The notes beneath the pieces were generated by a model. The model saw only the letters and a program-made list of their open reading frames with translations, was not told the origin of the DNA and searched no databases. A stretch of DNA of 33,608 nucleotides from Bacteriovorax sp. BSW11_IV (GTDB taxonomy: Bacteria; Bdellovibrionota; Bacteriovoracia; Bacteriovoracales; Bacteriovoracaceae), in contig NZ_AUNE01000054.1 in the NCBI RefSeq assembly GCF_000447755.1, positions 1 to 33,608 of the forward strand. Reading direction: 5' to 3'. Shown here piece after piece: positions 1 to 33,608 of this stretch. The position numbers and the translations under genes were made by a program. How positions within the stretch are numbered: the stretch's first letter is position 1; the number at the start of each line of letters is the position of its first letter.

Positions 1-71
1 TAGTCAATCAATTAAGTATGGTATGAAGTTTTTTTTTGCAAGCGGCCATAACGCTTTTAAGGATAGTTAAC

Positions 72-1115
72 ATGATTAAAAAGATTGGTCTGATCGTTTC
101 TATATCGGCCATATTACTAGGGCTTGTAGGCCTAGTTGCACTCAATACAATGAATAAAAAAGATGAAAGTCCAGCACAAAAGAGTCAGGACGATGTGAAT
201 CGTGAACTTTATTTCAGCGACTTAGAGGCACTAAAAAATCCTGAGAACCATGAATTTTATGGGTCACTTTTTAGACTCTCGCAAAAAAGAGATCAGAAGG
301 CCTTTGCATGGATTATTGATAAGGGCCTTAAATTAGAAGGTCAGCCCTTTGCACATGTTCTTGAACATCTTGGGTACTTCTATGATGAAAAGCAGGCGCG
401 TGATGAATTTGATAAATTATGGGCCAGCAAGATCTCTAACGATGCCCGTATAGGATTAGCGAAATCTTTGGGTAAGATCGTTTCAAGTTGGACTGGTGCT
501 CGCATAGAAAAAATTTATCCTGAAGTTGAAAAACAAAATAACGAAGCACTTCTTGTTCACTTGAATTCGGCCTTACACACAAGTGCCATGTCAGGAGAGA
601 AAAAGGCCTTGGCCTTACAGCGACTTCTTTATTTAAGTGCCGGTAAGGAGCAGGCCTTGGCCTTAACTTATCTTGGCCGAATAATCCCTAATCATCCCGA
701 TGTTCTTGCCTCTATGGAGAGGTCAATATATCGAGTCAAAGACGGCGATTATCTTGATCGTGCCATTTTACATCTCGCAAAATATCACCCGAAGTGGATA
801 GTCACTCAGGGGGAGAAGATTCGTTATTTAAAAAATGAAGTTGTGGCCCGCTCATATGTGCGAACACTTTTTATTTCTTGTCCTGAAAATCTTTTTGGAG
901 AACTTCAAGAAATGTTAATCGCATTCCCTTCTTTGAAGACGGAGGTGATGACAACGTTATTATCTTTACCGAGAAAAGAAGCATTCGAATTTTTTACAAA
1001 AAATGAAGCGGCCTTCAATGGACTAAAAGATTTGCATGTGGCAAAAAGTCTTTTACAAAAAGGTGAAGTGAGCTCGAGTTGTATTCATTTAAATAAAGAG
1101 CAAGAAGCGAACTAA
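72..1115 (+). CDS. Membrane-anchored, alpha-helical protein of unknown function
   Basis: I do not recognise this family. I start the gene at the ATG at 72, not the in-frame ATG at 36, because AAGGA lies about 9 bases upstream and the protein (347 residues) then opens with Lys-Lys and a hydrophobic segment (about residues 5-27), a typical membrane anchor or uncleaved signal. The rest is predicted soluble and rich in Leu, Ala, Lys and Glu, in a spacing that suggests stacked helices (TPR/HEAT-like), but no repeat is clear enough to name. It would sit outside the inner membrane. Its TAA stop overlaps the TAG stop of the convergent PilZ gene in the bases CTAA, with no terminator between. Ala and Gly codons repeatedly create GGCC here. 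Confidence 0.8.
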   Translation: MIKKIGLIVSISAILLGLVGLVALNTMNKKDESPAQKSQDDVNRELYFSDLEALKNPENHEFYGSLFRLSQKRDQKAFAWIIDKGLKLEGQPFAHVLEHLGYFYDEKQARDEFDKLWASKISNDARIGLAKSLGKIVSSWTGARIEKIYPEVEKQNNEALLVHLNSALHTSAMSGEKKALALQRLLYLSAGKEQALALTYLGRIIPNHPDVLASMERSIYRVKDGDYLDRAILHLAKYHPKWIVTQGEKIRYLKNEVVARSYVRTLFISCPENLFGELQEMLIAFPSLKTEVMTTLLSLPRKEAFEFFTKNEAAFNGLKDLHVAKSLLQKGEVSSSCIHLNKEQEAN

Positions 1116-1840
1116 AGGTTCATTTTCTTTCTGATTTCTTCTGCACGCGCTTCAGAGTTGATCTCTTTAAAAAGTTCTTCTTCTGTGCGCTCAGGAAGAT
1201 CAATAAAAGCGATCCCCAATTTCATTTCACCTGTTGGGTTTCCATCGCGGTGAAATTGTTCCCATTGTCCTACAATTTTTACGAAGGGAATATCAAACTG
1301 TGCCCTGTTAATTCGTAGGCGACAATCTTTATGAACACTATTTTTCGAGAAGAGATCTTTCTTATCAGTTTCAACCATTATACTCGTTCCACCTGCTGAA
1401 ATATCCAGCGCATTGTAAACGATATCTGCAATTTTAAATTGAAGAGCAACATGGCGACCTGCCAGCAGGCGATAATTTGATCTTTTTTGACTTTTGTATA
1501 CGTCGTTTAAAACGCGCAACTCATATTTTCCCGAACTATTTTTTTTAAGCGTCGAATAAGAGAATATATTAATTGTCTCAAAATTAATTTTGAAAAAAAC
1601 TTCTTTGTACAGAAGATCTGTTCCTGCAAGCTTAGATAAAAAGCCACCTGTCGATTCAAGAATAATGGCCATATTTTTTTCATCGAAGGCCGAAATGCGA
1701 TACTCCTCTACGTCGTCTTGGTTCTGACCTTTTTGCCATAGGCTCACTGTGCGTTCATCTTGTGGCGCACGCGAGAGGAAACTAACTGCTTCTTCTTTAG
1801 AGATCGTCGTAAAATAATGTTTTTTATTTGCGTCACTCAC
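1112..1840 (-). CDS. PilZ domain protein (probable c-di-GMP receptor)
   Basis: The 242-residue protein has a C-terminal PilZ domain from about residue 115 to 230. The two c-di-GMP-binding motifs are visible: RxxxR at R120-R124 (RSNYR) and DxSxxG at D146-S148-G151 (DISAGG). PilZ domains bind cyclic di-GMP and pass the signal to motility, surface or secretion machinery. The N-terminal about 110 residues have no recognised motif and may be a YcgR-N-like or lineage-specific partner domain. There is no signal peptide, so it is cytosolic. The start is GTG at 1840 and I see no good Shine-Dalgarno sequence in front of it, so the start is less certain than the domain call. No cyclase or phosphodiesterase for c-di-GMP is seen in the window. 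Confidence 0.85.
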   Translation of the reverse strand: MSDANKKHYFTTISKEEAVSFLSRAPQDERTVSLWQKGQNQDDVEEYRISAFDEKNMAIILESTGGFLSKLAGTDLLYKEVFFKINFETINIFSYSTLKKNSSGKYELRVLNDVYKSQKRSNYRLLAGRHVALQFKIADIVYNALDISAGGTSIMVETDKKDLFSKNSVHKDCRLRINRAQFDIPFVKIVGQWEQFHRDGNPTGEMKLGIAFIDLPERTEEELFKEINSEARAEEIRKKMNL

Positions 1841-1965
1841 AGATCTTAGTCCCGTTTGTTCATAAACAATTTTAACACCTTAGCCTATTATCTTGCATAA
1901 GGGCCATTTACCGCAAGAGGCAGGAAAAATTGTTCTTAAACTTTCCACTGTTTTTCGCTATTTAG

Positions 1966-1994
1966 CTGACAAAAAGGGGGTATAAGAGTAGTAT
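1966..1994 (+). promoter_or_regulatory. Candidate sigma70-type promoter for pepN
   Basis: CTGACA at 1966-1971 is followed after exactly 17 bases by TAGTAT at 1989-1994, about 30 bases before the pepN start. Both hexamers are near the sigma70 consensus. Seen by eye only. Confidence 0.5.
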
Positions 1995-2026
1995 GCCACA
2001 AACGTATAAACAAGAAAGAGGCTGCC

Positions 2027-4660
2027 ATGAAAGAAAGCACACCATCTACTATTCATTTAAAAGACTACACACCTGTAGATTATAAATTTGAAACTGTATA
2101 CCTGACATTTGAACTCCATAATACGAACACACTTGTTCATTCTAAAATTGAAGTTGAACCTTTGAAAAAGGGGAGCGATTTAGTTTTAGATGGAGAAGAA
2201 CTGAAACTTGAGTGGATTAAAGTGAATGGACAAGAGTTTACTTCTTTTGCTAAAAAAGACGACACACTTGTTCTATCAAATCTTCCAACGGAAAATTTCA
2301 CACTAGAAATTCTTGTTGAGATTAACCCTGAGGCCAACAAGGCCCTTGATGGTCTTTACAAGTCTGGTGGTATTTTCTGTACACAAAACGAAGCGCAAGG
2401 TTTTAGAAGAATCACTTACTTCCAAGATAGACCTGACTCACTTTCAAAATTCACGACAAAAATGATCGCTGATAAAAAAGAATACCCTGTTCTTTTATCA
2501 AACGGTAACCCAATTGAATCAGGAGATCTAGCAGACGGAAAACACTTCGCTGTTTGGGAAGACCCCTTCTATAAGCCTTGTTACCTTTACGCACTTGTGG
2601 CGGGTGATCTTGCTCTTGTGCAAGACTCTTATACAACAGGCAGTGGCAGAAAGATTGATCTAAGAATCTACATTGATAAAGGTAATGAAGATAAATGTGA
2701 TCACGCCATGGAGAGTTTGAAAAAATCAATGAAATGGGACGAAGACCGTTTTGGTCTTGAGTACGATCTTGATATTTACATGATCGTAGCTGTTGATTCA
2801 TTCAACATGGGTGCCATGGAAAATAAAGGTCTGAATATTTTTAACTCGGCCTACGTTCTTGCCAACCAACAAACGGCAACTGATAAAGACTTCTACGGTA
2901 TTGAATCAGTTATTGGTCACGAATACTTCCACAACTGGACAGGAAACCGTGTTACTTGTAGAGATTGGTTCCAACTAACTCTTAAAGAAGGTTTAACAGT
3001 TTATCGCGATCAAGAGTTTTCATCTGATATGAACTCAAGAGTTGTTGACCGTATTCAAGGAGTGCAAGCTCTTCGTTCTCGTCAATTCTCTGAAGACGCT
3101 GGACCAAACGCTCACCCAATTAAGCCAAAGTCATACATTGAAATTAATAATTTCTATACAGCGACTATTTATGAAAAAGGTGCTGAAGTTATTCGTATGT
3201 ACGAAACACTTCTTGGCCGTGATGGTTTCAGAAAAGGTATGGACAAGTACTTTGAACTTCACGATGGTCAAGCTGTAACGACAGAAGACTTCCTAAATGC
3301 CATGAGCGTTGCTAATGGCAATTACGACTTCTCGCAATTTAAACTATGGTACGACCAAGCGGGAACACCAAAAGTTGTAGCGAAATATAATTATGATTCT
3401 TCTAAAAAAGAATTTTCAATTACGTTTACGCAATCAATCCCAGATACTCCAGGACAGACAAATAAACTTCCTATGCTTATTCCAATGAAGTTAGGTCTTC
3501 TCAATGCGAGTGGAAAAGATATGGCGCTAACTCTAGTTGATGCTTCATCTCAACCACAAATTGCAGAAGGGATTGTCCTATTAACAAAAAAAGAAGAGAC
3601 ATTTACTTTTAAAAATATTGATGTCCTACCAGTTGTTTCTCTTAACAGAAACTTCTCGGCACCAATCAATCTTGAAAGTGACAACTCAAAAGAAGATCTT
3701 GCTTTCTTAATGGCCCACGATAGTGATTCATTCAACCGCTATGAAGCAGCTCAAGAGTTTGCAACTCAAATGATGCTTGATCTTGTGGCCAAAGCTCAAA
3801 AAGCCGAGAAACTAAGTGTTGATCCACTTTTTGAAAAAGCTTATGGGAAAATTATCGAGGATAATTCAATTGATAATATGTTCAAGGCCCTTGCTCTAAC
3901 TCTTCCTGGTCAAGGAACCCTTCACCAGCGTCAAGAAGTGATTGATTACAAAGCGACACACGCTGTATGTGAATTTGTACTTAATTCTCTGGCGAGCACT
4001 TATGAAAGAGAATTTGCTAAGATTTATTCAGATCTAGCAACAGAGAAGCCTTTTAGTGTTTCTGCTGCTGCTATGGGAGAGAGATCACTTAAAAATCTTG
4101 CTCTATCAATGCTTATGCAAATTGGAACAGAAGAAACTGTGGCCATGGCCGAAGGTCAATTCTACAACGCTACAAATATGACTGATGAAGCTAAGGCATT
4201 ACAACTTCTCGTTCACAATGAAGCACAAGGTGCTGATAAGGCCGTGAAAAGCTTCTATGACAAGTGGTCTTCACAGACTCTTGTGTATCAAAAGCTTCTT
4301 GGTATTCTTGGTGGAAATCCAAGCGACTCAGTTTACGATAAAGTTCTTGAGATGGAACAAGATAAGCACTACGATAGAACAGTTCCAAATATTGTAAGAG
4401 CTCTTTATGGAAGTTTTGCTGCTAACTATACTCAATTCAATCACGAATCTGGTAGAGGATATAAACTTGTTGCTAATAAGATTTTAGAACTTGATAAGCA
4501 AAACCCACAAATTGCTTCACGTTTTGCGACACTTTTCAAAGACTACAAACGTCTTCCATCGAACCTTAAAGAGCTTGCGAAAGTTGAACTTACTCGCATC
4601 GTAGAAACTGAAGGTCTATCGAAGAACGTTTTTGAAATTGTTTCAAAAACACTAGCGTAG
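2027..4660 (+). CDS. pepN: Aminopeptidase N (M1 zinc metallopeptidase)
   Basis: This 877-residue protein removes N-terminal amino acids from peptides in the cytosol and is a main route for peptide recycling. The M1 hallmarks are all present: the substrate N-terminus-binding GAMEN motif at 262-266, and the zinc site HExxHx18E with H298, E299, H302 and E321. The length and the three-part layout (beta N-domain, thermolysin-like core, long helical C-domain of about 330 residues) match the bacterial PepN family of about 870 residues. There is no signal peptide. The start ATG is preceded by AGAGG. The gene is relatively poor in GGCC and prefers other Ala codons, as expected if it is highly expressed. 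A small unknown gene follows after 19 bases and may be cotranscribed. Confidence 0.97.
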   Translation: MKESTPSTIHLKDYTPVDYKFETVYLTFELHNTNTLVHSKIEVEPLKKGSDLVLDGEELKLEWIKVNGQEFTSFAKKDDTLVLSNLPTENFTLEILVEINPEANKALDGLYKSGGIFCTQNEAQGFRRITYFQDRPDSLSKFTTKMIADKKEYPVLLSNGNPIESGDLADGKHFAVWEDPFYKPCYLYALVAGDLALVQDSYTTGSGRKIDLRIYIDKGNEDKCDHAMESLKKSMKWDEDRFGLEYDLDIYMIVAVDSFNMGAMENKGLNIFNSAYVLANQQTATDKDFYGIESVIGHEYFHNWTGNRVTCRDWFQLTLKEGLTVYRDQEFSSDMNSRVVDRIQGVQALRSRQFSEDAGPNAHPIKPKSYIEINNFYTATIYEKGAEVIRMYETLLGRDGFRKGMDKYFELHDGQAVTTEDFLNAMSVANGNYDFSQFKLWYDQAGTPKVVAKYNYDSSKKEFSITFTQSIPDTPGQTNKLPMLIPMKLGLLNASGKDMALTLVDASSQPQIAEGIVLLTKKEETFTFKNIDVLPVVSLNRNFSAPINLESDNSKEDLAFLMAHDSDSFNRYEAAQEFATQMMLDLVAKAQKAEKLSVDPLFEKAYGKIIEDNSIDNMFKALALTLPGQGTLHQRQEVIDYKATHAVCEFVLNSLASTYEREFAKIYSDLATEKPFSVSAAAMGERSLKNLALSMLMQIGTEETVAMAEGQFYNATNMTDEAKALQLLVHNEAQGADKAVKSFYDKWSSQTLVYQKLLGILGGNPSDSVYDKVLEMEQDKHYDRTVPNIVRALYGSFAANYTQFNHESGRGYKLVANKILELDKQNPQIASRFATLFKDYKRLPSNLKELAKVELTRIVETEGLSKNVFEIVSKTLA

Positions 4661-4679
4661 AAATTACAGGATAAAGATC

Positions 4680-5180
4680 ATGAGTGAATTTGATAAAGAG
4701 GCCTTAGAAAAGAAAATCCACGATCAAAACCTTGAGCGCTTACGCGCAGAGGGCGGGCTTTCTTCTCTTATCATTTTCACTCTTGAAAACTTTGCCTTTC
4801 GCTACCTTGAAACGGACACGCACAAAGACATCTCTTGCCACGTCGAGGGTGACAATGTCTTTGTGGTTCGCTCATTCGAAGAAGATATTTTGAAGGCCTT
4901 GAAAACGCCCAATCAAAGCGTCAAGCAAGGCCTTATCTCTCTTTGCAAAAAGTATCCAGGGGCAGAAAGTAAAAAACTAAAAGTCTGCCAATCAATTACA
5001 GTGACAATTAAAAACGACTCCCACGTTTCATGCGTGGCCGAAATCAATTGGAACTATCCCGACTTCTCATCCGACGCTGAATACTCAATCTCCAAAAAAG
5101 AAGATATTCGCTTTGATGATCCTCTCTACCTAAGAAATAAACTGGCGCTCTACTTAGAGTCGGTTTGTGAAATTTTTTAG
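4680..5180 (+). CDS. Hypothetical cytosolic protein downstream of pepN
   Basis: I do not recognise this 166-residue protein. It has no signal peptide or membrane segment. The N-terminus is charged and helical (residues 1-25), followed by a mixed alpha/beta region with four cysteines spread from about residue 58 onward. The start ATG has AGGATAAA upstream and the gene begins 19 bases after pepN, so it is probably in the pepN transcript. A strong hairpin terminator follows at once. Codon use is richer in GGCC and GC than in pepN. Confidence 0.8.
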   Translation: MSEFDKEALEKKIHDQNLERLRAEGGLSSLIIFTLENFAFRYLETDTHKDISCHVEGDNVFVVRSFEEDILKALKTPNQSVKQGLISLCKKYPGAESKKLKVCQSITVTIKNDSHVSCVAEINWNYPDFSSDAEYSISKKEDIRFDDPLYLRNKLALYLESVCEIF

Positions 5181-5224
5181 GTGCCACGTACCCTTAATTT
5201 TTCTTTAGGGAACATGGCACTTTT
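5181..5224 (+). terminator. Intrinsic terminator of the pepN unit; REP-like stem
   Basis: A 14-base stem (GTGCCACGTACCCT at 5181-5194 paired with AGGGAACATGGCAC at 5207-5220, two mismatches) begins one base after the stop codon of the upstream gene and is followed by TTTT. The minus strand has no T-run after the stem, so it works for plus-strand transcripts. The GTGCCA...GTACCC stem resembles dispersed extragenic palindromes. Confidence 0.75.
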
Positions 5225-5229
5225 GAAAT

Positions 5230-5649
5230 TTAGTTTGAGCAATCAATCGTAATTGATTTTGTCTTATTTCCCTTCGTGGCGACGATGAATTTTCTTTCTT
5301 GATTAATTTTGATTGAAATCTTTTTCTGAAAACTTGCATGACCAACAAAATTATTATCTGCATCGTTATATGTTGATTTAAGTGTTGCTTCTAGTGAACA
5401 GTCTGCGCTGTTGCACATTGTTTCGCCTTCAAACCAAAACATATATTTGTAACCGTCTTGAGATTTTAATTCTAAAACGTTAGTTGTTCCAATTTCTGTT
5501 GAACCATTTTCTGTTGTAGAAAATGCAAGGGCAATTTGCTCTTTATCGGAAAGAAAGTTTCTTTCAGTCACAATTTTTACGGCACAGTTGTAGTTTGCAA
5601 AGGCCGAAAGTGAAGAAAGAGCACAGATCATAAGTAAAAGATTTTTCAT
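5230..5649 (-). CDS. Small secreted protein of unknown function
   Basis: The 139-residue product starts with a clear signal peptide (MKNLLLMICALSSLSAFA, cleavage near residue 18). The mature part is about 120 residues, mostly predicted beta strands, with cysteines at the mature N-terminus (NYNCAV), centre and C-terminus (four in all) that may form disulfides in the periplasm. AAGGATAAAAATT precedes the ATG at a normal distance. I do not recognise the family. It is convergent with the pepN unit and separated from it by the terminator. Confidence 0.8.
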   Translation of the reverse strand: MKNLLLMICALSSLSAFANYNCAVKIVTERNFLSDKEQIALAFSTTENGSTEIGTTNVLELKSQDGYKYMFWFEGETMCNSADCSLEATLKSTYNDADNNFVGHASFQKKISIKINQERKFIVATKGNKTKSITIDCSN

Positions 5650-5852
5650 AATTTTTATCCTTGTTAGTTGTGTTTGTTGTAGAGGTATTTAATATGATTT
5701 TTCTTTTTCACTCTTTTAGATTTTCTTACTCGTTTGGGCCATTTATCAGAGGGATTGTGGCGAACCTGCCTCGCAATTATTACCATGAGTTAGATATATT
5801 TATGATCGCTTCCTTCTTCCCAAGGTATGAGAAAGGCACATAAGGAGGACTC

Positions 5853-6206
5853 ATGAAGTCATTAATTTTCTTCGTTTTTTTGACTGTGGGGCATATAGTA
5901 CAGGCGGGATTTATCCAAGAGGGTGTCTTTGTTGGTCAGCTTGAAAATGGTAAGAGTTGCCAAGTTAAAATCACCCATGAAGGAGAGTTCGCTTACGTGG
6001 GGCGCTCTGAGTTTCGTCTTACTATTCACTCCAAAGGCCCTTTTGTACAGTGTCTTGATTATGAAGGTGTAGAGTATGATGCCTGTGCTTCTGGCGAGCA
6101 TACTAATGGTAAAAAAGAGAAGTCACTTTATATTCTAGGCTCCCATGAAAAAGGGATTGAGAAAGTGTATATTGATGGGGCAGAGCTCAGGACGTGTTCT
6201 TTTTAA
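5853..6206 (+). CDS. Small secreted protein of unknown function
   Basis: The 117-residue product has a signal peptide (hydrophobic residues 3-18, cleavage after QA-G). The mature domain of about 98 residues is beta-rich with four or five cysteines, similar in size and style to the exported protein encoded just upstream on the other strand but not obviously homologous. A perfect AGGAGG ribosome site lies 5 bases before the ATG. It converges on the transglutaminase-like gene with a single base between the two stop codons and no GC-rich hairpin, so its transcript may run on into that gene in antisense. Confidence 0.78.
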   Translation: MKSLIFFVFLTVGHIVQAGFIQEGVFVGQLENGKSCQVKITHEGEFAYVGRSEFRLTIHSKGPFVQCLDYEGVEYDACASGEHTNGKKEKSLYILGSHEKGIEKVYIDGAELRTCSF

Positions 6207-6207
6207 A

Positions 6208-7020
6208 TTATTTTTTTATAAATTTATTGATCGCATCCATACATTTGGAAGTAAGTCTCTTTTTTGGAATCCAAACACGGGGGTAATTGTTGATTTCAAC
6301 AATTCTTCTAAACTCGATGTGCTCCTCGGCGACGGGGGCCATTTTACTTTTTTCTGTAATTCCTTTTTTACTCATAAGATCTTTTAAGCGATATCCGTTA
6401 AAACCAACATAGTAGGTATCAACAACCCATTCTTCGCCTTTGTATTTGACGACATTAAAAGCGTGATCTTCTTCAAAATCATAATCATAGTAATTACTCT
6501 TTCTATGAATGGTGGCATACATGTGAGTATTTTCTATTCCTGCTTCTTTTAAAAGAATATGAGCAAGAAGTGCGTATTCTCGACAAACGCCGGCCGAGCA
6601 ATAGAGGTATTCACTAAAAGGTACATTGCCATCTTTTTTCAAATATTTTTTTGATACACTCTTGTGATTCTTATCATCGTATTCACGTCCGATGAGGGCC
6701 GAATCCGCTATAATATTGGTGATCTCATCTATTTTGTCCCAAAAAGAGAGATTTCTCATCTTCCCAAGTTCTTTGGCCTTCTCTCTATATGTTTTGACGA
6801 TGGGGTCTTCGAGATCCATATAGTAATCTGGCTGTGCACCACCGTGAGTTGAAGAGCCTTCTACGTAACTTCCATTAGGAATATCGTCAATTTTTCCACC
6901 ATTTATAATTTTATAATTTTGCGGATCGTTCGGGGACGCAGGTGAGCGTACGGTTCCATCCATTGAAGTAGTGGCAAAAAAAGTAAAGATGAATAGGATA
7001 TTTAAAATAAACTTATACAA
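6208..7020 (-). CDS. Exported transglutaminase-like (papain-fold) protein
   Basis: The 270-residue protein has an N-terminal hydrophobic signal (residues 3-19) and a transglutaminase-like core. The Cys-His-Asp triad can be read in order: C146 in GVCREYA, H186 in DHAFNVV, D201 in VVDTYY. In bacteria such domains act as proteases, peptidoglycan-linked peptidases or cross-linkers; the substrate here is unknown. Residues 20-110 are a linker or prodomain-like part with an Asn/Gly-rich start. Expected location is the periplasm or cell surface. It is divergent from the DUF4105-like gene (gap 196 bases), so two secreted cysteine-type proteins may share a control region. The Shine-Dalgarno sequence is weak. 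Confidence 0.8.
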   Translation of the reverse strand: MYKFILNILFIFTFFATTSMDGTVRSPASPNDPQNYKIINGGKIDDIPNGSYVEGSSTHGGAQPDYYMDLEDPIVKTYREKAKELGKMRNLSFWDKIDEITNIIADSALIGREYDDKNHKSVSKKYLKKDGNVPFSEYLYCSAGVCREYALLAHILLKEAGIENTHMYATIHRKSNYYDYDFEEDHAFNVVKYKGEEWVVDTYYVGFNGYRLKDLMSKKGITEKSKMAPVAEEHIEFRRIVEINNYPRVWIPKKRLTSKCMDAINKFIKK

Positions 7021-7074
7021 TAGAAGTCATCTCTTTGTTGTCGTCTAACTATCTAAGAAATTGGAGCAATATTT

Positions 7075-7097
7075 AGGCCAACAATTTGGCCTTTTTT
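7075..7097 (+). terminator. Orphan intrinsic terminator in a divergent intergenic region
   Basis: AGGCCAA (7075-7081), loop CAAT, TTGGCCT (7086-7092), then an unbroken T-run to 7097. It is oriented for plus-strand RNA, but no plus-strand gene ends here: the gene to its left is on the minus strand and starts at 7020, and the next plus gene starts at 7217. It may end an antisense or leader RNA. Confidence 0.7.
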
Positions 7098-7216
7098 GGT
7101 TCATAAATATTTGATATTGAATTGCCGTTTTCTAGGGAGCTGTCGATTTTTTAGTCAGATTGATATTTTTTATTATGAGGGCCTTCATTATTTAGCTGCC
7201 ATGAGATAAGGGGGAG

Positions 7217-7897
7217 ATGAAGTGGTCAATACTTTTCCTCTTATTTGTTTTCTCCCTTTGGCAAAACTGTGCTTATGCTAAAAACGAACGTTTTACTGGG
7301 CTTTATTTTACCATTGTGAATTCGGGAAGTGGTGGTTCAATTCTCGGTCATACATTTCTAACTTTCTGTCCAGATCAAATTAAGCTCGATTTAAGTCAGT
7401 GTCATGCTATTGAGTACAACTTAGATATTAATCTAGGCGAAAAATTTAAAAAACTTATAAATGCTAGTTTTATAGAAAAAATTGAAATGTTCAGTTCTGC
7501 TTTTTTTCGTGTCTATGAATTTGATAATGCCAAAGAACATACTCAGAAATATCTTGATAGAGATCAGTCCGTTGAATTTTATCGTTACAGAGGATCATCA
7601 GATGAGGTTCAGGCGATTCATGGAGATATTCAAACGGATATGTGGGATCGTGATCTCAAAGGTTATAGAGACTATGATATTTTAGATAATAACTGTGTCA
7701 CTAAAGTCGTGGATGTCATTAACACACACTCCTTGAAGAGCATTGAAAAAGAAAGTGATGATCTTTTTGATATTGAAAATCTTGTCTATCGTTTTCCAAT
7801 CTTTGTTAAACAACGCATTCGAAAGAGTGGGATGTTCGATTCTATGTTTTATCTTTCAAAAAATGAGTGGTACTCACAGAAAATTCTTTTTGAATAA
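7217..7897 (+). CDS. Exported DUF4105-like protein (Lnb N-terminal-type)
   Basis: The 226-residue protein begins with a signal peptide (residues 1-21, cleavage near YA-K). Two conserved blocks suggest the DUF4105/Lnb N-terminal periplasmic family, a NlpC/P60-like fold: GSILGHTFL with H45 near the start, and DNNCVTKVVDVI with C160. Together they could form a Cys-His catalytic pair. Known family members are periplasmic or outer-membrane-associated and their reaction is mostly unknown. The family call rests on these two motifs only. The ribosome site AAGGGGGAG directly abuts the ATG. It ends 14 bases from the convergent catalase-like gene with no terminator between. Confidence 0.72.
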   Translation: MKWSILFLLFVFSLWQNCAYAKNERFTGLYFTIVNSGSGGSILGHTFLTFCPDQIKLDLSQCHAIEYNLDINLGEKFKKLINASFIEKIEMFSSAFFRVYEFDNAKEHTQKYLDRDQSVEFYRYRGSSDEVQAIHGDIQTDMWDRDLKGYRDYDILDNNCVTKVVDVINTHSLKSIEKESDDLFDIENLVYRFPIFVKQRIRKSGMFDSMFYLSKNEWYSQKILFE

Positions 7898-7911
7898 CCA
7901 CTCAGATAAAA

Positions 7912-8859
7912 TTAACGAATATCAGTTCTAAATTTAGGATGATTGAAATGGAGTCTGTGGTCACAGTTTTCACTGGCCATATCTTTTGTAAATTTAATTT
8001 GACCAATTTTTTTAAAGTTCTGTGGCTGATCCCAGGCCTTTTCTAAATCACCAGCAACTTCGATATTGAATGTCATTACGCCGTTTTCTTCGATATTTTT
8101 TGTAAATTCATCTCTAAAGTCTAAGGCCCATAATTTTTTTGATTCTGGTGCAGCTCTTAGTCTCATCCACATTGGAGTTCTTACAGTTGATTCACTCTTC
8201 TCTCCAAGAGAAGATATTTGCCACAATTGTCTGATATTTGGATTTTCATCGGCCTTATTGAAAACTTTAGCAACAAAGGCGGCCATTCTGATGAGAAACA
8301 CTGAGCTTAAGCTAAGTGATACTTCTGGTTCATTTGTAAGTGCCGTTTTTGAAAATTGATTAACTTTTGTTCCACCCAAGTCGTCGATAGTAAAAAAGTT
8401 TGCAGTTCTCAGATTTTCAGCGTGATAAAAATCTCTTGTTGGATAAAGTTTTCCAGCTAGACCTAAACTTCTTTTTTCTCCTGCTTCTGTATGAGTAAGA
8501 GCACTTGAAGCACGACCAATAATGATTGCATTTGCACCCTTTTTAAAATAACCAGAGTAGAGAGTCTCTTCTGTAATTTCCCATGTACCAAGTAGGCATA
8601 CACCACTGGCGTGTACTAATTTTTCAAAATAGGGAAGGATATCACTCTTATCGCTAATTGTTCTTGAAGCTGATTGGGCCAATTTGTTTTTACCCCATCT
8701 CGTAAGGCGCTTCATATTGATCTGTTCTTTTGGAAGATTTTGATATGGATTTTCTTCAATCAATGTCCAAACATCTTCTACTCTAGAGCCTTCATATTCG
8801 GTCTTTATTGCAGCGTGAGTCGTACTTATTAAAATAAGAATAGAAAGAATAAGTTTCAT
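7912..8859 (-). CDS. Secreted catalase-fold-like protein (possible heme protein)
   Basis: I place the start at the ATG at 8859, with GGGACA upstream, giving 315 residues with a signal peptide (about 1-16). An in-frame ATG at 8892 would bury the signal. A segment near residues 80-165 resembles the catalase distal heme region: H83 in LVHASG, then G..EIT, SGYF, a GRAS segment, GLAGKLYPT, and NFFTIDD, in catalase-like order. The usual proximal-heme RxxxYxDT motif is not visible and the protein is shorter than true catalases (about 480 residues). It is best regarded as a catalase-related peroxidase or a diverged heme-binding relative in the periplasm. It lies behind the FMN-binding-like gene on the same strand with a promoter-like sequence between. 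Confidence 0.6.
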   Translation of the reverse strand: MKLILSILILISTTHAAIKTEYEGSRVEDVWTLIEENPYQNLPKEQINMKRLTRWGKNKLAQSASRTISDKSDILPYFEKLVHASGVCLLGTWEITEETLYSGYFKKGANAIIIGRASSALTHTEAGEKRSLGLAGKLYPTRDFYHAENLRTANFFTIDDLGGTKVNQFSKTALTNEPEVSLSLSSVFLIRMAAFVAKVFNKADENPNIRQLWQISSLGEKSESTVRTPMWMRLRAAPESKKLWALDFRDEFTKNIEENGVMTFNIEVAGDLEKAWDQPQNFKKIGQIKFTKDMASENCDHRLHFNHPKFRTDIR

Positions 8860-8888
8860 TGATTGTCCCATGTTTATGAATGGAGCAA

Positions 8889-8917
8889 ACATAGTCCTAT
8901 ACTTGCTTGGTAGTCAA
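8889..8917 (-). promoter_or_regulatory. Candidate promoter for the catalase-like gene
   Basis: On the minus strand TTGACT (8917-8912) is followed after 17 bases by CTATGT (8894-8889), 30 bases before the chosen ATG at 8859. The -35 is good and the -10 is poor. It supports the start at 8859, because the alternative start at 8892 would overlap it. Confidence 0.4.
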
Positions 8918-8922
8918 TGAAT

Positions 8923-9480
8923 CTATTTTTTTTGTTGTAACTTTTTTATTTCGGCCATGGTTTGTTGATTGTAAGTGTTTACTCTCAGTGAACTATAGGC
9001 CGCTTCTTTTACGACTACTTGGTCATATTCTTTGAGCGTTGCTCCTGTTATCCCATCAACCATCTCTGTTGGGTAACCAACCTTTTTAAATTCTTTCGGA
9101 TTCATTAATAGGATAAGTTCTAGCTTTTGATAATCTTCGTTAGTGAAGGGGGCATGATTTTTTTTCGTTAGGCCATCGCGGCTGAGGAGTTTTTTGAACT
9201 GTACATTCTTGTCATAGAAAAGGGTGAAGATAACGGGTAGACAAGCACTATTACAACCTGTTGTTGTATTTACTTCACGGATGTAGCCTAGCAGATTATT
9301 TTTAGCGTCAAAGGCCTCGAGAATCTCAGTATTAGTAGGCTCATCGCTTATTGGATCAGCAACTTTGTGTGACTTTGTTGAATTTAGATTTGGAAACACT
9401 TTTTTATAAAAATCAATTTTTGCATCCGCCCAAGTGCTTACTGAAAAAAAGAGGGTTATAACTAAGAGTTTATTCATCAT
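8923..9480 (-). CDS. Exported FMN-binding-domain-like protein
   Basis: The 185-residue protein has a signal peptide (about residues 3-19). Near the C-terminus, residues 142-148 read DGITGAT, which fits the Dxx(S/T)GAT signature at which ApbE attaches FMN to a threonine (here T148) in NqrC/RnfG and other FMN-bind proteins. The fold before it (GYIREVN..., then a beta segment with FTLFYD) is compatible with that family. C76 and C80 form a Cx3C pair that is unusual for FMN-bind domains. The gene may start at either of two adjacent ATG codons. It could be a periplasmic electron carrier, but the call rests mainly on the short motif. It follows the aldolase gene beyond a terminator. Confidence 0.6.
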   Translation of the reverse strand: MMNKLLVITLFFSVSTWADAKIDFYKKVFPNLNSTKSHKVADPISDEPTNTEILEAFDAKNNLLGYIREVNTTTGCNSACLPVIFTLFYDKNVQFKKLLSRDGLTKKNHAPFTNEDYQKLELILLMNPKEFKKVGYPTEMVDGITGATLKEYDQVVVKEAAYSSLRVNTYNQQTMAEIKKLQQKK

Positions 9481-9493
9481 GTAATTCCAGAAT

Positions 9494-9517
9494 AAAAAAG
9501 GCCACTTACGTGGCCTT
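9494..9517 (-). terminator. Intrinsic terminator of the aldolase gene
   Basis: Minus-strand hairpin AAGGCCAC-GTAA-GTGGCCTT, perfect over 8 base pairs, followed on that strand by a T-run ending at 9494. It starts five bases beyond the fba stop codon and separates the aldolase from the next gene. Confidence 0.85.
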
Positions 9518-9521
9518 CGTA

Positions 9522-10547
9522 TTAAAGTAAAATAGATTTACCAGTCGATTTTAGATCGTCACAGGCCACTTTAATTCTATCGCACATTGAATTTTCTGCA
9601 ACCTTCATCCATGCTCTTGGATCGTAGAATTTTTTATTTCCTACTTCGCCTTCAACTTTTAGAACTTGATCGTAGTTTTTAAGCATATAATCAACAACTG
9701 CTCTCGTATAAGCATATTGAGTATCTGTATCGATATTCATTTTAATAACACCGTAACCAAGAGTTTCGTGAATTTCAGAAAGCTCTGAGCCTGAACCACC
9801 GTGGAAAACTAACCAATGTCTAGCTTCATCACCGAATTCTTTTACAACAGCGTCTTGTCCTTGCTTTAAAATCTCTGGACGAAGCTTAACGTTACCTGGC
9901 TTGTAAACGCCGTGAACGTTTCCAAAAGTGGCCGCGTACATAAACTTACCAATTGGACGAAGAGCTTTTGCAATAGCAACCATCTCTTCTGGAGAAGTAT
10001 AAAGTTTATCAGCTGGTGTGCCTTCATTATTAACTCCATCTTCTTCGCCACCAACAACACCTGTTTCGATTTCAAGAATGATTTCGTTTTTTGCACAACG
10101 AGTAAGAAGCTCTTTAGATACTCTGATATTTTCTTCAAGTGGAAGTTCAGATCCATCAAACATATGTGAGTTGAAAAGATTTGGAAGCCCCTTAGCTCTT
10201 CTTTTTTCTGTTTCTTCAATTAGGGGAACCATGAATTTTTCAACTTTATCAGGGTGACAGTGGTCAGTGTGAAGAGCGATACACACATTGTATTTCTTTG
10301 CCATTGTGTGAACGTGCTCAGCAATTGAAATGGCCCCAAGTGCCATATCCTTAATATTTGAACCTGAAGCGAATTCTCCACCACCAGTAGAGACTTGGAT
10401 AATTCCATCTGACTTCATTTCAGCAAAGGCCTTAAGGGCAGCATTGGCCGTAGAAGTTGAAGTAACGTTGATAGCAGGATAGGCGTATCCTTCTTTGTTC
10501 GCTTTTTCTAGCATTTGACAGTACTGCTCATAAGTAGCTACAGGCAT
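9522..10547 (-). CDS. fbaA: Class II fructose-bisphosphate aldolase
   Basis: This 341-residue enzyme interconverts fructose 1,6-bisphosphate with dihydroxyacetone phosphate and glyceraldehyde 3-phosphate in glycolysis and gluconeogenesis, using zinc. The class IIA pattern is clear: catalytic and metal residues in LHTDHCHP (D95, H96), an acidic ETGVVGGEEDG stretch from about 161, and histidines H212 in NVHGVYKPG and H249 in FHGGSGS at the zinc and phosphate sites. Length matches class IIA enzymes (about 340-360). AAGGAGA precedes the ATG. A good promoter lies upstream and a perfect terminator downstream, so it is likely transcribed alone. It is divergent from the carbonic anhydrase. Confidence 0.96.
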   Translation of the reverse strand: MPVATYEQYCQMLEKANKEGYAYPAINVTSTSTANAALKAFAEMKSDGIIQVSTGGGEFASGSNIKDMALGAISIAEHVHTMAKKYNVCIALHTDHCHPDKVEKFMVPLIEETEKRRAKGLPNLFNSHMFDGSELPLEENIRVSKELLTRCAKNEIILEIETGVVGGEEDGVNNEGTPADKLYTSPEEMVAIAKALRPIGKFMYAATFGNVHGVYKPGNVKLRPEILKQGQDAVVKEFGDEARHWLVFHGGSGSELSEIHETLGYGVIKMNIDTDTQYAYTRAVVDYMLKNYDQVLKVEGEVGNKKFYDPRAWMKVAENSMCDRIKVACDDLKSTGKSILL

Positions 10548-10578
10548 GGAAATCTCCTTAAAAGTTTCAATTGCGACT

Positions 10579-10607
10579 ATTAAACAATACTTTGACTAAA
10601 GTGACAA
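10579..10607 (-). promoter_or_regulatory. Candidate sigma70-type promoter for fbaA
   Basis: On the minus strand TTGTCA (10607-10602), a 17-base spacer, then TTTAAT (10584-10579), ending about 31 bases before the fbaA ATG. Each hexamer differs from consensus at one or two positions. Confidence 0.55.
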
Positions 10608-10705
10608 AGGTGCGCAGTGCAGAAAATGTCGGATTTTCGCTCAATAAAAACTTGTCCATGGAAGCAAACTGGGCAATATTATGCTCTAAATAAAAGGGGA
10701 TAACT

Positions 10706-11347
10706 ATGGATAAGCTTTTTAAAGGCATCATGCAGTTTAGGAAAGAGGATTATCAAAAACACAAAGATCTTTTTGAGAAACTTGGCAGGGCGCAACACCC
10801 GCATACACTTTTTATTGGTTGTTCAGACTCACGCGTCTCGCCATCACTTATTACCAATACTGACCCAGGTGAACTTTTTATCGTAAGAAACGTGGCCAAT
10901 ATTGTGCCACCATATAGAAAGACAGAAGAATACGTTTCAACGACAGCGGCCATTGAATACGCTGTAAAAGTTCTAAAAGTTGAAAATATTGTTGTTTGTG
11001 GTCACTCAAATTGTGGAGGTTGTGCGGCCCTTCATATGACTGCTGAACAACTTGTGGACATTCCACACGTTCGCCGCTGGTTAGAAGTTTCAAAAGAAGT
11101 TAAAGGTCGTGTCGATAGACTTTTGACAAATCCAGATGACCTTCACGAAAGAGAATGGCTGACTGAACAAGTGAATATTCTTGTTCAAATGAGAAACCTT
11201 CTGACTTTTCCTTATATCAAAGAAAGATATGAAGAGGGCACTCTGAAAATCTTTGGTTGGCACTATATTATTGAGACAGGTGAAGTTTATAACTTTAGCG
11301 ATGAAAAAGGTGAGTTTGAGCCTATCGCCGCTGCAAAGGTAAAATAA
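10706..11347 (+). CDS. can: Beta-class carbonic anhydrase
   Basis: The 213-residue enzyme interconverts CO2 and bicarbonate, supplying bicarbonate to carboxylases. The zinc ligands of beta carbonic anhydrases are all visible: C39, D41 and R43 in CSDSRVSP (Cys ligand plus the Asp-Arg dyad), then H100 and C103 in GHSNCGGC. Length fits the can/cynT family (about 200-220). There is no signal peptide. AAGGGG stands in front of the ATG. Its stop codon directly abuts the TTG start of the next gene, so the two are probably cotranscribed and translationally coupled. Confidence 0.95.
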   Translation: MDKLFKGIMQFRKEDYQKHKDLFEKLGRAQHPHTLFIGCSDSRVSPSLITNTDPGELFIVRNVANIVPPYRKTEEYVSTTAAIEYAVKVLKVENIVVCGHSNCGGCAALHMTAEQLVDIPHVRRWLEVSKEVKGRVDRLLTNPDDLHEREWLTEQVNILVQMRNLLTFPYIKERYEEGTLKIFGWHYIIETGEVYNFSDEKGEFEPIAAAKVK

Positions 11348-12208
11348 TTGCAAGACTTCGATCTTGAAAGTGCTATTTCAAAATGGGAGAGTGGAAAAAT
11401 TAGTGATGCACTAATGGCCACTCTCTACGCATTTACTTTGTCATCTATCAAATTTCAGGGTGATTTCCTTCAAAGGAAAAGTTCAAAATCTAAAATCATT
11501 GATATCAATTCATATGATTATTCAGAGTCTTTTTTTATCGATGTTTTAGAAAATTATAAATTGAAAAAAACCAAGCCTTATGTTGATGAAGTTCTTCTTC
11601 AGTGGCTTAAAGGTAAGTGGCAAGCAAAGTTAATTACCTATATCCCAACTCCAAAAGAAGTCTTGTATTGGCAAACATTGGGCCTAAGACCTGTGACTAT
11701 GCTTATTTCAAGCAAACGTTTTTTTAAGCCAGTTCTTCACAAAGAAGACACTCTAACTTTTCTTACTCATGACCTCGAACACGCCTATAAAATGAATCAT
11801 GATGAAGAGCAAAAGAAGATGCAGGTGAATTTCTTTAAAAGAATTCACTCATTAGTTGAGTGGAGTGGCTTTAACGATCTCATGGGAGATTATCTTGAAG
11901 AAGAACAATTTAAAAAAGACTTTGATTATCTTTTAAGTGATATGAACACTCATCCATTTCATTCCCTCAAGTTTTTCAAAGGATTTTTGCTTTCATATTT
12001 TTTAAGACGTTCTCAGTCTTCTACTTTAAATTCTTTGGACGAGAGCGAATATGAAGAACTCTCTCATCAAATAGGACAGAGGCTATTCTTTTCAAATGAA
12101 GAAAAAGAGGCCTTTAATCTCTTGAATTCTCACAATTTTGATAATCAAAAAATGCCACTACTTCTTACTAAGAGTTTTCAAAGTAGTGTCACAATGTCTC
12201 TAGAATAG
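11348..12208 (+). CDS. Unknown protein coupled to carbonic anhydrase (TTG start)
   Basis: The 286-residue frame starts with TTG at 11348, immediately after the carbonic anhydrase TAA, with AAAGGT about 8 bases upstream inside the previous gene. The first ATG in frame is about 22 codons in, so that start remains possible. I do not recognise the family. The protein is helical, lacks a signal peptide, and contains a histidine cluster H141-D-x-x-H145 followed by H151-D. This recalls the HDxxH metal motif of Coq4-like proteins, but the downstream glutamate of that motif is not at the expected spacing, so I do not assign it. A metal-binding or helical scaffold role is only a guess. Confidence 0.72.
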   Translation: MQDFDLESAISKWESGKISDALMATLYAFTLSSIKFQGDFLQRKSSKSKIIDINSYDYSESFFIDVLENYKLKKTKPYVDEVLLQWLKGKWQAKLITYIPTPKEVLYWQTLGLRPVTMLISSKRFFKPVLHKEDTLTFLTHDLEHAYKMNHDEEQKKMQVNFFKRIHSLVEWSGFNDLMGDYLEEEQFKKDFDYLLSDMNTHPFHSLKFFKGFLLSYFLRRSQSSTLNSLDESEYEELSHQIGQRLFFSNEEKEAFNLLNSHNFDNQKMPLLLTKSFQSSVTMSLE

Positions 12209-12344
12209 CTCCTATTCAGCGTTTTACCAGTTAGAAAATGTCATTAAAAAAAGGGTTCCAAGAGGGAAGCTCTTTACTATTCTATTTAATGATCATGGGT
12301 TTATCCCAAAAACCGGGAACATCTATTGGAAGGAGTCCAAAGAC

Positions 12345-13493
12345 ATGATTAGAAATTTAGTGCCTCTGTTATTTTTAGTTCTCTTAGTCCTCTCTTCGTC
12401 TTGCGGAAAAAATGCGAATAATTTTTCTGACAAGTTTATGAGTTCACAGATCATTGTCGGTGAACTTGATTGGCAAGAAATCACTGTGCTTGCAAGTTCT
12501 TCACCTATTAGATTGAATGGTCATGCAGTTGCGACAATTGATCTTCCTGTTATGGGTTCTCGATGTACAGGTTTTATGGTCAGTGATGATATCCTTATGA
12601 CTAATCAACACTGTATTCCAAGTGCTAGCTATGCAAAAGGTGTGACGGCCCGTTTTAAACATGAAAAAGATGTCACTAAATTAGAGCAAAAAGTCTATGA
12701 TTGTTCTACTTTTATTGGTAACGATGAAACTCTAGATTACGCTCTTTTAAAATGTGCAGGCAATCCTGGGACAGTACATGGAAAGGTGAGACTTGCTACA
12801 GAAGAATTCTCTCTAAGTGATGCCCTTTATATTGTTCAACAAAACTGTGATTACTACACGGACAGATACTGTGATCCTACTAAGAAGTTTTCACGAGGTA
12901 TTGTAAAGGATATCGCTTCCGAATACACACATAACGCCGATACTCTTGGCGGCTCATCTGGGTCTCCTGTTTTTTCTGAAGATGATCACATGGTCTATGC
13001 TATTCACCATGCGGGTTACGGGAACGATGGCCGTGGTCGCGGATATGAAAACTATGCAGTTCCCATGCACAAAATTGTTCAAAATATTGAGGCGCGATTT
13101 CCTGATGTTGAATTAAATATTGGAGGGGTCACAGATTCGCCAGACACTCCTGAACCACCAACAGAGGAAGAAGAAAACACCTCTGCTTCTCAGGCAAAAG
13201 TTCTTGTGAGTGGAGTTGCTGTTGCCCAGGCGTTACTTGAGGCCAAGGAAGTTCGCTACTATAAAATGGCAGTGACACAATCAAAAGTTGTTAGTGTGCA
13301 ATTGAACTTCACTCATCGTCTTGGAGATCTTGACCTTTATGTTTCAGATTCTTCTGGTCGAGTTATCGCTAAGTCATTAGGTGTTACTAATACTGAAAAA
13401 GTAACAAAATACTTGGCCTCAGGTGTTTATACAATTTCTGTTGTTGGTTACAGAGATGCCCATACAGCATTTACTCTAAAGTCAAGCTTCTAA
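12345..13493 (+). CDS. Secreted trypsin-like serine protease with PPC domain
   Basis: The 382-residue product has an export signal ending in SSSC at residue 20, a lipobox-like site with Ser where Leu is usual at -3, so it may be a lipoprotein. The S1-type protease domain (about 35-255) shows the triad in order: H89 in TNQHC, D131 in TLDYALLKC, S205 in GGSSGSP. An acidic Pro/Glu linker (about 264-280) leads to a pre-peptidase C-terminal (PPC) domain from about 285 to 382 (GDLDLYVSD, YTISVVGY). Such proteins are exported endopeptidases; in a predator it could digest prey protein, but that is inference. AGGAG precedes the ATG and a terminator follows closely. Confidence 0.9.
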   Translation: MIRNLVPLLFLVLLVLSSSCGKNANNFSDKFMSSQIIVGELDWQEITVLASSSPIRLNGHAVATIDLPVMGSRCTGFMVSDDILMTNQHCIPSASYAKGVTARFKHEKDVTKLEQKVYDCSTFIGNDETLDYALLKCAGNPGTVHGKVRLATEEFSLSDALYIVQQNCDYYTDRYCDPTKKFSRGIVKDIASEYTHNADTLGGSSGSPVFSEDDHMVYAIHHAGYGNDGRGRGYENYAVPMHKIVQNIEARFPDVELNIGGVTDSPDTPEPPTEEEENTSASQAKVLVSGVAVAQALLEAKEVRYYKMAVTQSKVVSVQLNFTHRLGDLDLYVSDSSGRVIAKSLGVTNTEKVTKYLASGVYTISVVGYRDAHTAFTLKSSF

Positions 13494-13497
13494 TAGA

Positions 13498-13524
13498 AAA
13501 GCTCTCTTCAAAGGGAGCTTTTTT
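13498..13524 (+). terminator. Intrinsic terminator of the secreted protease gene
   Basis: Stem AAAGCTCTC (13498-13506) with GGGAGCTTT (13513-13521, one G-T pair), loop TTCAAA, then T's to 13524, starting a few bases after the protease stop codon. Confidence 0.88.
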
Positions 13525-13542
13525 GTCTCTTAATTATTTCTT

Positions 13543-13571
13543 TTGACTATTCATCTATACTTAAATATTTT
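13543..13571 (+). promoter_or_regulatory. Candidate promoter for the GltB-like gene
   Basis: TTGACT (13543-13548), 17-base spacer, TATTTT (13566-13571), 41 bases before the ATG at 13613 and just after the preceding terminator. Confidence 0.5.
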
Positions 13572-13612
13572 CCCGCCGAAAAGACTATATAACTTTATCA
13601 AAGAGGGAATTT

Positions 13613-15136
13613 ATGCGCCGTCAGTTTCTAACTGCTTCACTAATAATTTTTATGGTTCAATTTGGACTATTATTTGTGACTCAGAGTATGAACTGGCTGT
13701 TCTTCATTACAGTCCCTCTCTTTATCCTTGGTGTGTATGATATGTTCCAACATCATCACACTATTATTGCCAATTATCCTATTGGCGGAAGACTTCGTTA
13801 TGTGATGGAAGTACTGAGGCCGAAAATTTATCAATACTTCATTGAATCTGATACCGATGGGACGCCAATCAGTCGTATCTATCGCTCAGTTGTTTATCAA
13901 CGAGCGAAGGACACTCTTTCGACTACGCCATTTGGAACACAACTTGATGTTTACGAAACTGGATATGAGTGGATTAATCATTCAATGAATCCTCTAAATC
14001 CAGAAGAGGCCCACGACATTAATTTAAGAATTAATGTCGGAGGAGAAAATTGTAAGAAACCTTACTCGCTAAGTGTTTTCAATATTTCGGCCATGAGTTT
14101 TGGTGCACTATCCAGTAATGCGATTATGGCCCTAAACCGTGGTGCGAAGCTTGGTGGCTTTGCCCACAACACTGGTGAGGGAAGTATTAGTGAATACCAT
14201 CTTCGTTATGGTGGAGATATTATTTGGCAAATTGGGACGGGCTACTTTGGCTGTCGCGCTGATGATGGTGGTTTTGATGCCGATAAATTCAAAGAACGCG
14301 CACATCTAGAAAGTGTTAAGATGATCGAAATCAAGCTCTCACAAGGTGCAAAGCCTGGGCATGGTGGAATTTTACCGGCCTCAAAAAATACACAAGAAAT
14401 AGCGAAGGCCCGTGGGGTGAAGCCCCATACAGAAGTCGATTCTCCTCCAAGACACAGGGCCTTTAAAGGGCTAGATGGTCTTCTTGATTTTATTGTTAAG
14501 CTTCGTGAACTTTCAGGTGGAAAACCTGTCGGGATCAAATTGTGCGTCGGTATTCCTGAGGAATTTGAAGAGCTTTGTAAGCTTATGAACGAAAAAAATA
14601 TTGTTCCAGACTTTATCACTATTGATGGAGGAGAAGGGGGAACAGGGGCCGCGCCGATTGAATTTTCAAACTCAATCGGGATGAGTTTGCGCGATGGACT
14701 AATTATCGCGACAGATTTGTTGCGTGAATATGGTCTAAGAGACAAGGTTAAGATTTTGGCCTCTGGAAAAATTTTAACTGGGTTTGATATTATTCGTTGT
14801 ATCTCGTTAGGAGCTGATGCTTGCTATAGTGCTCGCGGTATGATGCTGGCCCTAGGTTGTATTCAGGCCTTGGAGTGTAACAAAAATACTTGTCCAACTG
14901 GAGTGGCCACCCAAGATAAAGGCCTAGTTCGTGGGCTAGTTGTCGAAGATAAGTATGTTCGTGTCGCAAACTACCACAGAAAAACTGTTGAGTCGGTGAC
15001 AGAGATTCTTGGTGCAGTTGGTCTTCACCATACAAAAGAGCTTAATCGCAACCATGTATGGCGTCGTGTGTCTCCAACAATTGCAAGGACTTATGAACAA
15101 CTTTTCCCAACAAAAGTTATGGGTTCTAAACTTTAA
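13613..15136 (+). CDS. Membrane-tethered FMN-binding glutamate synthase family protein
   Basis: The 507-residue protein matches the central FMN/Fe-S domain of glutamate synthase (GltB domain 2) carried alone. Two hydrophobic N-terminal segments (about 5-23 and 28-45) anchor it in the inner membrane. The TIM-barrel part is marked by MSFGALS, HNTGEGSIS, KPGHGG and the DGGEGGTGAAP loop (338-348). The 3Fe-4S signature Cx5Cx4C is at C416, C422 and C427 in the CIQALECNKNTC segment. It lacks the glutaminase domain, so ammonia-dependent synthesis or another FMN oxidoreductase role is possible; the natural reaction of these stand-alone proteins is not settled. GAGGG precedes the ATG. No gltD partner is present in the window. 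Confidence 0.92.
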   Translation: MRRQFLTASLIIFMVQFGLLFVTQSMNWLFFITVPLFILGVYDMFQHHHTIIANYPIGGRLRYVMEVLRPKIYQYFIESDTDGTPISRIYRSVVYQRAKDTLSTTPFGTQLDVYETGYEWINHSMNPLNPEEAHDINLRINVGGENCKKPYSLSVFNISAMSFGALSSNAIMALNRGAKLGGFAHNTGEGSISEYHLRYGGDIIWQIGTGYFGCRADDGGFDADKFKERAHLESVKMIEIKLSQGAKPGHGGILPASKNTQEIAKARGVKPHTEVDSPPRHRAFKGLDGLLDFIVKLRELSGGKPVGIKLCVGIPEEFEELCKLMNEKNIVPDFITIDGGEGGTGAAPIEFSNSIGMSLRDGLIIATDLLREYGLRDKVKILASGKILTGFDIIRCISLGADACYSARGMMLALGCIQALECNKNTCPTGVATQDKGLVRGLVVEDKYVRVANYHRKTVESVTEILGAVGLHHTKELNRNHVWRRVSPTIARTYEQLFPTKVMGSKL

Positions 15137-15172
15137 ATTTATAGCTAATTTTCGCCAAAGTATTTCGGTGCG

Positions 15173-15208
15173 AAAGGTCCTGTAAGTGTTTACGAGCGGG
15201 GCCTTCTA
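15173..15208 (+). other. Nested inverted repeats upstream of the E1 gene
   Basis: AAGGTCC and GGGCCTT pair as an outer arm with one G-T pair, and GTAA-GTGT-TTAC forms a small inner hairpin. No T-run directly follows, so it is not a clear terminator. It could be a weak terminator of the preceding gene or a structured 5' leader of the E1 gene. Confidence 0.3.
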
Positions 15209-15266
15209 TGGTTAATTAGGTTTTTTAAATTCAATTACTTATTGTTACTTTATAGAGGAAAGAATT

Positions 15267-17318
15267 ATGGCAGTAAAAGTTAAGCCTACCAAGAAGTACA
15301 CGTTAAAAAATACGGACAAAAAACTTCTTAAGAAATGGTATGAGATTTTAACTCTAGGACGCATGATTGATGATCGTGCCCCTAACTATCTAAAGCAAGC
15401 AATCGGTTGGTCATACCACGCACCATGTGCTGGTCACGATGCGATTCAACTTGCTATTGGTCAGACTTTCAACAAAGAAACTGATCACCTTTTTCCATAT
15501 TACAGAGATATGATTACTGCTCTTTCTGCAGGCCTTACTGCTGAAGAGTTGATTCTAAATGGTATTTCAAAAGGAACTGACCTTGCTTCAGGTGGACGTC
15601 ACATGTCTAACCACTTTGCAAAACCAGAGTGGAATATTCACAACGTTTCTTCTTGTACAGGAAACCACCCTCTACACGCAGTAGGTGTTGCTCGTGCAAT
15701 GGATCGTTATAAGCACCCAGGTATTGCAATCTCTTCTCAAGGTGAGTCTTCTGTATCAGAAGGTTACGTTTACGAAGCGATCAATGGTGCATCTAGAGAA
15801 AAACTTCCAGTTGTATTTGTATTCCAAGATAACGGTTACGGAATTTCTGTTCCTAAGTGTGACCAAACTGCCAATGAAATTTGTGCAGAAAACTTCATGG
15901 GATTTTTAAACTTAAATATCATCATCTGTGATGGTAAAGACGTTTTTGATTCAATGAACGCTATGGAAGAAGCTAAAAAGATTGCTCTTGAAAAAAGTGA
16001 GCCAGTAATCGTACACGCAATGTGTGTTCGTATCCACTCTCACTCAAACTCTGATAAGCACGAGCTTTATAGAGATGAGCAAGAAAGAGCTGAAGCAGCT
16101 GCTCAAGATCCATTAGTTGCTTTTAGAAATGAACTTGTTAAAGCAAAGCTTTTCACAGAAAAAGAACTTGATGCAATTGATGCTGCTAAAAAAGAAGAGC
16201 TACTAGCTGCTCACACATCTGCTATGCAAGCTCCAAACCCAACTCCTGAATCAATTTACGATTTCGTATACGCTCCAGCTCACGTGCCAACTAAGTACGT
16301 GGATGGAACTCACAACGAAAGTGGTGAAGAAGTGAAGTTCATTGATGCTATCAATGGAACTTTAAAAGCAGAATTTAGACACAACCCAAATACATTTATC
16401 TGGGGTCAAGATATGGCCAACAAAGATAAGGGTGGTATCTTCAACGTTTCAAAAGGTATGCAACAAGAATTCGGTAAAGAGCGTGTATTCAACGGTCCGA
16501 TCGCCGAAGACTTTATCCTTGGAACGGCAAACGGTTTCTCACGTTTTAGAAAAGATATTCGTGTTGTTGTTGAAGGTGCAGAATTTGCAGATTACTTCTG
16601 GCCAGCAATGGAGCAATACCTTGAGTGTTCACACGACTACTGGAGATCAAACGGAGCTTTCGCACCAAACGTGCTAATCCGTCTTGCTTCAGGTGGTTAT
16701 ATCGGTGGTGGTCTTTACCACTCACAAAACCTTGAAGGAAACCTTGCAGGTATTCCTGGTGTGAGAATTGTATGTCCTGCATTTGCTGACGATGCTGCTG
16801 GTCTTTTAAGAACGGCCATGAGAAGTGAAGGGCCAACTCTATACCTAGAGCCGAAAGCTCTTTATAACGCTAAACAAGCGGCAACTGTTGTTCCTGAAGA
16901 CTTTGAAGTTCCTTTTGGAAAAGCACGCGTAAGAAGAGAAGGTTCAGATCTAACTGTTGTGACTTATGGAAATACGGTTCACCACTGTCTAGAGGCCGCT
17001 GAGAAATTAGCTGCTGATGGATATAATATCGAAGTTATCGATCTTCGCTCTCTAATTCCTCTAGATGAAGAAACAATTCTTGCTTCAATCGCTAAAACAA
17101 ATAAGTGTCTAGTAGTACACGAAGATAAAGTTTTTGGTGGATTCGGTGGAGAGATTGTTGCTCTAATCAATGAGAAAGGATTTGAGCACCTAGACGCGCC
17201 AGTGAAGCGTGTTGGTTCGACATTTACTCCAGTTGGATTTAACAGAATCCTTGAAAGAGCTATTCTTCCAAACACTGATCGCGTTCTTGCGGCCATGAAA
17301 GAAACACTTAACTACTAA
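15267..17318 (+). CDS. Fused alpha-beta 2-oxoacid dehydrogenase E1 (branched-chain type)
   Basis: This 683-residue protein joins the E1 alpha and beta chains of a thiamine-diphosphate 2-oxoacid dehydrogenase, most like branched-chain or acetoin/pyruvate E1 enzymes. The alpha part (about 15-325) has the ThDP-binding region GE159-160...EG, ending at N189-G190 (GDG-x-N motif with Glu in place of the usual Asp). The beta part starts near 355 (FIDAINGTL) with FIWGQDMA, FNGPIAED and a transketolase C-terminal domain (VVHEDKVFGGFGGE). It decarboxylates a 2-oxo acid and passes the acyl group to an E2 lipoyl protein. No E2 or E3 gene is in this window. GAGGAAAG precedes the ATG. GGCC is rare in this gene, suggesting high expression. 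Confidence 0.92.
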   Translation: MAVKVKPTKKYTLKNTDKKLLKKWYEILTLGRMIDDRAPNYLKQAIGWSYHAPCAGHDAIQLAIGQTFNKETDHLFPYYRDMITALSAGLTAEELILNGISKGTDLASGGRHMSNHFAKPEWNIHNVSSCTGNHPLHAVGVARAMDRYKHPGIAISSQGESSVSEGYVYEAINGASREKLPVVFVFQDNGYGISVPKCDQTANEICAENFMGFLNLNIIICDGKDVFDSMNAMEEAKKIALEKSEPVIVHAMCVRIHSHSNSDKHELYRDEQERAEAAAQDPLVAFRNELVKAKLFTEKELDAIDAAKKEELLAAHTSAMQAPNPTPESIYDFVYAPAHVPTKYVDGTHNESGEEVKFIDAINGTLKAEFRHNPNTFIWGQDMANKDKGGIFNVSKGMQQEFGKERVFNGPIAEDFILGTANGFSRFRKDIRVVVEGAEFADYFWPAMEQYLECSHDYWRSNGAFAPNVLIRLASGGYIGGGLYHSQNLEGNLAGIPGVRIVCPAFADDAAGLLRTAMRSEGPTLYLEPKALYNAKQAATVVPEDFEVPFGKARVRREGSDLTVVTYGNTVHHCLEAAEKLAADGYNIEVIDLRSLIPLDEETILASIAKTNKCLVVHEDKVFGGFGGEIVALINEKGFEHLDAPVKRVGSTFTPVGFNRILERAILPNTDRVLAAMKETLNY

Positions 17319-17327
17319 GAAATAATG

Positions 17328-17364
17328 GCCATACTCTTTTGATTAGCAAGAGAGTATGGCACAT
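17328..17364 (+). terminator. Hairpin terminator after the E1 gene
   Basis: A perfect 10-base stem, GCCATACTCT (17328-17337) with AGAGTATGGC (17351-17360), nine bases after the E1 stop. Only ACATTTT follows, so the T-run is weak. Confidence 0.65.
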
Positions 17365-17525
17365 TTTCAGAATAATCAAAACTCCTCATCTTTGGCCTTC
17401 CATTCTAACTATATATTTATTCGATCAATATTGTTCTAAATCATAAAAAGTTTCTTTTTGGCCCAAAAACAACTGAAAATAGATGCCATTAATTAGATAA
17501 TTTCTCCACAAATAAGGAATACTCC

Positions 17526-19115
17526 ATGAGAGGAATAAGCTTAAACACAAAAATTTTGGCCCTGACTCTAGGTCCATTTCTATTGTTCAACGCCATTATG
17601 TTGGCGGCCTCATACAAAACGACTAAAGAGGCCTTAATGCAAGAAAAGCGTTTTGTTCTTCAAGATGTTATTTCCACTGCTGAAGATGTTTTGCAATATT
17701 ATGCAGATCAAGTTCAAGAAGGAAAAATCACTGAGGCCGAGGCCAAAGAGCATGCGAAAAATTATATTGTTCGTCTTCGTTATGGTCGCGAACACGATGA
17801 TTATATTTGGGCACAAGACTTTGAACCTAATATGATTATTCACCCTACAAGTTCAAAGTTAAATGGTACTTCTTTGAAAGAATTCAAAGACAAGGCCGGT
17901 AAAAAGTTTTTCGTTGATATGGCGGTTATCGCAAAGAAAGATGGTGAGGGATACGTTGATTATATTTGGTCAGATAAAAAAGATCCGACTAAAAGTGCCC
18001 CAAAACTTTCTTATGTTAAATCATTTAAACCATGGGGCTGGGTGCTTGGGACTGGGATTTATATCAATGATGTAAATGATTATATTTCAGCTCTTATGAT
18101 GAAATATATTGCTTTTAGTGCGTTTGGTATTCTTGCAATTTCGTTTCTTATAAGCTTTGTTATTAAAAGGGGAGTTTCAAGGCCACTTCTCGAAATCGCT
18201 GACAACTTAAGGACTTCTGCTCAAAATGTTACCAAAGGTTCTGATACGACTTTTGATACTTCAAAAGTTTTATCAGAGGCCACTTCTCATCAAGCGTCTT
18301 CACTGCAAGAAACAGTTGCTTCAATTGATGAAATATCGGCGATGATTAATCGCAACAGCGACTCGGCCCAAAATTCTAGAGAAACATCTGTACGCAGTCA
18401 AAGTGCTGCCGAAGATGGAAAAAGAACTGTCGATGAAATGCTTGATGCCATCCATGACATTTCAAATTCAAATTCAAAAGTTATGGATCGTATGACTCAT
18501 TCAAATACACAAATCGGAGAGATTCTTGATGTCATTAAAGAGATCAACACTAAAACCAGTGTTATTAATGACATCGTTTTCCAAACAAAACTTTTGTCTT
18601 TTAACGCTTCTGTCGAGGCGGCACGAGCTGGGGAGAGTGGAAAAGGTTTCGCCGTAGTTGCCGAGGAAGTTGGAAATCTTGCTACTATGAGTGGTAAGGC
18701 CAGTGAAGAAATTAGAAGTCTTATTGAAACGAGTATTAAAAAAGTTGAAGGCATCGTTTCTGAAACCACAAGTATGGTTGATGTTCTTATTAAAGAAGGT
18801 AAGGAAAAAGTTGAGGGCGGAACTAGTAAGGCCCGTGAGTGTAAAGATGCTCTCGATGCTATTTTAGGCAATGTTGTAGAAGTGAATAGTAAGGTTACCG
18901 AAATCGCCGAGGCCTGTCGCGAACAGTCTTTGGGAGTAGATGAAATTACACGGGCTATGAGACTTTTAGATTCAGTGACTCATCAAAATAATCAAGCGGC
19001 CTCAAGTGCGTCGGCCTCTGCTGAGTCTCTTAAGAAAGAGGCCGAAAAACTTGATCAGGTTGTGTTCGAAGTTATCGGCCTTGTAAATGGTCAAAAAGAA
19101 AAAATCGCTATTTAG
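17526..19115 (+). CDS. Methyl-accepting chemotaxis protein with single Cache domain
   Basis: The 529-residue chemoreceptor has TM1 at about 9-28, a periplasmic single Cache (sCache_2-type) domain at about 35-188 (YIWAQD, MIIHP, GYVDYIWSD, PWGWVLGTGIYI), TM2 at about 194-214 and a cytoplasmic signalling domain. The hairpin tip that contacts CheA and CheW is QTKLLSFNASVEAARAGESG (353-372), followed by GKGFAVVAEEVGNLA. Between TM2 and the signalling helices I see only the start of a HAMP domain (SRPLLEIADNLR), so HAMP is short or degenerate. sCache_2 domains often sense small organic acids; the ligand is unknown. There is no C-terminal CheR-tethering pentapeptide. The end overlaps the convergent cyclase gene by 8 bases. 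The gene is dense in GGCC. Confidence 0.95.
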   Translation: MRGISLNTKILALTLGPFLLFNAIMLAASYKTTKEALMQEKRFVLQDVISTAEDVLQYYADQVQEGKITEAEAKEHAKNYIVRLRYGREHDDYIWAQDFEPNMIIHPTSSKLNGTSLKEFKDKAGKKFFVDMAVIAKKDGEGYVDYIWSDKKDPTKSAPKLSYVKSFKPWGWVLGTGIYINDVNDYISALMMKYIAFSAFGILAISFLISFVIKRGVSRPLLEIADNLRTSAQNVTKGSDTTFDTSKVLSEATSHQASSLQETVASIDEISAMINRNSDSAQNSRETSVRSQSAAEDGKRTVDEMLDAIHDISNSNSKVMDRMTHSNTQIGEILDVIKEINTKTSVINDIVFQTKLLSFNASVEAARAGESGKGFAVVAEEVGNLATMSGKASEEIRSLIETSIKKVEGIVSETTSMVDVLIKEGKEKVEGGTSKARECKDALDAILGNVVEVNSKVTEIAEACREQSLGVDEITRAMRLLDSVTHQNNQAASSASASAESLKKEAEKLDQVVFEVIGLVNGQKEKIAI

Positions 19116-21348
19116 AAGTTAGAGTATACACTCCATCCCAATCTGGAATAGGGGGATTCACTTTATATTCTTTACAGCGCTCCAAATAGATTTCAGAGGG
19201 GTTTGTCTTAACCCCTTTGAGTTCTGGAAATCTTTGATATTCAAGTTCAAGTGTTTTTGTAAAAAGCTCTATGGCCATATCCCATTCTTGCTTCTTGTAA
19301 TACTCGATTCCCGCTTTAAAGAATTTTGAAAGTTCATGCAAATAGGGTTCACCAGTTGTTTTAAGACCAAGAAGCTCAAATGTTGTTACAGGTACTGATT
19401 TACCCACAACGCGAATTGTATCGAGTTCTCGCCATAAGAAGTCATCACCAGCAAGTTCCACCGTTTCTTTTGATACTTGAGTGAAAATTCCATACTGCTT
19501 GGCCGATTCTTCTAAACGTGCGGCCAGGTTTACAGAGTCTCCCATCATGGTATAGTTCATACGTGAAGTTGAACCCATATTTCCCGTCACGATTTCACCA
19601 GAGTTGATACCAATTCTCATTCTCATATCGTGAACGATTTGAGGCCATTTCTCGCCCTCTGAGAGCCATTTTTTTCTAAGCTCTAAAAGAGTTTCCTGCA
19701 TTCTGTGAGCAACCATACATGCTCTTGCTGCGTGATCAGGCAGTGGCATAGGCGCCCCAAAAAATGCGATAATGGCATCACCCTCGTATTTATCCAGAGT
19801 CCCGTTTTCTTCTAGAAGAATGTCTGTCATGGCCGTGAGGTATTCATTAAGAAGTTCAACTAATCCTGTGGCAGAAAGTTTTTCTGAAAAAGTCGAGAAA
19901 CCTTGGATATCCGTAAAAAATGCTGTTCTTACTCCTGAGTCACCACCAAGCTTTGGAGGCTCTCCGTTTTTATACATCTCATCAATAAGCTCTGGCGAAA
20001 TATAGTTTCCAAAAGCACTTTTTAAAAAGGCCTTGTCTTTATTGGCCAAATAGAAGTGTAGGAAAGTATTCCATGAATAAGTGGCCATAACACTAAAGAG
20101 GCAAAAGAATAATTTAATCTCATAACCTTCGGGTGTTAGAAAGTAAGTATCAAAAAGATAAAGGCCTGCACTTAGTAAAATAACTCCCGCAAGATCAAGA
20201 ATCGGATTGCCAAAAAATTGAATTAGAAGAATAAGAACTGTTCCAATAATCAGAAGCGACCAAGAATAAAGTGTTGATTCAGAGTGTGGCTTAAAAAATC
20301 TTCCGTCTAAGAGCATATTGGTAAAATTCATGTGAAAATATACCCCAGGAAGAATGGGATCAATGGGAGTATGTCGAAGATCGTATGCCCCAAAGGCACT
20401 TGCCCCAACAAAAACGGCCGTGCCATCAAAGATGCTTTTCATTTTTTCGTCATTATCTCCTGCCGAGATGATGTCGTAGATAGGAACTCTTGGAAATTGA
20501 TTTGGTCCACCAAACCATCTCACTTTAGATTCCCCTTTATAATTGACTTGCATACGACCCTTAGTCGTTACAAGTTCACTTTTTTCAAGTCCTAAAAGTT
20601 CAAGTGTCGTTGAATCACCTGTTAAATGCTGATAAGTCGAAAGGGCGTATGAAGGTAAGTAGATTGTATCGATATTTCCAACCAGACGATAATGTCTCAT
20701 AATTCCATCTGAGTCAGCGACAACTTGAATGTGACCAAGGGCCGCATCTGAATCGAGAAGTTTTGGAATAGGGTAAACTGATTTTGAAACTTTACTCTCA
20801 ATGAGATTCAGACCTTCTCTTTGTTTCGCGTCCATTACGTAATTGTACAGATGCTCAGGCATTTCTTCATAGAAGTCTTCGTCGGCCTGATAAAGAGTTA
20901 CAAGTGAATAGGGAAGAATGACTTTATTTCCTGGCTTCTCTTGAAAATTCACAATGGAATCGAAAAATTCTCCATCTGGATCATCTGTTCCACAAACTTT
21001 CGTTTCTTCACCAAAGAAAACGTCAAATGCAATAACTTTAGCACCAAAAGTATTGAGCTTGCTAACAAGGTGAGACCAAGTATGACGTGTCACGGGCCAC
21101 TGGCCAAGTTTTTTTAGGGAATAATCGTCGATATCGGCCATCACAAGTCGTTTATCAACTCTTGTCATGTCAAGGGACTGCCTCATTCTAAAGTCGTAAA
21201 AACGATCTTCAAAAAATGAAGTATAGTAGAACATCTTTTTTAGATCGGCCCTATCAATCTCCCTTTCCGCAATGGCGAAAAAGACACTGATCGCTGAAAA
21301 GGAGATAATCAGCACTAGTCCAAAGTACTTAACGATTTTTGAAAACAT
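19108..21348 (-). CDS. CHASE2-domain adenylate cyclase (class III)
   Basis: The 746-residue protein has TM1 at about 8-28, an extracytoplasmic CHASE2 sensor at about 40-345 (VMADIDDYSLKKLGQWP, AFDVFFGE, FVGASAFG), three further membrane segments (about 360-378, 386-404, 412-430) and a class III cyclase domain at about 472-660. Metal-binding D480 (FTDIQGF) and D524 (YEGD) are present, as are the transition-state residues N607 and R611. The adenine-specifying pair is K520 and T600, the Lys/Thr arrangement known from cyanobacterial CyaB1, so I expect cAMP as product. The tail (about 665-746) is helical and TPR-like. The gene starts 11 bases after the TPR-barrel gene, in one operon with it and FecR, with AGGGA upstream of the ATG. 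No cAMP receptor gene is seen in the window. Confidence 0.95.
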   Translation of the reverse strand: MFSKIVKYFGLVLIISFSAISVFFAIAEREIDRADLKKMFYYTSFFEDRFYDFRMRQSLDMTRVDKRLVMADIDDYSLKKLGQWPVTRHTWSHLVSKLNTFGAKVIAFDVFFGEETKVCGTDDPDGEFFDSIVNFQEKPGNKVILPYSLVTLYQADEDFYEEMPEHLYNYVMDAKQREGLNLIESKVSKSVYPIPKLLDSDAALGHIQVVADSDGIMRHYRLVGNIDTIYLPSYALSTYQHLTGDSTTLELLGLEKSELVTTKGRMQVNYKGESKVRWFGGPNQFPRVPIYDIISAGDNDEKMKSIFDGTAVFVGASAFGAYDLRHTPIDPILPGVYFHMNFTNMLLDGRFFKPHSESTLYSWSLLIIGTVLILLIQFFGNPILDLAGVILLSAGLYLFDTYFLTPEGYEIKLFFCLFSVMATYSWNTFLHFYLANKDKAFLKSAFGNYISPELIDEMYKNGEPPKLGGDSGVRTAFFTDIQGFSTFSEKLSATGLVELLNEYLTAMTDILLEENGTLDKYEGDAIIAFFGAPMPLPDHAARACMVAHRMQETLLELRKKWLSEGEKWPQIVHDMRMRIGINSGEIVTGNMGSTSRMNYTMMGDSVNLAARLEESAKQYGIFTQVSKETVELAGDDFLWRELDTIRVVGKSVPVTTFELLGLKTTGEPYLHELSKFFKAGIEYYKKQEWDMAIELFTKTLELEYQRFPELKGVKTNPSEIYLERCKEYKVNPPIPDWDGVYTLTSK

Positions 21349-21359
21349 GGTTTTATTCC

Positions 21360-22937
21360 CTAAAAGTCGTAATTGATTTCAGTTGCAGTTACGTGCTTAG
21401 TATATTCTTGAGTAGATTCTAAAGAAGTATTCTTAGTGTAGTTGTAACTGAAATCGATGCTTAATGAATCTGTTATATTACGAGTGAGTTTAAAGTAGGG
21501 ATTCCATGTCTTCTCTGTTCCTCTTGCTTCGCTCTTTGCCTCATTTTCATACGTCGTCATTGTAAGAGAGAGGGCCAAGTTTAAAGTCGTTTTGAACATG
21601 AAATTTGGACGGATATAGTCTACACGAAATAAATTTGTCGTTGTCGATGACTCTTCATTATTGAAGTAGTCATTCATATCCATTTGCCATAAACCAATAA
21701 GAAGACTTCCACTATTTAGTATGGCCACTTGATCGAACGAAACAACTTTGGAATCGTAGTGATTTGTTTCTGAATATGAGTTAAATGACTTGATTTTAAA
21801 TTTTAAAGTAGATTCACCAAAATTGAAAAACTTTAATCTTTCACCAAAAACAAAAGTCGTCGTGCGGTTATTAAAAATTAGATTATGATCTGCATTTATG
21901 TCACGTTTTTTATAATCATATTCTATGTCGAAAATAAATGAAGCTGGTGCATTGAACATTTTATGTTCAAATTTTGTTCTTAGCTTTGAGCCAATTTGAT
22001 AGTAATCATTTGTATAAACGCTAGATGTGTCTTGGTTTTGATGTCTAAGATAATCATAAGTAATTACGGGTTCAATTTGATATCTTCTTTTAAAAACCAT
22101 TTTATAACTTGCGTATAAACTCGTATTAAAAAGAAAACTGTCTTCTTGTGATGAAGAAACGTCTGGCGTATCTGAAGATAAAGTGATGTTGTTATCGTAC
22201 TCCATGCTCTGTGAGAAGCTTAGGCGATAGCGCTTACTTGGAATTGTGCGACCATTGACCATCAGATTTGGGTCTAGTCCAAATTCCTTTTGAACTTCTT
22301 TCAAACGACGAATGGCATCTTGGCCAACAGATGATTTCTCATCCATTTTAATTGTTAGTTTATATTGTGGGATAATATAGCTCTCAACAATACGACTCGC
22401 ATCTTCTTTTGCTCTGGCCATTTCAAGCATGACTTCTGCAAGTTGAAAACGAGAGGCCTGGGCCAAATCATTTGATGTTTCTTTGTCATTTAAGACTTGT
22501 TCATAGAAGCTTTTAGCGCGTTTGTGCTCTTCTAAAATTTGTGAGATGTGAGCGATATAGTACAATGAAGTAGGGCGCTTATAATTGCCTTTTGCCGCTT
22601 TATAAAATGCTTTTCTCGATTTATCTAAATCGTTCTTAGCATAAAGTGCCTGTCCTAATTCGTAGTAGAGGTCTTCTGATTTATTTCCCGCTTTAAGCGC
22701 CATGGCCAGATAATATGCGGCCTTATCAAACTCTTGAAGTCTTGCATAACTAACACCGAAGAGATAGTACTTCAAACCAAGAGTTTCTTTAGAGTCTTTG
22801 ATTTGTTTTAACCCTTCTATTACTTCGACATAGGCCCCTTCAGTGAATGAACTATAGATATTCGTGAATTCTTTTGGCGTCTGTGCAAAGGCCGCACCAG
22901 TAAGTAAAATGGCAGTAAGAAGAGTCGGAAACTTCAT
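21360..22937 (-). CDS. TPR plus outer-membrane beta-barrel protein
   Basis: The 525-residue product has a signal peptide (cleavage near residue 19, AFA-Q), TPR-like helices at about 55-84, 88-117 and 124-150 with more helices to about 215, then a region of about 290 residues rich in alternating hydrophobic, aromatic and polar strands (about 236-525) ending in EINYDF, a terminal Phe typical of outer-membrane barrels. The layout (periplasmic TPRs followed by a barrel) is like SLAM/DUF560 proteins that move lipoproteins to the surface, but I cannot show homology. Next to FecR and a CHASE2 cyclase it may be the outer-membrane arm of a signalling or export system. AAGGAAAG precedes the ATG. Confidence 0.8.
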   Translation of the reverse strand: MKFPTLLTAILLTGAAFAQTPKEFTNIYSSFTEGAYVEVIEGLKQIKDSKETLGLKYYLFGVSYARLQEFDKAAYYLAMALKAGNKSEDLYYELGQALYAKNDLDKSRKAFYKAAKGNYKRPTSLYYIAHISQILEEHKRAKSFYEQVLNDKETSNDLAQASRFQLAEVMLEMARAKEDASRIVESYIIPQYKLTIKMDEKSSVGQDAIRRLKEVQKEFGLDPNLMVNGRTIPSKRYRLSFSQSMEYDNNITLSSDTPDVSSSQEDSFLFNTSLYASYKMVFKRRYQIEPVITYDYLRHQNQDTSSVYTNDYYQIGSKLRTKFEHKMFNAPASFIFDIEYDYKKRDINADHNLIFNNRTTTFVFGERLKFFNFGESTLKFKIKSFNSYSETNHYDSKVVSFDQVAILNSGSLLIGLWQMDMNDYFNNEESSTTTNLFRVDYIRPNFMFKTTLNLALSLTMTTYENEAKSEARGTEKTWNPYFKLTRNITDSLSIDFSYNYTKNTSLESTQEYTKHVTATEINYDF

Positions 22938-22960
22938 TTTCTTTCCTTGAAAATAAAGAG

Positions 22961-22979
22961 GGCCCTCTTCGTGAGGGCC
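22961..22979 (-). terminator. Hairpin between fecR-like and TPR-barrel genes
   Basis: A perfect GGCCCTC/GAGGGCC stem with a 5-base loop in the 84-base gap. On the minus strand it is followed by CTCTTTATTTT, a mediocre T-run. It may partly terminate transcription after the FecR gene and so set a step-down in expression, or act as an mRNA-stability element. Confidence 0.5.
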
Positions 22980-23021
22980 AACTAAAATAACATATTGAGT
23001 TTATTATAAAATGAAATTCTT

Positions 23022-24404
23022 TTATTGAGAACGAATGATCACTTTTACCCGTGAAGTTCTTGACTGTTGAACAGTGTTATTTGTTTGTTCAATTAACTTA
23101 TCACGATCCTCAACTAAAACATCTGAGTTAAATTCTGGTGGCGGAGCTAGTGGTCTAGTTCCGTCAACTAACTCTGGGCCTTCTAATGGAATAGGCTCCA
23201 TTGGTTTCGTTTCATTGATATTCATTACTGGAGGCTTCGGTGGGGCCTTAGGGTCAGTGCTCGCAGGAAGTCTAGAGTTCGTGTTAAGAACCATATTACC
23301 ATTGGCCATAAGCTTATAAGTTGTATTCACATACTGGCCAGTTCTGGCATTAAATGTTCCCATCTCTTTTGGTGGCACATATGTTTTTGTCACAGCATCG
23401 AAGGCCGAACCAGCTGGTGGTGGAATATACTGAGCAGTCTTTAGATCCACAAAGCCACCTGATGGCGGAGCAAAGGCCCCTGTTTCTTTATCTTTAAAAC
23501 CTTCTGGTGGGGCGAATTTAATGTCTTTTGGACCTTTAATGGCCATTGCCTTTTTCATATTGTCTGCACCCACAGCTCCAGCAACTTGCTTGGCCACAGC
23601 AGAAGTATCATTAGCAAATTCCTTGCTGTTTACGCCTGGAGGAATAGGGCTTTTAAATGTTTTAGTGGCCGAAGTTGTTTCGCTTGTGGCCGCTGGAGTT
23701 TCTGCTCCGGTCTCATTTTTCTTAAGTACATCAAACTGTGCAGGGTTAATTTTAATAGGCTCGTTAGGTCTATTAGATCTTGCTGGCGCAACACCTGAGA
23801 ATTGACCTTGCTTTACCATTACCGCATTTGGACCTGAAACAATGGACTCTAAATTCTTTTGAGAAAATGAGCGTGCCTTTTCAATGGCATCAATTTGTCC
23901 CATGGCAACAGCTCCCTCGAATGTAATTAGAGTTGTGTTGTCATTTTCCGGAGAGTAGTTAACTTGGAAATCTGTACCACGAACACCCATGGCGGCAGTT
24001 TTTGTTTTGATGAAAAGCTTTGAGCGATCTTTATCATCCATCTTCATATAGTCTTTCGTAACTTTTGAACGAAGCTGACCTTTCATCAGAGTAATGATCC
24101 CAGCATCTTTTTGTGGAAAAGCACTGATTTCCATTTGTGAGTTTGGACCCAAGTTCATTTGCGACTTATCAATGAGTAAGAATTTAACAAAACTCTTATC
24201 TTGAGTTTGAACAACTGCACCTTCTGGAAGCCAATCGTTCTTATTAATTTTAGTCATCTTGCCATCAATTTTAGCGCTGACATCCCCGCGGACAATAATG
24301 GCCTTGGCCACGCCGTTTTCACTTGCCACAACAATGTCGGTGGCAAAGAGATAGAGCGATGTAAAGCTCAGCAATAAAAAACTAAATGTCGTTAAAAATC
24401 TCAT
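23022..24404 (-). CDS. FecR-domain periplasmic protein with Pro-rich repeats
   Basis: The 460-residue protein has a signal peptide (about 1-21), a FecR domain at about 36-175 with its typical block TKTAAMGVRGTDFQV (134-148), and a long Pro-rich tail. Residues 297-358 hold four imperfect copies of about 15-16 residues with consensus xPPxxGxFDxxTGxY. The tail ends in a basic stretch. FecR domains in gene pairs with sigma factors relay outer-membrane signals; here no sigma factor is nearby, so a periplasmic scaffold or sensor role with the TPR-barrel and CHASE2 cyclase is more likely (inference). It heads the operon. GAGGGATTT precedes the ATG and a TATAAT lies about 45 bases upstream. Confidence 0.9.
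   Translation of the reverse strand: MRFLTTFSFLLLSFTSLYLFATDIVVASENGVAKAIIVRGDVSAKIDGKMTKINKNDWLPEGAVVQTQDKSFVKFLLIDKSQMNLGPNSQMEISAFPQKDAGIITLMKGQLRSKVTKDYMKMDDKDRSKLFIKTKTAAMGVRGTDFQVNYSPENDNTTLITFEGAVAMGQIDAIEKARSFSQKNLESIVSGPNAVMVKQGQFSGVAPARSNRPNEPIKINPAQFDVLKKNETGAETPAATSETTSATKTFKSPIPPGVNSKEFANDTSAVAKQVAGAVGADNMKKAMAIKGPKDIKFAPPEGFKDKETGAFAPPSGGFVDLKTAQYIPPPAGSAFDAVTKTYVPPKEMGTFNARTGQYVNTTYKLMANGNMVLNTNSRLPASTDPKAPPKPPVMNINETKPMEPIPLEGPELVDGTRPLAPPPEFNSDVLVEDRDKLIEQTNNTVQQSRTSRVKVIIRSQ
23331..23516 (-). repeat. Tandem protein repeat (xPPxxGxFDxxTGxY) in the FecR-domain gene
   Basis: Four degenerate units of 15-16 residues can be aligned: KFAPPEGFKDKETGAF, APPSGGFVDLKTAQY, IPPPAGSAFDAVTKTY and VPPKEMGTFNARTGQY. 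The conserved positions are the Pro pair, Gly, Phe, Asp/Asn, Thr and a final aromatic residue. At the DNA level the units have diverged, so the repeat is old or selected at the protein level. Confidence 0.75.
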
Positions 24405-24448
24405 AAATCCCTCATGGAGTGTGGGGTTTTCTTTTAGTGTTTATCGAC

Positions 24449-24454
24449 ATTATA
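24449..24454 (-). promoter_or_regulatory. Candidate -10 box (TATAAT) for the FecR/cyclase operon
   Basis: A perfect TATAAT on the minus strand, 44 bases before the fecR-like ATG. I see no good -35 at standard spacing, so an activator may be needed or the match may be chance. The surrounding 175-base gap (24405-24579) shows no gene and no terminator for arsC. Confidence 0.4.
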
Positions 24455-24579
24455 GAAGGCTTCTTTACAAGAAAAACTAAGTTACTGAAAATTCGTATTA
24501 AATATGAAGATCTATTGGCAAATGTGGCTTTAAAAGTAGTCAAAGGGCCCAAATATTAAGATTGAACCCTACGAAATTA

Positions 24580-24933
24580 TTAAAGAAGGGCAAGCATATT
24601 TTCTGGAGGGCGTCCTACAATGGCCTTCTTGCCATTGGTAAGGACAGGGCGCTCTAATAAAACAGGGTTTTCAGCAACAACTTTGGCCCATTGTTTTACA
24701 GACATTTTCTTATCTTTGAGCTCAAGCTCTTTAAAGGCGGCCTCTTTTGTACGAATAAGCCCATCAAGGGGTTCAAGGCCTGATGCCAGAAAAAGCTCTT
24801 CGATTTCTTTTGCTGTGATTTTTTCTGTTAAATATAGCTTAACCGTTAAAGACACTTTTTTTGCTTCAAGAAGGGCCAGCCCTTCACGACTTTTTGAACA
24901 TCTTGGGTTGTGATAATAAGTATAGTTTTTCAT
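24580..24933 (-). CDS. arsC: Arsenate reductase (glutaredoxin-linked ArsC family)
   Basis: I start the gene at the ATG at 24933, which has AGGAG upstream, giving 117 residues; a longer frame from 24978 runs back into the preceding gene. ArsC reduces arsenate to arsenite. The family residues align almost exactly with the plasmid R773 enzyme: H8 and catalytic C12 in YYHNPRCSKSR, and arginines at 61, 95 and 108 matching R60, R94 and R107. This favours ArsC over Spx or YffB relatives. It is encoded 11 bases after a barrel-like protein. No arsenite pump or ArsR is seen nearby, so a role outside arsenic resistance is possible. Confidence 0.88.
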   Translation of the reverse strand: MKNYTYYHNPRCSKSREGLALLEAKKVSLTVKLYLTEKITAKEIEELFLASGLEPLDGLIRTKEAAFKELELKDKKMSVKQWAKVVAENPVLLERPVLTNGKKAIVGRPPENMLALL

Positions 24934-24944
24934 CGCTACTCCTT

Positions 24945-25613
24945 TTAGAAAATAACGAGACCCATATTCACCATCCAAGTAATCGTTTTGATTCCCTGAC
25001 GGCTTTCTTCTTCACTAAGAATTTGAATCTCTTTTGAATTGGAAATATCAACAAGTGATACTTTTCTCGATTTATAGTAACTGAAAAGAAGCTGAATAAA
25101 AACCGGTCTCAATTCTTTTTCTTCGACTTGTTCTTCGACACCAATTGAAGCGACAATTCCACGGGCATCGTAAGAGAGTTTTGTATTTGAAAAAGATGTA
25201 TTATTTGAGGTGAAATTATCGAGGTTAATACTATGAAGAACCCAAGATGGACCGATGGAACCAAACAGCGCCCAGTTTTTATAGATGTTAAAATCTAGGG
25301 TGTATTTGAGAGTTGGAGTGAAATCCACTGTTCTAATTTTTCCTGTTCCTTGAATCATATTTTTATGGACTTCAAAGCGAATATTTTCAACTTTTCCCAC
25401 ATAGGCATTTGAGCTTAGGAGAAATTCCAAGTTTTCTAACTTGTAGCCAAAGCTCGATGAAAGGCCATAACCACCAAAGTCATCGTTCGATTCTAAGCTT
25501 GTTCCCATTGTTGTCTTGGCCGCAAGGATACCGCCTCTTAGAACAAGTTGATTGGAGAATCCGAATGAATTAAGTGATGCTAAAAATAAAAGAAGAATTG
25601 AGATATATTTCAA
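24945..25613 (-). CDS. Outer-membrane beta-barrel-like protein (TTG start)
   Basis: The 222-residue product has a signal peptide (residues 1-19, ending FGF-S) and a series of amphipathic strands with Gly and aromatic residues (for example YGLSSSFGYKLENLEFLLSS), ending VNMGLVIF with a terminal Phe. This suggests a small outer-membrane barrel of eight to ten strands; no named family is recognised. The start is TTG at 25613, whose last bases overlap the TGA stop of the upstream DUF3943-like gene (TTGA), so translation is probably coupled. It sits in a three-gene unit with that gene and arsC. Confidence 0.72.
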   Translation of the reverse strand: MKYISILLLFLASLNSFGFSNQLVLRGGILAAKTTMGTSLESNDDFGGYGLSSSFGYKLENLEFLLSSNAYVGKVENIRFEVHKNMIQGTGKIRTVDFTPTLKYTLDFNIYKNWALFGSIGPSWVLHSINLDNFTSNNTSFSNTKLSYDARGIVASIGVEEQVEEKELRPVFIQLLFSYYKSRKVSLVDISNSKEIQILSEEESRQGIKTITWMVNMGLVIF

Positions 25614-26311
25614 AACGACACCGATACGTTTAACATCGCCTTTTTCTTATCTACATAAGGTAAAAGTCGAACACGCCCTTCGTAATACCAAAATAAAGTA
25701 TGGGGATTGATTGCATGACCCAAGAACCTTCCCATAAAGTTACCCGTATTCAAAAGATACATACTAAGTTTTTCTATCCCAAGACCAAGTACGGCCCCTA
25801 GTACCGGAGTTGTATAAAGGTCTTGTATACTTGCAGGCTCAGTATAGTTCTCTACAGTAAACTCAAAGAGGGTAGAAGAAATAAAGGACATCGCAAGAGA
25901 ATTGATATTGTTGTAACCGTTAGCACGATAGTAAAGATATAATTGCGAGCCAGAAATGGGATGAACGACCCAATTCCAAAAGGGCTCATCTTTATCAAAG
26001 ACAACCTTTCCAAAATTTCTTCTATAATTGGAAAATGAGCCTTTCTTAAAAGTCTTTGGTTGCGTTAGAGGATAGACAATCCAAGAGGCCACATAAATAC
26101 CACCAATATGGCGCATATTTTCTTTTAGTTCATGGTCTCTTTCTCTGTATCCGTAGAAGTAGCTTTTTTCACGTACTGATTTAGACAGTAATTCTTCATT
26201 CTTTGTTGTTACTTGGACAGGGGCTTCTGGTTGTGAAGCGTGACTTATTGAAGCGTCAAAAAAGGCGAAGATCATTAAAAAACTAATGAATATCTTTTTT
26301 ATATCATTCAT
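25610..26311 (-). CDS. DUF3943-like exported protein
   Basis: I take the ATG at 26311 (233 residues); a TTG at 26323 is also in frame and neither has a strong ribosome site. The protein begins with a signal peptide (about 5-25). From about residue 105 it reads like DUF3943: WNWVVHPISGSQLYLYYRANGY, a membrane-like SSTLFEFTVENYTEPASIQDLYTTPVLGAVLG, then a C-terminal region ending in VSVSF. DUF3943 proteins are envelope-associated and of unknown function. It heads an operon with a barrel-like protein and arsC and is divergent from hemF, with 62 bases between the two starts. Confidence 0.65.
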   Translation of the reverse strand: MNDIKKIFISFLMIFAFFDASISHASQPEAPVQVTTKNEELLSKSVREKSYFYGYRERDHELKENMRHIGGIYVASWIVYPLTQPKTFKKGSFSNYRRNFGKVVFDKDEPFWNWVVHPISGSQLYLYYRANGYNNINSLAMSFISSTLFEFTVENYTEPASIQDLYTTPVLGAVLGLGIEKLSMYLLNTGNFMGRFLGHAINPHTLFWYYEGRVRLLPYVDKKKAMLNVSVSF

Positions 26312-26314
26312 GAG

Positions 26315-26345
26315 TTCACACAATAGGAATAGTCCGTTATATAAT
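26315..26345 (+). promoter_or_regulatory. Candidate promoter for hemF
   Basis: TATAAT at 26340-26345 lies 28 bases before the hemF ATG. The best upstream hexamer, TTCACA (26315-26320), is 19 bases away, longer than ideal. It overlaps the start region of the divergent DUF3943-like gene, so the two promoters may interfere. Confidence 0.4.
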
Positions 26346-26373
26346 TGAAATCAATATTAATGAGGTACCCAAA

Positions 26374-27267
26374 ATGTTAGAAGAATACAAGAATATTTTT
26401 GCGAAGCATGTAGAACATTTACAAGATGAGATCACTAGTAAACTACGCGAACTAGATCCATCCATTAACCTTGTTGAAGATATTTGGCAGCGTGAAGACG
26501 CAGCGGGAAATGATGGCGGTGGCGGCAGAACGAGGGCCTTTACAGGCGATGTTATTGAAAATGCTGGGGTCAATATTTCTCTCGTGCATGGTAAGTCTAA
26601 TCCAGATTTCATCAAAAAGATTGGTGGAGATGGAGATGAATTTTGGGCCACTGGAATCTCATTGATTATTCATCCAAGAAACCCGCGCGTACCGACGGTT
26701 CATGCTAACTTTAGAATGATCCAGGCCGGTTCAAAATTTTGGTTTGGTGGTGGTGCCGATCTCACGCCTTTTTATCCTCACACTGAGGACTTTAAATATT
26801 TCCACAATATCTGGAAAAAGGCGGTTGAACCCTATGGTTATTATGAAGAGTGGAAAGAAAAGTGTGATCAATACTTTGTAAATAAACACAGAAATAATGA
26901 AATGCGTGGAGTGGGCGGAATCTTCTTTGATCAATTTAATACAGGTAATGTTAAAAATGATGTGGAGATGATTAAAGACATTTCTAATTATTTCATCGAA
27001 TCTTACTTTCCAATTGCGCAGAAAAGAAAAGATGAAGAGTTTACGGCCGAGGACGAAGACTTCCAATTGCACCGCAGAGGCCGTTATGTGGAGTTTAATC
27101 TCCTTCACGACAGAGGAACTCACTTTGGTCTTCAAACAAATGGAAGAACGGATAGTATCCTGATTTCTCTTCCTGCTCGTTGTAAATATACATATAAATA
27201 TGCTCCGGCAGAAAATGGCCCTCATTTTGAAATGTTAAAGTACTATTACCCACAAAAGTGGGCATAA
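26374..27267 (+). CDS. hemF: Aerobic coproporphyrinogen III oxidase
   Basis: This 297-residue cytosolic enzyme converts coproporphyrinogen III to protoporphyrinogen IX with O2, a late step of heme synthesis. Family blocks are clear from N to C: WQREDAAGNDGGGGRTRA (38-55), VHGKSNP-type start of the core, THAN/RVPTVHANFR around H110, FGGGADLTPFYP (124-134), and FDQFNTG, plus the C-terminal RYVEFNLLHDRGTHFGLQT motif. Length is normal (about 300). GAGGT precedes the ATG. It implies heme use under aerobic conditions. A hairpin terminator follows within five bases of the stop codon. Confidence 0.97.
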   Translation: MLEEYKNIFAKHVEHLQDEITSKLRELDPSINLVEDIWQREDAAGNDGGGGRTRAFTGDVIENAGVNISLVHGKSNPDFIKKIGGDGDEFWATGISLIIHPRNPRVPTVHANFRMIQAGSKFWFGGGADLTPFYPHTEDFKYFHNIWKKAVEPYGYYEEWKEKCDQYFVNKHRNNEMRGVGGIFFDQFNTGNVKNDVEMIKDISNYFIESYFPIAQKRKDEEFTAEDEDFQLHRRGRYVEFNLLHDRGTHFGLQTNGRTDSILISLPARCKYTYKYAPAENGPHFEMLKYYYPQKWA

Positions 27268-27271
27268 TTTT

Positions 27272-27295
27272 AATGGCCCAAGCCTTGGGCCATTT
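27272..27295 (+). terminator. Hairpin terminator after hemF
   Basis: A perfect 10-base stem AATGGCCCAA/TTGGGCCATT with a GCC loop. The following bases are TTTCACTC, so the T-run is short and shares its first bases with the stem. Confidence 0.6.
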
Positions 27296-27353
27296 CACTC
27301 AACCTCTTGAATAGAGGTGTTCAAAACTAAATCCTTTGAGATTTGTAAGAAAA

Positions 27354-27383
27354 TTGACTAAGACCTCTGTAGACTAATACTAA
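27354..27383 (+). promoter_or_regulatory. Candidate promoter for the coiled-coil secreted protein
   Basis: TTGACT (27354-27359) and TACTAA (27378-27383) with an 18-base spacer, about 49 bases before the ATG at 27432. Confidence 0.4.
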
Positions 27384-27398
27384 AGAGATTTTCTCAAG

Positions 27399-27413
27399 TA
27401 TCCGAAACGGATA
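27399..27413 (+). other. Short perfect inverted repeat in a 5' leader
   Basis: TATCCG-AAA-CGGATA sits between the candidate promoter and the ribosome site (AAAGGA) of the large coiled-coil gene. It could be an operator half-site pair or a small RNA hairpin. Only the symmetry is seen. Confidence 0.35.
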
Positions 27414-27431
27414 ACGGGAAAGGAATAAATT

Positions 27432-29861
27432 ATGAAAGTATGGTCTAAAACAACGCTTATTTTTTTAATCTCATTGAATTCGATGGCCTTGCCACTTGGT
27501 AAAAATTGGCCAAAGCACTACCTTGGGATCAATCAAGATGGTGATCAGATTCGAAATTGCGCTGAGAATAATGACTCAATACATTTAGAGGTTCTAAAAA
27601 TAGTCTCGAACTTAGACATATCTTCATGTGATGTTATTTACAGTAATGATGAAGATTTCTGTAGATGTTTTAGAGAAAATACGGGAAGCGTTCGTCTCAC
27701 CAAATTACTTGAAACAGTTCATAAAGAAGGGCCTAGATTGGACGCTCTTTATCGTCAGATGCTTTATGGAAAATTAAATGAAGGTTCTAAAGATCAAATC
27801 AAAAGTCTTATGACTGATATGGCCATCGCTGATGCAAGAGCAACTAATGCTGGTCATGGTGAAAAGGCATGTTTTAGAAACTTTTTAAGTGAGGCCGCAA
27901 AAAATCAAGACTTCTACTATTCAAGAACTTTAATTGCATCTTTTTATGGAAAATTTAGAGAATCACCTATGCTTCAAGCTAAAAAAGATGAAGTGCTGGC
28001 CAATGAAAATATGTCAAAGGGTCAAATCAATGATTATTGTGAAGCACCTGTTAAGAAGATGATGGCCATGATGGAGCTCGCGAATAGTGGTAATTATAGT
28101 ATAAAAGATGTTTTTTCAATTGATGCAAAAAATAGGGAAAATGCAATTGGTGGTCTTCATAAGATGCAACAATTTCTTCCCGAAGAAATGAATGCCAGAA
28201 GTATGTTGAATACTTACTATTGCTTAAACTTCGAAAAAGCAAATAACGAAGAGTTAATTGCAAATAACGAAAAAAGACTTCAAAGCGGTAGACAAAGAGA
28301 GGCCTTTGCTAATGCAGTAAGAAGATTTGATGAATATGCTAAGGAAAAGGCGCAACTAGAGGCCGAAGTGAAAATGACTGAAGCTGAAATGAGTAAGCTT
28401 GCCAATGTTGTTATAACGGCAAATGCTCAAATTGATGAAATTGAAAATAGAATTGCGACAGAAAATTTATCAGATGAACAAAAAGAAGCATTACAAACTC
28501 AAATTACTGCATTGAAAAAAGAGGCCCAAGACGCAACTCTTACTCGAAAAGAGAAGGCCGACAGATTAGTGGCCCTAAGAAAAGATCTTGCTACGGCAGA
28601 TGTTCGTTTGACATCCTCTCAAAAAGCTAAAGATAGTTTCAAAGCAAGTAAAGAATACGAAAGTAGAATTAGAGCAGAGATCAATGCAGGTGTTTCTGGA
28701 GAGGCGTTATCTGCAAATAATGTCATCATTGTTGAATCGGGTGGAAGATTGGCCGCAGGAAATGAATTTTTCGCTGATAAAGATTCAATTAACGATGCTA
28801 GAGTTGAGGCCTATTCAAGTGGTGGGTCATTAAATAAGGGCGCAGTTGATGAAGTTGTTGCGGACAATAGTGTTTTTGCTCAAGAGGCCGCGCTTATGAA
28901 TTCTTCTAGCAACCAGACTATGGCGCCTAATCAAAATCTTTTTGCTTCGGCAATCCCTGTTGCCAATGATTTTGTGAATGCCAAAAAATCCCTGAAAAAT
29001 AATGGAATAGGTGATGATAGTGCCGCAGATATTATTAGAGAGGGTGTTGGAAAAATCAATGAAGCAGCAATTGCTCAGAAAAAGAAATTACAAGATGAAG
29101 AGCAATTAAAAGATGAGTCCCAAAGACAGGCCCAGTCTGATGCAAATTTCAAAAAGGCCATGGATATGTTTAATGAGTCAAATTCAAAAATTTCAGCACT
29201 TGAAAAGAAGCTTGCTGATTTAGAAAAAGAAAAAAATGAACTTGAGAAAAAGTCAAAGGCCCCTGTGACATCATCAACAGCAGCATCTTCTTCAAATTCT
29301 CAATTTAAATTCCCTAGCTCTTCTAAGAATGATCGTACGGTATCATCTTCAAAGAGCAATGAAGGAAACTCAAGATCTGTTGCAAGTATAGGTGATTCAC
29401 GTCTGGCACAGGCCGGTACAAATAATGTGAGCGCACCAAGTTCTGCACTAGGTTCAACCTCAGCTTCAATCTCTGCAGCGAAGAGTTCAGGAGCTTCTGG
29501 TTCTTCGGTCGGGTCAAGTGCATTCTCACTTACTGAGGTTAAAAATGCTGATGTAAAAGCACTTCCTAAATCTCTTGTCATGGCAGTGGATAAGGCCTTT
29601 ATGTCACTTTCTCCGTCTGAACAACAGGCGTATCTTGATGAACTAGTTGCTGGCAATGAATTTATTTATGTTAAATTTCCAGATGGTAAAGTTGTAAAAG
29701 TTGAAGGAAAGGGTGACGAGAAAAAAGCTTCTCAAAATAGTCGTTCAATCGCAACGATTGATAAAGAAAAAGCAAATATCCTTAGACAGATTGATCGAGC
29801 AAGACAAAGACACTCTGATCTCAAGGCGCTTATGAAAGATGTAAAAGTAGAAAATAAATAA
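27432..29861 (+). CDS. Large secreted coiled-coil protein of unknown function
   Basis: The 809-residue protein starts with a signal peptide (residues 1-20). The N-terminal domain (about 25-265) has cysteines at 43, 66, 77, 79, 147, 203 and 264, including a CxC pair, suggesting disulfides. Residues about 298-415 form a long coiled coil (EAEVKMTEAEMSKL and similar heptads), then a Gly/Ser/Asn-rich part, a second coiled coil at about 560-615, a Ser/Ala-rich low-complexity stretch at about 618-700, a compact region (about 705-765, ending in FIYVKFPDGKVVKVEG) and a third short coiled coil at the end. It is probably periplasmic or surface exposed and elongated. I recognise no family. It has its own promoter candidate and an excellent terminator, so it is likely a single-gene transcript. 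Confidence 0.88.
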   Translation: MKVWSKTTLIFLISLNSMALPLGKNWPKHYLGINQDGDQIRNCAENNDSIHLEVLKIVSNLDISSCDVIYSNDEDFCRCFRENTGSVRLTKLLETVHKEGPRLDALYRQMLYGKLNEGSKDQIKSLMTDMAIADARATNAGHGEKACFRNFLSEAAKNQDFYYSRTLIASFYGKFRESPMLQAKKDEVLANENMSKGQINDYCEAPVKKMMAMMELANSGNYSIKDVFSIDAKNRENAIGGLHKMQQFLPEEMNARSMLNTYYCLNFEKANNEELIANNEKRLQSGRQREAFANAVRRFDEYAKEKAQLEAEVKMTEAEMSKLANVVITANAQIDEIENRIATENLSDEQKEALQTQITALKKEAQDATLTRKEKADRLVALRKDLATADVRLTSSQKAKDSFKASKEYESRIRAEINAGVSGEALSANNVIIVESGGRLAAGNEFFADKDSINDARVEAYSSGGSLNKGAVDEVVADNSVFAQEAALMNSSSNQTMAPNQNLFASAIPVANDFVNAKKSLKNNGIGDDSAADIIREGVGKINEAAIAQKKKLQDEEQLKDESQRQAQSDANFKKAMDMFNESNSKISALEKKLADLEKEKNELEKKSKAPVTSSTAASSSNSQFKFPSSSKNDRTVSSSKSNEGNSRSVASIGDSRLAQAGTNNVSAPSSALGSTSASISAAKSSGASGSSVGSSAFSLTEVKNADVKALPKSLVMAVDKAFMSLSPSEQQAYLDELVAGNEFIYVKFPDGKVVKVEGKGDEKKASQNSRSIATIDKEKANILRQIDRARQRHSDLKALMKDVKVENK

Positions 29862-29865
29862 GAAG

Positions 29866-29897
29866 AAAGGCCCTGCAGATGCAGGGCCTTTTTTTTT
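29866..29897 (+). terminator. Strong intrinsic terminator
   Basis: AAAGGCCCTGC (29866-29876), loop AGAT, GCAGGGCCTTT (29881-29891), then a T-run to 29897, directly after the coiled-coil gene. Confidence 0.95.
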
Positions 29898-29928
29898 GAG
29901 ATTGCGAAAACTGATAAAATAGAGAAGT

Positions 29929-29948
29929 CTGTTTATTTTACTAAACAG
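29929..29948 (-). terminator. Weak hairpin downstream of the 54-residue gene
   Basis: CTGTTTA/TAAACAG, a perfect 7-base AT-rich inverted repeat with a 6-base loop, 27 bases beyond the stop of the small minus-strand gene. No clean T-run follows on the minus strand, so termination here is uncertain. Confidence 0.35.
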
Positions 29949-29975
29949 CATAGGGAAAAATTGGGAAAGTCTTAT

Positions 29976-30140
29976 TTAGGACTTATTTTTGCTTTTTAGA
30001 TAAGTTGTTAGTGTGGAAATGAGTGTCTCGTCGCAATCCACTTCTATATTTAAATTCTTCAGAAGCCTTTTTTGTTCATCCATGATTCTTTCTAATTCCG
30101 AAAGTTCACTTAATAATTCAAGACAATTTCTTATAACCAT
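29976..30140 (-). CDS. Small 54-residue helical protein
   Basis: A short minus-strand frame from ATG (30138-30140) to TAA (29976-29978) encodes 54 residues, MVIRNCLELLSELSELER at the N-terminus, a charged middle (DEQKRLLKNL) and a Lys/Ser tail. It is probably a two-helix (helical hairpin) protein. Support for a real gene: GGAGGGG sits about 5 bases before the ATG, a TTGACA promoter lies upstream at correct spacing, and the heptad-like Leu spacing is protein-like. It looks superficially like Spo0E-family helical hairpins but lacks their SQELD motif, so no function is assigned. It lies between the suf terminator and the strong terminator of the convergent coiled-coil gene. Confidence 0.7.
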   Translation of the reverse strand: MVIRNCLELLSELSELERIMDEQKRLLKNLNIEVDCDETLISTLTTYLKSKNKS

Positions 30141-30187
30141 AACCCCTCCATGGTGAGTATCGGATAGTTTATTTGTCTTCTTTAATA

Positions 30188-30216
30188 AAAGTATGGCATA
30201 TCAAACAAATTGTCAA
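30188..30216 (-). promoter_or_regulatory. Promoter of the 54-residue gene
   Basis: On the minus strand a perfect TTGACA (30216-30211), a 17-base spacer and TACTTT (30193-30188). It begins only a few bases after the suf operon terminator, so the small gene is insulated from suf transcription and has its own start. Confidence 0.6.
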
Positions 30217-30218
30217 CA

Positions 30219-30247
30219 CAAAAAACAACCCCCATTTTCAGGGGGTT
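30219..30247 (-). terminator. Intrinsic terminator of the suf operon
   Basis: Minus-strand stem AACCCCC (30247-30241) and GGGGGTT (30233-30227) with a 7-base loop, followed by GTTTTTT, five bases beyond the nfu stop codon. Confidence 0.88.
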
Positions 30248-30252
30248 ATATT

Positions 30253-30816
30253 TTAAAATTCTGGAGCGATGTAGACATCTAGATTTGGGTTGTACTCATC
30301 TCGTAGGATGGCCTTGATGGCCTCTAGAGTACCAGTTGTTGAGCTTGGGCAGGTTCCACAAGCTCCTTTATAGCGAACAAGAAGAACATCGTCTTCGTAG
30401 CTAATAGTTTGGATATCTCCACCATCGGCCTGAAGACCTGGACGAATTGTTTTATCAAGTATTTCTTCAATGGCCAATAATTCTGGACTAAGGGCCGCTC
30501 TTCTTTCGGCCTCTGGATCTGGATCATAGTAGCCAGCGTCGTGTTCAGGCAGATAATTTTTAAGTGCCTGGTCAATTTTTGGCATCATCTCATCCCATGC
30601 TTCATAACCGAATTTAGAAAGAGTGATGGTATTTTCAAAAAAGTGAAGTTGATCAACTCCTCTGATTGTAAACATTTCAAGTGCGAGCTTGTTTTCTCCA
30701 CACTCCATCGGTGTTTTATACGTTGAGTTCCCTTCGTTTTTAACTGGTCTGTCTAGGATCAGTTTAATCGCGTTTGGGTTTGGTGTTGGTTGGACGTGAA
30801 ATGAAACTTCTTCCAT
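30253..30816 (-). CDS. Nfu-type Fe-S cluster carrier
   Basis: The 187-residue protein joins an Nfu N-terminal domain (about 1-90, starting FHVQPTPNPNAIKLIL) to a NifU C-terminal-like domain (about 112-187) whose GACGTCPSS motif holds the cluster ligands C153 and C156. Nfu proteins accept a 4Fe-4S cluster from the assembly scaffold and deliver it to target enzymes. As the last gene of the suf operon it would act on the SufBCD product. It resembles the eukaryotic/alphaproteobacterial NFU1 layout more than E. coli NfuA, whose N-domain is a degenerate A-type carrier. AAGAGG precedes the ATG. No sufE or sufU is seen in the visible part of the operon. Confidence 0.92.
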   Translation of the reverse strand: MEEVSFHVQPTPNPNAIKLILDRPVKNEGNSTYKTPMECGENKLALEMFTIRGVDQLHFFENTITLSKFGYEAWDEMMPKIDQALKNYLPEHDAGYYDPDPEAERRAALSPELLAIEEILDKTIRPGLQADGGDIQTISYEDDVLLVRYKGACGTCPSSTTGTLEAIKAILRDEYNPNLDVYIAPEF

Positions 30817-30859
30817 ATAATTATGCCTCTTTAAATCCTTTTTAAAATCCTTCTATATT

Positions 30860-32077
30860 TTAGAGAAAATCTTTTGTCTTAATAATAGCTGCCACGAGTG
30901 CATCAACTTCTTCTTTTGTATTGTAAATCGTAAAAGAGGCCCTTGCAGTAGCGGGAACTCCCATACGCTTCATTAGGGGTTGTGTACAATGGTGACCTGT
31001 TCTTACAGCAATTCCTTGGCGATCAAGGAGAGTTCCAATATCATGGGGGTGTGCTCCGTCCATTACAAATGAAATAACAGCTGACTTATCCTTTGCTGTC
31101 CCAACGATGCGAACACCTTCGATAGCAGAAATTTTTTCTGTCGCATAAGTAAGAAGTTCGTGCTCGTAATTGTAAATATTGTCGATTCCAAGGCCCGTGA
31201 TATAGTCGATGGCCGCTTTGAATGCAATAACTCCTGCAATATGGGGTGTCCCTGCTTCAAACTTATGAGGCAGAGTGTTGTAAGTCGTTTTTTCAAAACT
31301 CACAACATCAATCATATCGCCTCCACCTTGGTAAGGCGGTAGTTTATTGAGGATTTCTTCTTTTCCGTAAAGAACGCCAACTCCCGTTGGACCGAACATC
31401 TTATGTGATGAGAAGGCCATAAAATCACAATTGAGGGCCTCTACGTTAATTTTCATATGCGCTGCCGATTGAGCAGCATCAACTAAAAATAGGGCACCGT
31501 GAGCATGGGCCAGTTCAATCATCTTTTTGATGGGATTGATCGTTCCAAGTGCATTTGAAATATGGGCACAAGCTACAAGTCTTGTTTTATCACTAAGAAG
31601 TTTACGATATTCGTCGAGCTTAATTTCACCACTGTCATTTACTGGGATCTCTACAACTTTGGCCCCTACGCGTTCACAGGCCATTTGCCATGGTACGATA
31701 TTTGAGTGGTGCTCCATTGTTGAAATAAGGATTTCATCTCCTGCTTGGAGAATACCTCTTGCGAGACAGTCGGCAACAAGATTAATGGAATCAGTTGTTC
31801 CCTTTGTGAAAATGATTTCATGGTCATGTTTAGCATTAATAAATTTTTGAACCGCAAGACGAGTCTCTTCAAACTTTCTCGTTCCTTGCTCACTTAAAAA
31901 GTGAACACCGCGGTGAATATTGGCCGCTTCCAAAGAATAGTGTTTGTTTATCTCTTTAATGACGGGAGCGCATTTCAATGTCGATGCTGCATTGTCGAGA
32001 TACACTAGATCCTTGCCATGAACTTTTATGGCAAGCTCTGGAAAATCTTCTCTGATTTTTTTAGGGTCCAAACTCAT
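30860..32077 (-). CDS. sufS: Cysteine desulfurase SufS
   Basis: This 405-residue PLP enzyme removes sulfur from cysteine to give alanine and an enzyme-bound persulfide for Fe-S assembly. The PLP lysine is K226 in FSSHKMFGPTG and the persulfide cysteine is C364 in RTGHHCTQP, at the same numbers as in E. coli SufS. Other family marks: LDNAAST near 27-33, HHSN at 123-126 and the RASFTIYNT C-terminal region. The short loop around the cysteine marks a type II (SufS/CsdA) enzyme, which normally needs SufE or SufU as sulfur acceptor; neither is visible here. AAGGATTAATAA precedes the ATG; it begins 10 bases after sufD. Confidence 0.96.
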   Translation of the reverse strand: MSLDPKKIREDFPELAIKVHGKDLVYLDNAASTLKCAPVIKEINKHYSLEAANIHRGVHFLSEQGTRKFEETRLAVQKFINAKHDHEIIFTKGTTDSINLVADCLARGILQAGDEILISTMEHHSNIVPWQMACERVGAKVVEIPVNDSGEIKLDEYRKLLSDKTRLVACAHISNALGTINPIKKMIELAHAHGALFLVDAAQSAAHMKINVEALNCDFMAFSSHKMFGPTGVGVLYGKEEILNKLPPYQGGGDMIDVVSFEKTTYNTLPHKFEAGTPHIAGVIAFKAAIDYITGLGIDNIYNYEHELLTYATEKISAIEGVRIVGTAKDKSAVISFVMDGAHPHDIGTLLDRQGIAVRTGHHCTQPLMKRMGVPATARASFTIYNTKEEVDALVAAIIKTKDFL

Positions 32078-32087
32078 TTATTAATCC

Positions 32088-33317
32088 TTATAAATGCTCT
32101 AGAGCATATTGTTCAAAATTTTCAAAAAGCAACTTCGACAAAGTTTCTCTAACAGTTTCTTTAGAGATCATGTCGATGATCTCACTTGCATAAGCATGGC
32201 ACAGAATTTTCTGAGCACGTTCACGCTTAATACCGCGAGATTCTAGATAGAAGACTTCTTCTTCACTAATTTGACCTACTGTGGCCCCGTGGGCACACTT
32301 TACGTCATCAGCATAAACTTCAAGTTGAGGTCTCGTATCAACTTTGGCCTTCTTACTAAGAAGAAGGTTCTTATTTAATTGAGAAGAATTAACTTGTTGT
32401 GCATCTCTGTGAACAACAATTTTTCCAGTGAAAGCACCGCGAGATGAATCATCAAGGATCCCTTTGAAGAGCTGTTCACTTTCTGTGTGTTCTTTGTTGT
32501 GATGAATTTGTGTGAAGTTGTCCACGTGTTGTTCATTTCTAGTTGCGTATAGACCATTCACAAGTGCGCTTGCTCCTGGTTGATTAAGTTCAATTCTTAC
32601 ATTATTGCGAGCGAGTTTAGCACCTAAAGAGAAAGTAAAAGTTCTTACATTTGCATCTCGTTCAACAAAAGCATTTGTCGCACCAATATGGATCGCATTT
32701 TGTGATTCAATTTGAGCTTTAATGTGCTCAATCTTTGCACCACTTTCTGTATGAATCTCAGTGACATTGTTTGAAACATATTCACCTTCATCACTGGCCG
32801 CAAATACTTCGATGACATCGGCATTCGAAAATGCGCGAGCATTAATGTGAATTTTTGAAAAAATGTTCTTTCCATTTGCACCATCATGAAGATGATAAAT
32901 AACAATTGGAGCTTCAATGATGGCGTTTTTTTCGATCGTTAAAACTAAAGTCTTAACAGTCATGGCGCTATTTAATTGAGCAAAGGCCTCATTTTCTTTT
33001 GTTGCTGTCGTGGCCTCTTCACTAAGTGTGATGCCACTGGCAAGGCGAGAAAGCTTCGCATTGTATACGCCGTTTGAGAGAACAACAAAGTTTTCACCTG
33101 TGCGCAAAAGCTTTAGAAAGTTTTCTTCTTTAATATTTTCCAGATGAGAAGCAAGTTCTACATTTTCTGGTAGTGCTTTTGAAATATTAGTATATTTCCA
33201 AGCTTCGTTTTTCTTTGTCGGTAAACCTAGGGCCTTGAATGAATCAAGGGCAATTTGTTGCTCTTTCGTTTTCGCAACATCATTGGCCAGGTTTATATAA
33301 TTTTGTTCTACAGTCAT
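32088..33317 (-). CDS. sufD: Fe-S cluster assembly protein SufD
   Basis: The 409-residue protein is the SufD subunit of the SufBC2D scaffold on which new clusters form. It has the usual beta-helix core (about 130-330) and the C-terminal block CAHGATVGQISEEEVFYLES with H343, equivalent to the SufD histidine that acts at the SufB-SufD interface, followed by the helical GIKRERAQKILCHAYASEI region that binds SufC. The N-terminus has the KNEAWKYTN motif seen in SufD. SufB proteins are longer and have more cysteines, so SufD is favoured. AGGATTTATCC precedes the ATG and 17 bases separate it from sufC. Confidence 0.94.
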   Translation of the reverse strand: MTVEQNYINLANDVAKTKEQQIALDSFKALGLPTKKNEAWKYTNISKALPENVELASHLENIKEENFLKLLRTGENFVVLSNGVYNAKLSRLASGITLSEEATTATKENEAFAQLNSAMTVKTLVLTIEKNAIIEAPIVIYHLHDGANGKNIFSKIHINARAFSNADVIEVFAASDEGEYVSNNVTEIHTESGAKIEHIKAQIESQNAIHIGATNAFVERDANVRTFTFSLGAKLARNNVRIELNQPGASALVNGLYATRNEQHVDNFTQIHHNKEHTESEQLFKGILDDSSRGAFTGKIVVHRDAQQVNSSQLNKNLLLSKKAKVDTRPQLEVYADDVKCAHGATVGQISEEEVFYLESRGIKRERAQKILCHAYASEIIDMISKETVRETLSKLLFENFEQYALEHL

Positions 33318-33334
33318 GGATAAATCCTATTTAA

Positions 33335-33608
33335 TTATTGGTGATCCTTAATGAGCCAGTCGTAACCTTTTTCTTCCAGTTCAAGGGCCAATTCTTTTCC
33401 ACCTGATTTAATGATTTTTCCTTTATAAAGAACGTGAACATAATCAGGAACAATATAATCAAGAAGTCTTTGATAGTGAGTTACTAGTACAACGGCATTG
33501 AATGGGCTTTTCAGCGCATTTACACCTTTAGCAACGATTTTAAGGGCATCAATATCAAGACCAGAGTCTGTTTCATCTAACAGAGCTAGTTTCGGGTTCA
33601 AAATGGCC
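33335..33608 (-). CDS. sufC: SufC ATPase, C-terminal part (cut by window edge)
   Basis: Only about the last 90 residues are inside the window; the frame is open to the right-hand edge. The fragment starts at [20 protein letters not shown], the Walker B/D-loop region of SufC, followed by the switch histidine ([11 protein letters not shown]) and a typical SufC tail ([15 protein letters not shown]). SufC is the ABC-type ATPase of the SufBCD scaffold. The Walker A, Q-loop and signature motif must lie beyond position 33608, as would sufB if the usual order holds. Confidence 0.93.

Follow-up and report, generated by a model that had tools for sequence, protein, structure and literature searches.

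A FecR, TPR-barrel and CHASE2 adenylate cyclase gene trio of Bacteriovorax sp. BSW11_IV as a probable split form of the NsrA-CyaK cAMP sensor

Described systems combining CHASE2 sensors with envelope proteins

How CHASE2-containing adenylate cyclases receive their signals is a long-open question, and both Pfam and the literature treat the domain as a sensor of unknown input. The closest described system is that of Sinorhizobium meliloti, where the CHASE2 cyclase CyaK (SMb20776, encoded on pSymB; PMC5498481) requires the outer-membrane barrel protein NsrA, the barrel of which spans residues 600-1200 (PMC7529298, PMC13001267). According to the genetics of this pair, cAMP output depends on perception of the signal at the outer membrane (PMC7529298, PMC13001267), with an outer-membrane receptor acting upstream of cAMP (PMC7529298) and a proteinaceous signal. 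In the Campylobacterota, the clustering of a CHASE2 cyclase with a TPR protein, a cAMP phosphodiesterase and a FecR protein assigned to the outer membrane was reported in 2022 and, citing the NsrA model, proposed to represent one pathway (PMC9239204). In magnetotactic bacteria, mtxA encodes a secreted TPR protein directly before a CHASE2 cyclase (PMC4439547), while in the BiofilmReg operon of Burkholderia a FecR gene (with LysM) adjoins that of a CHASE2 sensor protein (PMC5192318). Partial likenesses are furthermore found in the Slam/type XI proteins (DUF560), which combine N-terminal periplasmic TPRs with a 14-strand barrel (PMC8406197), and in FecIRA cell-surface signalling, where a FecR domain is encoded beside an outer-membrane protein. 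Systems of the FecR/barrel/CHASE2 kind are as such already known from root-nodule bacteria and Campylobacterota, and are very widespread elsewhere. As far as we could find, the split Bdellovibrionota form has not been described as a version of NsrA-CyaK, nor has the spread of such systems over further phyla.

Organization of the locus

The window analysed here is a stretch of 33,608 nucleotides from Bacteriovorax sp. BSW11_IV (genome assembly of 3.65 Mb in 59 contigs). An earlier note on this DNA had placed three minus-strand genes in the order FecR, TPR-barrel and CHASE2 cyclase, with the last two 11 bases apart, and all three open reading frames were recovered in this arrangement (Table 1), with 84 bases separating the FecR and TPR-barrel genes according to the ORF coordinates. 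The note was likewise right that no sigma factor is present: none of the genes neighbouring FecR encodes one, as judged by Pfam, and coupling of the window FecR to an adjacent sigma factor was rejected on this ground. Other genes at the locus include hemF, DUF3943, ArsC and a chemoreceptor gene, with the composition varying between genomes. The commonest order in window-type loci is hemF, then DUF3943 - OMP - (ArsC) - FecR - TPR-barrel - cyclase, while in other genomes of the same family the cyclase gene directly follows hemF.

Table 1. Positions of the genes, domains and putative regulatory elements in the window
Feature	Positions	Strand	Size, residues or motif	Basis
FecR-domain secreted protein gene	23022..24404	minus	460 aa	ORF, Pfam
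FecR domain	23907-24215	minus		Pfam
Amphipathic strand at extreme FecR C-terminus	23025..23060	minus	RTSRVKVIIRSQ; family consensus TxVxFxIxxQ	Alignment
TPR + predicted 14-strand outer-membrane barrel protein gene	21360..22937	minus	525 aa	ORF, predicted structure
TPR part of TPR-barrel protein	22284-22874	minus	residues 22-218	AlphaFold model
Barrel part of TPR-barrel protein	21366-22229	minus	residues 237-524	AlphaFold model
CHASE2 adenylate cyclase gene	19108..21348	minus	746 aa	ORF, Pfam
Periplasmic CHASE2 domain	20233-21213	minus	N-terminal TM before, TM helices after	Pfam
Class III cyclase domain	19378-19926	minus	C-terminal tail beyond	Pfam
FliA (sigma-28)-like promoter motif upstream of FecR	24442..24467	minus	TAAAG-N16-CGATA	
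Internal promoter-like element before TPR-barrel gene	23003..23031	minus	TTCTCA-17-TATAAT	
Terminator-like or attenuator-like hairpin in FecR/TPR-barrel gap	22961..22979	minus		Window sequence

The constituents of the S. meliloti systems (NsrA-CyaK and CyaD1/D2) recur in the window, namely a FecR domain, periplasmic TPRs, an outer-membrane barrel and a CHASE2 class III cyclase encoded by adjacent genes. The cyclase is complete, the adjacent gene encodes TPRs and, in the structural model, a barrel, and FecR is present as a separate protein. In NsrA-CyaK, by contrast, a single protein of 1219 aa unites the FecR, TPR and barrel parts, and its barrel is larger, whereas in the window they are divided over two proteins with a 14-strand barrel lacking a profile match, and the window FecR carries a Pro-rich linker and a C-terminal strand. 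The Campylobacterota clusters, likened here by description only, include a phosphodiesterase that is absent from the window. The mtxA locus shares the TPR gene directly before the cyclase, but lacks a barrel and is published without report of a FecR in that text (PMC4439547), and the BiofilmReg operon has a histidine kinase and response regulator rather than cAMP as output and no TPR-barrel protein (PMC5192318). Unlike FecIRA, the window combines a secreted FecR with a cyclase output, and has neither a sigma factor nor a TonB-dependent receptor.

The FecR and TPR-barrel proteins

The FecR protein consists of a signal peptide, a FecR domain (Pfam e-value: 1.6e-14), a variable Pro-rich linker and a conserved C-terminal strand. 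It is secreted, with no predicted inner-membrane anchor besides the signal peptide. The Pro-rich repeats noticed earlier are evident in the FecR alignment, where the linker of the window type is very variable in length and is built from repeats of the type APPxGGFxDxxTGxYIPPPPGSxFD. The tail was scored by its alternating hydrophobic residues; a strict regular expression of the tail motif proved loose. At least three such residues were counted among the last 14 in 29/39 FecRs paired with a TPR-barrel protein, as opposed to 24% of background proteins and 19% of tails that had been shuffled. Four unpaired FecRs scored on this measure, three of which have C-terminal barrel-like ends of their own, and several unpaired FecRs of the same genomes (L013, L016, L093, L094) end in their own barrel. 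A search of PDB sequences with the FecR profile found no useful relative.

The AlphaFold model of the TPR-barrel protein, built from an alignment of 34 relatives, comprises paired helices followed by 14 strands (mean pLDDT: 91.9). Pfam matches the TPRs weakly (e-value: 8e-5) and offers no reliable family for the barrel. Structure comparison, however, relates the helical part of the model to TPR proteins and the barrel to 14-strand porins (CymA, Z 22; OmpG, Z 21), and the top Foldseek match is BcsC, also a TPR-barrel protein. With 14 predicted strands, no plug domain and no TonB-receptor Pfam match, the barrel does not resemble a TonB-dependent receptor. When the alignment is placed on the model, the outer loops are short and fairly conserved and conserved residues (D248, N250, D311, R472, G473, E475, S505, Y512 and K514) are clustered at the outer end, which suggests that the modelled barrel is closed there or carries a conserved binding end, rather than acting as a variable receptor. 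Loops of this kind are unlike those of a receptor with a variable ligand and, taken by themselves, speak against reading the trio as a split sensor.

The TPR and 14-strand barrel layout, as in Slam proteins (PMC8406197), raises the alternative that FecR and the TPR-barrel protein form a Slam (type XI)-like secretion or surface-display pair exporting FecR or a lipoprotein, with the cyclase as a neighbour performing a separate task. We regard this as unlikely. The Slam barrel domain PF04575 was matched neither in the window protein nor in any of the 34 members, which argues against this alternative and led us to reject membership of the Slam family itself, and an export role could equally well belong to a sensor.

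The CHASE2 adenylate cyclase

Both domains of the cyclase are identified by Pfam (CHASE2, e-value: 3.5e-40; Guanylate_cyc, e-value: 4.5e-22), and the structural model of the protein resembles cyclases of solved structure, CyaB (Z 26.7) among them. The catalytic residues D480, K520, D524, T600, N607 and R611, with D480 and D524 as the two metal-binding aspartates, are all present and are invariant over 15 relatives wherever the alignment reports them, T600 included; to judge from these residues the active site is intact. CyaD1 of S. meliloti produces cAMP constitutively when it lacks CHASE2 (PMC5498481), and CHASE2 therefore appears, by analogy, to be inhibitory to the cyclase. Ten cNMP-binding proteins are encoded in the window genome and could serve as readers of the cAMP produced.

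Promoters and transcription

The sequence preceding FecR, TAAAGAAGCCTTCTATAATGTCGATA, carries a FliA-like motif. The pattern T[AC]AAG-N16/17-CGA[TA] is found before FecR in 9/12 loci of the window class, where 0.05 would be expected, and is absent upstream of all other classes of FecR or cyclase. In the window genome the FliA-like motif also precedes flagellin genes and a motA-like gene. A TATAAT box is located within the spacer of the FecR motif, so that the element may also be read as a sigma-70 promoter.

The earlier note had treated the three genes as a single operon. This is correct only in part, as the FecR/TPR-barrel gap holds a conserved -10-like box and, in the window, a hairpin resembling a terminator. 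TATAAT is present in 12/21 such gaps of at least 30 bases (2.3 expected), and terminator-like hairpins occur in the gaps of the window and of loci L029 and L042. The enrichment of TATAAT and the hairpins suggest that the TPR-barrel and cyclase genes may be transcribed apart from FecR, and the internal promoter-like element makes a single mRNA for all three genes doubtful. In a second family (f6), which is probably the Bdellovibrionaceae, the gap measures 0-24 bases. As far as found, the C-terminal strand of FecR, the internal promoter-like element and the FliA-like promoter have not been described in the literature.

Matches to the CRP-type site TGTGAN6TCACA occur in the window at near chance level and none precedes FecR, and a cAMP-CRP site of this type upstream of the gene was rejected. 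The lack of enrichment, together with the conservation of a FliA-like element before FecR instead, bears on the possibility that the flow is reversed, with the cyclase controlling the expression or activity of FecR and the TPR-barrel protein as outputs of the cAMP pathway. We consider this quite improbable, and return to its precedent in S. meliloti below.

Linkage and co-occurrence within the Bdellovibrionota

Conserved synteny of the three genes, which the earlier note had offered for checking, held for the first two and only partly for the third. In f1, the Bacteriovoracaceae-like family of the window genome itself, FecR lies directly upstream of the TPR-barrel gene in 31/34 members (exceptions: L026, L045, which is at a contig end, and L062), whereas the cyclase gene is directly downstream in 13 of the 34; in one (L034) it is convergent, and the others have it elsewhere. 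About 20 FecR/TPR-barrel pairs are located away from the cyclase gene, which has moved off in roughly half of the family, and in many relatives the cyclase lacks an adjacent pair, observations which count against a split sensor. In the f1 trees of the cyclase and TPR-barrel proteins, the linked type falls into groups that for the most part correspond, and several gains or losses are needed to account for the linked order.

The independent movement of the cyclase gene in many genomes favours a secretion pair, as does the position of several cyclase-distant FecR/TPR-barrel pairs beside large lipoproteins. A Slam-like pair leaves unexplained, however, the pattern of gene loss in f6, where 32 of 51 genomes have strong matches to both CHASE2 and FecR, 17 have neither and two have one alone (1/1), with a nominal p of ~2e-11 that ignores shared ancestry. 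CHASE2 and FecR are thus retained or lost as a set in this family. The cyclase and TPR-barrel protein likewise co-occur among 37 f1 genomes (both, 27; neither, 6; mixed, 4, divided 3/1), the nominal p of ~2e-4 again ignoring shared ancestry.

The partners furthermore recur in different orders. In all eight f6 loci read, FecR > TPR-barrel is convergent with the cyclase, and a second such set in the window genome (at C50) consists of CHASE2 cyclase > FecR followed by a convergent gene for a LysM protein with a barrel-like end. The variable make-up of the locus, with hemF, DUF3943, ArsC and the chemoreceptor gene, could be taken to mean that genes have merely collected around hemF and are not functionally coupled. 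This is highly improbable, as the same partners are kept in different orders in f1, f6, the paralogous locus and other phyla, and the co-occurrence of the genes and the FecR-TPR-barrel fusion in S. meliloti also contradict it; these independent linkages largely refute a mere neighbourhood. The grouping of the FecR, TPR-barrel and cyclase genes is not due to chance.

Distribution in other phyla and relation to Sinorhizobium meliloti pSymB

When named genomes were scanned with the cyclase alignment, 80 loci were obtained, 76 of which have a recognised cyclase. Around these 76, 27 FecR genes were found; 21 of them precede the CHASE2 cyclase by one or two genes, and none is three, five or six genes from it. 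Nine loci (Neomarinimicrobiota, Calditrichota, Ignavibacteria, Bacteroidetes and others) show the order FecR > X > cyclase, where the product of X has 800-995 aa and, in the eight loci scanned, no Pfam match. Outer-membrane barrels often end in Phe, as do 8/9 of the X products against 5.8% of other proteins, and from this C-terminal residue X is inferred to be an outer-membrane barrel. Gene order varies further on the plasmids of Paracoccus (TPR-barrel > FecR > CHASE2 cyclase) and Methylosinus (cyclase convergent with FecR). The FecR of the Paracoccus trio has a collagen-like linker and a sub-threshold match to TbpB_B_D/FHBP_C, the barrel domain found in type XI cargo proteins, which favours export by a Slam-like pair; among the window neighbours scanned no TbpB_B_D-like cargo domain was found, the Paracoccus trio holding the only match. 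The adjacency of FecR and CHASE2 over many phyla is, on the other hand, left unexplained by such a pair, as is the fusion described next.

On S. meliloti pSymB, an ORF of 1219 aa encodes a FecR domain (e-value: 2.3e-15; residues 85-179), TPRs (residues ~250-606) and a C-terminal part with KVRF as its final residues, and the ORF of a 649-aa CHASE2 cyclase begins on its last base. The size of the fused protein, the reported barrel region and the neighbouring CHASE2 cyclase on pSymB fit its identification as NsrA. The window and pSymB proteins align over FecR (26% amino acid identity over 112 aa; e-value: 1e-6) and the cyclase (26% over 626 aa; e-value: 1e-51), while the window TPR-barrel profile has no match in the 1219-aa protein. 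The fusion beside a CHASE2 cyclase, along with the published genetics of NsrA and CyaK, leads us to interpret the window trio as probably a cAMP sensor of the NsrA-CyaK type that spans the envelope and is split over three genes.

The reversed flow has its precedent in smc02177 of S. meliloti. This gene, next to cyaD1, encodes a FecR protein of its own, is activated by cAMP-Clr and is dispensable for signal perception (PMC5498481). NsrA, which the fused protein fits, acts upstream of CyaK instead (PMC7529298). Since smc02177 is dispensable, a FecR encoded beside a CHASE2 cyclase is not always a coupler, and this case weighs against the interpretation of the window trio as a split sensor.

Proposed mechanism and significance

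The flow proposed earlier, from barrel through FecR and the CHASE2 cyclase to cAMP, finds support by analogy in the pSymB fusion and NsrA/CyaK genetics and, in addition, in synteny and co-loss. In the split NsrA-CyaK-type sensor, the TPR-barrel protein would be an outer-membrane protein whose TPRs face the periplasm, and FecR would be held to it by docking of the C-terminal strand at the end of the flexible Pro-rich linker, the latter allowing the FecR domain to reach and contact CHASE2 of the cyclase in the inner membrane. Without a signal, CHASE2 would keep the cyclase at low activity. A change at the outer membrane, whether in ligand, mechanical or assembly state, would be passed by FecR to CHASE2 and would presumably raise cAMP, which may then act on CRP-type proteins. 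A more speculative and rather unlikely elaboration is that FecR is threaded through, or displayed by, a Slam-like TPR-barrel protein, so that a surface tip is joined by the linker to a periplasmic FecR domain setting CHASE2; made together with the FliA genes, such a device might report outer-membrane contact as cAMP in the motile phase.

Split, convergent and fused forms of the FecR/barrel/CHASE2 trio in several phyla suggest that the input of CHASE2 is often a partner at the outer membrane, read by way of FecR, rather than a free periplasmic ligand, and the trio supplies testable pairs in laboratory-tractable relatives. For the Bdellovibrionota, some of which hunt other bacteria, it would place cAMP signalling beside outer-membrane sensing and possibly the flagellar programme.

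Genes flanking the cyclase and its paralogs

The CHASE2 adenylate cyclase gene overlaps by 8 bases, end to end, with a chemoreceptor gene on the opposite strand (sCache_2 and MCPsignal domains), and a chemoreceptor preceded by a FliA-like motif likewise lies close to a paralogous cyclase in the same genome. This paralogous set, on another contig (C50), has the order CHASE2 cyclase > FecR and is convergent with a gene for a LysM protein, the end of which resembles an outer-membrane barrel. A third CHASE2 protein of this genome (contig C49) is a histidine kinase; its gene precedes a response-regulator-like one and has no FecR gene adjoining.

In many relatives, a DUF3943 gene and a gene for a 222-amino acid outer-membrane-like protein are kept, with hemF on one side and the FecR or cyclase genes on the other. 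The window also carries a single 683-amino acid ORF, an apparent fusion of pyruvate dehydrogenase E1 alpha and beta.

Location of the features discussed
Feature	Locus	Position (strand)
E1 alpha-beta fusion	Window	15267-17318 (+)
Chemoreceptor	Window	17526-19115 (+)
CHASE2 cyclase	Window	19108-21348 (-)
DUF3943 and 222-aa genes	Window	24945-26323 (-)
Paralogous set	L012	6052-11705
CHASE2 histidine kinase	L018	5957-7834
Cyclase-distant pairs/lipoproteins	L049	5098-7161
	L051	8893-10464
	L054	
	L062	
	L063	
Trio FecR, Paracoccus	L223	3844-5811
FecR with apparent C-terminal barrel fusion	L013	5838-7712
	L016	5268-6992
	L093	17288-19201
	L094	8813-10999

Secretion-like features and apparent barrel fusions

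Large lipoproteins often adjoin FecR/TPR-barrel pairs located apart from the cyclase, and some of them contain numerous cysteine repeats of the form C...W....C. The FecR protein of the trio on Paracoccus plasmid pAMI5 matches TbpB_B_D/FHBP_C below threshold; in the cargo proteins of type XI secretion, this is the barrel domain. On Sphingobium plasmid pTomTYG71a (L227), a cyclase-like gene is flanked on one side by a CHAT-domain gene and on the other by two genes whose annotated products are a heme:hemopexin-binding protein and a very large protein; these two resemble a two-partner secretion pair. Where FecR seems to carry its own C-terminal barrel, this may substitute for a separate TPR-barrel partner.

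Follow-up and report, generated by a model that had tools for sequence, protein, structure and literature searches.

A stretch of 33,608 nucleotides from Bacteriovorax sp. BSW11_IV (contig NZ_AUNE01000054.1, hereafter the window) carries on its minus strand, at 29976-30140, a frame of 54 codons plus stop that starts with ATG and is a genuine protein gene, conserved and under purifying selection. It encodes a two-helix protein, MVIRNCLELLSELSELERIMDEQKRLLKNLNIEVDCDETLISTLTTYLKSKNKS, as judged from the ORF call, a syntenic relative with 60% identity, the codon comparison and a fold model. Its promoter contains a palindromic operator, found also upstream of the gene in relatives, that is shared with genes of iron type. 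Computation shows directly that the coding frame is conserved, that the operator is shared and that iron-type genes bear it too; that the gene is controlled by iron, that DtxR is its regulator and acts by repression, and that the protein works as an adaptor are inferred. In the reading that we favor, with a probability of just under 0.6, the gene encodes an iron-starvation small protein, whose expression a DtxR homologue loaded with iron probably represses and which would act as a soluble helical adaptor.

The initial annotation had described a small, easily missed gene equipped with a promoter, a ribosome site and terminators of its own, and our results support this description and show the gene to be real. 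The 54-residue minus-strand frame was confirmed at the coordinates given above, and the ribosome site that had been claimed is present as a Shine-Dalgarno-like GGAGGGG at 30149-30143, 2 nt 5' of the ATG, with its GGAGG core 4 bases away from the start codon. The promoter is likewise present: the -35 is a perfect TTGACA (30216-30211) and exactly 17 bases separate it from a -10-like TACTTT (30193-30188), but the latter is weak, matching TATAAT at 3/6 positions, and the TTGACA/TACTTT pair does not appear in the list given by the promoter scan for the window. A TTGACA-17-TACACT arrangement, with equal spacing, is kept in G001, the sole same-genus relative in the genome set, as judged by eye. Terminators had been placed on both sides of the gene, and two distinct same-strand terminator-like hairpins were indeed found, one at the end of the upstream NifU-like gene (30249-30225, terminator scan) and the other at the end of the small gene's transcript (29891-29866, terminator scan and RNA fold); four terminator-like sites were detected, three of which represent one hairpin, vs 0.6 per shuffle.

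Conservation was the check proposed for this gene, loss or frameshift of the frame in relatives being taken as evidence against it; once run, it found the frame kept and dN/dS low. The window protein and its relative in G001, 53 residues long, share 60% identity over 53 residues, and both genes are syntenic, following the NifU-like gene; the synonymous sites of this pair are saturated (pS 0.93 vs pN 0.28). In the codon comparison dN/dS ranged from 0.02 to 0.22 in 13 of 18 overlapping pairs, namely those with usable dS, four pairs with saturated dS (that of the window included) and a near-identical one being set aside. A chance frame was rejected on the conservation and the low dN/dS. An Rfam search of the window gave 0 matches, and a known RNA was rejected as well.

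Within the promoter, and absent from the initial annotation, lies a palindromic operator at 30206-30191 of the minus strand. Its sequence in the window, GTTTGATATGCCATAC, matches 9/10 arm bases of GTTTG-N6-CAAAC; it occupies the promoter spacer and reaches into the -10, its last three bases being the first three of TACTTT, and its one departing base belongs to the -10. The general form of the operator is GTTTGAYATRYCAAAC, and the consensus over 49 sites reads GTTTG-A-[TC]-A-T-[AG]-[TC]-CAAAC. At least 9/10 arm bases were found upstream of 64 of the 67 profile-found members, which correspond to 51 + 16 profile matches selected for fetching; this selection omitted matches within long frames, a contig-edge match in G048 and some that were very weak. 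In the fetched set of 51 members, 49 sites reached at least 9/10 and the other two 8/10 (within 150 nt), a perfect operator being found for L144 when scored from the right start codon, while the 16 further, mostly weaker matches displayed the operator in 15 cases. The palindrome was first seen upstream of the first 24 members; among those not used to notice it, 41/43 have an operator of at least 9/10, and two loci found via the operator (L224 and L225) were excluded from the support count. Among 2550 shuffles preserving base composition only (mononucleotide), 8 reached 9/10 and none reached 10. One clear member, L263 of G122, has no operator within 150 nt upstream. The position of the operator in the promoter also varies, as in g15 relatives it lies beyond the -10, where it would overlap the start of transcription (judged by eye); a sequence that is kept while its position moves is what one would expect of a repressor site. 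The operator appears to be new.

A search for the strict operator, GTTTGRYNNRYCAAAC, detected 82 sites in 24 carrier genomes vs 8 for the reversed control, and 65 vs 6 in 31 further genomes; 65 operator sites, among the matches listed, were read for their neighbors. The window's own genome has 3 strict sites vs 1 in the control (G001, 3 vs 2), and with a one-mismatch pattern it displayed 21 forward and 30 reverse sites vs 14 and 13 in the control, a modest enrichment; given this weak signal, the case for a regulon leans on the relatives. Two of the three strict sites in the window's genome adjoin genes for a di-haem cytochrome c peroxidase (CCP_MauG) and for tonB (TonB_C), and the third adjoins that of an uncharacterised secreted protein. 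Pfam matches among the operator neighbors in relatives include CCP_MauG, TonB_C, Peripla_BP_2, ChaN, FeoA, FeoB, imelysin, HiPIP, PepSY_TM, Fer2_BFD and FumC, the operator preceding feoA/feoB, tonB, haem-uptake, imelysin, cytochrome c peroxidase, bacterioferritin-ferredoxin and fumC genes; the second genome set adds, by eye, three FeoA-like proteins, a TonB-dependent receptor and another BFD. Iron, haem or Fe-S families account for 14 of the 39 Pfam-scanned neighbors (15 with FumC) in a set partly picked as iron-looking and read without a random control, and many operator neighbors are uncharacterised.

The operator is strongly supported and the iron context in relatives is well supported. The shared operator, together with the genes that bear it, reads as the signature of an iron-starvation regulon, and the small protein is probably made when the cell is short of iron. 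Against this reading, G029, despite its 12 operators, gave no small gene in the profile search, and none of the 8 sites read there lies beside a family frame.

Several other genes sharing the operator deserve mention. Class II fumarase genes of the fumC type carry it in two genera (L121, assigned by Pfam, and L266, by eye), which suggests an iron-free enzyme swap under starvation. A secreted protein with a PD40/Kelch beta-propeller is found repeatedly with the operator (L080, L081, L096, L098, L110, L126 and L141; assigned by Pfam for L080 and L110 and by eye for the others), and in 4/7 of these loci its gene is divergent from that of an MFS-type transporter (MFS by Pfam for L096), making both products a candidate iron-acquisition pair. 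Moreover, secreted-looking proteins of ~165 residues with no Pfam match recur with the operator (L104, L105 and L133), L104 being in the window's genome, and three more (L093, L265 and L266) were recognised by eye.

The genomic surroundings of the small gene were read in 69 loci, with flanks of only ~1-1.5 kb and the names hemF, nifU and suf assigned by eye. In the window the upstream neighbor is the gene of a NifU-like protein (30253-30816, minus strand), which follows suf genes for Fe-S assembly in a suf-type run from 30253 onward, whereas on the other side a hemF-like gene is located at 26374-27267 with one large gene between. Neighbors of the suf/nifU type were found in 16/69 loci, belonging to the genera g1, g3 and g15, and a hemF-type gene lies beside the small gene in 8/69, in g15, g16, g35 and g38. 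Thus, at least in g1 and g15, the small gene is placed between genes of the two pathways that consume most iron, one for the assembly of Fe-S clusters and one for the synthesis of haem. The other loci have different neighbors, and no single conserved operon partner was seen across the 69 loci within those flanks. The nearest named relatives by the NifU-like protein are Bacteriovoracaceae, Halobacteriovorax and Bdellovibrionales assemblies; three named assemblies that encode a relative of this protein were compared (L003-L005), and in none of them does a family frame of at least 40 aa lie beside it, so the place of the gene is not fixed even among relatives. On the plus strand of the window, at 27432-29861 and convergent with the small gene, there is a frame for an 809-residue low-complexity, secreted-looking protein, which is similar in part to frames found in the short flanks of the gene in relatives from g1 and g15.

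The 69 family loci come, all but one, from the bacterial family of the window. Among 129 genomes of the order, the single-sequence search gave matches at E<=0.1 in 40, and profile A1, built from 21 of the first 24 members after omitting 3 near-duplicates, at E<=0.05 in 72, some of them weak and inside long unrelated frames; in good-quality genomes of the order the profile matched 42/73 at this same threshold. At the level of the phylum, 58 of 368 genomes have a match at E<=0.001, all but two within the window's family, and in one of these two outsiders, G226, the member is convincing and has an operator as well (L248). Scattered matches under the cut-offs were all that Pfam returned for the window protein, and other members had scattered matches with E of 0.0025-0.1; NCBIfam and the PDB gave nothing credible. 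With no credible Pfam, NCBIfam or PDB match for the family, a known family was rejected, and these tiny helical proteins appear to form a new family of a kind already known from MntS and the Fbp proteins.

The two-helix pattern proposed in the initial annotation was upheld by the AlphaFold2 single-sequence model, which has helices at residues 2-29 and 38-52 (mean pLDDT 83.9, pTM 0.48). Over the 69 members, in an alignment where one residue was dropped from each of six short ones, the first helix reads M-[IV]-[IV]-[RQH]-[NH]-[SC]-x-x-[LI]-L-x-x-[LI]-[ST]-x-[IL]-E-x-x-I, and its conserved face may be given as M-I-I-R-N-[SC]-x-x-L-L-x-x-L-S-x-I-E-x-x-I; L10 is found in 67/69 and E17 in 68/69 members. 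No position holds a conserved Cys or His among the 69, position 6 alternating between C and S and position 5 between N and H, and an Asp in the second helix is a majority residue only. The proteins are mostly acidic, with a median pI of 5.2 (range 4.3-9.5; window protein 5.0) and a median net charge of -2 over 51 members. Five short variants of 31-40 residues (L249, L250, L252, L255 and L259) have a perfect operator and keep the first helix, ending in a lysine-rich tail and lacking the second helix; both forms are present in G046 (short L252 and full-length L012), which makes them paralogues. As the short variants keep the first helix, the functional part of the protein is probably confined to the 20 residues at its N-terminus, for which a docking helix or adaptor would be the simplest reading. 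The earlier proposal of a small regulatory or adaptor protein may fit the helical model and the conservation along one face of the helix; such a face is equally compatible with self-association as with partner binding.

At the 3' end of the transcript a pyrimidine-rich block (...CTTCTCTATTTTATCAGTTTTCGCAATC, 29900-29929, minus strand) was noticed by alignment and predicted fold, and we treat it as a lead only. When the 3' ends of the window, L002, L006-L009 and L012 were aligned, a TCAGTTT core was found at this block in 7/7 full-length members of g1 and g15, the rest of the 3'UTR mostly differing between both groups; the block is unpaired in the predicted fold of the window and partly paired in that of L008. 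It may be an RNA element, possibly base-pairing, and the TCAGTTT stretch being short, chance or a terminator-linked role is also possible.

To identify a candidate regulator, Fur and DtxR domains were searched in the genomes of the order. The Fur-family domain PF01475 was found in 80/129 of them, and in 13/14 control genomes. By the same profile search it was not found in the carriers G000 (the window's genome), G020, G036, G049, G053 and G057, draft assemblies with a stated completeness of 92-100%; the 24 operator-scanned carriers comprise 19 with a Fur-family match and 5 without. Fur was consequently rejected as the regulator in the window's genome, where PF01475 was not found, and it seems that the probable iron regulon of this group can operate in its absence. 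The DtxR-type domain PF01325 was present in 120/129 genomes (119 over the cut-off), including all six carriers with no Fur-family match. The DtxR-type protein of the window's genome, G000:C9:3096, is 172 aa long and has PF01325 and PF02742, its nearest solved relatives being SSO2273, MntR, IdeR and DtxR. A perfect operator was found ~50 nt upstream of the DtxR-type gene of G127, a genome picked for this operator site and in which the profile search gave no convincing small gene. Allowing spacings of 5-8, an operator of at least 9/10 precedes 6/31 DtxR-type genes including that of G127 and only 5/30 without it, where ~0.8 would be expected (38 of 1550 shuffles, again mononucleotide); 5 of the 36 loci surveyed upstream yielded no gene. 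In G001 a 17-bp version of the operator is found at its DtxR gene. Taken together, a DtxR-type protein is the probable, and best, candidate for the regulator.

The mechanism that we favor can then be outlined from the sequence. With iron plentiful, the metal-loaded repressor, most likely G000:C9:3096, would occupy GTTTGATATGCCATAC, in the spacer that follows the -35 and overlapping the -10, and would thereby block transcription; as iron falls the repressor would leave and the 54-residue protein would be made, alongside proteins for the uptake of iron and haem and enzymes that save iron. The small protein would be an adaptor docking on a partner protein through the conserved face of its first helix, thereby retuning iron use or uptake with no need to bind iron itself. 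The same iron-starvation protein could instead have its operator read by another regulator, of the Rrf2 type (RirA/IscR-like) or Fur where present, which we consider a possible but clearly minor alternative: Rrf2 proteins were found in 26/26 genomes tested, in nine genomes (G001, G003, G042-G047 and G049) the coordinates place an Rrf2 gene ~5.4-9.1 kb away from the small gene, and most of the operator-scanned carriers have the Fur-family match described above. Nevertheless, the perfect operator just upstream of the G127 DtxR-type gene, in a comparison of upstream regions made for DtxR genes only, speaks for DtxR, and Fur was not found in six carriers despite their stated completeness.

As for the action of the protein, two known groups offer other models. 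In the parts of PMC7430163 that concern them, FbpA/FbpB/FbpC of Bacillus subtilis are small (FbpB 48 aa), Fur-regulated, made in response to iron starvation and linked to iron sparing; they would share with our family the size class and the kind of control, and a protein of this sort would help a small RNA to silence the mRNAs of iron-rich enzymes; the presence of the operator at fumC-type genes suggests iron sparing too. However, the Fbp proteins are there described as basic and suggested to be RNA chaperones under Fur, whereas our family is mostly acidic, as seen in its median pI and charge, six of its carriers gave no Fur-family match, and no Fbp-named match was found with Pfam for 21 members at E<=0.1 (a library that may contain no Fbp model). 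Even with some short variants having lysine-rich tails, which counter the objection from charge, we regard an Fbp-like role as unlikely. Inhibition of a metal exporter or other transporter, keeping the scarce metal inside, is the model provided by E. coli MntS, which according to the sections of PMC4361602 devoted to it is a 42-aa protein of the MntR regulon, repressed by MntR, made at metal scarcity and proposed to inhibit MntP with no metal-binding residues. Our candidate regulator counts MntR structures among its nearest solved relatives; on the other hand, the metal is manganese there and would be iron here, those sections describe MntS as hydrophobic and restricted to enteric bacteria whereas our family looks soluble, a general look at the operator neighbors recognised no exporter, and 21 members gave no MntS-named match with Pfam and NCBIfam at E<=0.1 (libraries that may contain no MntS model), so we find this role doubtful. 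Membership in the MntS or Fbp proteins is unsupported by the tests made.

A chaperone that binds or carries iron or haem directly would fit the iron regulon context, the E17 of 68/69 members and the majority Asp of the second helix. Direct metal binding is nonetheless unlikely, as there is no conserved Cys or His and that Asp is only a majority residue, and short variants do without the second helix; the direct iron binder was rejected on the lack of Cys and His, and a carrier role has in our view a very low probability. Lower still is that of a transcript acting mainly as a regulatory RNA with an incidental frame, a notion favored by the pyrimidine-rich block with its TCAGTTT core common to two genera; it is opposed by the dN/dS of 0.02-0.22, and some genera keep the frame although, by eye, their 3' ends lack such a block. 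A dual-function transcript combines both sides: the protein would be the adaptor of a Fur-independent, DtxR-run regulon, and in g1 and g15 the 3' element would pair with mRNAs of iron-rich enzymes. We consider this quite improbable; if true, one gene would yield a regulatory protein and an iron-sparing RNA. Within the part of PMC4361602 dealing with MntS, its transcript is also named as an RNA, RybA.

The lineage includes predatory bacteria, and iron from the prey is a plausible limit for its predatory members. From an easily missed 54-codon frame we have arrived at a protein family that can be defined and whose regulatory signature is strong, and also at a probable, seemingly Fur-independent iron regulon, with the palindrome as a direct handle on the regulator, its targets and the partner of the small protein. 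Neither the small gene nor the operator nor such a regulon was found in the open-access literature on the group, among the matches listed, and nothing there names both Halobacteriovorax and DtxR; a study of delta-proteobacterial metal regulons deals, in the portions relevant here, with metal-reducing species and mentions Bdellovibrio once (PMC545781).

Compared with known iron regulons, the target genes resemble those of Fur. The genes feoAB, tonB, bfd and fumC are typical Fur targets; the difference lies in the six carriers with no Fur-family match, most other carriers having one. The candidate regulator, with its PF01325 and PF02742 domains, is similar to those of the DtxR/IdeR/MntR regulons, but the operator GTTTGAYATRYCAAAC departs from the classical DtxR box, TTAGGTTAGCCTAACCTAA, and DtxR is here a candidate regulator. 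A second DtxR-like protein was also detected in G001 (L216, contig C4), with a different palindrome, TTAGGCATACCTAA, upstream of its gene; as this palindrome differs, L216 is probably a separate regulator.
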